Below are positions 1-64,000 of a stretch of 64,000 nt of DNA, one piece after another. The stretch covers positions 137,416 to 201,415 of the forward strand of contig CABVSR010000001.1 in the NCBI GenBank assembly GCA_902500995.1. The letters are read 5' to 3'. The DNA is from an uncultured Nitrospira sp. (lineage in GTDB: Bacteria; Nitrospirota; Nitrospiria; Nitrospirales; Nitrospiraceae). The translations under genes and the position numbers were made by a program. Within the stretch, counting starts at the first letter, position 1; each line of letters opens with the position of its first letter. The notes below the pieces were generated by a model that worked only from the letters and a program-made list of their open reading frames with translations, was not told the DNA's origin and did no database searches.

Positions 1-1052
1 TTGGCGACAGCCTTCACCAGCCCCCAGCTGCCGAACACAAACCAGCCGAAGTCGATCGTATCTTCCAGGCCCGCATTCAATCCCTTGAGGGTGTCGTATT
101 CCTTGGGCCCGGCATAGAGCTGCATCGCCATGGCCGAGCCGGCCGTTGGCGCTGGGAAGCGCACACCGGCGGAGACCAGCTTGTCGCCTTCTTTCTTCGC
201 GAGGGCCGCGACAGCATTTTGTGGCATCAGCACGCTGAGAAAATACTTATCCTGGATCGCCGACCACTTCACGTTCCCTTTGCGCTCCGCCTCGCCGTCC
301 GGCGTTTCCTTCAAGACCTTGTCATCGACCAGGGACGCGGACCCCATCAGGCCGATAAACCCTTCTCCCCATTCCACGATGCCGAAATTGGTCCCGAGCG
401 TCACATCCACCGGCGTCGTCAGGCCTTGGGTGAGAACCGCAATGTCAACCACATAGGATCCGTGATGGAAAGTCAGTGCTTTCTCAATATCCACATTCCG
501 CTGGGCGTCGTGGTAACGGAAGGTCAGGTGGCCGACGGGATGGGCACTATCGAGATGGGAGAAGTCCTGCGTGACCTGATAGAGGGAGGAGCCGAGGTCG
601 GAGGTGAGAGATGCATCGTTCGTGATCAGACTGAGGGGCCCCTTGAACCGTCCCCCCGCATAGACGAGCTGTACCGGCACAGGTCCCTGCTCGGTCGCGG
701 TGGTATAACGTTTCAGCTCCCATGACTTGATCACCCCTCCACGGTTGCTGAACTTGGCCCGGAATAAATCCGTCTCCACCTCAACCGTCTGCTCTTCTGA
801 AGACGCTCCCGTCCTGACGTCGGATGCAGCAGACTGGGGAGGGGAACTCGAAGCGGAAGGGGCAGGACTCGCTGGCGGAGTAGAGGTGTGTTCAGATCCC
901 CCCGACGGTTTTTCTGCAGCCGGACTTTTGGCCGTGGTTGCAACTTGTACTGGCTCCGACGGCGGCAGCAATCCCATGCCTTTGAGCAAATAGTCATAAC
1001 CGATAATGACAGCCAGGGAAACGATGAGGAAAATAACGACGCGTTTTTCCAT
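1..1052 (-). CDS. yidC: Membrane protein insertase YidC (3' end outside window)
   Basis: Inserts and folds inner-membrane proteins, alone or with SecYEG. The start codon at 1052 opens with MEKRVVIFLIV, a single N-terminal membrane segment (about residues 5-24). A Pro/Ser/Ala-rich linker follows (about 30-85), then the large beta-rich periplasmic domain. The last visible residues include LYAGPKEYDTLK and IDFGWF, the conserved junction into the second membrane segment and catalytic core. About 350 codons are seen; the C-terminal five-helix core lies beyond the window edge. It is last in the leftward rpmH-rnpA-yidD-yidC order, which is widely conserved. The long periplasmic domain points to a Gram-negative-type YidC rather than the short Gram-positive form. 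Confidence 0.96.
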   Translation of the reverse strand, partial: MEKRVVIFLIVSLAVIIGYDYLLKGMGLLPPSEPVQVATTAKSPAAEKPSGGSEHTSTPPASPAPSASSSPPQSAASDVRTGASSEEQTVEVETDLFRAKFSNRGGVIKSWELKRYTTATEQGPVPVQLVYAGGRFKGPLSLITNDASLTSDLGSSLYQVTQDFSHLDSAHPVGHLTFRYHDAQRNVDIEKALTFHHGSYVVDIAVLTQGLTTPVDVTLGTNFGIVEWGEGFIGLMGSASLVDDKVLKETPDGEAERKGNVKWSAIQDKYFLSVLMPQNAVAALAKKEGDKLVSAGVRFPAPTAGSAMAMQLYAGPKEYDTLKGLNAGLEDTIDFGWFVFGSWGLVKAVA

Positions 1053-1097
1053 GAAATTTAGGGGCTGAGCGACGCTAAGAGGTTATTGGCACCACGA

Positions 1098-1361
1098 TCA
1101 CCGTACTGGATCCACTCCGCCTGGATGGAATGGGTGGCACTTCAGGAGGCGCCGGCCAGCCATGATTCCACCCTTCAGCACCCCATAACGATCAATGGCG
1201 TCCTGCGCATAGACCGAACAGGTCGGGTGAAAGCGGCAGGCCGGCCCCAGCATGGGCGACACACAAGCCCGATAGACGGTCAGAAGGCCGATACACACAT
1301 ATCTCACAACGAGGGCTCCCCAAAACGAGCCAACCGCTGTCTTCGCAATGTGTTGCGCCAT
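1098..1361 (-). CDS. yidD: Membrane protein insertion efficiency factor YidD
   Basis: Small membrane-associated protein (87 aa) that assists YidC-dependent insertion. The family core is visible: a hydrophobic, amphipathic N-terminal stretch (VCIGLLTVYRACVSP), then CRFHPTCSVYA, and a C-terminal LLKCHPFHPGG. The chosen ATG at 1361 lies inside the 3' end of rnpA, giving a 58-base out-of-frame overlap of the kind often seen for this pair. An upstream in-frame extension to 1565 is only the antisense-free shadow of rnpA and lacks family similarity. It lies 45 bases upstream of yidC and is probably co-transcribed with it. Confidence 0.93.
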   Translation of the reverse strand: MAQHIAKTAVGSFWGALVVRYVCIGLLTVYRACVSPMLGPACRFHPTCSVYAQDAIDRYGVLKGGIMAGRRLLKCHPFHPGGVDPVR

Positions 1362-1675
1362 ACGGTTTGCAGCTCCACGAACGGTACATTCAGGCAGTCT
1401 CGCTTGGGGAACACCAGAAAGGCGTGCCCCGCGATCAACGTCGGCCGAACGGCGCGGCCCAATTCTCGAAACAGCCGCTTCGCCCGATTTCGACGCACCG
1501 CCGTCCCAAATCGCCTGCCGATCACAATCCCCATCATGGCATCCTGTGACATCATGCCGGGACAAATCTGGAGATTGAATAATCCTACAGAAACACGCCG
1601 TCCGCTTTTCTTGATCAGCTGGATATCCCGGCTACGCGTCAAGAAAAACGGCGCAGATACCCGCCCTGCCGTCAT
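1304..1675 (-). CDS. rnpA: Ribonuclease P protein component
   Basis: Protein subunit of RNase P, which removes the 5' leader of pre-tRNAs together with the catalytic RNA. The 123-aa product is near usual family length and carries the diagnostic basic RNR motif region (RRNRAKRLFRE, about residues 60-70), preceded by GIVIGRRFGTAV. The ATG at 1675 has only a weak AGGTCGG-like ribosome site, but no better upstream start is visible. The 3' end overlaps yidD. It follows rpmH after about 180 bases that show no other gene, and is presumably driven by the rpmH promoter. Confidence 0.94.
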   Translation of the reverse strand: MTAGRVSAPFFLTRSRDIQLIKKSGRRVSVGLFNLQICPGMMSQDAMMGIVIGRRFGTAVRRNRAKRLFRELGRAVRPTLIAGHAFLVFPKRDCLNVPFVELQTVWRNTLRRQRLARFGEPSL

Positions 1676-1854
1676 AACCGACCTGCCTGCGGATTACCGG
1701 GTTCGACCGCGCTTCATCGAATCAACGCCGCGAAGACACCTCGTTACCACCCCTGCTCTTCCATGACCAGGCTCAGACGACAGTACTCACCCGAGGTGAC
1801 AACCTACCACCTGGATGTTTGCCTACATGCAGATTGCCTAGCGGCAGGAAAGAA

Positions 1855-1992
1855 TCAGACGGTGAGGCGAGCGCGGCCCTTGGCTCGACGACGAGCAATC
1901 ACTTTGCGGCCGTTCTTAGTGCTCATGCGCTTCCGAAATCCATGTTCCCGCTTGCGCTTGAGATTCGAGGGTTGTTTAAAAGTGAACGACAT
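1855..1992 (-). CDS. rpmH: 50S ribosomal protein L34
   Basis: A 45-residue, very basic protein of the large ribosomal subunit. Translation gives [19 protein letters not shown] followed by [17 protein letters not shown] and a C-terminal KGRARLTV, which matches the L34 family along its whole length. The start at 1992 has a strong ribosome site (GAAGGAG, 7 bases upstream). It is the first gene of the leftward rpmH-rnpA-yidD-yidC block, behind a consensus promoter. Confidence 0.97.
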
Positions 1993-2036
1993 GACGCACT
2001 CCTTCTCGAGAGATCATTTTCCAGTGAAGAGGCCGC

Positions 2037-2065
2037 ATTATAGGGGCGCGACCGGAGGCTGTCAA
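2037..2065 (-). promoter_or_regulatory. Sigma70-type promoter of rpmH
   Basis: On the minus strand TTGACA (2065-2060) and TATAAT (2042-2037) are separated by 17 bases: both hexamers are perfect consensus. Transcription would start near 2030, giving a leader of about 38 bases that includes the GAAGGAG ribosome site of rpmH. This is the strongest promoter match seen in the window, as expected for a ribosomal protein gene. Confidence 0.9.
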
Positions 2066-2367
2066 TGAATCTGCATCCAGTCCATCGCCCCGATTGCTTC
2101 CAAGTAGGAGCCGAACTCCAGGCCCCTCACGTCTCCCTCGCATGCGCAGACAGCTGACCGCCATCGATTCTTGAGGCGCTCTTGTCCGATTGCGGCAAAG
2201 ATGCCACAGCAAGCAGTCGGCTCTACAACTGAATCAGCAGTGTAACTGTTTGTTCTCACGACACATTCACTCATTTGCCGCAAAATGAAATTCCTGGCAC
2301 CTACATTGCGTAGCAAACTACTGGTTTCATGCGATCAGTGGGCCTTCTCACAGAATTCAGGAGGAGG
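2066..2367. other. Intergenic region without recognisable gene
   Basis: The stretch between the rpmH promoter and the short open frame at 2368 is less GC-rich than its surroundings. No convincing coding frame, tRNA or repeat was seen. It sits upstream of rpmH, where some bacteria place dnaA or oriC, but no dnaA gene and no cluster of DnaA boxes was found. Confidence 0.4.
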
Positions 2368-2487
2368 ATGCGGCAGGCCTTCATACGCGACGCGGCCGGG
2401 CGAGAGTCCGGAGATTACACGCTACGGGCAAAAGGCGGGAAGAACTCGCGAGATCGCCATCCGCCGGATAGAATACGAACATCATGA
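2368..2487 (+). CDS. Possible 39-codon leader peptide coupled to the YkuD-like gene
   Basis: An ATG directly follows a long AGGAGGAGG stretch (2359-2367). The frame runs 39 codons and its TGA overlaps the ATG of the next gene (ATGA, 2484-2487). The next gene has no clear ribosome site of its own, so translational coupling is plausible. The peptide (starts MRQAFIRDAAGRES, then Arg/Lys-rich) resembles no family I know. Its spacing from the purine stretch is short (about 3-5 bases). An alternative reading is untranslated leader DNA, with a TAGAAT at 2469-2474 serving as a -10 box for a nearly leaderless downstream gene. Confidence 0.3.
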   Translation: MRQAFIRDAAGRESGDYTLRAKGGKNSRDRHPPDRIRTS

Positions 2488-3632
2488 GTCGCCTGAGTCA
2501 AATCTGCCGCCTGTTCACCACCTTCACGCTTACCGGCCTGCTGTCGATGAGCATGGGGGGGTGCGTCGAAACGGTCCCTGAGGAATTGGTAGAAGCCATC
2601 GAGAGTATCGATCGTGACCTGGGCACACTGCGAGCCACAGATATCACCCCCGAAGCCTATTCCAGGTTCTCCCGCCAATGGAATGCCTTACGAAGCCGCG
2701 TCAATTCCGAGGAGAATATTGTCCGGTGGCCCTGGGAGGACAATGAGCTGGAAACCGACCTGGAAGCCCTTCAGGTGGAAGGCACACAGCTTGTCAGCGA
2801 GGTGAATGCCCGCATTCAAGCTCAGCGCACGACTGCCGAAACGAAGTTAGCCAGAATCGAACAACGGCTGCGCCTCCTGAACACCCGCGTAGGGGACATC
2901 GGCAGCCGCACGGTGCTGGGTGAGCATCCAGTGGAAACCGAAGTACATGTCAAGCAAGCCCGGTTATTTCTCGAGCAAGGACAATTTGAACATTCGATCC
3001 AAGCCTCTGAGCGGGCGGGAAAGGTCTTGCTGACTCAAACCGCACTGCTCACGAACGAATTGGGTCGATATGCAGACGACGATCTCATCTCAGCGTGGCG
3101 GGAATCTGCGCAGCGGACCATCGACTGGTCTCGGGCGCACCGGGCTCAAGCCATCGTCGTCAGCAAGGCCGACCGTGTCCTCACCCTGTATAAAAATGGC
3201 CGAAAGGTGCTCACCTATCCGATTCGTTTAGGCTCACGAGGCATCCGGGCAAAACAGCACTATGGCGATGGCGCAACCCCGGAAGGTGAATATCGCATTC
3301 AACGCAAGCGCGGGCCCGGACAAACTCCTTACTTCCGGGCTCTGATCCTTGACTACCCCAATGTCGACGATAGACGCCGATTTGAGCAAGCGCAGAAGGC
3401 AGGGCTGATCCCCAAGAGCCAACATATGCCGGGGCTCATTCAACTGCATGGCGTCGCGCAGGGCATTTCGGATCAACCATACGGCAGCATCGTGCTCGAC
3501 AACCCGCAGATAGCCCGGCTGTTTGAGCAGGTGGCCGTAGGGACACCGGTCACTATCGTCGGCGCCTTGGAATCCCAAAATTCCATTTCGCTTGTTCTGG
3601 CCGACTTGGGCGATCAGGAAGAAGAGACCTGA
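2484..3632 (+). CDS. YkuD-like (L,D-transpeptidase fold) lipoprotein lacking the catalytic Cys
   Basis: A 382-aa exported protein. The N-terminus has a hydrophobic signal ending in SMGGC, a plausible lipobox with Cys27. Residues about 30-210 are helical, charged and probably coiled coil. The C-terminal half (about 222-365) looks like a YkuD L,D-transpeptidase domain: VLTLYKNGRKVLTYPIRLG, GDGATPEGEYRI, LIQLHG and GTPVTIVG. In active enzymes the second motif ends in a (S/T)xGC with nucleophilic Cys. Here H322-G323 is present, but the matching position reads PYGS (Ser335) followed by IVLDN. It may therefore be a non-catalytic peptidoglycan-binding relative, or use another residue. A 39-codon frame overlaps its start. 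Confidence 0.8.
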   Translation: MSRLSQICRLFTTFTLTGLLSMSMGGCVETVPEELVEAIESIDRDLGTLRATDITPEAYSRFSRQWNALRSRVNSEENIVRWPWEDNELETDLEALQVEGTQLVSEVNARIQAQRTTAETKLARIEQRLRLLNTRVGDIGSRTVLGEHPVETEVHVKQARLFLEQGQFEHSIQASERAGKVLLTQTALLTNELGRYADDDLISAWRESAQRTIDWSRAHRAQAIVVSKADRVLTLYKNGRKVLTYPIRLGSRGIRAKQHYGDGATPEGEYRIQRKRGPGQTPYFRALILDYPNVDDRRRFEQAQKAGLIPKSQHMPGLIQLHGVAQGISDQPYGSIVLDNPQIARLFEQVAVGTPVTIVGALESQNSISLVLADLGDQEEET

Positions 3633-3752
3633 CCTCCGATCCCGACGAGTGCTCCCACCCTCTCCCCGTTTGCCTTTTCACCATCTCGAACCTAAGATAG
3701 CAAATCAGCCGACGTGCATTGTCGTTCCTCCACCTATGGAAGAGAGCGTGTT

Positions 3753-5453
3753 ATGCCGATCCGCCCCAGAGTCCCGTCGCTTCTGGACAACCAGACCCTT
3801 TCAACCACTTTCGATGACCTGGTCAGCAGCCGCGCCGTTGAACGCACGTGGATACGCGATCATACCCTCTGGAAATCGAACCCGACTGAAATCGACAATC
3901 GGCTGGGCTGGCTGACGGTCCTCGACCACATGCAGGACGGACTTTCCGACCTGCGGAGCTTCGCCCAAGCCGCGCGAGAAGCCCGCACGACCGACGTGGT
4001 GCTGCTGGGGATGGGGGGCAGCAGTTTGGGGCCGGAAGTCTTGCGTTGCACCTTCGGCTCCTCGAAGGGCGCACCTCGACTCTGGGTCTTGGACTCCACC
4101 GTACCGGGGTGGGTCCGGCAGGTGACTGATGCGATTCAACCGGCTCGGACGATCTTTCTGGTCGCGAGCAAGTCGGGTGGAACGATCGAAGTCATGTCCC
4201 TGTTCGCCCATTTCTGGAAACTGGTTCATCAGACGAAGGGTCATCGCGGCGGGGCACAGTTTGTCGCCATTACGGATCCTGGAACCGGCCTCGAACAACT
4301 TGCGCGAGAGCGCGGATTCTGGCGCACCTTTACCAACCAGCCTGACATCGGCGGACGCTATTCCGTGTTGTCGTATTTTGGACTGGTCCCCGCTGCCCTG
4401 CTTGGGCTGGACGTGGGAAAACTCCTCAGTCGCGCATTCGCCATGCGGGAAGCCTGCCGCGATACGGTGCCGAAAGAAAATCCGGGAGCCGCGCTGGGAG
4501 GCCTGATGGCGGCCATGGCCCAAAGCGGGCGAGACAAGATCACCCTGCTCACCTCTCCCGCGCTGACCTCCTTTGGACTCTGGGTGGAGCAATTGCTCGC
4601 CGAAAGCACCGGGAAAGAAGGAACCGGCCTCATCCCCGTGGCAGGAGAGCCCCTGGCCTCGCCGGCCGCTTACGGATCGGATCGGCTCTTTATTTCCCTC
4701 CGCTTGAGAGGCGATCGTAATGCGTCCTTGGACCGGACCGTTTCCGCCCTCCAGCGAGCAGGCCATCCCGTGTATCCCTTATCCCTGAAGGATCGCTACG
4801 ACCTGGGCGGCGAATTTTTCCGCTGGGAGTTTGCTACGGCCATTGCAGGCCATGCCCTCGGCATCCACCCGTTCGATCAACCGAATGTCCAGGAAAGCAA
4901 AGACAACACGGGCCGCGTCCTGAAAGAAGTCGAAACCCGGGGAACATTGCCTTCCCTCCCGGTGGTGCCATCCAAACAGGCTTTGGCCCAACTCCTCGAA
5001 CAAACCGCACCGAATCGCTACGTCGCCATTTTGGCCTACACCACTCCCAGCACTCAGTTCGAAGCCGCATTACGCGCCCTACGCAAGGCCATCATGGTGC
5101 GCTACCGCCTGGCCACGACGGCAGGATACGGCCCACGCTATCTGCACTCAACGGGACAACTTCATAAGGGTGGACCGAACAGCGGATTGTTTCTCGAATT
5201 GGTCGATACGATGAAGCCGGATCTCGCAGTCCCGGAGAAGTTTTATACCTTCGGCACCCTGGCTCAAGCCCAGGCCATTGGTGACTTGCAGTCGCTCCAG
5301 ACGCACCAGCGTCCCGCCGTCCGGATTGCTCTCGGATCGAATCCCATCCGTACCATCCGCAGCCTGGTGACCTTCCTCACACCGCCCAAGACCACGGTCC
5401 GGAGATCCGTTCCGAAGAAGCTGGCTGCGGCAACCCGTCGCGGCCGCCGGTAA
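3753..5453 (+). CDS. pgi: Glucose-6-phosphate isomerase
   Basis: Interconverts glucose-6-phosphate and fructose-6-phosphate in the cytoplasm. The 566-aa product shows a double-SIS architecture: LLGMGGSSLGPEVL (about residue 87), ASKSGGTIE for phosphate binding, and DIGGRYSVLSYFG, a near-exact PGI signature. The C-terminus has HSTGQLHKGGPNSG, typical of the divergent isomerase half found in transaldolase-PGI fusions; no transaldolase domain is present here. I chose the ATG at 3753 because GGAAGAGAG precedes it; an upstream in-frame ATG at 3714 adds only 13 residues and lacks this. It heads an operon with pgl, glk and rpiA (1 base to pgl). Confidence 0.92.
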   Translation: MPIRPRVPSLLDNQTLSTTFDDLVSSRAVERTWIRDHTLWKSNPTEIDNRLGWLTVLDHMQDGLSDLRSFAQAAREARTTDVVLLGMGGSSLGPEVLRCTFGSSKGAPRLWVLDSTVPGWVRQVTDAIQPARTIFLVASKSGGTIEVMSLFAHFWKLVHQTKGHRGGAQFVAITDPGTGLEQLARERGFWRTFTNQPDIGGRYSVLSYFGLVPAALLGLDVGKLLSRAFAMREACRDTVPKENPGAALGGLMAAMAQSGRDKITLLTSPALTSFGLWVEQLLAESTGKEGTGLIPVAGEPLASPAAYGSDRLFISLRLRGDRNASLDRTVSALQRAGHPVYPLSLKDRYDLGGEFFRWEFATAIAGHALGIHPFDQPNVQESKDNTGRVLKEVETRGTLPSLPVVPSKQALAQLLEQTAPNRYVAILAYTTPSTQFEAALRALRKAIMVRYRLATTAGYGPRYLHSTGQLHKGGPNSGLFLELVDTMKPDLAVPEKFYTFGTLAQAQAIGDLQSLQTHQRPAVRIALGSNPIRTIRSLVTFLTPPKTTVRRSVPKKLAAATRRGRR

Positions 5454-5454
5454 C

Positions 5455-6225
5455 ATGCCACGAGCGCCGGAACTTCACATCTTCGCAGATGCGCAAGCAC
5501 TGGTCCGCGCTGCCGCCACGCTCTTTGTCCGAATCGGGCAAGAGGCGATGAGAGAACGCGGGCGCTTCCTCGTGGCTCTTTCCGGTGGTAACACTCCCAA
5601 GTCGCTCTATGCGGTCCTGACGAGCCAGGAGTTCGCGCCACAACTCGACTGGAGCAACGTGCACTTCCTGTTCGGCGACGAGCGCGCAGTTCCCCCGACG
5701 CATAGCGACAGTAATTTTGCTCTGGCCAATACGATGCTATTCACCCCGCTGAATATCCCACCAGCGAACATTCACCGGATGCGCGGGGAAGACTCGCCTG
5801 AAACCGCCGCCAGTCACTACGAGAGTATTTTGCGGGGGCTGACGGCTACCAGCTCCGGACAATGGCCGATGCTGGACCTCGTCCTCCTCGGCATGGGAGA
5901 GGATGGTCACACAGCGTCGCTCTTCCCCGGCACGCCAGCCCTGAGGGAACAGAGGCGTTGGGTCGTTCCCGGCTTGTCGCCGCAAGGCACGCGATCCCGC
6001 ATCACCCTCACCCTAGGTGTGATCAATCATGCGAGTGTGATACTGTTCCTCGTGACCGGAGGGAATAAGGCTACCGTCGTACGTCGCGTCATCGAAAGTC
6101 GTGCCGACGCCGCTGATTTCTACCCGGCAGCGCAGGTCCGTCCGGAAACGGGACGCTTATTGTGGTACCTAGACCGAGCCGCGGCGTCCGAGATGACTGT
6201 GGCGACAGATGAATTGTCATCATAA
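5455..6225 (+). CDS. pgl: 6-phosphogluconolactonase
   Basis: Hydrolyses 6-phosphoglucono-lactone to 6-phosphogluconate in the oxidative pentose phosphate pathway. The 256-aa protein belongs to the DevB/SOL type within the glucosamine-6-phosphate deaminase fold. It shows ALSGGNTPKSLYAVL (about residue 41), HFLFGDERAVPPTHSDSN and GMGEDGHTASLFPGT, all hallmark motifs. The ATG begins one base after the pgi stop, and glk follows after 8 bases, so translation is likely coupled through the operon. Genes for glucose-6-phosphate dehydrogenase and 6-phosphogluconate dehydrogenase are not in this window. Confidence 0.94.
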   Translation: MPRAPELHIFADAQALVRAAATLFVRIGQEAMRERGRFLVALSGGNTPKSLYAVLTSQEFAPQLDWSNVHFLFGDERAVPPTHSDSNFALANTMLFTPLNIPPANIHRMRGEDSPETAASHYESILRGLTATSSGQWPMLDLVLLGMGEDGHTASLFPGTPALREQRRWVVPGLSPQGTRSRITLTLGVINHASVILFLVTGGNKATVVRRVIESRADAADFYPAAQVRPETGRLLWYLDRAAASEMTVATDELSS

Positions 6226-6233
6226 GGGAACCC

Positions 6234-7319
6234 ATGATTCTGGCAGGAGATATCGGCGGGACGAAGACCAATTTGGCGCTCTTTGAGTGGACCACCGGAC
6301 GAATCGAGCCGGTGCGCGAGGACAGTTTTCATAGTGCGGATTATCCAGCGCTGGAAGACATCGTCGACGAGTTCCTCAACGTCCCGATGCCCACACTCGC
6401 GACTGAGCATGTGGATTTGGAGGAATCTCTCGATGCCGGCAGCGATGGGCCGACCGAAGCCGTCGTCATGCCTCCTGAGCCCATCAAGTTGACCGCGGCC
6501 TGTTTTGGCGTGGCAGGACCGGTCATCGACAACCGTTGCCGAACGACCAATTTACCCTGGTTCATTGACGGAGCCGCCCTGGCCGAACGCTTCGTCATCC
6601 CCCACGTGCGCTTGCTGAACGATCTTGAAGCCACCGCGCATGGCCTCCTCCATCTCACCGCCGATGAAGTCGTGGTGCTCAACGCGGGCACGCCGCCGAA
6701 GAACAAACAAGCTCTCGCCCTCATCGCGGCGGGGACCGGCCTCGGTGAATGTCTGCTGTACTGGGACGGCTCCCGGTATCGCCCCATGCCCTCGGAAGGC
6801 GGCCATACGGACTTTGCGCCGAACAGTGACAGCGAGATCGAGCTGCTCCGCCATCTGCGCGGGAGTTATCTCCATGTCAGTTACGAACGCATTGTGTCGG
6901 GACCCGGCCTCCATGCGATCTACGAGTATTTGCGCGACACTAAGAAAAATGAGCCGACCTGGCTGGCCGAGAAAATCAAAGCCGGCAATCCGGCGGCTGA
7001 GATCGCCGAAGCCGGACTCAAGGGCCAGGCAGAAATCGCCACCCAGGCGCTGGAGTTGTTCGCCTCCATCTATGGAGCAGAAGCGGGCAATCTGGCGTTG
7101 AAAGCCCTCACGCTCGACGGAGTCTACGTCGCCGGAGGCATTGCGCCTAAGCTCCTGAAGAAACTGCAAGACGGCTCATTCATGCGCGGCTTCACCAACA
7201 AAGGCCGCTACAAACGTCTCATGAACCAGATTCCCGTGAAGGTCGTGATGAACGATAAGACCGCCTTGCTCGGCGCCGCCTCCGTGGCGGCACAACTCAT
7301 ACCCACTCCGTCATTATGA
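6234..7319 (+). CDS. glk: Glucokinase
   Basis: Phosphorylates glucose with ATP to feed pgi or the pentose phosphate branch. The 361-aa sequence starts with the phosphate motif DIGGTKTNLALFE. It has LLNDLEATAHGL with the catalytic Asp, AAGTGLGECLL, and PSEGGHTDFAP, all typical of the bacterial glk family (group with about 320-340 residues). It is slightly longer because of an acidic insertion at about residues 60-85. The final TGA overlaps the rpiA start (ATGA). It lies between pgl and rpiA, so a role in glucose or glycogen-derived sugar use is the simplest reading. Confidence 0.93.
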   Translation: MILAGDIGGTKTNLALFEWTTGRIEPVREDSFHSADYPALEDIVDEFLNVPMPTLATEHVDLEESLDAGSDGPTEAVVMPPEPIKLTAACFGVAGPVIDNRCRTTNLPWFIDGAALAERFVIPHVRLLNDLEATAHGLLHLTADEVVVLNAGTPPKNKQALALIAAGTGLGECLLYWDGSRYRPMPSEGGHTDFAPNSDSEIELLRHLRGSYLHVSYERIVSGPGLHAIYEYLRDTKKNEPTWLAEKIKAGNPAAEIAEAGLKGQAEIATQALELFASIYGAEAGNLALKALTLDGVYVAGGIAPKLLKKLQDGSFMRGFTNKGRYKRLMNQIPVKVVMNDKTALLGAASVAAQLIPTPSL

Positions 7320-8017
7320 AAACATCTTCTGACCTCGATTCCGAAAAGCGCCAGGCTGCGCTGAAGGCGACTGAATTTGTCCACGACGGCATGATCGTCG
7401 GGCTGGGAACCGGGACGACGTCGAAGCACCTCATTATCGCGCTCGGGGAACGGGTGCGCGCGGGGCTCAAGATTCACGCCGTCCCCACCTCTCATGATAC
7501 CGCCGCCCTCGCGAGGCATTCCGGCATTCCGCTCATCGAATCGGACAATGCCTGGATGATCGATCTCGCAATCGATGGAGCCGACCAGGTCGATCCCGCT
7601 TTCAACCTCGTGAAAGGCGGCGGGGGCGCCTTACTGAAAGAAAAAATCGTGGCGGCCGCCGCGAAACAATTCATCGTCATGGTCGACCACACGAAACTCG
7701 TGCCGGCGCTCGGCGGGAGCTTCCCCCTCCCCATTGAAGTCGTACCGTTCGGATGGGGCAGCACGGCACGTCACATCGAAACCGCATCGGGTGGCAAAGC
7801 CGTGTTACGCCAGCGCGACGGGAACGTCTTTCAAACCGAAGCCGGGCATGTCATTCTCGATCTGCACATGCCGAACATCGATGACCCAGCCGCACTCGAA
7901 ATTGAACTGAACCAGATTCCGGGCATCGTCGAAACCGGTCTCTTTATCGGGCGGACCAGCATTCTGATCGTCGGCAACGGACGACGCGCCGACGTCACGC
8001 ATGCCCGGGGGTCATGA
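7316..8017 (+). CDS. rpiA: Ribose-5-phosphate isomerase A
   Basis: Interconverts ribulose-5-phosphate and ribose-5-phosphate in the non-oxidative pentose phosphate pathway. The 233-aa length is typical of RpiA. Visible motifs are GLGTGTTSKHLI (phosphate loop), DLAIDGADQVDP with catalytic Asp residues, and KGGGGALLKEKIVA with the family Lys/Glu. Its ATG overlaps the glk stop by 4 bases, and its own stop overlaps the next gene by 4 bases. It closes the sugar-phosphate set, and its product pool also receives ribose-5-phosphate from the ribokinase encoded at 37-38 kb. Confidence 0.95.
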   Translation: MKTSSDLDSEKRQAALKATEFVHDGMIVGLGTGTTSKHLIIALGERVRAGLKIHAVPTSHDTAALARHSGIPLIESDNAWMIDLAIDGADQVDPAFNLVKGGGGALLKEKIVAAAAKQFIVMVDHTKLVPALGGSFPLPIEVVPFGWGSTARHIETASGGKAVLRQRDGNVFQTEAGHVILDLHMPNIDDPAALEIELNQIPGIVETGLFIGRTSILIVGNGRRADVTHARGS

Positions 8018-10788
8018 ACAAGCCACCGGGCGACCCGCCGGTGACTCGCCGGCAGGCAGCGGCTCTGGTCGCGCGCGCCGCCGCCCATGCGGTCCTGTGG
8101 CTGGGCGCCGGGCAAGGTGCGGTGTCACTGTTTCTCGCCACCCCGGCCCGGAGCGCAAACAATCCATCGCACAACCAACGGCAGCACACACACATGACGA
8201 CATCATCCGTAACGTCTTCCGATCCCTATCGACTCCCACGCCACGTCATCCCCACCCACTATGACCTGCGGATCGAACCGGATCTCCAATCCCATTCGTT
8301 CACAGGACACGAACTGATCACGCTGACCGTCACCGAACTCACCAGCGAGCTGCTGTTAAACGCGGCGGAGCTGGAGGTCTCGTCCGCAACAGTGTCTGGC
8401 GAAGGACAAGCGCCGCGCACCGGAACCGTGCGGATGGACGATGAACATCAACGATGCCACATCACCTTCTCCTCCATCATCCATCCCGGCACGTGGCAGT
8501 TGAGTCTCGCATTTCGCGGAACATTGAATGACAAGCTGCGCGGCTTTTACCGCAGCAGTTACAAGGATGACCGGGGTATCGCCCATTCCCTCGCCGCGAC
8601 GCAGTTTGAAGCCACCGATGCACGGCGGGCCTTTCCTTGTTGGGACGAGCCCCAGTTCAAAGCAGTGTTCGCCGTGACCTTAGCCATCGATCCCGCGCTG
8701 ACCGCCATCTCCAATACTCGGATCGTCGACGACCGGGTCGAAGGCGGCAAACGAATCGTTCGATTTGCGGAATCCATCAAGATGTCCACCTATCTGGTGG
8801 CGTTCATCGTCGGCGAACTGGTCTCTACGCCTCCCATCATGGCCCGACAGACGGCGGTGCGCCTCTGGTGCGTGCCCGGCAAACAGCACCTGACGCCGTT
8901 CGGGCATGAGATTGCGGTCTATTCACTCAATTATCTGGCCGACTACTACGATATTCCCTATCCAGGCGACAAGCTTGACCTGATCGCCATTCCCGATTTC
9001 GCGTCCGGCGCGATGGAAAATCTCGGCGCGATCACCTTCCGTGAAACCGCCCTCCTTCTTGACCAACGCACTGCCACACATGCGGAGCAGGGACGGATTG
9101 CGGATGTCGTGGCCCATGAAAACGCCCATATGTGGTTCGGCGACCTGGTCACCATGGCCTGGTGGAACGGGCTCTGGCTCAATGAAGCCTTCGCCACATT
9201 CATGGAAATGCTGGTCGTCGATGCCTGGAAACCGGAGTGGGAACGCTGGACAGCTTTCGGCATGGCGCGCGCCGCCGCGCTATCGGTCGATGGGCTGCTC
9301 AGCACACGCCCGATTGAGTTTCCCGTACGCGCGCCGAAGGAAGCCGAAGCCATGTTCGATGTGCTGACTTACGAGAAAGGCGCATCCGTCCTTCGCATGC
9401 TGGAACAACATATAGGCCCGTCCGTATTCCGGGACGGCGTTCGACTCTATTTGAAGGCCCATGCCTATGGGAATGCCGAGACGACGGACCTCTGGGTCGC
9501 TCTCGGACAAGCAGCGAAACAGAATGTCCCGGCCCTCATGACTGAATGGATTTTTTCACCCGGGTATCCCTTGCTCTCACTAGCCATTGAATCGCCCTCC
9601 ACCTTGACGCTCTCACAACGCCGGTTCACCTATGCCGGCGATGCATCGGCAACCGTATCCGGAGCGGCGGCGCCACGCTGGCAGGTGCCGGTGCAATTGC
9701 GCATTACCACCAGCAGAGGGACGGAAACCAGACGAGTGCTGCTCAGCGAGCGCGAACAGCAGATCAGCCTGCCGGAAGGCTGGACTTCAGTGCTGGCCAA
9801 CGACGGGGGCCACGGGTTTTATCGCGTCCGGTACAGTGCCGAGTTGCTCGGCAGATTGCAGCAGGATGGGCTGAATCAGTTGGCTGCGGTGGAACGATTC
9901 AATCTGTTGAACGATACGTGGGCCGCCACCCTGGCCGGCATGGTATCGCCCGCCGACTACCTGGCCTTGACCGAACATTTTCGCGGCGAAGAAGACCCGC
10001 ATGTCTGGGCCGTGATGTTGGGCTCGTTCTCCACGATCAATCATCTCCTGGACGAACGCGACCGGCCGTTGCTCGCGGCGTTGATACGCGATCGGGTCGC
10101 GCCCATCTTTCATCAACTTGGATGGTCGCCGCGCGCCGAGGAGCGCGATCTCGTCAAAGAACTGCGCGGCGACATCATTCGCGCGTTCGGCACGTTGGGA
10201 CGCGACGAGACCGTTCAAGCACAGGCGCAAGAAGCCTACACCGCCCTTCAGCAACAGTCCCGCCCCATCGACCCCAACGTGATTCCGGCACTGGTCTCCA
10301 TTCTGGCCTTTACCGGTGATGAGGTTCGCTACGAGGAATTTTCCGGCCGATTCCGCCAGGCCACCACCCCGCAAGAAGAGCGCCGCTACCTCTTTTCTCT
10401 CGCCGCATTCCGAAAACCGGAGCTGCTGGAGCGTACGTTGTCGAAGACCTTGACCGAGGAGATCCGCACCCAAGATGCGCCCTTCCTCGTCAGCAGCCTG
10501 CTCCACAATGTCTACATCCGCGAGAAGGCCTGGGAATTTGTGAAGACCAATTGGGAGCGCATGGACAAGCTGTTTCCCAAGAGCGGATTGCGGAGAATGT
10601 GCGGGGGCATCACCGGACTGTCAACCCCGGAATTGGAGCGCGACGTTCGCGACTTCTTTGCATCGCGTAAGATCGACCTCGGCGGAAAAACGCTGGAGCA
10701 ATACTTGGAACAGCTGCATATCGCCGTACAATTTCGCGAACGGGATCGGGAAGCGATTCGCGCCCTGTTGGCAAGGAAGATGACCTGA
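8014..10788 (+). CDS. M1-family metallo-aminopeptidase
   Basis: Zinc aminopeptidase that removes N-terminal residues from peptides. The 924-aa product has the exopeptidase motif GAMEN (332-336) and the zinc site HENAH (368-372) with third ligand E391 in LWLNEAF, exactly spaced for M1. An ERAP1-like C-terminal domain follows. The start at 8014 overlaps rpiA by 4 bases. It adds about 60 residues ahead of the conserved domain, including TRR and a hydrophobic stretch ending ATPARSA, which resembles a Tat-type signal peptide. A second ATG at 8194 would give a purely cytoplasmic enzyme but has no ribosome site. The precise subfamily (PepN or other) is not certain. Confidence 0.93.
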   Translation: MNKPPGDPPVTRRQAAALVARAAAHAVLWLGAGQGAVSLFLATPARSANNPSHNQRQHTHMTTSSVTSSDPYRLPRHVIPTHYDLRIEPDLQSHSFTGHELITLTVTELTSELLLNAAELEVSSATVSGEGQAPRTGTVRMDDEHQRCHITFSSIIHPGTWQLSLAFRGTLNDKLRGFYRSSYKDDRGIAHSLAATQFEATDARRAFPCWDEPQFKAVFAVTLAIDPALTAISNTRIVDDRVEGGKRIVRFAESIKMSTYLVAFIVGELVSTPPIMARQTAVRLWCVPGKQHLTPFGHEIAVYSLNYLADYYDIPYPGDKLDLIAIPDFASGAMENLGAITFRETALLLDQRTATHAEQGRIADVVAHENAHMWFGDLVTMAWWNGLWLNEAFATFMEMLVVDAWKPEWERWTAFGMARAAALSVDGLLSTRPIEFPVRAPKEAEAMFDVLTYEKGASVLRMLEQHIGPSVFRDGVRLYLKAHAYGNAETTDLWVALGQAAKQNVPALMTEWIFSPGYPLLSLAIESPSTLTLSQRRFTYAGDASATVSGAAAPRWQVPVQLRITTSRGTETRRVLLSEREQQISLPEGWTSVLANDGGHGFYRVRYSAELLGRLQQDGLNQLAAVERFNLLNDTWAATLAGMVSPADYLALTEHFRGEEDPHVWAVMLGSFSTINHLLDERDRPLLAALIRDRVAPIFHQLGWSPRAEERDLVKELRGDIIRAFGTLGRDETVQAQAQEAYTALQQQSRPIDPNVIPALVSILAFTGDEVRYEEFSGRFRQATTPQEERRYLFSLAAFRKPELLERTLSKTLTEEIRTQDAPFLVSSLLHNVYIREKAWEFVKTNWERMDKLFPKSGLRRMCGGITGLSTPELERDVRDFFASRKIDLGGKTLEQYLEQLHIAVQFRERDREAIRALLARKMT

Positions 10789-10816
10789 CAAACCGGATCG
10801 TTTCGGTAAGCGTGAG

Positions 10817-13489
10817 TCATTCGTGCCGGAGCACGGTCAACGGGGGCTGGCCGAGAATACGGTAGGTGCTCAGGAATCCCACGAGAAGCGTCAGCAGAAC
10901 GGTGCAGCCCAATCCGGTGGCGAGCAAGGGCCACTCCAACGACCAAGGCAGATCCAAAATATATCGCAGAATCGCCCACGAGAAGACACTGGCCAGGGCG
11001 ACGCCGATCACACCCGCCACGCATCCCAACAACGCATATTCCGCTGCAAACGATCTGGCAATCAGACCGCGGGTGGCGCCCAGCGCCTTGAGAATCACCG
11101 CCTCATAGAGACGACGATACCGAGTGGCCGCAAGGGCCGCCGCCATCACCAGCGCGCCGGTCATCAGGCAAAACAGCGCGACGCCTCGAATCGCCAGCGA
11201 CAACCGATCGAGGACGCGGGCAAAACTGTCCAAAACTTCACCGATGTTGATGGCGGTCACATTGGGAAAGGCCGCAACCACGGCCGATTGGAAGGCCACT
11301 TCATCCTGAGGTGGAACTCGAACCGTGGCGACATAGGTCATCGGTGCCGCATCTAAGGCGCCCGGGGAGAAGATCATGTAAAAATTCGTGGAAAAGTTCC
11401 CCCACTCGACCTTTCTAATACTGCTCACCTCGGCTTGCACAATCGTCCCTTGAATGTTCAGGTCCAGCAGACTGCCGATGTCGAGATCCAGATGTTTGGC
11501 GGCTTCCTCTTCAACGGACACCTGCGGTCTCCGGAACACTTGCCCCGGTTTCCACCAGGCCCCTTTGACGATCGTATTGTCCTTCGGAACATGATCGAGA
11601 AACGTCAGCACGTATTCGCGATTCGCATACCAGTTTTTGCGCTTGTCGTCCTTCGATTGATTCGACGGCTCCTCCAGTTGGGCGTCGCGTTCGTCGGTGA
11701 CGAGCCGCCCGTTGATGGTATGGATCCGCGAACGCACCAAGGGAGTCAGGTCGGGAGCGAAATCGCCGGTCCGCCGGTGCACCAGCTCGCCGAAGGCGCT
11801 CGCCTGATCTGGTTGAATATCGATAAAAAAGAAGGTGGGTGAATCGGACGGCCGGTTTTCACCCACCTGCCGCACAAGCGCCTGCTGAAGCAACGCGATC
11901 GCAAGGATCACCATGACCCCTACGCCGATCGACACCATCACGCCCAAGGTTTGCCCGCCCGGCCGGTGAAGGTTGCCGAGCGCCTGCCGTAACGACAGGG
12001 CCCGCGGCACCGGCAGTGCCCGTAATCCACGCAACAACCAGTGAGCCGCTCCGGCCAGAATCGCGATGGCCATCAGCAGCCCGCCGATAAACAGGCCGCC
12101 GATCGTCAGAGATCCGGCCTGCCACATCGACAGCCCTGCCAGCCCGATTCCGATGCCTGCCGCCGTAGCGCTGCGAAGCGGATCCGCCGTGATCCATCGT
12201 ACAGCGCGGGCGCCTAAAGAAGTCTTCCGCCGCCCCAACGGCGCTTCCCCACGTTCGATTTCACGCCGGAAGATGGCCGCCGGTTTGATGTCCCGAATAG
12301 TCAGCAGGGGCCAGAGACTGAACAGCAACGTCGTCAGGATGCCCAAGCCCAGCCCTTTGCCAACCGGAATCATTGCCCCCAACGAAAGCATCGACGTAAA
12401 CTCGACCTGCTGCAGCACGTCGGTCGCCAGCAACGCAGAGACCGCTTGCGGGAGAATCGATTGCAGCGCGATGCCGATTCCGATTCCCGCCACACTGCCC
12501 AGCAGGCCCAAGCCGAGCGCCTGGCCCAGATAGGAAGCGATGATGGTCGCGGTATCCGCTCCCACCGTTTTCAGAATGGCGATGGACGGCAGCTTCTCCC
12601 GCACGAAGGCATGGACAGACAAGGCCACACCGATCCCCCCGACAAACAACGCCGTCAGGCCGACAAGTCCCAGATATCGCGCGAGTTGATCGAGGAACTG
12701 CTTGAGCTGTGGTTGGGCATCCCGATAGGAAGACACCCGAGCGGACTCGGCGGTAAGACGCCCCCGCAGCTCATGGATGAGAGGCGACAGAGCCATCGAT
12801 GCAGGAAGTTTTAACAGATGCCGTTCGCGCATTCGGCTCCCCGGCTTGATGAGATCGGCGGCGGCCAGCCCTTCCTGCGAAATCAATACCCGCGGACCGA
12901 GGCTGAACATGTTGGCCATGCGATCCGGCTCCGTATGGATCACCCCCGCGATGCGGAAGGTCGCCTGCCCGATCTTGATCGCATCCCCCAATCGTAAGCC
13001 CAGCCGGATCAGCAACGCCTCCTGCACCACCGCACCATGGCACAGGTCGTGACAGGGCTCAGCTGCCAGGTGCAGCAATTCCATCAACGGGCGATCCGGT
13101 TCGACCCTCACCACGCCATACAAGGGATACCGCGATTCGACCGCCTTCAATTCGACGAGCTGTGTGACGTCCACTCCGCCCGGGGGCCGGTTGACAGGCG
13201 CCACCATCGCCACCAACTCGCTCACGCGCGTCGCAATAATCCCTCGCCCGGCCACATCCGCCAGCACGGCGGCGCCCGGCCCCTCAAGCGTTCTGGACAG
13301 GCGGATTTCCAGATCGCCCCCCAGTAATCCCCGCGCCTCTTTGAGCACCGCGCGTTCGACATTGGCCGAAAACAACGACACTCCGACAACCGCGCCGACA
13401 CCCAATGCGATGCAGGCGAGAAAATAGACAAAATGCCGCCAGGAGGATCGCAATTCCCGCCAGGCCAGAATGAACCAGAACGGCATCAT
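10817..13489 (-). CDS. ybbP: ABC transporter permease, YbbP-like (double FtsX domain)
   Basis: Large inner-membrane permease of 890 aa, partner of the adjacent ATPase. Hydrophobic segments occur at about residues 5-30, then three in 255-400 (first FtsX domain), two near 430-480, one near 515, and three at the C-terminus (about 755-870, second FtsX domain). Long extracytoplasmic regions lie between them. This layout matches YbbP, the permease of the YbbA-YbbP-TesA set. Start 13489 overlaps the ATPase stop by 4 bases. Family members are proposed to act in lipid or envelope handling with TesA; the substrate here is unknown. Confidence 0.88.
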   Translation of the reverse strand: MMPFWFILAWRELRSSWRHFVYFLACIALGVGAVVGVSLFSANVERAVLKEARGLLGGDLEIRLSRTLEGPGAAVLADVAGRGIIATRVSELVAMVAPVNRPPGGVDVTQLVELKAVESRYPLYGVVRVEPDRPLMELLHLAAEPCHDLCHGAVVQEALLIRLGLRLGDAIKIGQATFRIAGVIHTEPDRMANMFSLGPRVLISQEGLAAADLIKPGSRMRERHLLKLPASMALSPLIHELRGRLTAESARVSSYRDAQPQLKQFLDQLARYLGLVGLTALFVGGIGVALSVHAFVREKLPSIAILKTVGADTATIIASYLGQALGLGLLGSVAGIGIGIALQSILPQAVSALLATDVLQQVEFTSMLSLGAMIPVGKGLGLGILTTLLFSLWPLLTIRDIKPAAIFRREIERGEAPLGRRKTSLGARAVRWITADPLRSATAAGIGIGLAGLSMWQAGSLTIGGLFIGGLLMAIAILAGAAHWLLRGLRALPVPRALSLRQALGNLHRPGGQTLGVMVSIGVGVMVILAIALLQQALVRQVGENRPSDSPTFFFIDIQPDQASAFGELVHRRTGDFAPDLTPLVRSRIHTINGRLVTDERDAQLEEPSNQSKDDKRKNWYANREYVLTFLDHVPKDNTIVKGAWWKPGQVFRRPQVSVEEEAAKHLDLDIGSLLDLNIQGTIVQAEVSSIRKVEWGNFSTNFYMIFSPGALDAAPMTYVATVRVPPQDEVAFQSAVVAAFPNVTAINIGEVLDSFARVLDRLSLAIRGVALFCLMTGALVMAAALAATRYRRLYEAVILKALGATRGLIARSFAAEYALLGCVAGVIGVALASVFSWAILRYILDLPWSLEWPLLATGLGCTVLLTLLVGFLSTYRILGQPPLTVLRHE

Positions 13490-14196
13490 ATCTGGCCGCC
13501 GGATCCGTTGCCGTCATTGGAGGTGAGCTGATCAGAGCCGATGCGGCCGTCTCGCAGGGTAATCACCCGTTCCATCGAGGCCGCCAGCTGCTGATCGTGA
13601 GTGACCAGCACGAGCGTGGTACCGGCATCCCGATGCAAGGCCATGATGAGCTGGATCACCTGCTGGCCGGTCTGGGAATCCAGGTTGCCGGTGGGCTCAT
13701 CGGCCAACAGAATCGGCGGCCGGCAGGCAAAGGCGCGCGCCACGGCAACCCGTTGCTGTTCCCCGCCGGAGAGCTGAACCGGATAGTGCGAGATCCGGTG
13801 CCCCAACCCCACGGCCTGCAACAGTTCGGTGGCGCGTCGGCGGGCGTGACTGTCGCCCGTGAGTTCCAGGGGAATCGACACATTCTCTAACGCGGTTAAC
13901 GTAGGAATCAGGTGAAACGATTGGAAAATATACCCGACGTTCGCCAGACGCAGGCGCGCCATCGCCTTTTCTCCGAGCTGCGTAATTTCTCGACCATCGA
14001 GCCAGATGGACCCCGAAGTCGGCCGGTCCAGCCCCGCGATCAAGCCCAGGAGGGTAGACTTTCCACTTCCGGACGGCCCGACAATCGCCACGGTTTGTTT
14101 GTCGGGGATCTCGAGCGTGACATCCTGAAGAATGGTAACCGTCTGGCCACCGCCCAGCAGTTGCATCGTCACCTGCTGAGTCGCAATCATCGTCAT
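13486..14196 (-). CDS. ybbA: ABC transporter ATP-binding protein, YbbA-like
   Basis: ATPase subunit (236 aa) of the LolD/MacB-type group. Walker A is [13 protein letters not shown] (about residue 40), the signature is [14 protein letters not shown], Walker B is [12 protein letters not shown], and the switch His is in [10 protein letters not shown]. It is translationally coupled to the FtsX-type permease downstream and faces tesA across a short divergent promoter region. The same gene trio occurs in Escherichia coli (tesA-ybbA-ybbP), supporting the assignment. A second in-frame ATG lies two codons in; either could serve. Confidence 0.92.
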
Positions 14197-14234
14197 GTTG
14201 TTTCGTTCAGCCCCATTTTCAAAACAGTTTTCAT

Positions 14235-14242
14235 ATTATACT
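14235..14242. promoter_or_regulatory. Overlapping divergent -10 elements for tesA and ybbA
   Basis: The sequence ATTATACT carries TATACT on the plus strand (14237-14242) and TATAAT on the minus strand (14240-14235). The plus-strand box ends six bases before the ATG chosen for tesA. The minus-strand box lies about 38 bases before the ybbA start. The -35 regions on both sides are poor. The near symmetry suggests one bidirectional promoter. Confidence 0.55.
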
Positions 14243-14248
14243 GTACAC

Positions 14249-15052
14249 ATGGCGACCTGCTCCGGCCTTCTACAACTTACCTCGCGGCTGTTGATAGGCG
14301 GCTTCATGGCACTGCTGCTGAGCGGGTTTGTCGGCTGCGAGCAATCTTCTTCTTCCAGCTCGCCAACCACGTCCGTGCCCCCTGGTCTTTCCAGACCTCA
14401 GCCATCCAACGGGGACTCATCCGCAGAAGATCCACCTGCTGCAGCGGCGATTCGGAAATCCGACCACCGGCCGAAAATCGTCGCGTTCGGCGATAGTCTG
14501 ACAGCCGGACTGGGCGTCTCCCCGGAACAGACCTATCCCGCGCAACTTCAGAAACGGCTCGATGCGCTCGGCCACCAATATCAGGTGCTCAATGCAGGGG
14601 TCAGCGGGGACACCTCCGCAGGCGGACTGCGTCGAGTCGCCTGGGTGCTCGCCGGAAAACCGTCTCTGGTGATTCTTGAATTAGGCGGCAATGACGGATT
14701 GCGCGGCCTGAGCCTGGAGGAAACGCGTTCGCACCTGGATGCGATGATCACACGGTTCAAAGAGGCCGGGGTGCAGGTGATTCTGGCCGGCATGAAGCTG
14801 CCGCCGAATTATGGACAGGACTATACGACCAAGTTTGAATCGATGTATCGAGACTTGGCGAGGGCCTATTCGCTCCCGCTGATTCCATTTCTACTGGAAG
14901 GCGTCGGCGGTGAACAGAAGCTCAACCAAGCCGATGGCATCCATCCCACCGGGGAAGGCTATCGGATTGTGGTTCAAAACGTCTTGCAGACGCTGCTTCC
15001 GCTCTTGGACACCGGCGCGTCTGCCAAGCCGGAGACCAAAAAGAAGGCGTGA
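14249..15052 (+). CDS. tesA: GDSL-type esterase/lysophospholipase TesA, predicted lipoprotein
   Basis: SGNH hydrolase of 267 aa with arylesterase, thioesterase or lysophospholipase activity. After a signal region ending SGFVGC (a moderately good lipobox) and a Ser-rich linker, the domain shows block I AFGDSLTAGLGV (nucleophilic Ser), block II NAGVSGDTSAGG, block III ELGGNDGLRG and block V DGIHPTGEGY. E. coli TesA is periplasmic; here lipid anchoring is likely. It is divergent from ybbA-ybbP, as in E. coli. The ATG at 14249 lies six bases after a TATACT box, so the mRNA may be leaderless; a GTG/TTG-type start upstream would lie before the promoter. Confidence 0.9.
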   Translation: MATCSGLLQLTSRLLIGGFMALLLSGFVGCEQSSSSSSPTTSVPPGLSRPQPSNGDSSAEDPPAAAAIRKSDHRPKIVAFGDSLTAGLGVSPEQTYPAQLQKRLDALGHQYQVLNAGVSGDTSAGGLRRVAWVLAGKPSLVILELGGNDGLRGLSLEETRSHLDAMITRFKEAGVQVILAGMKLPPNYGQDYTTKFESMYRDLARAYSLPLIPFLLEGVGGEQKLNQADGIHPTGEGYRIVVQNVLQTLLPLLDTGASAKPETKKKA

Positions 15053-15092
15053 AATAGCCTCCCGCGTCCACCACCGGGAACCATTTCACGCC
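15046..15092. terminator. Stem-loop after tesA
   Basis: GGCGTGAAAT (15046-15055) pairs perfectly with ATTTCACGCC (15083-15092), with a 27-base loop. It overlaps the last codon of tesA and faces the end of the convergent small gene at 15113. There is no T-run, so it may work as a bidirectional or RNA-protecting structure. Confidence 0.5.
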
Positions 15093-15112
15093 GATCAATC
15101 CGGATGAGCTGC

Positions 15113-15289
15113 TTAGCTCTTCTTGAAGAAGGTGTCGTAAACCCCGAATGCCAAGATGAGAGCAATCAAGGTGTAGTAGAGACCCGTGATGCCGCTGTAG
15201 TCCGGCGGGCCTTCACTGACGTTGGCAAATGCATGGGTCGCCTGAAGCGTCCCGATTCCACCCAAGACTCCTGCTATCAGCTTCTTCAT
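15113..15289 (-). CDS. 58-aa small membrane protein with signal-like N-terminus
   Basis: Short gene with a strong ribosome site (AAGGGGGAGATC before ATG). The peptide starts MKKLIAGVLGGIGTLQ, with a likely signal cleavage after ATHAFA. A short polar part follows (NVSEGPPDYSG), then one membrane helix (LYYTLIALILAFGVY), and it ends DTFFKKS. I recognise no family. The small size, good ribosome site and clean domain sense argue that it is real. It is convergent with tesA and separated from the SWIM gene by about 145 bases. A subunit-like or accessory role in a membrane complex is only a guess. Confidence 0.65.
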   Translation of the reverse strand: MKKLIAGVLGGIGTLQATHAFANVSEGPPDYSGITGLYYTLIALILAFGVYDTFFKKS

Positions 15290-15433
15290 GATCTCCCCCT
15301 TGTAATCAAGGAATGCCCAAAGAGGGCCGCATTGTACTGAAGGGACGAGGGATGACGCAAGAGGGGAGAAGAAAGAAGGCGTCGACTGAAATTTGGAGCG
15401 GACCGCGTCTCGGGGGAGCTTGAAGGCGAGTGT

Positions 15434-16300
15434 CTATACCTTTCCCAGGGCTTTCAGCATCGTCGACACATCTCGGCAGGTATCGGAGAGCCCCTCCAAT
15501 CGACGCCCTTTTTCAGCCAAGAGACTCGCCATAGCCCTGACCTCGGTTTCGAACTGTTCGACATGCCGGGACAGATCGTTCGACTTGGCCAGCGACGCCT
15601 TCTGCTGCTCCACTTCCCGTTGGAGATCCCGGCAAATCCCCTGCAACGACTTGGCTTCCTTCACCGAGGCCTCCAGATCCTGCGTCAGGCGCGCAACCAC
15701 CGCTTCACGCTGACGAATGTCGGTGTCGAGCTCGATTTGCGCGACTTCGCTTTCCCGCCGGCGCTCATCCAGCTGCTGAATGATCCGGGTCCAGGTGGAG
15801 ACCAAGCCCGGTTCGATATCGGGCTGGGCAGGCACCGGCTGGCCCGATTCGATGGCGTGAACCACTCGTTGCATCCAATCGCTGAACTGATTCAATTCGC
15901 TCAGTTTCACATCGCCGGCCGGGACTGGTTTCGGGGGTGCCTTCTCGGCTTCAAGGCGAGGAGCCGCAGGCCGCGCCCGGGGAACCACTCGAGCCTTCGA
16001 CCAACGCTGATATTCAAGCAGCGCGGCCACACCGTGCCGGCAGATGGGCTGCTCATGTAATGTGCAGGAACATTTGGACTCCAAGTGGCCGTTATGGAGA
16101 CGGATGGTCTGCTCGTACAATCCGGAATTGCCCATGACCGACGAGGTGAACTCGGTATCCGACGCGTCAGTCAGCTGCACCCGGCGTTCCGTCTGATATT
16201 GCTTCCCGATTTGGAACGTTTTGGGCTCCACAATGGAGCTGATCATGTCCGCCTCCAGCAAACTGAGGCGATCCGCCGAACATGCGATTTTCCCCCGCAT
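15434..16300 (-). CDS. SWIM zinc-finger protein with C-terminal coiled coil
   Basis: A 288-aa protein. The N-terminal part (about 25-100) resembles the region that precedes SWIM fingers in helicase- or transposase-associated proteins. The motif CSCTLHEQPICRH (CxCx7CxH, about residues 88-100) is an exact SWIM zinc finger. After a Pro/Ala-rich linker, residues about 180-285 are predicted as a long coiled coil (DERRRESEVAQIELDTDIRQ and onward). I chose the ATG at 16300 because AGGTGG lies 7 bases upstream; a longer frame to 16510 lacks this and has no family character. No partner helicase is adjacent. The function, possibly nucleic-acid or protein binding, is unknown. Confidence 0.72.
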   Translation of the reverse strand: MRGKIACSADRLSLLEADMISSIVEPKTFQIGKQYQTERRVQLTDASDTEFTSSVMGNSGLYEQTIRLHNGHLESKCSCTLHEQPICRHGVAALLEYQRWSKARVVPRARPAAPRLEAEKAPPKPVPAGDVKLSELNQFSDWMQRVVHAIESGQPVPAQPDIEPGLVSTWTRIIQQLDERRRESEVAQIELDTDIRQREAVVARLTQDLEASVKEAKSLQGICRDLQREVEQQKASLAKSNDLSRHVEQFETEVRAMASLLAEKGRRLEGLSDTCRDVSTMLKALGKV

Positions 16301-16514
16301 AGTGCCACCTGTGGAATGGTTGGATCCCGTGAGTCGCTCCTGCAACTTGCCGAATGATCGCCTGAAAGTCATGAAAAGGGTACCCCTGAGGTCCATCACC
16401 GGGCACGAGGTCCGGTGTACGGCAGGTTCCCTCAGACGACCGCCACGATGGCGGGGGCCCCTGCAGGGGTCGAAACAATTCGGCAGGGCCGCGCTGACTC
16501 GACCGCTCACTGTC

Positions 16515-17528
16515 TTATCGGCACCGTCGAGGAGCCCCTTGAGACCCCGGCGGCGTCAACCACACAAAATCCGCAATGCCTTCCTGCATGGTCTGATACA
16601 GGTCGGCGACCCGTTCCGGCTCGAAGGTGGCCAGATAGATCGTCACGTCCTTGAGAGGCTCCTGAAGCCGTCGAGCGACGCGATTCGGCACCGGCAGCCG
16701 GTATTGAACGTGCCCGCCGCCGGTGTAACTCACCACTGGCCCTTGCGCCGGATCAGCGGCGGCGCGGATCCGATTCACCGCCGCCGTGACGGTCTTAGCC
16801 ATGCCCTCGTCCCTCACCATCGAGGCGTCATACATGGTCTGGTAATCTTCCGGTGCCCCGCCGCCGTGGCAGGCCTGGAGTTGCGAGAGAATACGGGTGC
16901 GATAGGCCGGATCATCGACGATGGTTTCCTGCTCCATGCCCCACTGGCGCCACTCTGGTTGGTCTTTCGCCTGACCGAGCCCCAATTTGACGACCTGGCG
17001 AATCAATGGTTTGGGTGGATTCATGGCCAGCACCGTCAGACGGTGATCCTTGGCAAACTGCACCAGAGGATCGTAATCCTCAAAAGCTCCGCCCCAGCTT
17101 TGCTTCCATCCCACGCGCTCCAGAAATTCCGCGCGAGCCTGATCCTTCGATAGGAGGTACTGGTCCAGGGCCGGCTGGCCTTCCCAGCCGAACATCTCCA
17201 TCCCGACCACCGGCCGGCGCCCTCGGTTGACGAGAGACTGGAGCACGGTCAGCGCAGCCTCGATGTGCGACCGGTTGTGATGTTCTTCTCCAAGATAGAT
17301 GACGTCATATCCGGCCAACTCCTGTAACCAGTCACCCATGACAAGCGGACGGCCCGTCTTGGCGTTGAGTACCTGCCCCACCCGCCATTCATCCCACACG
17401 CGTGCCGAGAGCGTGGGCACAGGCTCGTTTGAATGGCAGCCCCAGAGAGCAAGCGTCAACGCAAGCATGAAAATGGCGGAACCGAGACGGTTCCATCTGT
17501 CGCGCGAAGGCTGAGGTGATGTACGCAT
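16515..17528 (-). CDS. ChaN-like (DUF399) lipoprotein
   Basis: A 337-aa predicted lipoprotein: hydrophobic signal followed by ALWGC (Cys31). The rest matches the ChaN/DUF399 family, described as haem-binding and iron-regulated in Campylobacter. It shows YDVIYLGEEHHNRSHIEAAL, PVVGMEMFGWEGQPALDQYL, and a C-terminal VVSYTGGGHVQYRLPVP. The GEEHHN and GGGHV motifs supply candidate metal or haem ligands. A weak ribosome site (TTAGGTAGACGAT) precedes the ATG. It is divergent from the methyltransferase-like gene, and 214 bases without a clear gene separate it from the SWIM gene. Confidence 0.85.
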   Translation of the reverse strand: MRTSPQPSRDRWNRLGSAIFMLALTLALWGCHSNEPVPTLSARVWDEWRVGQVLNAKTGRPLVMGDWLQELAGYDVIYLGEEHHNRSHIEAALTVLQSLVNRGRRPVVGMEMFGWEGQPALDQYLLSKDQARAEFLERVGWKQSWGGAFEDYDPLVQFAKDHRLTVLAMNPPKPLIRQVVKLGLGQAKDQPEWRQWGMEQETIVDDPAYRTRILSQLQACHGGGAPEDYQTMYDASMVRDEGMAKTVTAAVNRIRAAADPAQGPVVSYTGGGHVQYRLPVPNRVARRLQEPLKDVTIYLATFEPERVADLYQTMQEGIADFVWLTPPGSQGAPRRCR

Positions 17529-17574
17529 ATCGTCTACCTAACATACGCCTCAGGCCGCCGCAAGACGCTGCAAC

Positions 17575-17604
17575 TTGACTCCATTGCGACCGGCCCGATA
17601 CTCT
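17575..17604 (+). promoter_or_regulatory. Candidate promoter for the gene at 17668
   Basis: TTGACT (17575-17580) and TACTCT (17599-17604) with an 18-base spacer lie 63 bases before the ATG at 17668. The -10 box is a moderate match. Confidence 0.45.
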
Positions 17605-17667
17605 GCGCGACGCAATCAAACGGTCGATCAACCCCGAACCGCACGCGGACCTCGAACCTCCTGACTG

Positions 17668-18996
17668 ATGCCTGTTGATGCCGACAGCCTGGCCGCATTC
17701 CGGAAACAGGTGACGTCCGCCAGATCGCTCGATGCACGGGGTTGGGATGCCTCCCGGCGCCTGTTGAGTGCCACAGCCTGGCCCGCGACACGGCAGGCCC
17801 TCATCGATGCGATTGAGACCTCTTCCACACCGGACAGGATCAAGCAGGACCTCCTCGCAGCCTTGCCCGCCGATCTCTCGACCGGCGATCGCGCCTCCGC
17901 CGCCGACCTGCTCAAGCAACTCACCGGTCTCCCGCTCACAAAAGCTCTGCGCGCCTTATGCGTTTTTTTTGAGCTGCGAGGAACATCCACAGCCAAATGG
18001 CCCCTGCCGACCGTCCTGCCGGACATGGTCGGCCGGTTCATTCAAGAGCATCACAATCCCTTCGATCTGCTGTTGGAAGAGCTGCCCGCCTCGGTATTGG
18101 ATCTGGGGGCGGGAGATCTATCCTTTGCCGAAGAACTGGCGACCCGGTACGAACCTTTGCTGGCTGTGCAACAGAGGCCGCTCATGCTCCACTGCCTTGA
18201 CCGGCTCGATCCGTCATCGCAACTCGGGGGGCCATTACATGCCCCGCCGCCTCGCCTCCAGCGCCTGCGCAGCAAGCCAGGCCTCCGGTTCCGCTTTTAT
18301 GGCGACCAGGACATGTTTGCGCTCGATGCTTTGGAACGAGACCAGCGCCTCGCCGCCCGCTACCTCATCGTCACCTGCTGGGCCCCGGCGACCCCGACCT
18401 TTGCGTATGAACCGACCCGCCTGTCCTCTCGCTGCCTGGCCGACGAGCTACGGCGGACCAAAGGCGAATCTCGCCGGATCCGGCACGGGAACGAAGCCGC
18501 CCTTGAGGTGCACCATGCCGGACGAAACCTGCTGTTTCCACCATGGAAATTCGACATTCGCGGCCCGCTCGCCCTGCTGGAATTGATGGCCCGCCGCGGA
18601 GCGCTGTGTCTGTTGGGGGCCGTGGACTCTCAGGTCTTTTGGGAAATCCTCTCGCAGTTGATCGATGACCCGCGCGTCAGACCTGCAGATGTCGTGTTGT
18701 CCGCCCAGACACTTCCTGAGGTGTTCGGGGAGATCCACAGCCGACTGTCGGTCCTCCCGGTCGGCGACTCCTGCTTCCTCTCGGACCTGGCGCCGCTGCG
18801 AAGGAATTTTCCATCGGTCCTTCGCACACCATCCAGGCAGGCTGCCCGCTATCGATTCCGGCAGGTCAAGATTCAGCGGGGTGCGTTATTCGAAGGCATC
18901 CCTGCCAGCAGCACGGCCAGACGCTTCCAAGGCATGTCGGAAGAAACTCCCCCCTGGTTCCTGACGCTCGTGCCAGAGCCCTTCCCGGGCGCGTGA
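17668..18996 (+). CDS. Orphan protein with methyltransferase-like motif
   Basis: A 442-aa cytoplasmic protein I do not recognise as a named family. The N-terminal 110 residues are helical. At about residue 143 the sequence ASVLDLGAGDLSFAEELA is a good SAM-binding motif I (DLGAGD), so a class I methyltransferase fold is likely. The next part mentions LHCLDRLDP, which could be the acidic motif II region. The C-terminal third contains LLFPPWKFDIRGPLALLEL, conserved-looking but unassigned. There is no signal peptide or membrane helix. It is divergent from the ChaN-like gene and transcribed alone. A substrate cannot be inferred. Confidence 0.7.
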   Translation: MPVDADSLAAFRKQVTSARSLDARGWDASRRLLSATAWPATRQALIDAIETSSTPDRIKQDLLAALPADLSTGDRASAADLLKQLTGLPLTKALRALCVFFELRGTSTAKWPLPTVLPDMVGRFIQEHHNPFDLLLEELPASVLDLGAGDLSFAEELATRYEPLLAVQQRPLMLHCLDRLDPSSQLGGPLHAPPPRLQRLRSKPGLRFRFYGDQDMFALDALERDQRLAARYLIVTCWAPATPTFAYEPTRLSSRCLADELRRTKGESRRIRHGNEAALEVHHAGRNLLFPPWKFDIRGPLALLELMARRGALCLLGAVDSQVFWEILSQLIDDPRVRPADVVLSAQTLPEVFGEIHSRLSVLPVGDSCFLSDLAPLRRNFPSVLRTPSRQAARYRFRQVKIQRGALFEGIPASSTARRFQGMSEETPPWFLTLVPEPFPGA

Positions 18997-19029
18997 CGGC
19001 TCGAGGACAGCTTTGCGCTCCCGACCACA

Positions 19030-19051
19030 GTGGGTTCGACTCCCGTCCACC
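19030..19051 (+). other. tRNA T-arm-like fragment
   Basis: GTGGGTTCGACTCCCGTCCACC includes an exact GGTTCGANTCC box, the T-arm consensus, and ends in CCACC. No 7-base acceptor partner and no D- or anticodon arm are found in the preceding 70 bases, so this is not a complete tRNA. It may be a relic of tRNA-targeted integration or chance. Confidence 0.3.
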
Positions 19052-19070
19052 GTCTGAAAACCCGTATAAA

Positions 19071-19099
19071 TTGACGGTCCCCGGACCCTTTGTTAGACT
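19071..19099 (+). promoter_or_regulatory. Sigma70-type promoter of the moxR operon
   Basis: TTGACG (19071-19076) and TAGACT (19094-19099) are separated by exactly 17 bases. Transcription would start near 19106, giving a leader of about 47 bases before the GTG at 19153. It would drive moxR, DUF58 and TgpA genes. Confidence 0.75.
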
Positions 19100-19152
19100 T
19101 CGGCATACGTGCCATGTGCCCTTCATAAACCCCCTTCACCGATAAGCCCATC

Positions 19153-20094
19153 GTGAATTCTTTTCAATCTATCCAATTGTTACGGGACAATATCGCGCAG
19201 GTCATTAAGGGGAAGCCGCGAGCCATTGAACTGGCCGTCGTCTGCCTGCTGGCGCGCGGACACCTGCTGATCGAAGACGTCCCCGGAGTCGGGAAAACGA
19301 CGCTGGCCCACAGCTTGGCCCGTTCGCTGGACTGCTCATTTAAGCGCATCCAGTTCACGAGTGACCTGCTGCCATCCGACATTGTCGGGATCTCCGTGTT
19401 CAATCGTCAAAAACAGGCTTTCGAGTTCATGCCTGGGCCACTGTTTGCCAACATCGTGCTGGCCGATGAGATCAATCGCACCACCCCTAAAACACAAAGC
19501 AGTTTGCTCGAGGCGATGAGCGAAGCCCAGATTTCCGTGGACAACCAAACCTATCCACTCCAGCAGCCGTTCATGGTGATTGCCACACAAAACCCCGCCG
19601 AGTATCACGGCACCTTTCCGCTTCCGGAATCGCAGCTGGATCGATTTTTGATGCGGCTCTGCATCGGCTATCCGACGCCGGAGGAGGAAAAGAAAGTGCT
19701 GGACCGGCCGCAATTGCTGCATCCGGCCGACGAAATTGAGCCGGTGCTCAATGCGCAGCATATCCTGGATCTGCAGGCCCAAGCCGACAAAGTCAAAATG
19801 GAAGACAGTTTGATGGATTATCTGCTGGCCATCGTGTTGGCCACCAGACAACATGCCCTGCTGTCATTGGGGGTGAGCACGCGGGGTGCGCTTGCGCTCT
19901 GCAAAGCCGCCAAGGCCCTCGCCCTCGCCCGGGACCGGGCCTATTGTTTGCCTGAGGACATCAAAGAACTCGCGCCGGTCGTCCTGTCGCATCGCGTCAT
20001 GCTGAGCCGCTCCCAGGGGACGCGCACGAAGAGCGTCGAGCATACGGAACGCGTCATTCTCGACATTCTAGAAAGTATTCCTGTTCCAGTGTGA
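19153..20094 (+). CDS. MoxR-family AAA+ ATPase
   Basis: Chaperone-like ATPase of 313 aa. Walker A is EDVPGVGKTTLAHSLAR (about residues 39-55), Walker B is IVLADEINRTTPK, sensor 1 is IATQNPAEYHGTFPLPE, and the arginine finger and lid follow (ESQLDRFLMRL). The start is GTG; no strong ribosome site is visible. MoxR proteins usually sit upstream of a DUF58 protein and often a transglutaminase-like membrane protein, exactly as here. The trio is thought to assist maturation or cofactor loading of other proteins, but the target in this organism is not known. Confidence 0.93.
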   Translation: MNSFQSIQLLRDNIAQVIKGKPRAIELAVVCLLARGHLLIEDVPGVGKTTLAHSLARSLDCSFKRIQFTSDLLPSDIVGISVFNRQKQAFEFMPGPLFANIVLADEINRTTPKTQSSLLEAMSEAQISVDNQTYPLQQPFMVIATQNPAEYHGTFPLPESQLDRFLMRLCIGYPTPEEEKKVLDRPQLLHPADEIEPVLNAQHILDLQAQADKVKMEDSLMDYLLAIVLATRQHALLSLGVSTRGALALCKAAKALALARDRAYCLPEDIKELAPVVLSHRVMLSRSQGTRTKSVEHTERVILDILESIPVPV

Positions 20095-20174
20095 TTCTGC
20101 CCGGGCGCGGGAGGTGACGACCTGACGACCTCCCCGCGAAACCGCGCGCGGGACGGGCCACCAGCAGGGCATCC

Positions 20175-21308
20175 ATGACCCTCCCCACCTTGCTCCACCG
20201 ACTTTCCCGACATCGCACCATCCGTGTCACCACGGAAGGGGGCCGCTTCCTTTTATTGACCCTGGCCGTGGGAGTCGCCGCCGTGAATACAGGGAACAAC
20301 CTGTTCTACCTGTTGCTGGCCATGATGCTCAGCCTCATCGTCTTGTCCGGCTTGTTGTCGGAACAATCCGTGCGGCAGCTGGAATTTCACCGGCATCTCC
20401 CGGACACGCTGTTTGCGAATCAACCGGCCACCGCCACGCTGTGGATTGCCAACCGCAAATCACATCTTCCCAGCGTCTCCTTGCGACTCCATGACGTGGT
20501 CGCCGGCCAGGATCATGACCGCAGCATTCACCTCACGCACCTCGCGCCCGGTGCGTCGACGCTGCGCCCGTATACGCTGCGCATCCGGCGGCGAGGACGC
20601 TATCAGCTCGATGGCATCCGGGTGGTCACACCGTTTCCTTTCGGGCTGTTTCAGAAGAAAGCGTTCTATGAGCAGGCGGCAAGCGTGCTCGTCTGCCCCG
20701 GACTCCTGGCTCTGCCCCCAATGCTCATCCAGGACCTGACGGCCGCCGGCCACGATCACGCAGTATCGCGGCGCGGTCCCGGACATTCTCTCTACAATTT
20801 GCGGGAGTTTCGTCCCGGCGATGATTCGCGCGCCATCCATTGGATGACGACGGCGCGAACGGCCAAACTCATGCTCAAGGAGACCGAAGCCGAGGATCAA
20901 CGCCTGATCACGCTCGCCGTCTTTACGGTCGCCCCGGATGAAGACGAGGAAACCTTCGAACAAGCGCTCTCCATCGCCGCCTCGCTGATTGATCGATTCC
21001 TGAACGACGGACTGCGGGTGCGCGTGCTCCTCGGGGACCACCAGGAACTCCAAGCAGACGGCAACGAGACTCCACTTCATCTGTTCCATGCCCTGGCGCT
21101 TTGTGAACGGCGTCCCGTGACGGACAAGACAGCCGCTCAGCACGCGCTCGTTCACGCGCTCCGACGGTCGCAGGATGGGCCGACTGTCCTGCTTTCAGCC
21201 TGGGCGGACCCGCCCCTCCGCGAGATGTTTCCCGCGGTTGACCGGATCCTGACCCCTCAGACACATAAGGATCTCTTCGATGCCGCTGGATCAAGCCTTC
21301 CGGCTTAG
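20175..21308 (+). CDS. DUF58 domain protein, membrane-anchored
   Basis: A 377-aa protein with two N-terminal membrane helices (FLLLTLAVGVAAVNTGN and LFYLLLAMMLSLIVLSGLL), then an extended beta region and the DUF58 core with LREFRPGDDSRAIHWM TTARTAKL (about residues 213-236). That core is the hallmark of the family, which has a VWA-like fold. It follows moxR by 80 bases and overlaps the next gene by 29 bases, so all three are likely co-expressed. Family role: partner of MoxR ATPases; no enzymatic activity is established. Confidence 0.9.
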   Translation: MTLPTLLHRLSRHRTIRVTTEGGRFLLLTLAVGVAAVNTGNNLFYLLLAMMLSLIVLSGLLSEQSVRQLEFHRHLPDTLFANQPATATLWIANRKSHLPSVSLRLHDVVAGQDHDRSIHLTHLAPGASTLRPYTLRIRRRGRYQLDGIRVVTPFPFGLFQKKAFYEQAASVLVCPGLLALPPMLIQDLTAAGHDHAVSRRGPGHSLYNLREFRPGDDSRAIHWMTTARTAKLMLKETEAEDQRLITLAVFTVAPDEDEETFEQALSIAASLIDRFLNDGLRVRVLLGDHQELQADGNETPLHLFHALALCERRPVTDKTAAQHALVHALRRSQDGPTVLLSAWADPPLREMFPAVDRILTPQTHKDLFDAAGSSLPA

Positions 21309-23487
21309 CTCAGTTCTGCTGGCGGCAACCGGGTTCGCAAGCCTGACGCTCGCCATTGCCCTGCCCTTGTGGCTTCTGGTCCTGGCGGCGTCGGCCTTCG
21401 CCATCGCATTGCTGCGCGCCTACTGCTCGGATGGGCTCTCTGGCATCATCGGTCGCCTCCGGTTCTCCGCGCTGACCTGGAACATCTTTCTTCTGCTCGC
21501 GTTCGCGGGATTCTGGATTGATCTCCTGCTCGTCTCACAAGAGATCCTTCCGGCGGGCATTCACTTTCTCGTGCTGCTCCTGGTGAACAAACTCTCCAAT
21601 CTCGATCAACGGCGCGACTTTCTCCATCTGTATGCCATCAGCCTGATCACGCTCCTCGCGTCCGCGGCGTTGACGACGCACATCTGGTACGCCCCGTTTT
21701 TCCTGATCTACCTGGTCATCGGTGTGTGGACCCTGCTCCTCTATCATTTATTGCAGGAACAGGAAGAACGGGCTGCACCGGGCGTTACCCACCAGGTGCC
21801 GTCCTCGCTGCCGCTACCACAGCTCACGGCGCGTTTCTTCTGGACGACCAATGCGATGGCGGCGGGCGCATTCGGCCTTACACTGTTGTTCTTTTTTCTG
21901 ATTCCAAGAGTCGGGGTGGGGTTCTTTCAAAACGATCGCGGAGAACATCTGCGGACGACGGGATTTTCTGAGCATGTCGATCTGGGAGTCATGGGGCCGG
22001 TCAAGCAAGACCCGAGCATCGTCATGCGAGTTGAACTGCCCGATCGCAAGGCCCATGAATCCGAGCGAGAGCCGTTGTACCTTCGCGGGGTCGCCTACAA
22101 TCGATATGATGGCAAATCCTGGAGCAACAGCCTGCCGCACCGCCGCATGCTGACGGAACTTCCCGAAGGAACCTTCACCGTCCGCACGGCCGGGCCACAA
22201 TCACCGGCAGCGGCTCGGCCGCTCAAACAAGACATTCTCCTGGAGCCGCTCGACACGACGGTCCTCTTCGGCACCCCCTTGCCTACGTCGGTCAAAGGGC
22301 ACTTCCTCTCCGTTCAATCAGATCTCATGGGCTCACTCTACCTGCCGTTTCCTCTCCATACGCGCAGCCAATATACGGTCTATTCCTCGGCGCCCAGGGT
22401 GACCGCAGCGGAGAAGCAGGCTGCGGCGCTGGTTTACCCCGACCTGATTCTCCAGCACTATCTCCAGGTGCCTGCCGTCAATGAGCAGATCTCTGAGTTA
22501 GCACGCCGGATTACCAGCTCTGCGACCAGCATCGCTCAAGCTGTCGCCCTGGTTCGGAACCATCTGCTGACCCAGTATCGCTACAGCCTGGATGTGCCCT
22601 CTCTCGAATCGTCGCATCCACTCGAGGATTTTCTATTGACGCGAAAAACCGGCTATTGCGAGCACTACGCAACGGCCATGGTAGTCATGCTTCGCACCGT
22701 GGGAGTTCCCGCCCGGCTGGTGACCGGATTTCTTGCGACCGAATGGAACGAGTTCGGCGGCTACTACACAGTTCGTCAACGAGATGCCCACGCGTGGGTG
22801 GAAGTGTATTTTCCACAGTCCGGCTGGATAACCATGGATCCCACCCCGCCTTCTCCGGATGCAGCCGCCGCCACCTGGTGGGGGCCGGCCAATAGCGCGA
22901 TGGATTCGATGCGGCTCAAATGGGATCGTCTGTTCGTCCACTACAGCGCACATGATCAGTTCACCGTGGTGCAAGGGCTCCGAGAGGGCGGGGAGGTTGT
23001 ACGGGCAGGCCTCTCAGAAACGCTGAGCGCCCTGTCGGCGCAGGGTGTCGCAATTGCAGGTCGTATGGTGAGCCGCTTGACTCCGTCCGGTGTGCCGCAG
23101 GAGGCGATCGGTCTTCTCCTGGCGTTGGCCGCGATGTATGGAGCCATGTTGATCCTGCGGCGGTTTCGCAGTAGAACCACAGTTCATCGCGCGCTTTCAA
23201 CGCAGCAGCAGATCGTCATGCGGCTATACGGGAACATGCTCCAGTGCTGCGCGCAGCGAGGCATGACGAAATCAGCCAGCACCACCTCGCTGGAATTTCT
23301 CACCCACATTCGGGCGCAGTGGAGCGAAGCCGGTCCCATCGTCGATTCTCTGACACAGCTGTACGCGCGAGTTCGATTCGGCCACGAGCCCGTCACCGAA
23401 TCGGAACTGGCTGGAGCGGAAGCCCAGCTGCGAACACTCCGCCTGCTGAGGCGTTCAATCCCTGACTCGCAGCAACCCTCGCGCTGA
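21280..23487 (+). CDS. TgpA-type transglutaminase-like membrane protein (DUF3488)
   Basis: A 735-aa protein. The N-terminal third has about six to seven membrane helices (residues 10-215). The periplasmic part holds a transglutaminase-like domain with catalytic Cys in RKTGYCEHYATAMVVMLR, His in RQRDAHAWVEVYF and Asp in WITMDPTPP. A further helix (about 610) precedes a C-terminal cytoplasmic tail (DUF4129-like). This matches TgpA of Pseudomonas, essential there and linked to the cell surface. It overlaps DUF58 by 29 bases and ends the operon. Confidence 0.92.
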   Translation: MPLDQAFRLSSVLLAATGFASLTLAIALPLWLLVLAASAFAIALLRAYCSDGLSGIIGRLRFSALTWNIFLLLAFAGFWIDLLLVSQEILPAGIHFLVLLLVNKLSNLDQRRDFLHLYAISLITLLASAALTTHIWYAPFFLIYLVIGVWTLLLYHLLQEQEERAAPGVTHQVPSSLPLPQLTARFFWTTNAMAAGAFGLTLLFFFLIPRVGVGFFQNDRGEHLRTTGFSEHVDLGVMGPVKQDPSIVMRVELPDRKAHESEREPLYLRGVAYNRYDGKSWSNSLPHRRMLTELPEGTFTVRTAGPQSPAAARPLKQDILLEPLDTTVLFGTPLPTSVKGHFLSVQSDLMGSLYLPFPLHTRSQYTVYSSAPRVTAAEKQAAALVYPDLILQHYLQVPAVNEQISELARRITSSATSIAQAVALVRNHLLTQYRYSLDVPSLESSHPLEDFLLTRKTGYCEHYATAMVVMLRTVGVPARLVTGFLATEWNEFGGYYTVRQRDAHAWVEVYFPQSGWITMDPTPPSPDAAAATWWGPANSAMDSMRLKWDRLFVHYSAHDQFTVVQGLREGGEVVRAGLSETLSALSAQGVAIAGRMVSRLTPSGVPQEAIGLLLALAAMYGAMLILRRFRSRTTVHRALSTQQQIVMRLYGNMLQCCAQRGMTKSASTTSLEFLTHIRAQWSEAGPIVDSLTQLYARVRFGHEPVTESELAGAEAQLRTLRLLRRSIPDSQQPSR

Positions 23488-23760
23488 CGGTGCATGCGTA
23501 CATCGCGCGCTCGCGCACCAGAACATCTGGCGCCAGGCGAAGGAGCAGGGAAACAGGGCTCTTTGCTGCCATCAACCACGCCTTCCAGCAACCGCTTTCT
23601 CCGCATCTTTGTATCCGGAATAGGATCGCTGGCTGCAGCCCCGATCAGACAGGAGCGCGCACGCGCCACAAGGAACAATCCCCATGCGCTTCAACCACCT
23701 ATAAACGGTCTATGGATAGGAAAATGAGAAACCGGCTTGAGTAGAAGTGCTTGAGAAAGT

Positions 23761-23835
23761 TGGAGCGGGAAACGGGATTTGAACCCGCGACCCTCGCCTT
23801 GGCAAGGCGATGCTCTACCACTGAGCTATTCCCGC
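23761..23835 (-). tRNA. tRNA-Gly (anticodon GCC)
   Basis: On the minus strand GCGGGAA...TTCCCGC forms a perfect 7-bp acceptor stem. The D-arm is GCTCAGTGGTAGAGC, the anticodon arm is TCGCCTTGCCAAGGCGA with GCC, and the T-arm is GCGGGTTCAAATCCCGT. The 3' TCCA includes the encoded CCA; total 75 bases. It stands alone between two protein genes. Confidence 0.97.
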
Positions 23836-23858
23836 ATCCGACCGTCAGAAGAAGCGGG

Positions 23859-23888
23859 ATTCTACCGACGAGATGTCAAGACTGTCAA
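23859..23888 (-). promoter_or_regulatory. Promoter of tRNA-Gly
   Basis: On the minus strand TTGACA (23888-23883) and TAGAAT (23864-23859) are separated by 18 bases. The predicted start lies roughly 17 bases before the mature tRNA 5' end. Confidence 0.75.
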
Positions 23889-24032
23889 GCGAGCGTGCGC
23901 AAATATCATGGTGTCGCGATCGAACTCCTCCACGAAGAACAGGGTTCCATCGCAACGGCCATCACACCGATTGCCCTTCTTCTTCCGGAGTTCTGTCCGT
24001 TCGGCTCAGGCCTGCGTGCTTCTTCTGTCCAC

Positions 24033-24061
24033 TTGACGGACTTGAGAGGCTTGAGTACAGT
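24033..24061 (+). promoter_or_regulatory. Promoter for the gene at 24110
   Basis: TTGACG (24033-24038) and TACAGT (24056-24061) with a 17-base spacer lie about 49 bases before the GTG at 24110. Confidence 0.6.
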
Positions 24062-24109
24062 GAGTGTCATGTGGCTTTTCGCTCTTCTCTTCAATGAGGT
24101 AACCCTAGC

Positions 24110-24439
24110 GTGACCTCCCGCCCGCAGCAGTCGATCCCCTTTGCAGCGCAAGCCGTTTCATTCGACGAGTATCTCGCATCAGGCAAGATCCCCGAGGGAC
24201 TGCTTGTCAGCGAGTACGTAGAGCAGCAGTTTGTCGAGAGACTGGTGCACTACGTACTCAGTGTTCCAGCGGGCAGTTACTCGATGGCCCAGCTCAGCCG
24301 GCTCCTCGAGCAGTTGGATCCTCGCGCCCAGGTCTTTTTCTTCAAGCGACTGAAAGAGAACAGCCCGGACAGCCTCAAGGATTTTGCCCCCCTGTATTAC
24401 GGGTTCATGAACGAGTTTCACTCCCTCCTGTTCACCTAG
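24110..24439 (+). CDS. Hypothetical protein, 109 aa
   Basis: Starts with GTG behind a good ribosome site (ATGAGGTAAC). The product is acidic and mostly helical, without signal peptide or membrane helix. It has two halves: SFDEYLASGKIPEGLLVSEY and a region rich in Leu/Phe (QVFFFKRLKENSPDSLKDFA, YYGFMNEFHSLLFT). I recognise no family. It is preceded by a recognisable promoter and followed by one for the next gene, so it is probably a single-gene unit. Confidence 0.65.
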   Translation: MTSRPQQSIPFAAQAVSFDEYLASGKIPEGLLVSEYVEQQFVERLVHYVLSVPAGSYSMAQLSRLLEQLDPRAQVFFFKRLKENSPDSLKDFAPLYYGFMNEFHSLLFT

Positions 24440-24462
24440 TCGCGATTCGGTAAAAAAATTCC

Positions 24463-24490
24463 TTGTCGCCCCCCTAATCTCAGGTATAAT
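24463..24490 (+). promoter_or_regulatory. Promoter for the gene at 24523
   Basis: TTGTCG (24463-24468) and a perfect TATAAT (24485-24490) with a 16-base spacer. An AAGGAG ribosome site (24513-24518) lies downstream, before the ATG at 24523. Confidence 0.75.
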
Positions 24491-24522
24491 CACGAGAACC
24501 TCTTAATGAGCCAAGGAGCACT

Positions 24523-24891
24523 ATGAATCCCACGTTACAACGCGCTGTTACGAGTTTTTATAATCTGGTGTACGAAGCCCAGACGTTTGCCACGACCATG
24601 TCTCGGATCGATACCGCTGAGCAGGAACATTATGCCGGGCGGATTGAAGGCCTCAATTGGGTACTGGATCGCTGCCAGGAACTTGAGGACATGGATACCA
24701 ACATCACGCCCACGACGCTGCAGCGCGTCCTGACGGAAGTGAAGTCAGACTTGGATCATGAGCTCTCCGTACAGCGTCGGGAAAAAGGCCGGCGGGCAGA
24801 CGGGCGCGAGGAGGCCCTGACCTTCGTCGCAGACTACTTGTCCAGCCTGATCACGGCCACTGAAATCGAGTCCGCGAAAACCTCCGTGTAA
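24523..24891 (+). CDS. Hypothetical helical protein, 122 aa
   Basis: Has an ideal ribosome site (AAGGAG, 4 bases before ATG) and its own promoter. The product is strongly helical and charged, likely coiled coil in the middle (SRIDTAEQEHYAGRIEGLNW, KSDLDHELSVQRREKGRR), with no signal peptide or membrane helix. No family is recognised. It may be a structural or regulatory small protein. It is probably co-transcribed with the small membrane protein at 24949. Confidence 0.68.
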   Translation: MNPTLQRAVTSFYNLVYEAQTFATTMSRIDTAEQEHYAGRIEGLNWVLDRCQELEDMDTNITPTTLQRVLTEVKSDLDHELSVQRREKGRRADGREEALTFVADYLSSLITATEIESAKTSV

Positions 24892-24948
24892 CCGCCTGTC
24901 GATTGTCTCCAGGCTTATTCTTCGTTATGGCCTCCTCCGAGGGCGACT

Positions 24949-25182
24949 ATGGCCCGTGAGTGGATCATCTTCGCCATTTGTCTCGGCTTGGGAGGCCATA
25001 TTGCCCTCGCCGTCGTGTTGCACGCGCCGGAGATGTGGCCGTGGAGCAAAGCCTGGCTTTACGGGCTGCTTTCGGGCCTGGCCCTTTACGTAGTGGTACA
25101 GGTTAGCCGCTCACTCTGGTGGGTGTTTCGCGGAAGAACCAGCGAAGAGCCCGACGCCCCTGAAGACCAGCGCATTCGCTGA
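24949..25182 (+). CDS. Small two-helix membrane protein, 77 aa
   Basis: Two hydrophobic segments (IIFAICLGLGGHIALAVVL, residues 6-24, and AWLYGLLSGLALYVVVQV, about 35-52) are followed by an acidic, polar tail (GRTSEEPDAPEDQR). A GAGGGCG ribosome site precedes the ATG. It follows the 122-aa gene by 57 bases. Family unknown; a small inner-membrane protein of unknown role. Confidence 0.6.
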   Translation: MAREWIIFAICLGLGGHIALAVVLHAPEMWPWSKAWLYGLLSGLALYVVVQVSRSLWWVFRGRTSEEPDAPEDQRIR

Positions 25183-25213
25183 TCCTTCCTTCACGAACAC
25201 CCCGCGCCGCCCG

Positions 25214-25242
25214 TTGCGCCCTCCACCGCTTCTCAGTAGAAT
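25214..25242 (+). promoter_or_regulatory. Promoter for a probably leaderless gene at 25250
   Basis: TTGCGC (25214-25219) and TAGAAT (25237-25242) with a 17-base spacer. The -10 box ends seven bases before the ATG at 25250, so transcription would begin at or next to the start codon. Confidence 0.55.
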
Positions 25243-25249
25243 AGCCTGC

Positions 25250-25537
25250 ATGCACTCTCGCTCGAATAAGCCTTCCCCACCCGGGTGGCCTCCGCGTGCG
25301 GCGCAACCACGGACCACAGCCTCGTCTCACGGCCAGCGGCCAGTTGATCAATACGATTCGTTTCACGCATCCCTGCTCTACTGCGGCGTCTGCCGCCAAG
25401 CCACACCGACCCGCCAGCGGCTCCTTCTCGTGTTACCCACCGGCAACTTATACGAGTATCTGTGCGCTCAATGTGGAAGTTCCACCGGTTCGAAGACGGA
25501 GAGCGCTTCAGGAGACAGCGGCCTTTTAGCCCCGTAA
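25250..25537 (+). CDS. Putative zinc-ribbon protein, 95 aa
   Basis: The first 45 residues are polar and low in structure. The second half has CGVCRQATPTRQRLLLVLP then YEYLCAQCGS, a CxxC...CxxC pair about 28 residues apart, consistent with one zinc ribbon. No ribosome site precedes the ATG; a promoter -10 box lies seven bases upstream, suggesting a leaderless mRNA. Family unknown. A protein-interaction or nucleic-acid-binding function is possible. Confidence 0.5.
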   Translation: MHSRSNKPSPPGWPPRAAQPRTTASSHGQRPVDQYDSFHASLLYCGVCRQATPTRQRLLLVLPTGNLYEYLCAQCGSSTGSKTESASGDSGLLAP

Positions 25538-25692
25538 GTGTGCGACGCACGTGCGGTCACGCTCCCGCGCGGGAATCCGGGCAAAAGGGCATCCATGACA
25601 GGAATGGAGACCGGCGTCGCCGCTTCCTGCGGGACCATCCATTCAGTTGATTAGCGTAGACTGTGAACCTGAGAGGGTTCGAGGCAGGAACA

Positions 25693-25983
25693 CTAGGCCA
25701 GCTGGTCGAGAGGAATGCCTTCATCGATCAACATCACGGGAATATCTTCTCGCACCGGGTAGAGAATCTTATTGTCCGATCGCACGAGCCCGCCATCGAG
25801 CTTTTCCGTGACAGACTTTTGCGCCTTGTTCTTTAAGACGCCGCGTTCGATCGCGCCGTTCACTTTTTGAATCAACTGATCGTCGGCCAGCGCGACCGCC
25901 AGCTTGGTTTCAGGACAGCACAGAATGGCCAACAAGTCTTTGTCCAAATTCACTTTTTTTTGAACGGCGTCGCTCACGATCAC
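25693..25983 (-). CDS. Trm112/YcaR-like small protein
   Basis: The core LLAILCCPETKLAVAL and the C-terminal LYPVREDIPVMLIDEGIPL are the hallmarks of the Trm112/UPF0434 family. In eukaryotes and archaea its members activate methyltransferases; the bacterial role is not settled. A central insertion (about 30 residues, QLIQKVNGAIERGVLKNKAQ) separates the two halves, longer than in YcaR of E. coli (60 aa). Only two Cys are in the first half (CC), and the second CxxC typical of zinc binding is absent. The start is uncertain: GTGs at 25983, 25977 and 25953 and a TTG at 26013 are all possible. Confidence 0.75.
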   Translation of the reverse strand: MIVSDAVQKKVNLDKDLLAILCCPETKLAVALADDQLIQKVNGAIERGVLKNKAQKSVTEKLDGGLVRSDNKILYPVREDIPVMLIDEGIPLDQLA

Positions 25984-26056
25984 TCTCACAATCTCACCCG
26001 TGAGGGTGGCCAAAGGTTACCCGAAACATAGTCCAAATTGTTTGGCAGATCAAGAA

Positions 26057-26085
26057 GATACCAAAACTGTTGTTCATCTGGTATC
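26057..26085. repeat. Inverted repeat in a divergent promoter region
   Basis: GATACCA (26057-26063) and TGGTATC (26079-26085) form a perfect 7-base inverted repeat with a 15-base centre, between the Trm112-like gene and DUF502. It could be an operator; no regulator is adjacent. Confidence 0.35.
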
Positions 26086-26132
26086 GTAACTGACCGGCTA
26101 CCCCTCTCGCGCACCAAACACCAGGATCCAGC

Positions 26133-26759
26133 GTGACATCTTCTCATCGACTTGGACGCATATTTTTCACCGGGCTGCTCCTGCTGGTTCCGGCGTGGGC
26201 GACGTTTTTGATCCTGGCCGCGCTATTCGACACGCTGGATTCGCTCTTGCTCGATCTCATCGGCCGGCAGATTCAGCCCTATGCGCCCGGATTGGGCATT
26301 ATCCTACTGGTCGGCATGGTGCTCATCGTCGGAGCCGTTGCCACCCAGGTGATCGGTCAGCGATTCGTTCGATGGGCCGAAACAACCCTCGAAGGCATTC
26401 CGCTGATCCGGAGTATTTACCTGACCTTGAAGAGCATGACCGATCTCCTGAACTACCGCGCGCGCTTCGGACAAAGCACGGTCGTCGCCTTCCCTTTCCC
26501 TCGCGACGGGCTCTGGGCGCTCGGCTTCGTCATGGGCTCACCACCGCCGGCACTACAGATCGCGCCCGCCGTCGAATTGGTGATGGTCTTCGTGCCGACT
26601 GCCATCCACCCCTTCACGGGGTATCTGGCCATGATCCCGAAAAGCCAGTTGCAACCGTTGAATCTGTTGCCGGAAGAAGCCCTCAAGCTGGAATTCTCTG
26701 CCGGACTGTATCGTCCTTTACAGGGGTGGCTCACCGCGCCGGCGGCGAAGTCGTCATGA
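26133..26759 (+). CDS. DUF502 membrane protein
   Basis: A 208-aa inner-membrane protein. Two N-terminal helices are evident (IFFTGLLLLVPAWATFLILAAL and GIILLVGMVLIVGAVATQVIG). They are followed by ETTLEGIPLIRSIYLTLKSM and FVPTAIHPFTGYLAMIPKSQ, conserved DUF502 segments. The start is GTG with a CAGGATCC region upstream. Its stop overlaps the acetyltransferase start (ATGA). The family function is unknown. Confidence 0.85.
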   Translation: MTSSHRLGRIFFTGLLLLVPAWATFLILAALFDTLDSLLLDLIGRQIQPYAPGLGIILLVGMVLIVGAVATQVIGQRFVRWAETTLEGIPLIRSIYLTLKSMTDLLNYRARFGQSTVVAFPFPRDGLWALGFVMGSPPPALQIAPAVELVMVFVPTAIHPFTGYLAMIPKSQLQPLNLLPEEALKLEFSAGLYRPLQGWLTAPAAKSS

Positions 26760-27274
26760 AGCCCATCAATCAGCTGCGCATACGCCAGGCCACCTTGCAG
26801 GACCTGGATGTCCTCACGAGATTCAGCGCCGCCATGGCCCTGGAGACCGAAGGACGAAGACTGGACCTTTCACGTCTGCGATCAGGCACTCAGGCCGTCC
26901 TCGACTGCCCGGAACGCGGACAATATTACGTCACAGACTTGCACCGGAACGATCCGGCCGATACAGTGACAGTAGGGCAGCTGCTCATCACCTATGAATG
27001 GAGCGATTGGCGTAATGCCCAATTCTGGTGGATCCAGAGCGTCTACGTCGAGCCCACGTGGCGCCGCCAAGGCGTCTATCGGGCCATGCATCACACCGTG
27101 ATGGCGCTGGCGCAATCGCGCGCCGACGTCTGCGGCGTCCGTTTATATGTGGAGGACGACAACAGCATCGCCAAAGACGTGTACGGGCGGGTCGGGCTCA
27201 GCCCCTCTTCCTATCAGATTTACGAGTCTGATTTCGTCCTTCCCAAATCTTCTTCCCCCGTGCAGAGCTCATAG
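26756..27274 (+). CDS. GNAT-family N-acetyltransferase
   Basis: A 172-aa enzyme transferring an acetyl group from acetyl-CoA to an amine. The acetyl-CoA motif is SVYVEPTWRRQGVYRAM (about residues 97-113), with LYVEDDNSIAKDVYGRVGL (about 130-148) as the C-terminal motif B region. The ATG overlaps the DUF502 stop by 4 bases, so coupling with that membrane protein is likely. A longer in-frame reading from 26195 runs through DUF502 in another frame and is rejected. The substrate is unknown. Confidence 0.87.
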   Translation: MKPINQLRIRQATLQDLDVLTRFSAAMALETEGRRLDLSRLRSGTQAVLDCPERGQYYVTDLHRNDPADTVTVGQLLITYEWSDWRNAQFWWIQSVYVEPTWRRQGVYRAMHHTVMALAQSRADVCGVRLYVEDDNSIAKDVYGRVGLSPSSYQIYESDFVLPKSSSPVQSS

Positions 27275-27311
27275 CCGGCCTGGTGGACTGTCTACACAAG
27301 GAGGATCGCAC

Positions 27312-27689
27312 ATGCGACGAGCGGGTTTATTGTTGATGATGCTGCTGATGCTGAATGCCTGCGCATTCAGCCGAGGCACCCTCGGTGATGAAATCAAGAC
27401 GGACACCGTCAATTCGATCAAGAAGGGCACGACGACACGGGCGGAGGTGCTGGCGCATCTCGGCGCTCCGGACCGTCTGCTGCAATTGAACGGACGCGAC
27501 CTGTTTCAATACTACCGCTATGATGCCAAGGTCGGCAGCCTGCTCCTGATCTTGGTGAACTTCTCCCGCGTGTCGGTCAAGAGCGACGACCTGTTCGTCA
27601 TCATTAATCGCGAAGGCATCGTGGAAGAAGTGATCGCGTCGAAACGCACCGAAAATCTGGAATTCAGATTCTGGCCCTTCGGAGACTGA
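27312..27689 (+). CDS. BamE/SmpA-like lipoprotein
   Basis: A 125-aa lipoprotein with an ideal ribosome site (AAGGAGGATC). The signal ends LMLNAC (lipobox LNAC). The mature part has IKKGTTTRAEVLAHLGAPD, the repeat-like motif of the SmpA/OmlA/BamE fold, then a beta-rich C-terminus. BamE is part of the outer-membrane assembly machine; short relatives like this one are often of unknown function. It sits directly before a second, similar lipoprotein gene (4-base gap). Confidence 0.82.
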   Translation: MRRAGLLLMMLLMLNACAFSRGTLGDEIKTDTVNSIKKGTTTRAEVLAHLGAPDRLLQLNGRDLFQYYRYDAKVGSLLLILVNFSRVSVKSDDLFVIINREGIVEEVIASKRTENLEFRFWPFGD

Positions 27690-27693
27690 TACC

Positions 27694-28116
27694 GTGTGGC
27701 ACAAGATCGTTTCACTTCCACTTCTTTTTACGGCGATGGTGCTGCCGTCGTTGTCCGGCTGCAACGTCGCCCGTCTGACCATTAACACTCCGCTGACGGC
27801 CGACGCTGTGGGCTTCATTACCGAAGGGAAGACCACGCTGGCAGATGTCGTCGAGAAACTGGGAGCGCCGGATTCCATCACGGACACCGAGGTCGGAGCC
27901 CTGGTGACGTACCGGTTTCTCAACGCGAAGTACTCCCGCGTGAATTTCGGATGGCTGGCAAAACCTTGGTCGCCGGTGGACCCGGATCTGGTCTTCTCGC
28001 GTTCGGGGATGGGAACGGACGCCTTCGAGCTCCTCTGTGACACCAACTGGGTGGTGACGCATCAGGCATTTGTACGGCATCGTCCAGAGCCGCCCTTTAC
28101 GCCGTATCCCTTTTAG
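27694..28116 (+). CDS. Second BamE/SmpA-like lipoprotein
   Basis: A 140-aa lipoprotein beginning with GTG. The signal ends PSLSGC (LSGC lipobox). The motif FITEGKTTLADVVEKLGAPD parallels the preceding gene's motif, so the two may be diverged duplicates. The remainder is beta-rich with no assigned function. It is four bases from the first and shares its transcript. A further protein with the same general motif (TTEDVKRILGKPN) lies in the island at 61725. Confidence 0.8.
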   Translation: MWHKIVSLPLLFTAMVLPSLSGCNVARLTINTPLTADAVGFITEGKTTLADVVEKLGAPDSITDTEVGALVTYRFLNAKYSRVNFGWLAKPWSPVDPDLVFSRSGMGTDAFELLCDTNWVVTHQAFVRHRPEPPFTPYPF

Positions 28117-28142
28117 CTCCGACCACGCTCACCGTTCGCGAA

Positions 28143-28171
28143 TTGCCGCTTTGCACGCATCTCGCTATAAT
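28143..28171 (+). promoter_or_regulatory. Promoter for a probably leaderless LOG gene
   Basis: TTGCCG (28143-28148) and a perfect TATAAT (28166-28171) with a 17-base spacer. The -10 box ends seven bases before the ATG at 28179, so the mRNA probably begins at the start codon. Confidence 0.7.
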
Positions 28172-28178
28172 GCCGCCC

Positions 28179-29036
28179 ATGGGCGCAGGTTCCTCCGACG
28201 AGTCAGCCAGCCGACAGACTCCCATCACGTCTTCCTCCTATATCCCAGCCGATCGCGACATCGAATTTCTCCAGCGCGATGAGTTGCGCCCGCTCCGTCT
28301 CGGCCTGGAATTGCTGAAGCCGGAATTGATTCAGACGGAGCAGGGGATCCGGTCGACGATTGTCGTCTTCGGCAGCGCGCGGCTGGTCGAACCCGCCCGC
28401 GCCCGGCTCGCCCTGGAAGTCGCCACAGCCGAACTGAAATCCGCCCCCCAGGATCCTTGGCGACAGCGACAGGTCACGCTGGCAGAACGCCGGGTGGCGA
28501 TGGCGCACTACTATGACATCGCTCGCGAATTCGGCCGCCTCGTGTCTGCGACCTGCCAGATCGACGGGCAGTGCGATTACGTCATCGTGACCGGCGGAGG
28601 ACCCGGCATCATGGAGGCCGCCAATCGAGGAGCGGCGGATGCGGGGGCCAAATCGATGGGACTCAACATCACGCTCCCGCACGAACAACAACCGAACGCC
28701 TACATCACCCCGGACCTGTGTTTTCAATTTCGCTATTTCGCCTTGCGAAAAATGCATTTTCTCCTCCGCGCGCGGGCGCTCGTGGTGTTTCCCGGCGGGT
28801 TCGGCACACTCGACGAACTGTTTGAAACCCTCACGCTTCTGCAGACGGGGAAAACGCGTAACCTGACGATCGTGCTCATCGGGCAAGCCTACTGGGAGCG
28901 ACTGATCAACTGGTCCATGTTGGTGGAGGAAGGCCTCATCGGTCCGCACGATCTCTCGCTTTTTCATTTTGCGGAAACGGCTCAACAGGCGTGGGACCTG
29001 ATCAGCCGGATGCATGGAGGCCCGGCCGCCCGATGA
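28179..29036 (+). CDS. LOG-family protein (lysine decarboxylase-like fold)
   Basis: A 285-aa protein of the LOG/TIGR00730 group, whose best-known members release cytokinin bases from nucleoside monophosphates. The core motifs are VTGGGPGIMEAANRGA (about residue 140) and VVFPGGFGTLDELFE (about residue 204), which bind the phosphoribosyl group. An N-terminal extension of about 55 residues, with IVVFGSARLVEP after it, marks a larger LOG subgroup. I chose the ATG at 28179 because it lies seven bases from a TATAAT box. The stop overlaps the next gene's start (ATGA). The physiological substrate is unknown. Confidence 0.9.
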   Translation: MGAGSSDESASRQTPITSSSYIPADRDIEFLQRDELRPLRLGLELLKPELIQTEQGIRSTIVVFGSARLVEPARARLALEVATAELKSAPQDPWRQRQVTLAERRVAMAHYYDIAREFGRLVSATCQIDGQCDYVIVTGGGPGIMEAANRGAADAGAKSMGLNITLPHEQQPNAYITPDLCFQFRYFALRKMHFLLRARALVVFPGGFGTLDELFETLTLLQTGKTRNLTIVLIGQAYWERLINWSMLVEEGLIGPHDLSLFHFAETAQQAWDLISRMHGGPAAR

Positions 29037-30430
29037 AGCTCTCCTTCCATGGCGCCGCGCGATCAGTCACCGGCAGTCGCCATCTGCTGGAAATGCCCGG
29101 TAGCCAAGTCCTGCTCGACTGCGGGCTGTTCCAGGGTCCACGGCAGGAGGCTGATCGGCAGAATCGGTTCTTAGGCTTTGATCCGCGCGCAATCCAGGCC
29201 GTTCTTTTGTCACATGCGCATATCGACCATTCCGGTGCGCTCCCCGTGCTCGGCCAACACCGGTTTCGCGGAGATGTGCACATGACCCGCGCCACCGCGG
29301 ATCTCACCGCCGTGATGCTGGAGGACTCGGCTCGGTTGCAGGAAAACGATTGCGCCTATCTGAATCGGAAGGAGAATCGTCGCGGGCAGAAATGCCTGAA
29401 ACCGTTCTACGACGCGCGCGAGGCGCGCGCCATTATCCGCCGTTTCGTGGGCGCTCGTTACGAAGACAAGGTCAAGGTCACCCCTCGACTCACGGCCACC
29501 TTCCATGATGTGGGGCACATCCTAGGATCTGCCGCCATTCGTCTCAAGTACACCGCGCGCGGGAACAGCACCACCATCCTGTTCTCCGGCGATCTCGGGC
29601 GATCGCGCATGCCGATCCTCCGCGACCCCACGCCGCCGCCGAGTTGTGATGTATTGATCATTGAATCGACGTACGGCGATCGCCTCCACGAAGACGCCGG
29701 CGACGCGCTGACCAAGAGAGCCCAACAACTCGTTGCGCACGCCAAGGCGCATCACAGCAAGATCATCGTACCCGCATTCGCGCTGGGGCGGACGCAAGAT
29801 CTCGTCATGCGAATCAAACGATTGGTGGCCGAGGGACAGATCGACCCGCTGCCCATTTACATCGATTCTCCCCTGGCGGCAAAAGTCACAGAGGTATTTC
29901 GCAAGCATCCGGAATGCTACGACGAAGAGACCTATCGCACCTTTACCTCCGAGGGAGATCCCTTTGCCGCCCGGTATATCCGCTATGTCTCCTCAGCGGA
30001 TGAAAGCAAGCGTCTCAATAACATGAAGGGACCCTGCGTCATCATTGCCTCGTCGGGCATGTGCGAAGGTGGGCGTGTGGTCCATCACCTCAAACATGCC
30101 ATCCAGGATGAAGCCAATATCATCGCCATCGTAGGGTTTCAGGCCGAGCACACGCTGGGACGCAGACTGGTCGAAGGGTGGGATGTGGTGCCGCTGTTCG
30201 GCATGCCCACAGCGCGGCGCGCTCAGGTGGTGGTGTTTAACGGCTTGTCGGCCCATGCGGATCGGAACGATCTGCTCGCCTATGTCAGAGCCATCTCTCC
30301 GGCTCCTCAGCACATTTTCGTGGTCCACGGGGAAGAAAAACAGGCGCTGTCACTGGGGGCGGCCATCCAGGCGGAATGTCCGCGGGCATCGATTGTCGTG
30401 CCCCACAGGGAGAGCAGTTATGAGATCTAG
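29033..30430 (+). CDS. Metallo-beta-lactamase/beta-CASP RNA-processing exonuclease-like protein
   Basis: A 465-aa CPSF/Ysh1-type protein. Zinc ligands appear in SHAHIDHSGALPVL (HxHxDH, about residue 60) and later His/Asp. The beta-CASP cap contains PAFALGRTQDL and the C-terminal CPSF-like motifs are present: ASSGMCEGGRVVHHL and GLSAHADRNDL. Family members cleave RNA, often with 5' exonuclease or endonuclease activity, but also include DNA-acting enzymes. The ATG at 29033 overlaps the LOG stop by 4 bases. No membrane part is visible. Confidence 0.92.
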   Translation: MKLSFHGAARSVTGSRHLLEMPGSQVLLDCGLFQGPRQEADRQNRFLGFDPRAIQAVLLSHAHIDHSGALPVLGQHRFRGDVHMTRATADLTAVMLEDSARLQENDCAYLNRKENRRGQKCLKPFYDAREARAIIRRFVGARYEDKVKVTPRLTATFHDVGHILGSAAIRLKYTARGNSTTILFSGDLGRSRMPILRDPTPPPSCDVLIIESTYGDRLHEDAGDALTKRAQQLVAHAKAHHSKIIVPAFALGRTQDLVMRIKRLVAEGQIDPLPIYIDSPLAAKVTEVFRKHPECYDEETYRTFTSEGDPFAARYIRYVSSADESKRLNNMKGPCVIIASSGMCEGGRVVHHLKHAIQDEANIIAIVGFQAEHTLGRRLVEGWDVVPLFGMPTARRAQVVVFNGLSAHADRNDLLAYVRAISPAPQHIFVVHGEEKQALSLGAAIQAECPRASIVVPHRESSYEI

Positions 30431-30479
30431 CGTCGACCCTTCTCTTTAGCGCTGGTGAGGCATGGAGGCTGTCGTTAGC

Positions 30480-31745
30480 ATGAGCTTTATACACACCGGT
30501 TCCCGTTGGATCATCGCCTGCCTCTTCGTCAGCCTAACCGCCTCCGTCTCCCCCGGCTGGTGCGCGGAGACGGCAACCGATCCGGCTGAACAGACGCGGG
30601 TCCGCGCACGCGCGCTCGGCTTAAGGCTCGGGCAATTGGAGCCTGGCCCGCTGAATGCCATTACCGATGTGCCCGGCGTGAAAGTGGGTCAGGTGACGTT
30701 GATGCGCGGGGACGGTCCTCTGGTTCCAGGACAGGGGCCGGTCCGAACCGGCGTCACAGTCATCGTGCCACGGGAGGATGTGTGGCAGAAGAAAGTCCCC
30801 GCTGGCGCTTTCGTGTTGAACGGCACGGGAGAAATGACGGGGCTGGCGTGGGTGGCCGAATCGGGATTTCTCGAATACCCCATTGCCTTGACCAATACGC
30901 TCAATGTCCCGCGCGTGGCGAACGGCGTCATCAGCTGGATGCTCCGCCGCTATCCGGCGATCGGCATCACCGACGACACCCTCACCCCCGTCGTGGCGGA
31001 ATGTGATGACGGACGGCTGAACGACATCCAGGGTCGCCATGTCTCTGAAGCGGACGTCATGCAGGCCTTGGACGAGGCGACTTCCGGACCCGTTTCCGAA
31101 GGAACCGTCGGAGCAGGCACCGGGATGATCTCCTATGGATTCAAGGGCGGCATCGGGACGTCGTCCAGGCGTCTGCCGGCCGCTGCCGGAGGGTTTACGG
31201 TCGGAGTATTGGTCAACGCCAACCACGGTCGCCGCCCGGAACTCATCATGGGCGGAGTGCCGGTCGGACAACGGTATGACGCCACGCCGATACAATCCAG
31301 CGGGAGGCCGGATCCGAATCCGGAACGCCTGCATGCGTCGCGTGAAGGAGCCAGCGGGAATGCCGAGGGGTCGATCATCGTCATCATCGCCACGGACGCT
31401 CCATTGGATAGCCGGCAACTGACTCGACTCGGAAAGCGAGCGGCCTTGGGGCTCGCCAGGACCGGCTCGACCGCGCGCCACGGAAGCGGCGATTTCATGC
31501 TGGCCTTCTCCACCGGCAATATCATTCCCCATTATCCGGCCGAGCCAACCTTTTCACTCACGCATCTGGCCGACACCCATCTCAATGCCGTCATCACCGC
31601 TACGGTCGAGGCCACGGAAGAAGCGATCCTCAACGCCCTGACAAGCGCGACCAGCGTCACGGGACGCGATGGATTCCGGGCCGAAGCCATTTCGATTCCG
31701 CGCCTCCGCGCGCTGCTCCCTTCCGACCTGACCAGCGGGCAGTGA
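30480..31745 (+). CDS. P1-family peptidase (DmpA-like, S58), exported
   Basis: A 421-aa protein with a signal peptide (IIACLFVSLTASVS, cleavage likely after GWCA). The S58 family cleaves itself into two chains at a Gly-Ser/Thr bond, exposing an N-terminal nucleophile. Motifs are ITDVPGVKVGQVTL near the start and GGIGTSSRRLP at about residue 226, the autoprocessing and nucleophile site. DmpA has L-aminopeptidase/D-esterase/amidase activity. A second ATG lies at 30462; I prefer 30480 because GGAGG precedes it at a workable distance. The enzyme is probably periplasmic. Confidence 0.88.
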   Translation: MSFIHTGSRWIIACLFVSLTASVSPGWCAETATDPAEQTRVRARALGLRLGQLEPGPLNAITDVPGVKVGQVTLMRGDGPLVPGQGPVRTGVTVIVPREDVWQKKVPAGAFVLNGTGEMTGLAWVAESGFLEYPIALTNTLNVPRVANGVISWMLRRYPAIGITDDTLTPVVAECDDGRLNDIQGRHVSEADVMQALDEATSGPVSEGTVGAGTGMISYGFKGGIGTSSRRLPAAAGGFTVGVLVNANHGRRPELIMGGVPVGQRYDATPIQSSGRPDPNPERLHASREGASGNAEGSIIVIIATDAPLDSRQLTRLGKRAALGLARTGSTARHGSGDFMLAFSTGNIIPHYPAEPTFSLTHLADTHLNAVITATVEATEEAILNALTSATSVTGRDGFRAEAISIPRLRALLPSDLTSGQ

Positions 31746-31820
31746 CCGGCTCGCGGCGCCTTGCTTTTACAGGGCCTCACGGCTATTCTCCTGCCTTGTC
31801 TGATTCGGATTCGGAGGGCT

Positions 31821-32048
31821 ATGGCTGACTATTCCATGGGAGGCGGCCTCACGCTTCTCACCGCGCTCGAAAAAAGCGACAAGTTTGCGGAATTTTTGAA
31901 GACGAGAATGGCGCAAGCCCTGGAAGCACAAGATCCGACCGAACTTCACTATCTACTCGCACAGCTGGATGATTTTCATTCGTACATGTGGCGCTATTAT
32001 AAAAAACTCGCCACCGAACGACCGGAACGCATGAATCCGGGCGTCTGA
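31821..32048 (+). CDS. Hypothetical protein, 75 aa
   Basis: Ribosome site GGAGGGCT precedes the ATG. The product is mostly helical: LTLLTALEKSDKFAEFLKTR, then EAQDPTELHYLLAQLDDFHS and a basic end. No known domain. It lies between the P1 peptidase and the FIST gene and may be co-transcribed with them. Confidence 0.6.
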   Translation: MADYSMGGGLTLLTALEKSDKFAEFLKTRMAQALEAQDPTELHYLLAQLDDFHSYMWRYYKKLATERPERMNPGV

Positions 32049-32093
32049 CCGCCCGGCGACACAGACCGCCAACTGTATCAGCAGGGACTTTCG

Positions 32094-33320
32094 GTGATTA
32101 CGACTCCCTCGTCAACGCTGCGATTTGCCTCCGCCCTCACGCGCCAATCTGAGGCACGGCTGGCGGCCGATGACTTGATCAGGTCCATCCGCGAACAATT
32201 GGGCTCCTCGCGAGTCGATGTGGCCTTCCTGTTTATTTCGGCTCAGCATGCAGACCAGGCCGAGGCGCTTTCACGAGCCCTTCGCACGGCACTGGGCACG
32301 GTGACACTCGTCGGGTGCACGGGTGAAGGGATTATCGGCACGGGACGCGAAATTGAGTCGGGTCCTGCCGCCACGCTCTGGGCGGCTCACCTGCCCGGTG
32401 TCCTCGTGCAACCGCTGCGGCTGTCTTTTTCAAGTGTCCATGACCAATTTTCACTCCGCGATTGGCCCGATCTGGATCATGCCGGGGGTTCAGAGCCGGT
32501 CATGATGCTGTTCGCCGATCCCTTCTCCACCCCCATGCAGGACGTCTTGGCCGTCATCGAGGAGCAGTATCCCGGTACGCGCACGCTGGGCGGATTGGCT
32601 GGAGGAGGTCAGGACCTCGGTGAAAATCGACTCTTCCTCGAGGATCAGGTCTACCGCGACGGATTGGTCGGCATGGCGCTCTCCGGCAATATCGCGGTTC
32701 GCTCGGTCATTTCACAAGGCTGCCGTCCCATCGGCGACCGCTTCATCGTCACCAAGGCGGAGCACAACGTCATCCAGGAGCTGGGAGGCATCCCTGCCTT
32801 GCAGTGCTTGCAGACCGTATTTGAACACCTGAGCAGCGACGAACGTGCCCAGGCACAACGGGCGCTGCATATCGGCATCGCGATGGACGAGCACCGGGCA
32901 CAATTCACCCGCGGCGATTTTTTGATCCGCAATCTGCTCGGGGCAGACCAACAGACCGGCGCCATCGTCATCGGAGATGTCGTCCAGGAAGGCCAGACCG
33001 TGCAGTTCCAAGTCCGGGATGCCCATTCCGCGGATGAAGATCTTCATGCCTTACTCGCCGCGCCTTCTCGCGAAGTCCCATCACAACCACTCGGCGCGCT
33101 GCTGTTCAGCTGTTGCGGACGCGGCAAAGGGCTCTTTGGCATTCCAGATCACGACGCCTCCGTGCTGGGCCAGCAACTAGGCGCCATCCCGCTGGCCGGG
33201 TTTTTTGCGCAAGGGGAAGTGGGGCCGGTCGGGGGGCGAAATTTTCTCCATGGCTATACGGCCAGCATTGCCATTTTCTCCCAGCCCGAACGAGGGCATC
33301 ACGCGCGCCTGAACCAGTGA
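32094..33320 (+). CDS. FIST domain protein (FIST_N plus FIST_C)
   Basis: A 408-aa protein beginning with GTG behind AGGGAC. It carries an N-terminal FIST domain (FISAQHADQAEALSRALR, VTLVGCTGEGIIGTG, about residues 40-90) and a FIST_C region (GALLFSCCGRGKGLFG near 340, then HDASVLGQQLGAIPLAGFFA). FIST domains are proposed ligand-binding sensory modules, often beside signalling proteins. Here the protein is stand-alone with no kinase or cyclase domain and no membrane segment. It is likely cytoplasmic, with an unknown ligand. Confidence 0.88.
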   Translation: MITTPSSTLRFASALTRQSEARLAADDLIRSIREQLGSSRVDVAFLFISAQHADQAEALSRALRTALGTVTLVGCTGEGIIGTGREIESGPAATLWAAHLPGVLVQPLRLSFSSVHDQFSLRDWPDLDHAGGSEPVMMLFADPFSTPMQDVLAVIEEQYPGTRTLGGLAGGGQDLGENRLFLEDQVYRDGLVGMALSGNIAVRSVISQGCRPIGDRFIVTKAEHNVIQELGGIPALQCLQTVFEHLSSDERAQAQRALHIGIAMDEHRAQFTRGDFLIRNLLGADQQTGAIVIGDVVQEGQTVQFQVRDAHSADEDLHALLAAPSREVPSQPLGALLFSCCGRGKGLFGIPDHDASVLGQQLGAIPLAGFFAQGEVGPVGGRNFLHGYTASIAIFSQPERGHHARLNQ

Positions 33321-33373
33321 ATGGCTCCGCCGGTGAGTTGGGTTCGATTCACGCAAGGAGCTGAAAGGAACAG

Positions 33374-33817
33374 ATGACAACTCGCTTCTGGTGGACGACT
33401 TGGGGTATCGTGGGGCTCGTTTTCATGACAATAGGGAGGCCAATGATGGCACAGAGCGAACAGCCAGGTTCAGCGGCGGAAGTCACGACCGCATCCGGGC
33501 TCAAATACGTCGATGTGGTCGTAGGAACGGGCCGCGAAGCCGCCGCGGGCAATCTGGCGACGGTGCACTATTCCGGCTGGCTCACGAACGGCAAGAAGTT
33601 CGACAGCTCCGTCGATCGCCGCGATCCGTTCTCCTTTCCCATCGGCGCAGGCCAGGTCATTCGGGGATGGGACGAAGGGGTGGCCGGCATGAAGGTTGGC
33701 GGAAAACGGAAGTTGACGATTCCGCCGGAACTCGGGTATGGATCGCGCGGCGCCGGCGGAGTGATCCCCCCGAATGCAACCTTGGTGTTCGACGTAGAAT
33801 TACTCGAGGTTCGATAG
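33374..33817 (+). CDS. FKBP-type peptidyl-prolyl isomerase, exported
   Basis: A 147-aa protein with an N-terminal hydrophobic signal (GIVGLVFMTIG, cleavage near MMAQS). The FKBP domain (about 40-147) shows VHYSGWLTNGKKFDSS, PFSFPIGAGQVIRGWDEG, KLTIPPELGYGSRGAG and IPPNATLVFDVELL, all standard. It accelerates proline isomerisation of secreted proteins. An AAGGAG site upstream supports the start. It stands just before gcvT, with no functional link evident. Confidence 0.92.
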   Translation: MTTRFWWTTWGIVGLVFMTIGRPMMAQSEQPGSAAEVTTASGLKYVDVVVGTGREAAAGNLATVHYSGWLTNGKKFDSSVDRRDPFSFPIGAGQVIRGWDEGVAGMKVGGKRKLTIPPELGYGSRGAGGVIPPNATLVFDVELLEVR

Positions 33818-33833
33818 GTTTCGCACTCACCCG

Positions 33834-34943
33834 ATGAAACACACGCCGCTGATAGACGCGCACCGCAAGGCTCAAGGCAAACTGGTCGATTTCGCCGGAT
33901 GGGAGATGCCCATTCAATATTCTGGCGTCGTCGATGAGTACCAAACGGTCCGGCGCCATGCAGGACTATTCGATGTCAGCCACATGGGGCGCATCCGTGT
34001 CGCCGGACCAGGTTCATTGGCGTTTTTGCAACGCGTCACGACGAATGATGTGTCCAAACTGTCGGTTCGCCAGTCCCAGTACTCCATGGTTTGCGCGCCG
34101 GACGGAGGCATCAAGGACGACATCTTCATTTATCACGTCAAACCCTACGAATTTCTGGTCTGCGTGAATGCGTCCAACCGTGAAAAGATCGTCGCCTGGT
34201 TTCACCAGAAGGTAGCGCAGGCGCAGGGATGCACGGTCCGGGACCAGTCAACGGCCCTCGCCCAACTGGCGATTCAAGGCCCCGCCTCGCGCGACATTCT
34301 TACCGCCGCCGGTCTGACCGATCTCCAACAACTCAAAGCCCGTCACTGCCTGGAAGCCCCAGTCTGCGGCCATCCGACCCTCGTGACACGAACCGGCTAT
34401 ACCGGCGAGTTGGGCTACGAATTGTATCTTCCGGCCGAAGGCGCCATGACGATATGGAACCATCTCCTTGAAGCCGGACAGCCCTTAGGGTTGAAGCCCG
34501 CAGGTCTGGGCGCGCGTGATTTACTGCGGCTCGAAATGGCTTATTTACTCTACGGGAATGACATGGATGAACACACGACACCCATCGAAGCCGGCGCGGA
34601 TTGGGTCGTGAAGTTCGAGAAGGGGGATTTTATCGGCCGCGCGACGTTGCATGCGCAGCACAGCGACGGACCATCACGGCGCCTCATCGCCTTTGAGCTC
34701 ATCGAAAAGGCCGTGCCCCGGCATGGCTTTAAGATCCTCAGCCCGCAGGCCCCACACGCAGAGATCGGCGAGGTCACCAGCGGAAATCTGTCGCCCATGC
34801 TGCAAAAAGGCATCGGCATGGGATACGTGACACCGGCTGCATCTCAACCGGGATCGTCCATCTTGATCGATATCAGAGGAAAGGCCTGCCCCGCCGTCGT
34901 CGTGAAACCGCCTTTCTACAAAAAAAATCCCGGCGCGTCGTAA
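33834..34943 (+). CDS. gcvT: Aminomethyltransferase (glycine cleavage T protein)
   Basis: T protein of the glycine cleavage system: moves the aminomethyl group from lipoyl-H protein to tetrahydrofolate. The 369-aa sequence has FAGWEMPIQYSGVVDEY, FDVSHMGRI, QYSMVCAPDGGIKDD and RTGYTGELGYELYLP, all GcvT hallmarks. The gene stands alone; gcvP is about 6 kb away on the opposite strand, and no gcvH was seen. It follows the FKBP gene by 16 bases. Confidence 0.95.
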   Translation: MKHTPLIDAHRKAQGKLVDFAGWEMPIQYSGVVDEYQTVRRHAGLFDVSHMGRIRVAGPGSLAFLQRVTTNDVSKLSVRQSQYSMVCAPDGGIKDDIFIYHVKPYEFLVCVNASNREKIVAWFHQKVAQAQGCTVRDQSTALAQLAIQGPASRDILTAAGLTDLQQLKARHCLEAPVCGHPTLVTRTGYTGELGYELYLPAEGAMTIWNHLLEAGQPLGLKPAGLGARDLLRLEMAYLLYGNDMDEHTTPIEAGADWVVKFEKGDFIGRATLHAQHSDGPSRRLIAFELIEKAVPRHGFKILSPQAPHAEIGEVTSGNLSPMLQKGIGMGYVTPAASQPGSSILIDIRGKACPAVVVKPPFYKKNPGAS

Positions 34944-34952
34944 CCACTGCCC

Positions 34953-35471
34953 ATGGTCAAACCGATCTACAAAGGCACGGTCGTCACCCTCAACGTCGAT
35001 ACCGTGCGCCTGCCCAACGGACACACGATCGACCTGGAGGTCATACGCCACCCAGGCGCATCCGCCGTCGTACCGTTGAAGGAGGATGGGACCGTCGTAC
35101 TGATCCGCCAATTCCGCCACGCGGCAGACGGGTTCATTTACGAAATCCCTGCCGGCAAACTGCATCCGAAAGAAGATCCCTTAAACTGTGCCGCGCGCGA
35201 ACTGGAGGAGGAGATCGGCTACAAGGCCGGCCGGTTCGAGCTGCTGTCCAGTATCTTCACGGCCCCGGGGTTTGCGGATGAAGTCATCCACGTCTATCTG
35301 GCGACAGAGCTGACGCATGGGACCCAGAATTTGGATCAGGACGAAATCCTGGAAGTGGTGGAGATGCCGTTGAAAGAAGCCATTGTCAAAATTGAAGACG
35401 GCACGATCCGGGACGCAAAAACCATTGTCGGGTTACAAGCGGTGTATATTCGGCAGGTGGGGCACCGTTAA
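34953..35471 (+). CDS. Nudix hydrolase (ADP-ribose pyrophosphatase-like)
   Basis: A 172-aa enzyme of the Nudix superfamily. The Nudix box is an exact Gx5Ex7REUxEExGU match: GKLHPKEDPLNCAARELEEEIGY condenses G, E and REL.EE.GY in order (about residues 68-90). The flanking sequence (IRQFRHAADGFIYEIPAGK) fits ADP-ribose pyrophosphatases. It starts 9 bases after gcvT, and a strong stem-loop follows. It hydrolyses nucleoside diphosphates linked to another group; the actual substrate is not established. Confidence 0.9.
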   Translation: MVKPIYKGTVVTLNVDTVRLPNGHTIDLEVIRHPGASAVVPLKEDGTVVLIRQFRHAADGFIYEIPAGKLHPKEDPLNCAARELEEEIGYKAGRFELLSSIFTAPGFADEVIHVYLATELTHGTQNLDQDEILEVVEMPLKEAIVKIEDGTIRDAKTIVGLQAVYIRQVGHR

Positions 35472-35476
35472 ACGAC

Positions 35477-35513
35477 GAAGAGGCCTCCCACCACTCGGAT
35501 GGGAGACCTCTTC
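35477..35513. terminator. Stem-loop between convergent genes
   Basis: GAAGAGG and CCTCTTC with inner CTCCCA/TGGGAG form a long hairpin (one mismatch, 9-base loop). It lies between the Nudix gene and the convergent repeat-protein gene and could end both transcripts. No strong T-run follows. Confidence 0.55.
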
Positions 35514-35546
35514 AGCCAGCTAGCCTCGCCAAAAAACGGGTGACTC

Positions 35547-35771
35547 TTAGTGGCCGCCCTTCTTCTCTTCCTTCTTCTTGTCGTCGCCGAACACGGTCTG
35601 GGACAGGTGTCCACCCTTCTTCTCTTCCTTCTTCTTGTCATCGCCGAAGAGGGTCTGGGAGAAGTGGCCGCCCTTCTTCTCTTCCTTCTTCTTGTCGTCG
35701 CCAGCGAACGAAGGCGCGCTGAACGCCACCAACAACGCTGCCGCCATGACCGTCAACATCATCTTCTTCAT
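35547..35771 (-). CDS. Exported small protein with three Lys/Glu/His-rich repeats
   Basis: A 74-aa precursor. Residues 1-23 (MLTVMAAALLVAFSAPSFA) are a clear signal peptide. The mature part consists of two 19-residue repeats, GDDKKKEEKKGGHFSQTLF-type, with Leu/Val changes, and a partial third that stops after GGH. It is extremely charged and predicted disordered. A perfect ribosome site (AGGAGG) and a palindrome-rich promoter region lie upstream. No family is recognised. Ideas such as metal binding by His, or envelope/polyanion binding by Lys, are guesses. Confidence 0.8.
   Translation of the reverse strand: MKKMMLTVMAAALLVAFSAPSFAGDDKKKEEKKGGHFSQTLFGDDKKKEEKKGGHLSQTVFGDDKKKEEKKGGH
35550..35702 (-). 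repeat. 57-bp tandem repeat (2.7 copies)
   Basis: Direct repeats inside the small exported protein gene, one unit encoding GDDKKKEEKKGGH plus six residues. DNA copies are nearly identical, implying recent duplication or gene conversion. Confidence 0.85.
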
Positions 35772-35995
35772 ACTGACTACCTCCTGTTAGATTTGAAGTT
35801 ACCGACCACCGACGGATCTTCGGTATAGCAAGGTTCTTGCCGTTTGCAGGCAGGATGTAACCCGTTGTTTTTCTGGACAGCGATTATTCATAAGCACCGA
35901 ACGGCTCATGAAGCAACAATCCATTCTGTGGCAGAATAGCCTGATCTAGACTAAACCGCCTCATTCGACGGCTCGGAATCCAGCCGGTAGAGGTC

Positions 35996-36577
35996 ATGCG
36001 CGCCCTCAAGAGACATTCCCGCAAGGAACCGCTTCATAGGATGCCATTGCCGGCCTCCCTGCCCGACCGTCTTGCACCGGATCTCAACATCTTATTTGTC
36101 GGCATCAATCCAGGTCTACGCTCAGCCGCCCTGGGCCACCACTACGCCGGCCATTCAAACCGTTTTTGGAAACTCCTCTATGACGCGGCCCTGGTGCCTG
36201 AACCCTTGACCTACCGTGACGACGAACGCCTTCTCGAGTGGGGACTCGGACTGACCAACCTTGTCGCCCGCCCGACCGCAGGAATGGAAAGCCTCACGGT
36301 CGAGGATTATGCGAGAGGCCGGTCGGCGTTGATAGAAACTATTCGCCGATGCCGTCCGCGCGTGGTGGCGCTCCTGGGAATCACCCTCTATCCGATCCTG
36401 TTTCCTGTTGAGACGCGCCAAAAAGGTCGGAAGCCGGGCCTCCAACCGGTGACGCTGTACGATTCCCGTATCGTGCTGCTTCCGAATCCGAGTGGACGCA
36501 ATGCCAGCTATTCCTATCCATCCCTCGTGAACGCATTTCGCGCGCTTGCGCCTTGGGCCGGGACTTTTCCGGAGTAG
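35996..36577 (+). CDS. Mug/TDG-type uracil-DNA glycosylase
   Basis: A 193-aa DNA repair enzyme that removes uracil or thymine mispaired with guanine. FVGINPGLRSAALGHHYAG (about residue 36) has the GINPG active-site motif, HSNRFWKLL follows, and the C-terminal LLPNPSGRNASY matches the second active-site loop. It lacks the catalytic Asp of classical Ung, as expected for the Mug group. It starts at ATG 35996 behind GTAGAGG. It is single and flanked by unrelated genes. Confidence 0.9.
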   Translation: MRALKRHSRKEPLHRMPLPASLPDRLAPDLNILFVGINPGLRSAALGHHYAGHSNRFWKLLYDAALVPEPLTYRDDERLLEWGLGLTNLVARPTAGMESLTVEDYARGRSALIETIRRCRPRVVALLGITLYPILFPVETRQKGRKPGLQPVTLYDSRIVLLPNPSGRNASYSYPSLVNAFRALAPWAGTFPE

Positions 36578-36677
36578 CTCCCGGCACATGTTGCCGCGTG
36601 CGAGAGTCTGGCATTCAACCGGACAACTGCTGTACCATTCACCGTTTGCCTTGATCCACCCCACATCGCTGGTGCTC

Positions 36678-37319
36678 ATGAAATATCCACTGTTCACAGT
36701 ATCACTCACGCTTGCGCTGACCGCTCTCGCCGGACAGGCCTTTGCCGGCACGCTGGTGCAACGACTCACCGTCGAGGCCATGCAGGAATGCTCGCTGGGG
36801 CGGCAGGCCCAAAGCCGTACAGATCGGATTCAACATTTCGCGGCAGGGCAAGCCTTCGGCGAGCAGGCTGTCGCGGCAGATGAATCTTCTCCCGATGCCC
36901 ATTTTGCCTTGTTCTGCAATCTCGGCGAGCAATTGCGGGTGGATGGCGAAAGCCTCTCGTCACTGTTCGGGTTCCGCCGAATGATGAAGGAATTGAATCG
37001 TACCCTGGAGCTGGCACCCGATCATGTGGACGCACTATCGGCCAAAGGGACGGTGCTGGTTCGTGTCCCGGGCTTCCTGGGGGGCGACAAGGAGAAAGGC
37101 GAGCGGCTGCTGCGTGACGTCATTGCTCGGGAACCAGCCGCCGTCAACGCACGATTGAGCCTGGCCAAGAGTTACTGCGCGGGCGGGCGACATGAAGAAG
37201 CCGTGGCGATGGCGACCAAGGCGCTGGATCTGGCCCAAACACTCGAGCGCATCGACTTCATCCCGGAAGCGCGGCAGGTGCTCGCACAACTGCGGGCTCA
37301 ATCCGCTAAAGGAAATTAA
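36678..37319 (+). CDS. Exported protein with TPR-like repeats
   Basis: A 213-aa protein with a signal peptide (MKYPLFTVSLTLALTALAGQ, cleavage after AFA). The mature part has helical repeats: AAGQAFGEQAVAADESSPDA, MMKELNRTLELAPDHVDAL and NARLSLAKSYCAGGRHEEAV, consistent with tetratricopeptide repeats. It is likely periplasmic and protein-binding. The start at 36678 was chosen because the signal peptide begins there; upstream in-frame extension has no family character. It ends 4 bases into the convergent rbsK gene. Confidence 0.75.
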   Translation: MKYPLFTVSLTLALTALAGQAFAGTLVQRLTVEAMQECSLGRQAQSRTDRIQHFAAGQAFGEQAVAADESSPDAHFALFCNLGEQLRVDGESLSSLFGFRRMMKELNRTLELAPDHVDALSAKGTVLVRVPGFLGGDKEKGERLLRDVIAREPAAVNARLSLAKSYCAGGRHEEAVAMATKALDLAQTLERIDFIPEARQVLAQLRAQSAKGN

Positions 37320-38242
37320 TGACGCGTCGGCACGCGTCTGACTCCGGTTCTCCGGAGCCGGTCGATGTCAGCCCGGGTGGGCATCGCCGCCTGCGCCCCA
37401 AGTCCCGTTGTGGCCAAGGCTCCGGCAGCCGCAGCCATCTCCACCGAGACCTCGATCGGCAGCCCTTCGGCCATGGCACAGGCTAACGCCCCGTTGAAGG
37501 CGTCTCCGGCACCGGTCGAATCGATCGCCTCCACGCTAAAGGCCGGGACATGAATCGCCTCCTTGCCGCGTGAGACAACCGCTCCCTCCGCACCATGAGT
37601 GAGGACCACCGTTCCCACACCTTCACGCGCTAGCAGCCTTGCCGCTTCGGCCGAGTCTGTGGCCCCGGTCAACATGCAGGCCTCGCGCTCATTCGGCGTC
37701 AGAATATCCACCATCCTCAAGAATTCCGGCGGCAGCACAGAGGCTGGAGCCGGGTTGAGAATCGTCAACAGACCATGGTGCTTAGCTAGCCGTAGACATA
37801 CTTGAACCGTCTCGAGCGGAATTTCCATTTGGACCAGGAGCACTCGCGCAGCGGAGAACAGTCCGGCATGTTGCCGCACATCCGCCGCTGTGAGATGGAG
37901 ATTGCTCCCCGGTACCACGACAATCTGATTATCGCCGGCTGCGTCGACCAGAATCATCGCGACCCCGGTCTGTGCTGCAGCATCGCGGAGAAGCACGATT
38001 CGCGACAAGCCCTGCGTGGCCAGGTGCTGTGCGATCAGGTCACCGTTGGAGTCGCTTCCCACTCTACTGAGAAAGGCGACCTGTGCCCCGGCTCGCGCGG
38101 CCGCGACAGCTTGATTCGCACCCTTGCCGCCGAACGATTGCACGATCCCGTGGCCGAGCAGCGTCTCTCCACGCTGTGGTAGCCGATCGACGGTCACCGT
38201 GAAATCGATATTGCTGGACCCGACGACTACGACCATGGGCAC
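37316..38242 (-). CDS. rbsK: Ribokinase
   Basis: Phosphorylates ribose to ribose-5-phosphate with ATP. The 308-aa PfkB-family protein has SSNIDFTVTVDRLPQRGETL, FGGKGANQAVAAARAG and the catalytic signature DSTGAGDAFNGALACA (about residue 245-260). It overlaps the nucleoside hydrolase stop by 16 bases, forming a salvage pair. It ends in a 4-base overlap with the convergent TPR gene. Its product joins the same pool as rpiA. Confidence 0.92.
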   Translation of the reverse strand: MPMVVVVGSSNIDFTVTVDRLPQRGETLLGHGIVQSFGGKGANQAVAAARAGAQVAFLSRVGSDSNGDLIAQHLATQGLSRIVLLRDAAAQTGVAMILVDAAGDNQIVVVPGSNLHLTAADVRQHAGLFSAARVLLVQMEIPLETVQVCLRLAKHHGLLTILNPAPASVLPPEFLRMVDILTPNEREACMLTGATDSAEAARLLAREGVGTVVLTHGAEGAVVSRGKEAIHVPAFSVEAIDSTGAGDAFNGALACAMAEGLPIEVSVEMAAAAGALATTGLGAQAAMPTRADIDRLRRTGVRRVPTRH

Positions 38243-39219
38243 AATCGGCTGCGAATCAGGCTTAATGCCCGCTCGGCATCGACATCGACGGCCACCTGCA
38301 TATTCGGATTCGACTTTTCCTCCGGCCTGCGCTGCCGCCGGTCTGCGACGGTGGCTCCGCGGGACACCCGCCCCACGACTTCCACTTCGACATGCAACGG
38401 CTCTGTCCTGAGCAACGACGATTCGATGGCGGCAAGGACAGCCGTCGGGTCATGAAAGTACAGCTGCCCGTGACCTTCAACCTGCTCGGCAAAATCAAAG
38501 GCTTTGGTGGTCATATCCGCTACGAGACGGCAACGCGGATCACGCGATGAAGAGGTCCAGGTCTTGAGGACCTCGCGGGTCACGCCGACACGGGTGGTGA
38601 CGTCCAGCGGCACTAAGGTTAAGGGAAGCCCCGCGTGAAAGACTCGATGGGCGGCATGGGGATCGACATACATATTGAACTCGGCCACGGGCGACACGTT
38701 GCCGGGCACACCGATCGCGCCCCCCATGACAATCACCGAGCGAAACTTTTGGACGGTGAGCGGATTCACTTTGAGCGCCACGGCCACATTCGTCAGCGGC
38801 CCTAAGGTGATCAAGGTGATCTCGTCCTGATAGCGCCGTACACATTCGTTCCACACCTCCTGCGCCGTCGAAAGCAGCGGGGGCAGCCGGACAGCGGGAT
38901 ACCGCATCGCGCCTTCTGCCGTCAGCACAAGATCAAGTTCACCCAGCCCATCACTGCCATGCACGTGGACAGCCGTTTCCAGGTCTTCTTCCAACGGGCG
39001 GGCGGCCCCCTGTCCCACCAGCAATCCCGGCGGAGGGTTGAGATGATGAAGCAGACGGAACAGATTTTTCGTGCCCTGCCCAACCGGCACATTGCCGCAG
39101 ACGGTGGTGATGCCCACCACGTCCAGCTGCGGTGACGCCAGGGCCAGCAGAAGAGCCAACGCGTCATCGACCCCGGGGTCGGTATCAATGATGACTTTTG
39201 TCGGAGCAGTATGCTGCAT
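38227..39219 (-). CDS. Inosine/uridine-preferring nucleoside hydrolase
   Basis: Hydrolyses ribonucleosides to ribose and a free base. The 330-aa sequence opens with KVIIDTDPGVDDALALLLAL, the DTDPGxDD calcium-binding signature, and shows ITLGPLTNVAVAL and a C-terminal Asp/His region typical of IunH/RihB. I chose the ATG at 39219; an in-frame upstream start to 39261 adds only 14 residues. It precedes rbsK with a 16-base overlap, so released ribose would be phosphorylated directly. Exact substrate preference is not assigned. Confidence 0.93.
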   Translation of the reverse strand: MQHTAPTKVIIDTDPGVDDALALLLALASPQLDVVGITTVCGNVPVGQGTKNLFRLLHHLNPPPGLLVGQGAARPLEEDLETAVHVHGSDGLGELDLVLTAEGAMRYPAVRLPPLLSTAQEVWNECVRRYQDEITLITLGPLTNVAVALKVNPLTVQKFRSVIVMGGAIGVPGNVSPVAEFNMYVDPHAAHRVFHAGLPLTLVPLDVTTRVGVTREVLKTWTSSSRDPRCRLVADMTTKAFDFAEQVEGHGQLYFHDPTAVLAAIESSLLRTEPLHVEVEVVGRVSRGATVADRRQRRPEEKSNPNMQVAVDVDAERALSLIRSRLCPWS

Positions 39220-39286
39220 GCCTGAATGGTGCTGCCGCGAGCCAGAGGGGCGGTGGCCCATCTTCGCCGCGCCCGATCACTGCGAC

Positions 39287-39943
39287 CTATAACGCTGTGT
39301 CACGCCCTGAAACCGGCTCGCCGAAACGCGTGGATTGTCCGAGTTGTTCCAAGACGGAATGGACGAGCGACATGGCCTCCGGGGGCCCCATGACAAAATA
39401 AATCACCGCCCTGTCGCCGGCTGCCGTGACTGCCAACGCACGGCCGGCCATCTCTTCGCCCTCGTACGATTGCGCGATCCACTCCTCGGTCTCTACTTGA
39501 GCGCCGGCCGGGATAAACGAGAGGCCATGTAATAGCGAGAGCGGCTCACGGAGTTGATCACGAAGCGCCTCTCGCGTCACCCCGGTGAGGGGAAACATCA
39601 TCCCCAGTTGCTTGCCTTCCTCGGGCACAAGAAAAGGCATCTCGGCATCGTCGGGGCAATTGCTCTGCCAACCATCGGGAACAACAAACGACCAGTCGGT
39701 GCCGGGGATTCTCAGCCTTGTGCCGGGGCGATAGGTCATCCCGGAGACCACATCAAGAGGACGATCTTCGGCGTGACTCTCCGCAATACCCGCGGATTCA
39801 GCGGCAGCCTGCACGGCCAGGGAAACGAGTGGGGTAAGCAGCAGACAACCAAGCGCGATCTGGGCGGCCACATGCCACTGCCGCAAACGGCGCGCGGCGC
39901 CCCCTCCGACAGCGACGAGCGCAGGTCGACTAGGAGGCGGCAT
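39287..39943 (-). CDS. Exported hypothetical protein downstream of gcvP
   Basis: A 218-aa protein with an N-terminal hydrophobic segment ([21 protein letters not shown], signal peptide or anchor). The rest is globular: [40 protein letters not shown] and [17 protein letters not shown]. No family is recognised. The ATG at 39943 overlaps the gcvP stop by 14 bases, so it is translated from the gcvP message. A physical link with glycine cleavage is not implied. Confidence 0.68.
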
Positions 39944-42815
39944 CCACCGGCGGGCAGGTGCAAAAGAGGTGGCGGTCGCCATAGGCTTCATCGATCCGGC
40001 CCACACTCGGCCAAAATTTGTTCTCACGCACCCATGAAGCAGGAAACGCCGCCTCCTCGCGCGAGTAAGGCTTCGTCCATTCCGAGGCGGTGACAGCCAG
40101 TGCCGTGTGAGGAGCATTTTTCAGCACGTTTCCCGCGCGCGGCTGACGACCTTCGGCAATGGCCTGGATTTCGCCGCGGATCGCGATCAACGCGTCGCAT
40201 AACCGATCCAACTCGCCTTTCACTTCGCTCTCGGTCGGTTCGATCATCAAGGTGCCGGCCACCGGAAAGGACACGGTCGGCGCATGGAATCCATAGTCCA
40301 TCAGGCGCTTGGCCACATCCATCGCTTCGACCCCGCTGCTGTCCTTGAGCGGCCGCAGATCCAGAATGAACTCATGCGCCACGAAGCCGCGGGCGCCGCT
40401 ATACAAAACGGGGTAATATTTTTCCAACCGTCTGGCCATATAGTTGGCGTTGAGAATGGCCACTTGTGTCGCCTTGGTCAACCCTTGCCGTCCCATCAGC
40501 GCGATATAGACCCACGAAATCGTCAGAATGCTGGGACTGCCGTAGGGAGCCGCCGACACCGGCCCGATCGACTGCGGTCCGCCGAGTTTCGTGACCGGAT
40601 GTCCTGGCATGAACGGAGTCAAGTGGCGGGCGACACCGATCGGTCCCATTCCGGGCCCGCCGCCGCCGTGAGGGATGCAAAAGGTTTTATGGAGATTCAG
40701 ATGGCAGACGTCGGCGCCCAGATCAGCCGGCCGGCAGAGGCCGACTTGCGCATTCATGTTGGCGCCGTCCATGTAGACCTGCCCGCCATGGGTATGCACG
40801 ATCTGGCACATGCGGCGAATCCCTTCCTCGAACACCCCGTGAGTAGAAGGATAGGTCACCATGAGCGCCGCCAAACGACCACGATGCTGCGTCGCCTTGG
40901 CCTCAAGGTCCCCGAGATCCACATTGCCGCGCTGATCGCAGGCGACTGGAACCACCGTCATGCCGCACATCGAGGCGCTGGCCGGGTTGGTTCCATGCGC
41001 TGAGACCGGAATCAAACACACATCGCGTTGCGTTTCCCCTCGATGCCGGTGGTAGGCCCGGATCACCATCAAGCCGGCATATTCGCCCTGTGACCCGGCG
41101 TTGGGCTGCAACGAGATGGCGGCGAACCCGGTGAGTTCCGCCAGCCACGACTCAAGCTGCTGGAACAAGGCCTGGTATCCCTGCACCTGATCGTCGGGAG
41201 CGAAGGGATGCAGCCGCCCGAACTCCGGCCAGGTCACGGGCAACATTTCCGACGTGGCGTTCAGCTTCATCGTGCAGGAGCCGAGGGGAATCATCGAATG
41301 CACCAGCGAGAGGTCGCGTGATTGCAGCCGGTGGATATACCGCAACAACTCATGTTCGGCGTGATAGCGGTGAAACACCGGATGTGTCAGATACGGGCTC
41401 GTGCGCGCAAGCCCCGCCGGATACCGCCCGTCCACCGATTCGAGCAGCGCCCGCAGCTCTTCCGCGGGAATCTCCTGACCGGCGAAGAGCGCCAGCAGCT
41501 GCCGCACTTCCTCCACGTCGCTCCATTCGTCCAGCGACAAGCCCAGGCTATGATCATCGTACCGGCGGAGATTGATCTTCTGTTGGCGGGCCCGGTTGAC
41601 GATCGTGTCCGATTGCGCCGGCGAGAGGGGAACCCGCAGCGTATCGAAGACCGGCTCCAGCCCGACTGCGCAGCCGTGCCGGCGCAACCCTTCGGCCAAT
41701 GCCATCGTGAGGCCGTGAATGCGTGCCGCAATCCGCTTGAGCCCGGCAGGACCGTGATACACGGCATACATTCCCGCCATGACCGCCAGCAACACTTGCG
41801 CCGTGCAGATATTGCTGGTCGCCTTCTCCCGGCGGATATGCTGCTCTCTCGTTTGCAGGGATAGGCGATAGGCCGTACGTCCGGTGGCGTCTTTCGACAC
41901 GCCGACGATCCGGCCCGGCATCTGCCGCCGGAATTCTTCCCTCGTGGCCATGAAGGCCGCGTGCGGCCCACCAAACCCCAACGGCACGCCGAACCGCTGA
42001 CTGGATCCGACGGCGACATCCGCACCGAACTCACCCGGCGGGCGCAGCAGCGTCAACGCGAGCAGATCCGTCGCCACGACCACGTAGACCCCGGCGGCAT
42101 GCGCCCGCGTAATGAATTCGCTGTAATCTCCTACGTAGCCGTCCGTCGAAGGATATTGGAGCAACATCCCGAAGAAGTCGCCTGATGACAAATCCAACGA
42201 CTGAATGGCGCCCACCTGTAGGACGATTCCCAGCGGTTCCGCGCGAGTCTGCACCACCGCAATCGTCTGCGGGTGGCACGTTTCAGACACAAAGAACTTG
42301 GTTCGTTCGTGACCGGCGGCGCGGGAAATCGCCGCGCACATGGTCATCGCTTCGGCTGCCGCAGTGGCCTCATCGAGCAGGGAGGCGTTCGCGAGGGGCA
42401 ATCCCGTCAAATCGGCCACCATGGTCTGAAAATTGACCAGCGCTTCGAGGCGGCCTTGCGCGATCTCAGCTTGATAAGGGGTGTATTGCGTATACCAGCC
42501 GGGACCCTCGAGGATATTGCGCTGAATCACCGGCGGGGTGATGCAATCGTAGTAGCCCATACCGATCAAGGAACGCCAGACCTGGTTCTTCCCGGCGAGT
42601 CCGCGTAATTCCGCTAGAACCTCCTGCTCGCCGCGCGGGGACGGGACCGCCAGCGAAGCCTGCAGACGAATATCCGAGGGCACCGTCGATTCAATGAGCG
42701 ATTCCAGCGAGGGCAGATTCAAGGTCTCCAACATCGCCTGGATCTCGGATTCGCTCGGACCGATATGGCGGGGCGCAAACGTATCGTTCGATTCAAGAAA
42801 ATGAGGCTCTGGCAT
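39930..42815 (-). CDS. gcvP: Glycine dehydrogenase (decarboxylating), full-length P protein
   Basis: P protein of the glycine cleavage system: decarboxylates glycine using PLP and transfers the aminomethyl group to lipoyl-H protein. The 961-aa length matches the fused (single-chain) form rather than the two-subunit gcvPA/gcvPB type. The PLP lysine is K710 in [20 protein letters not shown]. The N-terminus has [20 protein letters not shown]. It is separated from gcvT by about 5 kb and is on the opposite strand. A partner gcvH is not in the window. Confidence 0.95.
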
Positions 42816-43019
42816 GGGGGTGAAATCCTGCTATAAGGTGGCGCACTCGTTGATTCGAGGCAGCCTGGGTACCCTATCACGCAGCACAGCGTTTTCCAAG
42901 CGTTCAGCGGGCATCTTCCCTCGCTTGTTTTCCAAATTTCCATAGCGTAATAGTGAGATTGACCCTCTGCCCAGCGCAGGATCGACAGCGCACGACAAGG
43001 ATCGGGACAAGAAGATCTC

Positions 43020-44675
43020 ATGATGACACATGACATTCTGGTAGTCGGGGCAGGACTCGCCGGCATGCGGGCCGCCATCGCCGTGCCCCAAGACCTCAAT
43101 GTGGCGCTGCTTTCGAAGGTGCACCCAGTCCGCAGCCATTCTGTCGCAGCCCAGGGAGGCATCAATGCGGCCATCGGGGCAGACGATTCCTGGGAAGCCC
43201 ACGCGTACGACACGGCCAAGGGGGGGCTCTATCTGGGGGATCAGGACGCCATCGAAGCCATGTGCAAAGAAGCGCCGCAGGACATTTTAGAGCTGGAGCG
43301 CATGGGCGTGATTTTCAGCCGTACCCCGGAAGGACGTATCGCGCAGCGACCGTTCGGAGGAGCCGGATATCCCCGGACCTGTTACGCAGCCGACCGTACC
43401 GGCCATGCTTTGTTGCATGCCATGTATGAACAACTGATGAAACGCCGTTGCAAGGTGTATGAGGAATGGTACGTCACCGCTTTGCTGGTGGAGCAGGGGC
43501 GCTGCTGCGGGGTGGTCGCCTGGGACCTGATCCAGGGCGGATTGCACACGTTACGCGCAAAAGCCGTCATTCTGGCGACCGGCGGGAGCGGGCGAGTCTT
43601 TTCCACCAGCACCAATGCCGTGATTAACACCGGAGACGGCATGGCCTTGGCCTATCGCGCAGGGGTCGCGCTCGAGGACATGGAATTCGTCCAATTTCAT
43701 CCGACCACGTTGAAAGACACCGGCATTCTGATTACCGAAGGCGCGCGCGGGGAGGGCGGATATCTCCTCAACACGCTCGGCGAGCGGTTCATGAAACGTT
43801 ATGCGCCGGAACAAATGGAACTGGCGACGCGCTCCACGGTCTCTCTCGCCATCGGGCAGGAGATTCAAGAAGGGCGAGGAGTCGACGGCTGCGTCCTGCT
43901 TGACCTGCGGCATCTCGGCCGCGCTAAAATTCTGGAACGGCTGCCGCAAATTCGAGAGCTGGCAATGGAGTTCGCGGGTCTCGATCCGATCGAAACACCG
44001 ATTCCCATTCGCCCTGGTGCCCACTACCAGATGGGCGGCGTCCGAACCAATGCCTGGGGAGAGACCGACCTGCCCGGACTTTTCGCCGCCGGCGAATGCG
44101 CCTGCGTCAGCGTGCACGGGGCCAACCGCCTGGGAGGCAACTCCTTGCTGGAAACCATTGTCTTTGGACGCCGGACCGGCATCAAGGCCGCGGAATCGAT
44201 CCGCGATGCTGAGCTGCCGCCGGTCTCCGGTGCCATTCTTGAATGCGAAGAACAGCGCATCAGCACGCTTTTGAGCCACCCCGGGCCCGAACGGGCATGG
44301 CAGATACGGGACGACCTCGGCAAGACCATGAGCCTGAACCTCGGCATCTTCCGCACGAAGTCCTCCATCCAGGAAGCGCTCAATGCGCTTCAGGCCTTGA
44401 AGCGTCGCGCGCAGCACCTGTGCGTACAGGACAAGGGACGCATCTTCAATACCGACCTGATTCATGCGCTGGAGCTGCAGTGCCTGCTCGAGATCGCCGA
44501 AACGATCGTCGTGGGCGCCTTGGGACGAGAAGAAAGCCGCGGGGCTCACTACCGGGGCGATTTCCCGGCGCGAAACGACAAGGACTGGCTTCGCCATTCA
44601 CTCAGCCACCGCCGCCCGGAAGGCCCTCAACTGACCTACGCCCCTGTGACCATTACGCGATTCCCTCCTGCCTGA
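43020..44675 (+). CDS. Succinate dehydrogenase/fumarate reductase flavoprotein subunit
   Basis: A 551-aa FAD-dependent oxidoreductase of the SdhA/FrdA/NadB group. It has DILVVGAGLAGMRAAIAV (FAD Rossmann), VRSHSVAAQGGINAAIG (site of covalent FAD attachment in SdhA/FrdA), FHPTTLKDTGILITEGARGE (active site) and RGAHYRGDFPARNDKDWLRH at the C-terminus, which fits SdhA/FrdA better than NadB. The iron-sulfur and membrane subunits are not adjacent. It starts with two consecutive ATG codons. In reductive TCA organisms such a protein may act in fumarate reduction. Confidence 0.9.
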   Translation: MMTHDILVVGAGLAGMRAAIAVPQDLNVALLSKVHPVRSHSVAAQGGINAAIGADDSWEAHAYDTAKGGLYLGDQDAIEAMCKEAPQDILELERMGVIFSRTPEGRIAQRPFGGAGYPRTCYAADRTGHALLHAMYEQLMKRRCKVYEEWYVTALLVEQGRCCGVVAWDLIQGGLHTLRAKAVILATGGSGRVFSTSTNAVINTGDGMALAYRAGVALEDMEFVQFHPTTLKDTGILITEGARGEGGYLLNTLGERFMKRYAPEQMELATRSTVSLAIGQEIQEGRGVDGCVLLDLRHLGRAKILERLPQIRELAMEFAGLDPIETPIPIRPGAHYQMGGVRTNAWGETDLPGLFAAGECACVSVHGANRLGGNSLLETIVFGRRTGIKAAESIRDAELPPVSGAILECEEQRISTLLSHPGPERAWQIRDDLGKTMSLNLGIFRTKSSIQEALNALQALKRRAQHLCVQDKGRIFNTDLIHALELQCLLEIAETIVVGALGREESRGAHYRGDFPARNDKDWLRHSLSHRRPEGPQLTYAPVTITRFPPA

Positions 44676-44760
44676 TGCTCCGATTGCCGAACCCAATCTC
44701 ATCCGACGCTCCGCAACTCCCCTTCGCATGACCACTGCCCTTTCCGCTCCGTGCGGCTGG

Positions 44761-44788
44761 TTGCGCTCCTCCCGTTTTGCGCTATGCT
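44761..44788 (+). promoter_or_regulatory. Candidate promoter of the ankyrin/DUF898/M48 cluster
   Basis: TTGCGC (44761-44766) and TATGCT (44783-44788) with a 16-base spacer lie about 72 bases before the ATG at 44860. The -10 box is a moderate match. Confidence 0.45.
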
Positions 44789-44859
44789 TTTCAATAATCA
44801 CCGATCACCCACTGACGGGACCGTCCACAACGCGCCCGGGCGAAGGGTCGTAAGGCAGC

Positions 44860-46170
44860 ATGACTACCGTTCACCCCGGCGCAGCCGCACCTGCATTCCC
44901 CGTACTGACTCCCTCGGACCTTGCCCGGACCGTCATCTGCCCCTTTTGCCGGGCGATCACCTCCTGCGCCCCGGAAGCCGGTGTCCCGTTGCATCAAATA
45001 GCCTGCCCTTCGTGCCGGGCCAACCTCCTGCTCCTCAACCCCGCAGCGCGGCCGACCGATGAAGACAGGAACAACCGCGCATCGGAGGGCGATCTACCGA
45101 TCGATCTCTCGCGACGGCTCACGGGACTTGCTGTAGCTGTCCTAGCCTGTGTGTTGAACTATGTGTTGTTAGCGGGAATGGCCTCCTGGATGCTCGGACA
45201 AATAAAAACCACCCACGATCCTTACGAGATCGATGCCTTGGTCCTTTCCCCGCTGATTTTGAGGGCCAATGGCTGGACGCCGCTCCATTTCGCAGCGGCG
45301 CGTGGCGACCTGGCCTCGACCGCGGCGCTCCTGGCTGAGAGACAGGCGGTGGATCAACGCAACGGCCACGGGCGGACGGCACTTTCTGAAGCGGCCAGGC
45401 GAGGGCACACCGATGTGGTCAGGGTGTTGCTGCAGCATGGGGCCAATCCCAACGCCAAGGGAAAGCAAGGCTTGACCCCGCTGCTGGTCGCGGCTGAACA
45501 GGGCCATGCCGACACCATTGAGGCGCTCCTTTCAAACGGCGCGGAACTCAGAGCCGCCTGTACCTGCGGTGACTCTGCGCTTCACCGAGCAGTCCGGCGA
45601 GGACAGCTCACTGCCGCGCAGACCCTGCTCGAAGCAGGCATTCCGGTCAACCAGAAGAGTCACGGCGAGACCGCGCTGGAGATCGCGCTCCACGAGGAGG
45701 ATCACGAACTGGCTGCGCTGTTGCGCGCGCATGGAGGCAGGGAATTTTCGGAAGCGAAGTCACGCCGCGCCCAAGGCATCGCATTTCAAAAACAAGGCCG
45801 GATCGATCAGGCTCTCTTGGCTTATGCCGAGGCGCTGAACCTGGACCCGGATGATGACGAAGCCTACTACGGCCGCGGAACCGCATTACTCGACAAACAG
45901 GAACCCGATGAAGCGCTCATCGCCTTTCACGCCACCATCCGCCTGAATCCGACCTCCATCAATGCCTACAGTGCGGCGGCGTCCGTGTACAATGCGCGGC
46001 GGCAGTGGGACCAGGCCCTGGCCCTTTGGGATCAGCTTCTCGCGCAACAACCACAAAACGGGCGAGCCCACTTTGAACGCGCCGTCGTGAAGCGAGGGAA
46101 AGGCGACAGCGCAGGATTCCTGCAGGGGTTGCAGCAAGCCTGCACCCTGGGCCATCGGGCTGCCTGCTGA
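44860..46170 (+). CDS. Zinc-ribbon, membrane, ankyrin- and TPR-repeat protein
   Basis: A 436-aa multi-domain protein. Residues 25-55 have VICPFCRAI and IACPSCRANL, a CxxC...CxxC zinc ribbon. One membrane helix follows (LAVAVLACVLNYVLLAGM, about residues 90-108). Ankyrin repeats span about 135-290 (NGWTPLHFAAARGDLASTAA, GRTALSEAARRGHTDVVRVL, GLTPLLVAAEQGHADTIEAL and two more). TPR-like repeats occupy about 300-420 (ALLAYAEALNLDPDDDEAYY). The protein is thus a membrane-tethered scaffold. The next gene starts 3 bases later and also has a zinc ribbon plus membrane region; a shared complex is likely. Confidence 0.85.
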   Translation: MTTVHPGAAAPAFPVLTPSDLARTVICPFCRAITSCAPEAGVPLHQIACPSCRANLLLLNPAARPTDEDRNNRASEGDLPIDLSRRLTGLAVAVLACVLNYVLLAGMASWMLGQIKTTHDPYEIDALVLSPLILRANGWTPLHFAAARGDLASTAALLAERQAVDQRNGHGRTALSEAARRGHTDVVRVLLQHGANPNAKGKQGLTPLLVAAEQGHADTIEALLSNGAELRAACTCGDSALHRAVRRGQLTAAQTLLEAGIPVNQKSHGETALEIALHEEDHELAALLRAHGGREFSEAKSRRAQGIAFQKQGRIDQALLAYAEALNLDPDDDEAYYGRGTALLDKQEPDEALIAFHATIRLNPTSINAYSAAASVYNARRQWDQALALWDQLLAQQPQNGRAHFERAVVKRGKGDSAGFLQGLQQACTLGHRAAC

Positions 46171-46173
46171 AGC

Positions 46174-47445
46174 ATGACCAACGCGGCTCTGCATGACGAC
46201 ACCAGCGCCGCGCGCGTCACCTGCCACCGTTGCCGCAGCCACTACCGGGTCCGCGCCGTAGCGCAGCTGACGCCGGCGTCGCGAAGCATCTGCCCGACCT
46301 GCTGCGCTCGATTTGCGGTAGTCGAGCCGATCTCGTCAGTCTTCGCCGACACGGCGCCGACCGCACAAGACCTCCATCCTGCAGCTGCTGATCAAGCGTC
46401 CCCATCCAGCGCACCAGCCTTCACGTCTTCACCCCTGCGCGGATCTTTTCATGGAATGGGCGGCACTCTCCTCGGCATGCATGTCGTGAACGCCTGCCTG
46501 ACCCTGGTGACGTTGGGCGGGTATCACTTTTGGGGCAAGGCGAAAATCCGTCGATACCTGTTCGGCCATACCTCGTTCGCAGGCGACCGGTTCGCGTATC
46601 ACGGGACAGGGAAGGAACTGTATCAGGGATTTCTGAAGGCCATGCTGGTCTTCGGTATCCCCTATTTTTTGCTGAGCGCAGCGCACACCTTTCTGGATCT
46701 TCCCGGGTGGATCGATGTGCCGGCGCAAGGGCTGGCCGGCCTGGTGTTGTTTCTCTATGTGCCGGTCGCCATCGTCAATGCGCGCCGGTATCGATGTACA
46801 CGCACCTCCTGGCGAGGCATCCGCTTTTCATTTCGCGGGCGCACCGCCGATTTCCTGAAACTCTATTGCCGGGGATGGTTCTTCACGGTCCTGACCCTGG
46901 GCACCTACTACCCCTATTTCCACACCCAACGCCAGGCGTTTCTGCATTCCCACACCTTTTTTGGCAATCAGCGCTTCCGGTTCACCGGCCACGGCTCCGG
47001 GGTGATGATCCCTTTTGCCGTCACCCTGTTTGCCACCTATGCTGTCCTGGGCCTGTGCGGGTTCGCCCTGGCCCTGCAATTGACGAATGCGGGACTGGCG
47101 CTGCTGCTGATTCCCATTGTGCTCGGACCGCTGTGGATCTGGCTGCGGGGACAACAGCAGCGCTATGTCTGGAATCACACCTCGTTCGGAGCAGCCCGGT
47201 TCTCCTCCGATATCACCTGGCAACGGCTATTCACCTTGTACCTCGGCAACCTCGGACTTCTCCTCGTCACCTTGGGATGGGCCTGGCCCTGGGTCACGGT
47301 GCGCAACGCCCGCTTCTTCTCCGCGACCTTGTCATTACATGGACCGGCGGATCTCGATCGCGTGTTGCAAGATACCACCGAAGCCTCGGTCACCGGCGAA
47401 GGGTTATCTAACCTCCTCGACACCGGCTTCGATATGGATGCGTGA
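46174..47445 (+). CDS. DUF898 (YjgN-like) membrane protein with N-terminal zinc ribbon
   Basis: A 423-aa protein. Residues 15-50 have TCHRCRSHYRV and SICPTCCARF, a zinc ribbon. A low-complexity linker precedes two DUF898 halves: FWGKAKIRRYLFGHTSFAGD (about 117-136) and WNHTSFGAARFSSDITWQRL (about 330-349), with about six to eight membrane helices in total. YjgN/DUF898 function is unknown, though genes of this family are often found next to M48 proteases, as here. It starts 3 bases after the ankyrin gene and ends 2 bases before the M48 gene. Confidence 0.88.
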   Translation: MTNAALHDDTSAARVTCHRCRSHYRVRAVAQLTPASRSICPTCCARFAVVEPISSVFADTAPTAQDLHPAAADQASPSSAPAFTSSPLRGSFHGMGGTLLGMHVVNACLTLVTLGGYHFWGKAKIRRYLFGHTSFAGDRFAYHGTGKELYQGFLKAMLVFGIPYFLLSAAHTFLDLPGWIDVPAQGLAGLVLFLYVPVAIVNARRYRCTRTSWRGIRFSFRGRTADFLKLYCRGWFFTVLTLGTYYPYFHTQRQAFLHSHTFFGNQRFRFTGHGSGVMIPFAVTLFATYAVLGLCGFALALQLTNAGLALLLIPIVLGPLWIWLRGQQQRYVWNHTSFGAARFSSDITWQRLFTLYLGNLGLLLVTLGWAWPWVTVRNARFFSATLSLHGPADLDRVLQDTTEASVTGEGLSNLLDTGFDMDA

Positions 47446-47447
47446 TC

Positions 47448-48590
47448 ATGGCCACCGGCCGAACCGCTCACTATCTCGACGGCCGCACGGCCACGCGGCA
47501 TCGTGTTAGCCTCACCATAAGTCCTGCCGCATTGCAGATCGCCATGCCCGACGGGAGCGGCAAAGAGTGGCCCTATAACCGGATCCGGCAAACCCAAGGC
47601 ACGTACCGCGGCGAGCCAGTGCGTTTGGAATTCGGCCCTGAACCGGCAGAAGTTCTGGTTATCGAAGATCTGGCATTATTGTCCGACATCCATGCGGCAG
47701 CCCCCGCGCTTGCACAACACTTCCACAATCCTGCAAGGCGCAAGGCCCGGTTCGTATGGACAGTCTGCACGGGCTTGGGGGTCGTGCTCATACTCACCGG
47801 CTTGTACCGCTGGGGGATTCCTGGTCTCGCCGCCGCAGCGACGCCATACGTGCCGGCGATGTGGGAAGAATCGCTGGGCCGGCGGATCGTGGACCACCTC
47901 GCTCCGGAAACGCAGCAATGCCGGGATCCGGAGCGGCTTCACAAAATCAACCAGATCGTGCAAACATTGGCGGCGACCCAACCCACGGCTCCCTACCGGA
48001 TTACAGTCTCCGTGGTAGACAATCCCGCCATGAATGCCTTTGCCGCTCCGGGCGGGCACGTGGTGATTTTGCGCGGCCTATTGGAACAGACCACCGGTCC
48101 GGAACAACTTGCCGGGGTCCTGGCGCACGAACTGCAACATGTCTATCAACGGCATACCACTCGAGCCATTCTCGAACAGACCGCCGGCACCCTGCTGCTG
48201 ACTGCTGTATCGGGAGATCTGTCCGGTGGACTGGCCTGGGGATTGGAAGGGGCACGGACGATGGGGGCATTGCACTACAGCCGCTTGCACGAAGAAGAAG
48301 CCGATCTCGGAGGCCTCCGCATGATGCAGGCTGCGCAGCTCGATCCCGCCGCCATGATCGCCTTCTACGAAACGCTGCAGCAGGCGGAGCAGGACCATGC
48401 CGGAGCACCTGACTTTCTTTCCACTCACCCCGACATGGGCCGGCGGTTGGCCACCCTGACCTCGCTGGCCGGCCCCGCGCCGGCTGACGCGCGCCGCTTG
48501 CTTCCCGGCGAAGACTGGTCGGACATTCGCTCCCTCTGTCGCCTGCAGGCCGCCAGACGTTCCGGCCCGGACTCAGCAGATCTGCCCTGA
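47448..48590 (+). CDS. M48-family zinc metalloprotease, membrane-anchored
   Basis: A 380-aa protease. An N-terminal soluble part (about 1-95) precedes one membrane helix (WTVCTGLGVVLILTGLY, about 102-118). The M48 domain shows VDNPAMNAFAAPGGHVVILRG, the zinc site HELQH (227-231) and the third ligand in EEEADLGGLRMM (about 284-295). Relatives such as YcaL/BepA are periplasmic quality-control proteases. The start is ATG 47448, three bases after the DUF898 stop; a GTG two codons earlier overlaps it (GTGA) and is also possible. The adjacent DUF898 protein is a common neighbour of this protease type. Confidence 0.9.
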   Translation: MATGRTAHYLDGRTATRHRVSLTISPAALQIAMPDGSGKEWPYNRIRQTQGTYRGEPVRLEFGPEPAEVLVIEDLALLSDIHAAAPALAQHFHNPARRKARFVWTVCTGLGVVLILTGLYRWGIPGLAAAATPYVPAMWEESLGRRIVDHLAPETQQCRDPERLHKINQIVQTLAATQPTAPYRITVSVVDNPAMNAFAAPGGHVVILRGLLEQTTGPEQLAGVLAHELQHVYQRHTTRAILEQTAGTLLLTAVSGDLSGGLAWGLEGARTMGALHYSRLHEEEADLGGLRMMQAAQLDPAAMIAFYETLQQAEQDHAGAPDFLSTHPDMGRRLATLTSLAGPAPADARRLLPGEDWSDIRSLCRLQAARRSGPDSADLP

Positions 48591-48659
48591 CACCACGTTT
48601 GACCTCATCACAGCCCCGCCGCCTCTGCTATAATCCACCACCTGTGGGCATGATGACCT

Positions 48660-49331
48660 ATGCGTGTGCTTGTCGTTGAAGATGAAACCAAGGTGGGCTC
48701 CTTCATCAAGCGGGCCCTTGAGGAGGAGAGTTACGCCGTCGACCTCTGTGAAGACGGCGCGCAGGGCCTCGACTTAGGCCTGACCGGCAGCTACGACCTC
48801 ATCATGATCGACCTCATGCTGCCGGGCTTACCCGGCATGGAAGTGCTGACCCGCCTCCGCAAAGAAAAAATTCAGACGCCGGTCTTAATTCTGACGGCGC
48901 AGTCGAAAGTCGATCAACGCGTCAAGGGGCTGGATGCGGGGGCGGATGACTACCTCACCAAACCGTTCGCGATCGACGAATTGCTCGCCCGCGTCCGGGC
49001 CCTCTTGCGACGGGGCACGGCCGAATCGTCCGGCACACTCCAGGTCGATGATCTCATCCTCAACCCCGCCACGCGAGAAGTCACCCGGGGAGGTCAACGG
49101 ATCGATCTCACCGTCAAAGAATATGCCCTGCTGGAATATTTCATGCGGCATGCCGGCCGGGTGTTGACCCGCCCGATGATTTCCGACCATGTCTGGAATC
49201 AAGATTTCGACACGTTCACCAATGTCATCGACGTCTACGTGAATTATTTGCGGAACAAGATCGATCGCGGACGGGCCCGAAAATTGATTCATACGATACG
49301 AGGGAGTGGGTATATGCTCAAGGTCGACTGA
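48660..49331 (+). CDS. OmpR-family response regulator
   Basis: A 223-aa two-component regulator. The receiver domain has VVEDE near the start, phosphoacceptor D51 in LIMIDLMLPGLPGMEV, and KPFAIDELLARVRAL. The C-terminal winged-helix domain has LDRATREV-like LNPATREVTRGGQRIDLTVK and YVNYLRNKIDRGRARK. It overlaps the sensor kinase by 1 base (TGATG). Together with the kinase it probably controls degP and other envelope genes. A perfect TATAAT at 48629-48634 lies 25 bases before the ATG but has no well-spaced -35 box. Confidence 0.94.
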   Translation: MRVLVVEDETKVGSFIKRALEEESYAVDLCEDGAQGLDLGLTGSYDLIMIDLMLPGLPGMEVLTRLRKEKIQTPVLILTAQSKVDQRVKGLDAGADDYLTKPFAIDELLARVRALLRRGTAESSGTLQVDDLILNPATREVTRGGQRIDLTVKEYALLEYFMRHAGRVLTRPMISDHVWNQDFDTFTNVIDVYVNYLRNKIDRGRARKLIHTIRGSGYMLKVD

Positions 49332-50734
49332 TGCCGCTGCGAGTCCGGCTCACGCTCTGGTACGGAACGGCGCTGGCCCTGATCCTGTTGACGTTCTCCG
49401 TGGTGCTCTACACCATCACGGCCCGCGGCCTCCGCGACCAGGTCGATGAGTCATTGCAGGAAACCGCCTCGGCCGCCGTACGTTCGCTGGAGACCCGCGG
49501 CTTCCTTCCCCTCATCGATGAAGATGCCCTGTTGAGCCAATTCCCGGAACTCACCCGCATCGACAAATTCTTTCAGATCTTCAGCCCCACCGGCACCATC
49601 ACCATCCGCTCCCCGAATATCCGGCAACACGACGTACCCTTGAGCCGGCCGGCCCTGGAAGCCGCCTTCACCGGCAGCACGGTCTTCGAATCGGCGAGAT
49701 ACCCCAACGAACCGCCGCTGCGCCTGGTATCGGTTCCCATTATCTATCGCGGCTCGCTGCTATATATCGTGCAGGTCGGCACGACTATGGAAGGCGTCGA
49801 AGAAACCCTCCGGCGCTTCCTCCTCGTACTGCTCGTCATGGCGCCGATTGCGCTCGTCGTGTCGCTGGTCGGAGGATGGTTTCTCGCCGGGCGCGCCCTG
49901 CGCCCGGTCGATTCCATTACCGTGGCAGCGCAGCGGATCGCCGCAGGCGATTTGACGCAACGGCTGCATTCCGAACGTTCGACCGATGAAATCGGGCGCC
50001 TGACCGATACGTTCAACAATATGATCGCGCGGCTGGAAACGTCCTTCGCGCAAATCCGGCAATTCAGCAGCGATGCCTCCCACGAACTGCGCACGCCGCT
50101 GACGGTCATGAAGGGCGAGAGTGAGTTGGTCCTGCGCCGCCCCCGGCCCGTCGAGGACTACATCGCCGTGCTTGAAAGTAATCTGGAGGAAATCGACCGC
50201 ATGTCCCGCATCGTCGAGGAATTGCTCTTCCTCTCGCGGGCGGACATGGGGCAGGTGAAAACAGAATGCGAGCCGGTCCGGCTGGAGGCCTTAGTAGAGG
50301 ACATTCAACGCCAGGCCTGCCTCCTGGGCCAGGAACGGGAAGTGGATGTCAGCATGGGCACGATTCAACCGGCGACCGTGCGGGGAGACGAACTTCGCCT
50401 GCGGGAGCTCATCCTCAACATCGTCGACAACGCGGTGAAGTATTCGCATCCCAAGGGCAAGGTCGAAATCGACTTGCGGGTGGAGGGCGCCACCGCGCGC
50501 CTCGCCGTGCGCGATTACGGGATCGGCATTCCGCAGGACGCGCACAAACAGATTTTTGACCGCTTTTTCCGCACCGACGATGCCCGGGCCCATACCAAAA
50601 AAGGGACCGGCCTCGGCCTGGCCATCTGCGCCTGGATTGCGGAAGCCCACCATGGGCACATCGAGGTCCACAGCGAGGTCGGCAAAGGATCGACCTTCAC
50701 GCTTGTCCTGCCATTGGCTGCGCCGGCAGCTTAA
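49331..50734 (+). CDS. Sensor histidine kinase
   Basis: A 467-aa membrane kinase, CpxA/QseC-like in layout. First membrane helix: ALALILLTFSVVLYTIT (about 15-31). A periplasmic sensor of about 125 residues follows. The second helix (LLVLLVMAPIALVVSLVGG, about 162-180) leads to a HAMP region (ALRPVDSITVAAQRIAAGDL). The dimerisation motif is SSDASHELRTPLTVMKGESE with phosphoacceptor His near 253. ATPase motifs are NIVDNAVKYSHPKG (N box), DYGIGIPQ and KKGTGLGLAICAW. It starts 1 base into the regulator gene. The stimulus is unknown. Confidence 0.94.
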   Translation: MPLRVRLTLWYGTALALILLTFSVVLYTITARGLRDQVDESLQETASAAVRSLETRGFLPLIDEDALLSQFPELTRIDKFFQIFSPTGTITIRSPNIRQHDVPLSRPALEAAFTGSTVFESARYPNEPPLRLVSVPIIYRGSLLYIVQVGTTMEGVEETLRRFLLVLLVMAPIALVVSLVGGWFLAGRALRPVDSITVAAQRIAAGDLTQRLHSERSTDEIGRLTDTFNNMIARLETSFAQIRQFSSDASHELRTPLTVMKGESELVLRRPRPVEDYIAVLESNLEEIDRMSRIVEELLFLSRADMGQVKTECEPVRLEALVEDIQRQACLLGQEREVDVSMGTIQPATVRGDELRLRELILNIVDNAVKYSHPKGKVEIDLRVEGATARLAVRDYGIGIPQDAHKQIFDRFFRTDDARAHTKKGTGLGLAICAWIAEAHHGHIEVHSEVGKGSTFTLVLPLAAPAA

Positions 50735-50755
50735 CGAGTTCTAATTCCTCGTTAA
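50731..50755 (+). promoter_or_regulatory. Palindrome upstream of the DegP-type gene
   Basis: TTAACGAG (50731-50738) and CTCGTTAA (50748-50755) form a perfect 8-base inverted repeat with a 9-base centre. It overlaps the kinase stop codon and is about 100 bases before degP. It may be an operator for the adjacent response regulator or a small terminator-like stem. Confidence 0.45.
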
Positions 50756-50854
50756 TAGTGTTCTCATCCAGGACTGTTACCTTCCAAAAGACTGTTGCGT
50801 GCAGGAACGATTTCTCCCGCGCGCAGAGGCCACCGTCTTTTAGGAGGAACCCCT

Positions 50855-52333
50855 ATGCAACGACCCACACCGTCACTCAGTGTATTAGCCGGTATTGCCG
50901 CCGTCAGCGCGGGGTTGATCTGGAGCTATACTCCGCTGTTACCGTCTCACGCCTCGAATCCTGCGCCGGCTGCTGACGCACGTCCGATGGCGCCGGCCAG
51001 CGCCTTACCCGCCGCCGGCTTCGCAGATGTGGCCAAGACGGTCACGCCGGCCGTCGTCAACATCACCACCAGCGGCGCGGAGGAAGTGTCCGACCACGCC
51101 CGTCCGCGCGGCAAAATGGAAGACTTTTTCGGTTCTCCGTTCGGGCCGCGCCGGTTCGGACCGCCGATGGAGCCTCGGGAACGCCGGGGCGGCGGCCAGG
51201 GGTCGGGCGTGATCGTCACTCAGGATGGGTATGTGCTGACCAACAACCACGTGGTCGCAGGCGCGAAAACGGTGACTGTCACGCTGCCCGACAAACAGGA
51301 GTTCAAGGGGAGAATCGTCGGCACTGATCCGAAGAGCGACCTTGCCGTCGTGAAGATCGACGGTTCTCAGCTCCCGACGATTCCCTGGGGCGACTCCGGC
51401 CGCCTGCAGGTCGGCGAATATGTGCTGGCGATCGGAAATCCGTTCGGCCTGAATTCCACCGTAACCCTGGGCATCGTCAGCGCGCTGGGGCGCGGCCACA
51501 TGGGGATCACGCAGTATGAAGATTTCATCCAAACCGATGCCGCCATCAACCCGGGCAACAGCGGCGGCGCGCTCGTCAACACCAAAGGGGAGTTGGTCGG
51601 CATCAACACGGCCATCTTTTCTCAAACCGGCGGGTATCAAGGCGTCGGCTTCGCCGTCTCGACCGGCATGAGCAAGCCGATCTATGAAAGCCTGGTGAAG
51701 ACCGGCAAGGTGGTGCGCGGCTACCTAGGCATCGGCATTCAGGACCTGAACCATGAGCTCGCGAAATCCTTCGGCGCGAAGGGGAGCAAGGGCGCGGTCG
51801 TGACCGATGTGAAGGAGGAGGGCCCGGCGGACAAGGCCGGGATCAAGCAGGGCGATGTCATCCTCTCCTTTGAAGGCATCCCGGTCGAGGATGCCGTCAC
51901 CCTGCAGCGGGCCGTCACCCGTAGCGCGGTCGGCAGCAAAGCCACGGTGAAAGTGCTGCGAGACGGCCAGGAAAAGGACGTGGCCGTCACCCTGGCCGAA
52001 CTGCCGGACAACCAGCAGGTCGCCAAAGCTGAAGCCGACCTGTCGGACCAGCCGCTGGCAGGCCTCGCCGTGCAGGACCTTGATCGGGAAACCGCGCAGG
52101 AACTCGGTCTCAAGGGCAAGCTTCAAGGCGTTGTGGTCACCGCCGTTGATCCGGACAGCGAGGCGGAACGGGCGGGATTGATGCCGGGTGACGTCATCCG
52201 GGAAATCAACCGCAAGCCCGTGACTTCGATGAAGGAGTTCGACCGGGCCGCATCGAATCTCAAGAAAGGGCAAACCGTTCTGGTCTTGATCAACCGGCGC
52301 GGAGCCTCCCTCTACCTGAGCGCAAAAATCTGA
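50855..52333 (+). CDS. Do/DegP-type periplasmic serine protease
   Basis: A 492-aa HtrA family protein. The N-terminus has a membrane/signal segment (LSVLAGIAAVSAGLIWS). The protease triad is H132 (NNHVV), D162 (KSDLAVVKID) and S236 (NPGNSGGALVN). Two PDZ domains follow (RGYLGIGIQDLN, about 285-375, and LAGLAVQDLDRETAQELGL, about 405-490). It degrades or refolds damaged envelope proteins. The start has an ideal AGGAGG site. It sits directly after the two-component genes, an arrangement like Cpx-controlled degP elsewhere. A strong terminator follows. Confidence 0.95.
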   Translation: MQRPTPSLSVLAGIAAVSAGLIWSYTPLLPSHASNPAPAADARPMAPASALPAAGFADVAKTVTPAVVNITTSGAEEVSDHARPRGKMEDFFGSPFGPRRFGPPMEPRERRGGGQGSGVIVTQDGYVLTNNHVVAGAKTVTVTLPDKQEFKGRIVGTDPKSDLAVVKIDGSQLPTIPWGDSGRLQVGEYVLAIGNPFGLNSTVTLGIVSALGRGHMGITQYEDFIQTDAAINPGNSGGALVNTKGELVGINTAIFSQTGGYQGVGFAVSTGMSKPIYESLVKTGKVVRGYLGIGIQDLNHELAKSFGAKGSKGAVVTDVKEEGPADKAGIKQGDVILSFEGIPVEDAVTLQRAVTRSAVGSKATVKVLRDGQEKDVAVTLAELPDNQQVAKAEADLSDQPLAGLAVQDLDRETAQELGLKGKLQGVVVTAVDPDSEAERAGLMPGDVIREINRKPVTSMKEFDRAASNLKKGQTVLVLINRRGASLYLSAKI

Positions 52334-52347
52334 GCGTGAGGGGAGCA

Positions 52348-52401
52348 ACGGGCGGGTTGCCGGTGAACAGCAGTTTACCGGTAGCCCGCCCCGTTTTTTT
52401 T
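52348..52401 (+). terminator. Rho-independent terminator after the DegP gene
   Basis: ACGGGCGGGTTGCCGGT pairs with ACCGGTAGCCCGCCCCGT (one mismatch, one bulge), followed by eight T residues (to 52401). It ends the rightward degP transcript. It overlaps the last codons of the convergent rimO gene (stop at 52375). Confidence 0.9.
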
Positions 52402-53826
52402 GGGCATGAGCAGCCCGGAAGAGGAGGAAGTGTCTCGCCTATTGGCTCGGCCGGCAGGCTCGGCCATGAGATCGTACCCGGCGACATCGGTCACGGTGAC
52501 CGGAATGAATTCGCCCGGCTTGGCGACGCCGCGCTCGCAATACACCACCCCGTCGATCTCGGGCGCCAGACCTTGATGCCTCGCTTCCAGTAACCGGTCC
52601 GATTCCTCAGAAATCCCATCCACCAACACGTCAAGCGTGCGGCCGACGTACTCGCGATTTTTGGATTCTGAAATCGATTCTTGCAGGGCGAGGAGCTCAT
52701 TGCGCCGTTCTTCCATCACCGCGTGATCCACTTTTCGATCGAGATCCACGGCCGAGGTGCCTTCCTCGTCGGAATACAAAAACACCGCCACGCGATCGAA
52801 TTCCATGTCGAGGATGAACTGCTTCAATTCTTCGAAGTGCGCATCGGTTTCACCCGGGAACCCGACGATAAACGCCGTTCGAAAAAACACGCCCGGAATT
52901 CTGGCCCGGATGCGTTCCACCAGTTTCGTGAGGTACATGCGGTCACCCAGCCGGTGCATGCGTTTCAGCATGCCGTCGCTGATATGCTGGAGCGGCATGT
53001 CGAGATACTTGGTGATGCGCGCCTCGCCGGCATAGAGATCCAGCAACTCATCCGTGACCTGTTGCGGATACAAATAGAACGGCCGGATCCACCGCACATC
53101 CTCCACCGTGACCAATTCACGCAACAGCGCCGTGAGCCCATGTTTGAGCCCAAGATCGACCCCGTAGTTGATGGTGTCCTGAGAAATGAGGTTGAGTTCC
53201 TTGACCCCGTCCTGGACCAGCCGCCTCGCTTCTTCCACGATCGAGTCGATCGGGCGGCTCCGCTGCTTGCCGCGCATGATCGGGATCGCACAGAAGGCAC
53301 AGTTGCGATTGCAGCCTTCGGCAATTTTTACATAGGCGCTGTGGGCGGTACCCAGGCGAACGCGCGGCGTGTCGGCATCATAGAGATACGGCGGCTGCCC
53401 CAACCACAGCCGTTGCTGGCGCTTTTTTGGCGCCAAGAGGCTGCGGCAAATGTCTGCAATCCGCCCGAATTCGCCGGTTCCTACCACACCGTCCAACTCA
53501 GGCAGTTCCTTCAAGAGCTCGCCCTGATAACGCTGCGCCAGACAGCCAGCCGCGATCAAGACCCGGCAGGAACCCGACTTCTTAAGACGGCCGTGTTCGA
53601 TAATGCTGTTGATGGATTCCTGCTTGGCTTCTTCGATAAAGCCGCAGGTATTGATGATCACCACTTCGGCGGCGCGCGCATCGCCGGTCAGTTGGAATCC
53701 ATCGGCCACCAAGGTGCCGAGCATGACCTCGGAATCCACCTGGTTTTTTGAACAGCCCAGATTCACAAAGCCGATCGTGGGTTTCTGACGTTTCGCCCGC
53801 GAGGGAGTAATCAAGGATGAAGCCAT
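52375..53826 (-). CDS. rimO: Ribosomal protein S12 methylthiotransferase RimO
   Basis: Radical-SAM enzyme that adds a methylthio group to the conserved Asp of ribosomal protein S12. The 483-aa protein has the N-terminal UPF0004 iron-sulfur region (GFVNLGCSKNQVDSEVMLG with its Cys), then EGCNRNCAFCAIPIMRG, the CxxxCxxC radical-SAM site (about residues 175-182), and a C-terminal TRAM region. The GCSKNQVDSE signature separates RimO from MiaB. The C-terminal residues (after GEFIPVTV) are extended and poorly conserved, and overlap the degP terminator. It is divergent from the carbonic anhydrase-like gene. Confidence 0.93.
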   Translation of the reverse strand: MASSLITPSRAKRQKPTIGFVNLGCSKNQVDSEVMLGTLVADGFQLTGDARAAEVVIINTCGFIEEAKQESINSIIEHGRLKKSGSCRVLIAAGCLAQRYQGELLKELPELDGVVGTGEFGRIADICRSLLAPKKRQQRLWLGQPPYLYDADTPRVRLGTAHSAYVKIAEGCNRNCAFCAIPIMRGKQRSRPIDSIVEEARRLVQDGVKELNLISQDTINYGVDLGLKHGLTALLRELVTVEDVRWIRPFYLYPQQVTDELLDLYAGEARITKYLDMPLQHISDGMLKRMHRLGDRMYLTKLVERIRARIPGVFFRTAFIVGFPGETDAHFEELKQFILDMEFDRVAVFLYSDEEGTSAVDLDRKVDHAVMEERRNELLALQESISESKNREYVGRTLDVLVDGISEESDRLLEARHQGLAPEIDGVVYCERGVAKPGEFIPVTVTDVAGYDLMAEPAGRANRRDTSSSSGLLMPKKNGAGYR

Positions 53827-53874
53827 AACCAGGCAGTCTACGAGACGGCAGAAAAGTCTGTCAAACCAGCGCCC

Positions 53875-53904
53875 TTGCTATTCGTGCTCTCGCTACCCTA
53901 GATT
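53875..53904 (+). promoter_or_regulatory. Promoter for a probably leaderless carbonic anhydrase-like gene
   Basis: TTGCTA (53875-53880) and TAGATT (53899-53904) with an 18-base spacer. The -10 box ends six bases before the ATG at 53911. Confidence 0.45.
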
Positions 53905-53910
53905 GAGCGG

Positions 53911-54450
53911 ATGATCCGGACCTTTCAAGGCATCAAGCCCACCATCCCACAATCCTGTTTCATCGAGGAGACGGCCGTCGTGATCGGCGACGTGGTGATG
54001 GGCGAAGACTGCAGCGCCTGGTTTCACGCCGTCATCCGGGGAGATGTGAATCACATCCGCATCGGCCATCGGACCAACGTGCAGGACCTCTGCATGTTGC
54101 ACGTCACGCATGACACGCACCCGCTCATCATCGGCGACGACGTGACCATCGGGCACCATGTGGTGCTGCACGGCTGCACCATTCAGAATCGGGTGCTGGT
54201 CGGGATGGGAGCCATCATCATGGACGGCGCGGTCATCGGGGAAGACTCGGTCGTCGGTGCCGGCGCCTTGGTCACAGAAAACACCATCGTTCCCCCGAAG
54301 AGTCTCATCCTGGGATCACCGGCCAAGGTCAAACGTCCGGTGACCGACCAGGAACTGGCCTGGATACGGGAGTCGGCCCAAAACTACATTCGATATGCTC
54401 GCCAATACCTTTCAGGGCCCGATAAGCCGCGCCCGGGTTTTTGGGTCTGA
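53911..54450 (+). CDS. Gamma-class carbonic anhydrase family protein
   Basis: A 179-aa left-handed beta-helix protein. The hexapeptide repeats are visible (AVVIGDVVMGEDCSAWF, VLVGMGAIIMDGAVIGEDSV). The candidate zinc His residues occur in LHVTHDTHPLIIGD and GHHVVLHGC. Gamma carbonic anhydrases reversibly hydrate CO2, but many relatives (CaiE/PaaY-like) have other or no activity. It has a C-terminal helical extension. An autotroph would plausibly need such an enzyme, but the activity is not proven by sequence. It is divergent from rimO. Confidence 0.88.
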   Translation: MIRTFQGIKPTIPQSCFIEETAVVIGDVVMGEDCSAWFHAVIRGDVNHIRIGHRTNVQDLCMLHVTHDTHPLIIGDDVTIGHHVVLHGCTIQNRVLVGMGAIIMDGAVIGEDSVVGAGALVTENTIVPPKSLILGSPAKVKRPVTDQELAWIRESAQNYIRYARQYLSGPDKPRPGFWV

Positions 54451-54480
54451 CCGGCGACCCAGTCGCACCGTGACCCGGAT

Positions 54481-55179
54481 TCATCCAATTCGCATCAGGC
54501 AGATAGGGTCGCCGACGGTCGGTGACGCAAACGTGTGCGGGTCAATCTTGTAGGGAATGCCTCGCCGATGGCACCACTCGGCAATCCACACCGCTTCTTC
54601 CACCGTCGTGGTGACCAGGCCCGGTATCGTCAGTCGTCCCAGGCAACGCTCGACCAATCTGGCAACCGCGCGTTGTTGCGTGACAAACTTTTTCGCGTTG
54701 AACGTGACAGGGTTGGCTCGCCCATAGGACAACACCGATAACTCCGGAAATCGTTCAGGATCATTCAGCACGCTGACCAGCCACAGATGATCGACCCCCT
54801 GTTTCACCGAGCCCGCATCGTGATGCTGAAACCGAAGTGGGAGCGCGGCGCAGGCACGATTGAGGATCTGGACTTCCTTCTCCCGCAAGTTACAGGCCGT
54901 CACGCGCCGATTCAGTTCAAGAATTTCCATCACCAGCGGTGAAATCTCCGCGACGCCAGCCCCCACATACAAACTGGTGCCGCCTGGCTTGAGCCGGGCC
55001 TTCAGCGCCGTGGCCACCTTCGCCCCGAGACGCTGGCAGGGCCCACGTTTCGCGGCCCAAAATTCATCGCCGCCTTCGTCGCAATAAATCGGTCCTAGTC
55101 GCCTATAGTCGAGGCGCGCGAAAATCTCCTTGATTGCCCGCCTGGTGGCGGGGCCTAGCATGACCGGCTTACGCGCCAT
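54481..55179 (-). CDS. Orphan protein with methyltransferase-like core
   Basis: A 232-aa cytoplasmic protein behind a good ribosome site (AAGGGAGACC). The middle has SLYVGAGVAEISPLVMEILE and RRVTACNLREKEVQILNRA (about residues 69-112), which resembles SAM-binding motifs I and II; VGAGVAE is a variant of the usual GxGxG. The C-terminus has RRGIPYKIDPHTFASP. No named family is recognised. It lies alone between the gamma carbonic anhydrase gene (convergent, 30-base gap) and argB. Confidence 0.68.
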   Translation of the reverse strand: MARKPVMLGPATRRAIKEIFARLDYRRLGPIYCDEGGDEFWAAKRGPCQRLGAKVATALKARLKPGGTSLYVGAGVAEISPLVMEILELNRRVTACNLREKEVQILNRACAALPLRFQHHDAGSVKQGVDHLWLVSVLNDPERFPELSVLSYGRANPVTFNAKKFVTQQRAVARLVERCLGRLTIPGLVTTTVEEAVWIAEWCHRRGIPYKIDPHTFASPTVGDPICLMRIG

Positions 55180-55291
55180 GGTCTCCCTTGCCGGCAGGCT
55201 CGCCGAGGAGCTGGCTTCCCGCTGACATGTCTATTGATCCGGATGTACTCATGAAGCAACGAAGAAGGTGGACCTGTGGCTGGACCGCTGA

Positions 55292-56188
55292 CTACGCGAC
55301 GATCTCGGTGCCGATACCCTTGTGGGTGAAAATTTCGAGCAGAATGGCGTGGGGCACGCGCCCGTCGACGATATGCGCTTTCCCGACACCACCGGCCAGC
55401 GCATCCAGACAGGCATGCACCTTGGGCAACATGCCTTCGCTAATCGTGCCGCGTTTCACCATCCGCTGCACGTCCTTGCGTGAGACCGTTGACAAATGGC
55501 GGCCATTGGCATCCCGAATCCCCTTCACATCGGTCAACATCACCAGTTTTTCCGCTTTGAGCGCCGCGGCGATCGCGCCAGCGACAAGGTCTGCGTTGAT
55601 GTTGTACGTATTCCCTTCCCGATCCGTGCCGATGGGTGCAATCACCGGGATGTAATGATCTTCCTGGAGCTTCAGCAGCAAGGTGGGGTCAATGGACTTC
55701 ACGTCACCCACAAACCCGAAATCGTCGTCCCTGTCTTGAACGTCGATGTCCTTTTCGATGCTCTCGGCCCATGCCTTCGCCGTCAACGGTTTGGTCAACA
55801 TCAACCCGCCGTCCTTGCCGCTGAGCCCCACGGCCTGGCCGCCATGCCGGTTCAGCAAATCGACGATTTCCATGTTGATGCGGCCCGCGAGCACCATCTC
55901 GACAATTTCCATGGTGGCCGCGTCGGTCACCCGCACGCCATGCTTGAACTTCGCTTCCATGCCCAACCGGTCTAACATCTGATCGATTTGCGGGCCGCCG
56001 CCATGTACCACAACCGGATTCAAGCCGACGTACTTCAGCAACACGACATTCTGCGCGAACCGGGCTTTCAGCGAGGCATCCGTCATCGCATGCCCGCCGT
56101 ACTTGATGACGACGGTCTTGCCCTTAAAGGTCCGGATGTAGGGCAACGCCTCAATCAGGACATCGGCTTTCTTAATCAGTTTGTTCAT
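55292..56188 (-). CDS. argB: Acetylglutamate kinase
   Basis: Second step of arginine biosynthesis: phosphorylates N-acetyl-L-glutamate. The 298-aa length fits the arginine-sensitive type. Visible are TVVIKYGGHAMTDASLKA near residue 25, VVVHGGGPQIDQML and the C-terminal ATP region KVHACLDALAGGVGKAHIVD. AGGAGTGACGC precedes the ATG. It is 29 bases downstream of hslU on the same strand, and other arg genes are not in the window. Confidence 0.95.
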   Translation of the reverse strand: MNKLIKKADVLIEALPYIRTFKGKTVVIKYGGHAMTDASLKARFAQNVVLLKYVGLNPVVVHGGGPQIDQMLDRLGMEAKFKHGVRVTDAATMEIVEMVLAGRINMEIVDLLNRHGGQAVGLSGKDGGLMLTKPLTAKAWAESIEKDIDVQDRDDDFGFVGDVKSIDPTLLLKLQEDHYIPVIAPIGTDREGNTYNINADLVAGAIAAALKAEKLVMLTDVKGIRDANGRHLSTVSRKDVQRMVKRGTISEGMLPKVHACLDALAGGVGKAHIVDGRVPHAILLEIFTHKGIGTEIVA

Positions 56189-56217
56189 GCGTCACTCCTC
56201 GCGCTGCCTGGCCGGAC

Positions 56218-57621
<1,404 letters not shown>

Positions 57622-57634
57622 GACAGGGCTGATC

Positions 57635-58171
57635 CTAACGCGTGAGCGATTCGACCACAATCTGTTGGTTGGTATAAATGTCGATTCCGCCGGCAATCAT
57701 CAGCGATTCCTTGACGATCTGTTCCGCAACCAGTTCGGAGTGCGCCAGCAAGGCTCGCGCCGACGCCAATGCATAGGGTCCTCCCGAACCAATGGCCAAA
57801 ATGCCGTCCTCCGGTTCGACCACATCTCCGGTGCCGGAAATGATAAAGGAGTGATCCAGATCGGCGACCGCCAACAACGCCTCCAGACGTCGCAGAACCC
57901 GATCCGTCCGCCAGTCTTTCGCCAGCTCCACGGCGGCCCTCGTCAGGTTGCCGCGGTACTCCGCCAGCTTGGCCTCGAATTTTTCAAACAGCGTGAAGGC
58001 ATCGGCCGTGGCGCCGGCAAATCCGGACAAGACCGTGTCGTTATGCATGCGTCGCATCTTTTTGGCGTTATGCTTCATGACGGTGGTGCCGACAGTCACC
58101 TGCCCGTCACACCCCATCGTCACCTGATTACCCCGTCTGACACACAACACCGTGGTCGATCGAATCTTCAT
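57635..58171 (-). CDS. hslV: HslV peptidase subunit
   Basis: Proteasome-like threonine peptidase that partners HslU. After a short pro-sequence (MKIRS) the nucleophile Thr begins [40 protein letters not shown] and [17 protein letters not shown] follow. The 178-aa length is typical. It overlaps xerC by 4 bases (ATGA) and is followed by hslU. Confidence 0.95.
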
Positions 58172-59130
58172 CGGGAGCCCTTCTGCTTGTTCATGTCTCC
58201 AGCTTCCCCGGCCGTGCCGGCACGAGGGTGGGTGCGATCGTATATCGCGAGTAGCTGGTCTGTCGCAAGATGGGTATATTTTTGAGTCGTACTGAGAGAC
58301 ACATGCCCCAACATCTCTTGAATGGCGCGCAGGTCGGCGCCTTCATCCAACAGATGTGTCGCAAAGGAATGACGCAGGGTGTGGGGATGTATCGCTCCGC
58401 CGCTCAGCTGTCTTGAATATTTGGCGACAATGCGGGCAATCGTTCTGGTGGTCAACCGCCCGCCCCGGCGATTTCGGAAGACAGGCCCGGCATCCTGTGA
58501 ACCGCCTGCGGACGCTCCTAAGACGCTGGTCACGGGAGCCTGGGCCTGGTAGGCATCGATGGCTTCGAGGGCGAGCGGACTCAAGGGAATCATGCGCTCC
58601 TTCTGCCCCTTGCCACGAACCAGCACGACACCGTCGTTGCGACGAATGTCCTCACGATTCATCCCGACCAATTCACTGACCCGTGCCCCTGTTGAATACA
58701 AGGTTTCGAGAATGGCACGATCGCGCAACCCGTCCCGCGCTTCTCCGGCGGGAAATTCCATCAATGCCCCGGCATCATCTTTCGTGAGCACCTGTGGAAG
58801 ATGTTTGGGCAACTTCGGCGCGCGCACCTCTTCTGCCGGATTGGCACCCAGGCGGCCCGTGTGAATCAGATAACGAAAGAAACTTCGCAGGCAGGCCAAT
58901 TTTCTCGCCAGAGATGTTTTCTTCTCTCCGAGGCGATCACGCGAGGCGAGGAAATCCCGTATCAGGCCCGCATCGATCGATTCGACCGCCGGCACTCGGT
59001 GAGGCTTCAGCGCGGCCAGGGCAAAGGCGCGGAACTGGGCCAGGTCGGACGTATACGCGCGGATGGTTTGCGGAGAAGCGCCTTCCTGAACAGCCAACCT
59101 GTCTAGGAAAGCCCGGATTGCGCGATCCAT
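58168..59130 (-). CDS. xerC: Site-specific tyrosine recombinase XerC
   Basis: Resolves chromosome dimers at dif together with XerD, usually at the division site. The 320-aa protein has an N-terminal SAM-like domain, then the catalytic residues in [12 protein letters not shown] (Arg), [15 protein letters not shown] (His, Arg), [14 protein letters not shown] (His, Tyr). The C-terminal tail is longer than usual (ends MNKQKGSR). It overlaps trmFO by 28 bases upstream and hslV by 4 bases. The gene order trmFO-xerC-hslV-hslU matches that in Firmicutes and others. Confidence 0.93.
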
Positions 59131-60419
59131 GCGTCAAAATCCTCAACCGCTCGTTGCTGGATGAGACGCCGCTTCTGATCCTTGTCGCGCGTCTTGGCGG
59201 TGACCGGCGGAAAGAGTCCGAAATTGGTATTCATCGGCTGAAAATGCGCCGGATCACTTTTGGTGATGTGCGCCATCAGGCAGCCATGGGCGCTGGTCGG
59301 TGGCGGTGTGACGAGCGGTTGACCGGCCAGACCTCGCGCCGCATTGATGCCGGCGATCCCCCCCATCGCCGCCGACTCCGTATATCCTTCGACACCGACC
59401 AGCTGGCCGGCGAAAAAGACCGTGCCGCGGCTCTTGAGCTGGAGGGTCTCACGGAGGAGTTGCGGAGAATTGATAAACGTGTTGCGATGCAGACTGCCAA
59501 ACCGCAAAAACTCAGCCTGTTCCAGCCCAGGAATCATCCGGAATACGCGCCGCTGCTCGGGATAGGTGAGCTTGGTCTGAAAGCCGACCATGTTGTAGCA
59601 GGTGCCGTGCGCATTTTCGGTCCGGAGCTGGACGACGGCATAGGGACGCACGCCGGTTGTGGGATGCTCGAGCCCAACCGGTTTCAGCGGGCCATACTGC
59701 ATGGTCTGCCGCCCCCGCTCGGCCATGACCTCGATGGGAATACAGCTCTCGAAGTACGCGACTTTTTCAAACTCTTTGGGCTGAACCTTTTCGGCCGCCA
59801 TCATCGCGTCGTACAACGCATCATAGGCAGCTTTATCCATAGGGCAGTTCAGGTAATCCGCGCCCCCCTTCCCATACCGCGATGCGCGATACACGATGTC
59901 CATGTTGATGGAATCCGCATCGATGATGGGCGAGATCGCATCGAAAAAATAGAGGTGCCGTTCGTGAGTGAGTTCGCTGATGGCCTTCGACAGTTTTTCC
60001 GACGTTAACGGGCCGGTGGCAATGATGGTGACGGCATCCGATGGAATCTCGGTCACTTCTTCTCGAATGATCCGGATATTGGGGTGTCCTTCCAACGCTT
60101 GCGTGATGACGCGCGCGAAGATGTCCCGATCTACCGCCAGTGCCGAGCCGGCCGGCACGCGCGCCTCCTCTGCCGCGCGAATGACGAGTGAATTGAGGCG
60201 GCGCATCTCGCTCTTGAGAATACCGGGCGCATTGAGCGGGTCCATCGAACCGAGTGAGTTTGAACAGACGAGCTCGGCCAGATCACCCGTTTTATGCGCC
60301 TTCGTCGTCTCCTTCGGACGCATCTCATAGAGCGTGACCTTGGCTCCACGACTGGCCGCCTGCCAGGCCGCCTCCGAACCGGCCAAACCGCCCCCGATGA
60401 TGACGATATCTTCGCGCAT
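59103..60419 (-). CDS. trmFO: Methylenetetrahydrofolate-tRNA uracil-5-methyltransferase TrmFO
   Basis: FAD-dependent enzyme making 5-methyluridine at position 54 of tRNA with methylenetetrahydrofolate. The 438-aa protein begins MREDIVIIGGGLAGSEAAWQ, the FAD Rossmann motif, and has EMRPKETTKAHKTGDLAELV, GQLVGVEGYTESAAMGGIAG and PMNTNFGLFPPV, all TrmFO hallmarks. I chose the ATG at 60419; a longer frame adds no family sequence. It heads the operon with xerC, hslV, hslU and possibly argB. Confidence 0.95.
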   Translation of the reverse strand: MREDIVIIGGGLAGSEAAWQAASRGAKVTLYEMRPKETTKAHKTGDLAELVCSNSLGSMDPLNAPGILKSEMRRLNSLVIRAAEEARVPAGSALAVDRDIFARVITQALEGHPNIRIIREEVTEIPSDAVTIIATGPLTSEKLSKAISELTHERHLYFFDAISPIIDADSINMDIVYRASRYGKGGADYLNCPMDKAAYDALYDAMMAAEKVQPKEFEKVAYFESCIPIEVMAERGRQTMQYGPLKPVGLEHPTTGVRPYAVVQLRTENAHGTCYNMVGFQTKLTYPEQRRVFRMIPGLEQAEFLRFGSLHRNTFINSPQLLRETLQLKSRGTVFFAGQLVGVEGYTESAAMGGIAGINAARGLAGQPLVTPPPTSAHGCLMAHITKSDPAHFQPMNTNFGLFPPVTAKTRDKDQKRRLIQQRAVEDFDAWIAQSGLS

Positions 60420-60455
60420 GAATGGGAAACCTTTGAAAAGATGGAAGGAAGGCTC

Positions 60456-60485
60456 ATTGTAAGAATGGCGTTTTCTCGATGTCAA
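60456..60485 (-). promoter_or_regulatory. Promoter of the trmFO-xerC-hslVU operon
   Basis: On the minus strand TTGACA (60485-60480) and TACAAT (60461-60456) are separated by 18 bases. A leader of about 30 bases would precede trmFO. Confidence 0.75.
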
Positions 60486-60573
60486 GAAATCGGACGCTGA
60501 TTCACTCTCATTGCCTCAGTTCGCGACCGCTCTGTGCGGGCTGCGTCCGGCCCCATGATCGTCATGTGATTTG

Positions 60574-60603
60574 TTGCTCCTGTTTGCTGGACCATGGTAG
60601 ACT
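60574..60603 (+). promoter_or_regulatory. Promoter of tRNA-Val
   Basis: TTGCTC (60574-60579) and TAGACT (60598-60603) with an 18-base spacer. The predicted start is about 6 bases before the mature tRNA 5' end. Confidence 0.6.
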
Positions 60604-60615
60604 CGCTTCCGGCCC

Positions 60616-60690
60616 GGGCGATTAGCTCAGTGGGAGAGCGCTTCCTTCACACGGAAGAGGCCACAGGTTCGATACCTGTATCGCCCACCA
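60616..60690 (+). tRNA. tRNA-Val (anticodon CAC)
   Basis: GGGCGAT and ATCGCCC form the acceptor stem. The D-arm is GCTCAGTGGGAGAGC, and the anticodon arm is CTTCC-TTCACAC-GGAAG with CAC. The T-arm is ACAGGTTCGATACCTGT and the 3' CCA is encoded; total 75 bases. Its 3' 47 bases form part of a 48-bp repeat found again at 63848, so this tRNA is the target of an integrated element. Confidence 0.97.
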
Positions 60691-60691
60691 T
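60644..60691. repeat. attL: 48-bp direct repeat at the tRNA-Val 3' end
   Basis: The 48 bases from CCTTCACACGG to CACCAT are identical to those at 63848-63895. They span the anticodon loop to the 3' end of tRNA-Val, as expected of an integrase attachment core; the repeats border the whole foreign segment. Confidence 0.9.
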
Positions 60692-60982
60692 TTTTTCAAC
60701 AACTTCCACGACAGCACTCTCTGACACGCGCAACACTGTGGTCATTTTTGTGTCACGGTGTGACCGTCGGTCCAGAATCTCCACTCCATTTCGCAGGCTT
60801 TCCGGGTAATGATGCGCATAGCGTTGCGTCATGAGCGGCGACTTGTACCCGAGGAGCCGTTGCACTTTGTAGAGATCCACTCCCGCCTGGACCAGCCGCG
60901 TCGCAAAGGTGTGAGTGAATTCAACGAAACATTCAGGCTCGAAATGCGAGACCATGTTCATCGAGGAAAATGGCGGTCTCAA
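60647..60982 (-). pseudogene. Tyrosine recombinase (integrase) C-terminal remnant
   Basis: From about 60913 the frame reads HTFATRLVQAGVDLYKVQRL, LLGYKSPLMTQRYAHHYPES and GVEILDRR. This is the C-terminal part of a phage-type integrase with its catalytic Tyr region. The Arg before HTFAT (normally LRHTFAT) is replaced by FT, and the usual GHKS His is a Tyr (GYKS). The N-terminal 250 or so residues are missing; upstream sequence does not resemble integrases. The frame runs on into the tRNA-Val gene in antisense and ends there. The gene is therefore inactive. Confidence 0.8.
60734..60755. repeat. 22-bp inner direct repeat, left copy
   Basis: CACTGTGGTCATTTTTGTGTCA is identical to 63697-63718. 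The left copy lies within the integrase remnant, 42 bases from the attL end. Confidence 0.75.
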
Positions 60983-61190
60983 ACATATAGCAGATTGATG
61001 CTATGGTGGGAGTGCCTTCCATTTTTTTCACACCATGATTTTACCTGTGCCCTTGCCTTTATAATTCTCATAGTCTGTGATTGAAAATGGAGTGTTCATC
61101 CGTATCTGAGGCTGAGGCTGACACCTGGCCACCGTAAGAAGGACGATACTTAGAAAACCAATCCATCGGGGTCTCGCAGCATAGGTATGC
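60983..61190. other. Intergenic island DNA without a recognised gene
   Basis: The 208-bp AT-richer stretch between the integrase remnant and the nuclease-like gene holds no convincing frame. A short inverted repeat (ATAGCA...TGCTAT) occurs near 60988-61005. Confidence 0.4.
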
Positions 61191-61649
61191 CTAGGTACCA
61201 AAGAGTTCGTGAACACGATTTTCCAAGCGATATTTTTCGAATTCATACGAGTGCGCAAGGCGACCTGACAACCTCGGTGTGCATGTCGGGTCCGTATACA
61301 TATAGATGTGCAAACGACCGCTGGAGCGTTGTTGGGCAAGAGTGGCGAGTTCCTCCATCTTGAGCATCCATACTCGCCTTGAAGAAAGGTCAACGAGCGC
61401 GACTAACTGCGCCGGATTATTCTCCTCGATCCACCAATCCAGCACCATCTTTCCTTTTCCACCGCCTGGTTTCGCCTTAAGGTTGGACTTGATCTGAATG
61501 GTCAGCGGCGCATGCTGTTTAGGGGAGTATGCCACGAGGTCTACTCCCACGTCGGTGCATAAAGCCGCCGATTCGACGCCGCACAGAAGCAACTCATATT
61601 GAACGAGCAATTCCCCGCACCGGCCAATTTGAGCCGTTGATAAGGGCAC
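61191..61649 (-). CDS. Putative PD-(D/E)XK-like protein, island cargo
   Basis: A 152-aa protein with GTG start behind AAGGGATGG. The N-terminal half fits the nuclease core: GELLVQYELLL (candidate Glu), then TDVGVDLVAYS and PLTIQIKSN, an Asp...QxK pair as in PD-(D/E)XK enzymes. The C-terminal half (RRVWMLKMEELATLAQQ, HIYMYTD) is of unknown fold. It could be a nuclease of a defence or mobile-element type, or an inactive relative. There is no partner methylase. Similar proteins are often annotated as group I intron-type endonuclease-like or DUF4365; I do not claim a specific one. Confidence 0.55.
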   Translation of the reverse strand: MPLSTAQIGRCGELLVQYELLLCGVESAALCTDVGVDLVAYSPKQHAPLTIQIKSNLKAKPGGGKGKMVLDWWIEENNPAQLVALVDLSSRRVWMLKMEELATLAQQRSSGRLHIYMYTDPTCTPRLSGRLAHSYEFEKYRLENRVHELFGT

Positions 61650-61724
61650 TATTTACGCCATCCCTTGCTAGAGGTCGCACTGCCGAATGAGGTCTTGTGC
61701 GCCTTGTTCATAGGGATTCGGCCC

Positions 61725-62186
61725 TCATGGGATCGGCTCCGCTTTCTCACTTGATCCTAGCCCTGAATGGCCCTGAGATTGCGTCGATGAAATGTGACGC
61801 ACAATTCCTCGCTCATCAAAAATGACCGTGAAAGTATTCACGTTGGATGTTGCGCCGCCAGCAAAGAGCCCCACAATCGGGATAAACGTCGCGCCATCGA
61901 CTTCCACATTCATATGGGAGTAACTCCAAATCTCCATAATGGTTCCAGGCTGAGATGGCGGCAACCCGGGAATGGTCACATAGCTACCAGATTGGCGGCT
62001 GAGGCTGTTCGGCTTTCCGAGGATCCGTTTCACGTCCTCCGTTGTGGACGAGTTGAGTATGACTTGAGACGTACGACCTTCATCCACAACGGAAGGGTTG
62101 CCACTACTCACGCAGCTTGATACGAGCAAAAGAGACGCTATGTACTGAATGGGGAATCGACGGAAGGGGCGAAACGAGAAGAGCAT
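61725..62186 (-). CDS. Lipoprotein with BamE/SmpA-like motif, island cargo
   Basis: A 153-aa predicted lipoprotein with signal ending LLLVSSC (lipobox VSSC). The mature sequence has ILNSSTTEDVKRILGKPNSL, like the helix-turn-beta motif of BamE/SmpA, and a beta-rich C-terminus (FIPIVGLFAGGATSNVNTF). Ribosome site GCGAGGCGC. It resembles the two core-genome lipoproteins at 27.3-28.1 kb in motif but is not a close copy. Its presence in an island is notable. Role unknown. Confidence 0.72.
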   Translation of the reverse strand: MLFSFRPFRRFPIQYIASLLLVSSCVSSGNPSVVDEGRTSQVILNSSTTEDVKRILGKPNSLSRQSGSYVTIPGLPPSQPGTIMEIWSYSHMNVEVDGATFIPIVGLFAGGATSNVNTFTVIFDERGIVRHISSTQSQGHSGLGSSEKAEPIP

Positions 62187-62210
62187 AAGCGCCTCGCAGG
62201 GTGGCCCATT

Positions 62211-62484
62211 TTAGGCGCGAGGGGTCGGATTCGCAATGGCACGTAGCAGGAATGTCGAGCCGCCAAAAACTCCAAAGGTGTCGGGAGGCATTTCGATCAC
62301 CTGCTCCTTTTCTGACGTCGCCTGTTTCGCCTTTAGTCCGCGCAACAGCTCATAGTGTGATGATCGAGAAGGCGAGCCGCTCATGTTCGGGGAGGTAGGT
62401 CAGCACCCGTTGCAGGACAAGGGGATGTTATTTGAGGAGTTCAGAGAGAATATCAGTATCGACCAGGACGGCGGGTTGAGGCAT
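62211..62484 (-). pseudogene. Decayed PIN-domain toxin (VapC-like)
   Basis: Starts MPQPAVLVDTDILSELLK with the PIN Asp residues, then hits TAA. The reading continues as HPLVLQRVLTYLPEHERLAF, and then needs a frame change (near 62360) to resume YELLRGLKAKQATSEKEQVI. That order matches VapC toxins. At least one nonsense codon and one frameshift destroy it. It lies 4 bases after a broken antitoxin frame. Confidence 0.72.
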
Positions 62485-62488
62485 TAGG

Positions 62489-62710
62489 CTACCGGTTCAG
62501 AGCGATGGCTTCCACCTGCGCAATGTCTTCCGAGGTGAACTCCTGATAGACCAGTGCAGCACGCCGCAAAATCTCCTCGGCACTGACCGCCATCTAGGTG
62601 TCCACCGTGACCTGCACTCCGCATCGTCCGCGAGCGCTAAGGGTTCCAATAGCTGTGAGACTCCTTCATGGTAGCGGGCTTGATCGTTCGTCGCATTGTG
62701 AAGCCTCCCG
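62489..62710 (-). pseudogene. Decayed antitoxin partner (VapB-like)
   Basis: The 3' end reads MAVSAEEILRRAALVYQEFT, then SEDIAQVEAIALNR, in frame with upstream GVQVTVDT but separated from it by TAG. Further upstream the sense frame shifts: NDQARYHEGVSQLLEPLALA then ADDAEC. The pieces together look like one antitoxin of about 75 residues broken by a stop and a frameshift. The left boundary is uncertain. Confidence 0.5.
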
Positions 62711-62842
62711 CCGTTCTCTCCCAGTCCACTTCACGCGAGCCGTCTCGGTCGAGGCCACTCTATTCAAACAGCCCTAAAACCCTACTACTTGTTGCAGCGC
62801 CATTCGTGTCGCGCGGTATGCCCAAGGGCAATCTGCTGACCA

Positions 62843-63262
62843 TCACCGCTGCGTGAGCAGGCGGGCAAACTCGGCGGCTGAAATGTCCGGCACACCGCTG
62901 TAGTGTGAGGCCTCGAAATCCTTATCTCCGGTGACGAAGTATTTGGGCGGGGGTGTGGTCGCCATGAGATCGAGGAACGGTCGATCATGCGCGTCACGCA
63001 ACGGAGTATTCGTGGGATGAGGATCGACGAACTGCACTTCAGCTTGGATGGTCGCCAGAAAGCTCGTGATATCCACCCCGGCGCGAGTAAACGCTCGCTG
63101 GAGTTTGGGCCGCCGAAGGACGGCCTCCAGTTCCGCGAAGGTCTCAGGGCTCATGACGGGGATGAGGCGACGCTGTAGGACGGCTTGAACGATCCGTGCA
63201 GGAGGCCCTGCGGAGGACAACAGACCGGACACGAAGATATTCGTATCAAGAACGACGCGCAC
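62843..63262 (-). CDS. PIN-domain toxin of a type II toxin-antitoxin pair
   Basis: A 139-aa RNase-like protein starting GTG. It has the PIN core: VVLDTNIFVSGLLS (first Asp), ETFAELEAVLRR (Glu), DAHDRPFLDLMAT (acidic residues) and YFVTGDKDFEA (last Asp). The overall type is the COG1569-like, tRNA- or rRNA-cleaving toxin group. All acidic positions appear present, so it is probably functional. It overlaps the antitoxin gene by 17 bases. Confidence 0.85.
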   Translation of the reverse strand: MRVVLDTNIFVSGLLSSAGPPARIVQAVLQRRLIPVMSPETFAELEAVLRRPKLQRAFTRAGVDITSFLATIQAEVQFVDPHPTNTPLRDAHDRPFLDLMATTPPPKYFVTGDKDFEASHYSGVPDISAAEFARLLTQR

Positions 63263-63500
63263 GCTCGCGCCGAACCGCTTCTACCTCAGCGGCAATTTGT
63301 TCAGGGGTGATGTTTAGCTCGCGTGTGGCCCGGCGCACCTTGCTCACCATGCGAGCCAGCTTCTTCCGACTGGCTGCTCTGGCCGGAGACTCCAAAATCA
63401 GCACGTCGGAGTCCCGGTGTGCCACCACAGCTTTCCCCCACCCCTTCATCCAGGAGGAGGGAATCACCACGCCTTCTTTGGTGTACTTCACGGCTTTCAT
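63246..63500 (-). CDS. Antitoxin upstream of the PIN toxin
   Basis: An 84-aa protein beginning MKAVKYTKEGVVIPSSWMKG, a short beta-type N-terminus that resembles AbrB/MazE-like DNA-binding antitoxins but could be another class. The C-terminal helix is basic and Arg-rich (EQIAAEVEAVRRERARRS). It is translated first and overlaps the toxin by 17 bases, the usual order of type II modules. It probably represses its own promoter. Confidence 0.72.
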   Translation of the reverse strand: MKAVKYTKEGVVIPSSWMKGWGKAVVAHRDSDVLILESPARAASRKKLARMVSKVRRATRELNITPEQIAAEVEAVRRERARRS

Positions 63501-63847
63501 CGGTAACGCATCCAGTATGCCCGCAGGCAGTATACCATGGTGCTAATGCTCTGTAGTCAGCGGTCGGCGATTTTGCGAGCCGCTCGACTGTCGTTGTCGC
63601 GTTCACTCTCTGAGCACCCGCTTGTGATCGGCCCCGCTGAACCACTTCCTTTCAGCGTCGCCCGCTGGTTAACGATCTTGTCGTCCGAGGTCATTTCACT
63701 GTGGTCATTTTTGTGTCAGAAACCATCGAAAACCTCAAAATGTCCTGTACACAGTCGAAGCAATAGAACGCTCTTAAAGACCTGATTTGTAAAGCTTTTG
63801 TGGGGAAACCATTGCAACAGCGAACATTGTGAAAATCTAGCTTTTCG
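63501..63847. other. Right end of island, no recognised gene
   Basis: This stretch lies between the antitoxin gene and attR. It contains the second copy of the 22-bp inner repeat (63697-63718) and an AT-rich tail. No open frame has family character. Confidence 0.45.
63697..63718. repeat. 22-bp inner direct repeat, right copy
   Basis: Exact copy of 60734-60755 in the same orientation, about 130 bases before attR. Confidence 0.75.
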
Positions 63848-63895
63848 CCTTCACACGGAAGAGGCCACAGGTTCGATACCTGTATCGCCCACCAT
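63848..63895. repeat. attR: displaced 48-bp copy of the tRNA-Val 3' end
   Basis: Identical to 60644-60691. It is not preceded by the tRNA 5' half, so it is the displaced copy at the far end of the island. The remaining 105 bases of the window show no gene. Confidence 0.9.
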
Positions 63896-64000
63896 CCACC
63901 TTTCAATCACCTCCAAGCCAAATAACTCATGCCACCGGTGAATCTGTCTCGCCCTTCTTGGTAAGGCCGGGGCAGGTACCTAACTGGACAGAATGCAGAC

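Follow-up and report, generated by a model that had tools for sequence, protein, structure and literature searches.

Membrane-anchored M48 metalloproteases of the OMA1 and HtpX type serve in inner-membrane quality control, and no DUF898 partner is known for either of them. In BepA (YfgC), the periplasmic M48 protease of E. coli, the M48 domain sits cupped in a TPR domain that the enzyme requires in order to function, and the active site carries an HP plug (H246-P247) followed by R252 (PMC7950410). ZitP of Caulobacter recruits the bitopic periplasmic enzyme CpaM, and its zinc ribbon decides the binding partner (PMC5182063). DUF898 (YjgN), a membrane family of wide distribution that occurs even in E. 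coli, has no assigned function; in the portions of the literature available, DUF898 figures only as a domain label and yjgN as screen or binding hits without mechanism, and no paper dealing with DUF898 together with M48 was found.

The locus compared here, three co-directional genes (44860-48590, plus strand) in a window of 64,000 nucleotides from an uncultured Nitrospira sp., encodes a zinc-ribbon protein with one transmembrane (TM) helix and ankyrin and TPR repeats (gene 1), a zinc-ribbon DUF898 protein (gene 2) and a DUF7092-TM-M48 protein (gene 3). As a TPR domain does in BepA, that of gene 1, for which an adaptor role is proposed, would partner an M48 protease. The gene 3 model matches the M48 fold of BepA (6ait; Z 21.7 over 209 residues at 3.0 A), and the two share HExxH, a Glu as third ligand and the HP plug with its Arg at the same spacing (H329-P330...R335). 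BepA is, however, a periplasmic single chain with its TPR domain fused at the M48 C terminus, whereas gene 3 (which ends ~40 residues past the M48 domain) has a PH-like domain and a TM anchor, with DUF898 encoded alongside. Gene 3 is not a BepA equivalog, as it scores 98.6 bits against the NCBIfam BepA model NF052400 (cut-off 570), through the M48 domain only. HtpX models score it at only 22-34 bits, and OMA1 is likened by description only. E. coli YjgN shares the DUF898 domain (165 bits) but has no zinc-ribbon match and no M48 neighbour. ZitP has the layout that is predicted here, with a cytosolic ribbon (CxxC-x19-CxxC), a TM helix and a periplasmic domain (PMC5182063), but it carries DUF3426 and has no DUF898 partner, whereas the cassette has two ribbon proteins; CpaM, moreover, is a deacetylase-like protein and not a protease.

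Layout and domain architecture of the cassette

Spacers of 3 and 2 nt separate the genes, in agreement with the original prediction, whose coordinates were exact; across 20 Nitrospira-genus genomes fetched with wide flanks they are 2-3 nt (genes 1/2) and 2-5 nt (genes 2/3). All 20 carry the identical three genes in identical order, and the arrangement is therefore not a matter of chance. The membrane anchors foreseen for all three proteins are borne out by prediction, with one TM helix each in genes 1 and 3 and ~10 in gene 2. The zinc ribbons said to open genes 1 and 2 also held up, with four Cys invariant in each, although zinc binding itself is putative.

Gene 1 (44860..46170, plus strand; 436 aa) begins with a predicted cytosolic ribbon, C27-x2-C30-x18-C49-x2-C52 (44938..45015), whose Cys are invariant in 23 orthologues and whose spacing, ahead of the TM helix, fits the MJ0042/Zn_ribbon_4-5 pattern CxxC-x18-19-CxxC. 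The TM helix (residues 90-108; 45127..45183) is predicted to run N-in/C-out, the K+R count of 44 before it vs 20 after it (23 orthologues) being a moderate topology signal. The predicted periplasmic part comprises ankyrin repeats (residues 135-296; 45262..45747; Ank_2 127.9 bits, 2.2e-37) and TPR repeats (residues 303-408; 45766..46083; TPR_11 52.4 bits, TPR 4e-14), beyond which C428 and C436 are invariant in the orthologue alignment.

Gene 2 (46174..47445, plus strand; 423 aa) belongs to the DUF898 family (PF05987; 296.7 bits vs a cut-off of 28, 2.8e-88, model positions 2-335 of 336). Its putative MJ0042/Zn_ribbon_4-type ribbon, C17-C20-C40-C43 (46222..46302), is invariant in its Cys in 21 sequences; Zn_ribbon_4 (PF13717) matches 18/21 DUF898 orthologues at E<=0.1 and TIGR02098 matches 8 of 21, the window protein itself being without a match to either. 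The DUF898 region (46435..47412) is modelled as five units, each a TM hairpin with a cytosolic beta-hairpin, an orientation consistent with K+R counts of 466/2872 for the hairpin loops and 7/1081 for the tips. PDB searches with DUF898 gave no relative by sequence, and by fold no match reached E<=0.001 or a VIA Z>=8; the suggestion that DUF898 is a channel or sensor thus gained no support. Since the model has a mean pLDDT of 62 and a poor first unit, the missing fold match is no evidence of a new fold. All structure models are of single chains, from alignments of 19-21 rows, and the topology, PH-like fold and repeat architecture of the cassette proteins are predictions from sequence.

Gene 3 (47442..48590, plus strand) has 382 aa counted from GTG; conservation places the start at the ATG of position 47448 (residue M3), which is invariant in orthologues. 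Its N-terminal DUF7092 (47463..47681; Pfam 2.3e-8), absent from the earlier description of this gene, is predicted to be cytosolic and to form a PH-like barrel of seven strands and a C-terminal helix, the model giving a middling best Z of 8.4 (87 residues, 2.9 A; prediction only) against PH/PTB/FERM-F3 structures. The TM helix (residues 104-122; 47751..47807) is predicted N-in/C-out, with a K+R count of 59 before vs 19 after (19 sequences), which would leave the M48 domain (47940..48464; Peptidase_M48 PF01435, 8.4e-30, 104.4 bits vs a cut-off of 20.3) in the periplasm. The HExxH zinc motif (H229 E230 L Q H233; 48126..48140) is invariant in H229, E230 and H233, as is the downstream Glu ligand E284 (19 sequences), and so are H329, P330 and R335 (48426..48446), which form the active-site plug and the Arg six residues after the His that characterise M48. 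The active site is intact, and proteolysis is predicted.

The DUF898-M48 pair across genomes

Profile cut-offs were applied to a sample of 198 Nitrospirota genomes. DUF898 passed in 35 and DUF7092 in 34, all of the latter among the DUF898-bearing 35 and directly downstream of DUF898; the remaining genome (G150) also has an adjacent M48, and genes 2 and 3 thus stand side by side in 35/35. Two kinds of match were set aside, namely a DUF7092 match under the cut-off with three stops (G178) and weak, sub-threshold DUF898 matches in genus g42. The co-occurrence proposed as a check for DUF898 and M48 extends further, as the two are adjacent in 5/6 genomes of a second phylum and in seven Pseudomonadota records (Azoarcus, Sinorhizobium, Magnetococcus, Roseinatronobacter, Qipengyuania, Acinetobacter and Methylobacterium), which are individual records and not a systematic sample. 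The core is therefore the DUF898-M48 pair, which is found far more widely than the window, gene 1 having been added in Nitrospiraceae. Pairwise distances of DUF898 and M48 correlate with rho 0.95 at an equal mean divergence of 0.34, but this mostly reflects shared descent, since distances of flanking genes also correlate with them at ~0.9.

The reverse dependence is less strict, as the enterobacterial (E. coli) yjgN stands alone, with no M48 next to it, and in G403 DUF898 occurs as a divergent fusion with TPR where M48 is missing; DUF898 can thus exist without the protease. Together with the fact that DUF7092 over cut-off was not seen without DUF898 in the Nitrospirota sample, this would suit a reading in which DUF898 is the main actor (transporter, lipid-handling or membrane-shaping) and M48 an enzyme dedicated to its maturation or turnover. 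We consider it distinctly improbable, given that there is no sign of transport, that neither sequence nor fold searches gave a PDB relative for DUF898, and that several phyla have kept the pair. The near-obligate link to DUF7092-M48 provides a testable assignment for DUF898, as an inner-membrane protease subunit.

Proposed protease complex

The best explanation, to which we give even odds, is that the three genes encode a protease complex of the inner membrane that acts in envelope quality control, much as originally proposed. The intact active site and the predicted periplasmic position of its domain fit this function, while the role itself is extrapolated from other M48 proteases; overall, the earlier interpretation is partly supported. 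In such a complex, gene 3 would combine a cytosolic PH-like domain, one TM helix and a periplasmic M48 catalytic domain, and DUF898 would be its obligate integral partner, built of five repeated hairpins (~10 TM helices) and having its conserved beta-hairpins and zinc ribbon turned to the cytosol. DUF898 may keep the protease in place or gate it, and a contact with the PH-like domain could be made on the cytosolic face. With ZitP and BepA as precedents, we infer a physical complex in which gene 1 would be a lineage-specific bitopic adaptor, its cytosolic ribbon and TM helix docking on the core formed by DUF898 and M48, and the periplasmic part of gene 1 (Ank-TPR, or Coa1-like in sister genera) selecting or presenting substrates close to the protease. 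Such a complex would probably serve to remove faulty envelope proteins. A broader generalisation, offered tentatively and with less confidence than the complex itself, is that DUF898 marks a widespread and as yet undescribed class of membrane M48 proteases with two components, a ten-TM DUF898 being the obligate partner of PH-TM-M48, and that swappable zinc-ribbon bitopic adaptors (Ank-TPR, Coa1-like), added by individual lineages, set substrate choice.

Genomic site and variation of gene 1

At its main site, the cassette lies between sdhA and a two-component/DegP block and is either whole or absent; in 18 sister genomes, sdhA is followed directly by the response regulator. Because the genus conserves the full gcvP-degP neighbourhood, synteny there is weak evidence by itself, and could suit a reading in which history alone has placed the three genes side by side, with separate tasks. 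The same gene order recurs in g103 and g105, g101 and g2 have the triple with a Coa1-type gene 1 (in genus g2 at another locus), and in genus g107 the three genes stand together in a reshuffled order. The absence of the block as a whole, its relocation in g2, its internal reshuffling in g107 and the DUF898-M48 pairing in other phyla make a merely historical neighbourhood scarcely credible, and for genes 2 and 3 it is already largely refuted. Dissolution of the gene order, with genes occurring alone, had been named as what would tell against a joint function; it was not seen in Nitrospirota, and joint function is strongly supported.

The two-component system and DegP remain where they are when the cassette is missing. 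They are therefore weak evidence for envelope quality control, and their linkage was rejected as proof of an envelope-stress function. The cassette does, however, have a two-component system beside it at each of two loci, and the DUF898-M48 unit might instead carry out specific processing (a regulatory switch that cleaves a single dedicated substrate in the membrane or envelope), with gene 1 sensing the periplasm and signalling via its zinc ribbon. The obligate pairing with one dedicated partner, the predicted cytosolic ribbons of both gene 1 and DUF898, and the control of ZitP partner binding by its ribbon (PMC5182063) would agree with this. It is nevertheless unlikely, as there is no candidate substrate, the two-component neighbours of the main site persist without the cassette, and the cassette diverges quickly (0.34, against 0.08-0.15 in the flanks), which does not suggest one strictly conserved substrate.

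Within the preferred reading of a quality-control complex, gene 1 was originally cast as a repeat scaffold that organises the protease. The Ank and TPR repeats are present, but the outer domain is replaceable; across Nitrospiraceae the zinc ribbon and TM helix are kept, and the part beyond them may be Ank-TPR, Coa1-like or short. Coa1 (PF08695; cut-off 22 bits) scores 29.9 and 27.2 bits in gene 1 of two g2 genomes and 17.4 bits, under the cut-off, in g107; gene 1 of g101 was judged Coa1-type from its sequence only. As a family-level addition with a replaceable outer domain, gene 1 is better described as an adaptor than as an organising scaffold. The Nitrospiraceae cassette would thus constitute a natural domain swap, confined to the outer domain of its membrane adaptor, through which substrate choice by membrane proteases could be studied.

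Gene 1, which joined the pair within the family Nitrospiraceae, is found only in the cassette, no intact copy having been seen away from it among 147 Nitrospiraceae genomes. A second zinc-ribbon match in G004 was rejected as a copy, as it lies in the C-terminal third of a long protein (L128). In G009, which is without DUF898, gene 1 is frameshifted and interrupted by an IS3-like element.

The cassette, its site and its inheritance

The three co-directional genes occur in the window, part of a genome of the genus Nitrospira, as the original prediction had described them. Gene 1 (44860-46170, 436 aa) encodes a zinc ribbon, one transmembrane (TM) helix, ankyrin repeats and TPR repeats; gene 2 (46174-47445, 423 aa) a zinc ribbon and DUF898; and gene 3 (47442-48590, 382 aa) an M48 protease preceded by DUF7092 and a single TM helix. 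Invariance of M3 favours ATG 47448 as the start codon of gene 3, 2 nt downstream of the DUF898 stop (the gap between genes 1 and 2 is 3 nt), and this intergenic spacing is maintained throughout the genus Nitrospira. A single TATAAT-type promoter-like site (48607-48634) lies 3' of gene 3, before the response regulator, and one such site in the region equals the chance expectation.

The surrounding block (39930-52333) comprises gcvP (reverse strand), an sdhA/frdA-like flavoprotein gene, the cassette, and genes for an OmpR-type response regulator, a histidine kinase and a DegP-type protease; it is kept across the family, with the cassette present or not. The cassette lies between sdhA and the response regulator/histidine kinase/DegP block in the genus Nitrospira and in genera g103, g105 and g101; genus g107 retains this main site with the order M48-gene 1-DUF898, and in genus g4 (genome G154) the kinase pair comes after the cassette. 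Of the 20 sister genomes examined, 18 have the response regulator straight after sdhA, with no gene between; of the remaining two, one (L150) yielded no response-regulator match and the other (L152) carries the cassette. Furthermore, DUF898 and M48 distances correlate with flanking-gene distances (rho 0.84-0.95) and with each other (rho 0.95), and divergence of the cassette is roughly 2.3-4 times that of the flanking genes. These patterns suggest that the cassette has been inherited vertically and, where missing, was lost as one unit. Two genomes of genus g2 harbour the triple at another locus in unchanged order; these relocated cassettes (loci L083 and L126) end beside a convergent histidine kinase/response regulator pair with only distant similarity to that of the main site.

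Pairing of DUF898 and M48 across bacteria

Each component (M48 protease, DUF898, zinc-ribbon adaptor) is of a known kind; no description of a constant DUF898-DUF7092-M48 pairing was found in the literature searched, although annotation databases would reveal it. Among 198 Nitrospirota genomes, DUF898 scored above the profile cut-off in 35 and DUF7092 in 34, all of the latter being a subset of the former with the genes adjoining in constant order; in the 35th (G150), an M48 gene is also directly downstream. In another phylum (entered via a 'Deltaproteobacteria' genome), 6/148 genomes carry DUF898, with M48 directly downstream in five; the sixth has a divergent DUF898 fused to TPR repeats (locus L136, 3466-4890) and lacks an adjoining M48. 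Among Pseudomonadota, annotation places the two genes side by side in Azoarcus, Sinorhizobium, Magnetococcus, Roseinatronobacter and Qipengyuania, and tblastn does so in Acinetobacter and Methylobacterium; E. coli yjgN is solitary, outside any such pair. Because related species are counted, these numbers do not represent independent events, yet the pairing covers several phyla.

As a side observation, a TPR protein (locus L134, 819-2729; 636 aa, DUF4034 match) is encoded after DUF898-M48 in the same orientation, which makes it the second instance of TPR repeats alongside these two genes. The N-termini of DUF898 proteins are variable, with a GYF_2 domain (L071), an unassigned extension (L078) or a very long extension (L081, 876 aa in total).

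Predicted topology and the outer part of gene 1

The predicted DUF898 fold has five units, each a TM hairpin plus a beta-hairpin (mean pLDDT 62, first unit poor). Across 21 sequences, basic residues make up 466/2872 positions in hairpin loops vs 7/1081 at the tips, so by the positive-inside rule the protein is predicted to be N-in/C-in with its beta-hairpins on the cytosolic side. Basic residues also favour the N-terminal side of the single TM helix in gene 3 (59:19) and gene 1 (44:20), giving a predicted periplasmic protease domain and, with moderate confidence, periplasmic gene 1 repeats.

Homologues of the N-terminal part of gene 1 (ribbon and TM) occur in 35/147 family genomes, 34 of them inside the cassette. 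The exception, G009, is the sole genome of the genus Nitrospira without DUF898 (present in 28/29); its gene 1 (locus L127, 5990-7901) is a remnant outside an intact cassette, frameshifted and broken at a contig end by an IS3-like element that has two transposase frames, a state that may be due to incomplete assembly. Genera g1, g103 and g105 have an Ank-TPR outer part, whereas that of g2 and g107 is Coa1-like (in g107 also with a weak SnoaL-type match); g101 has a protein resembling the Coa1-like type by sequence, and in g4 the outer part is short. Such a swappable adaptor of Nitrospiraceae appears undescribed. All 23 Ank-TPR orthologues compared retain the cysteines of the ribbon as well as C428 and C436. 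Mitochondrial Coa1 faces the intermembrane space, and a periplasmic outer part would agree with both the invariant C-terminal Cys pair and the Coa1-like replacement.

A candidate inner-membrane protease complex

The best-supported model is that the three products form an inner-membrane protease complex, in which DUF898 would be the integral subunit, the M48 protein the catalyst and the gene 1 product a bitopic adaptor. Gene 3 has the full set of zinc ligands and the HP plug, as set out for BepA (PMC7950410), and its M48 domain groups with BepA and 3c37 (Foldseek, VIA-align); by the same searches, its N-terminal 92 residues match PH/PTB/FERM-F3 domains with a middling best Z of 8.4. In BepA, a TPR domain cups the M48 domain and is needed for function (PMC7950410), while ZitP is a cytosolic zinc ribbon-TM-periplasmic protein whose periplasmic domain recruits a bitopic periplasmic enzyme (PMC5182063); these precedents argue that the cassette parts can act as a protease with an adaptor.

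Quality control is the customary task of such membrane proteases, and we infer it as that of the cassette; the main rival is that the protease serves instead as a dedicated cleavage switch. The genome of the window carries four further M48 genes (C17, C28, C15 and C6), so the cell encodes several proteases of this family, the cassette enzyme among them.
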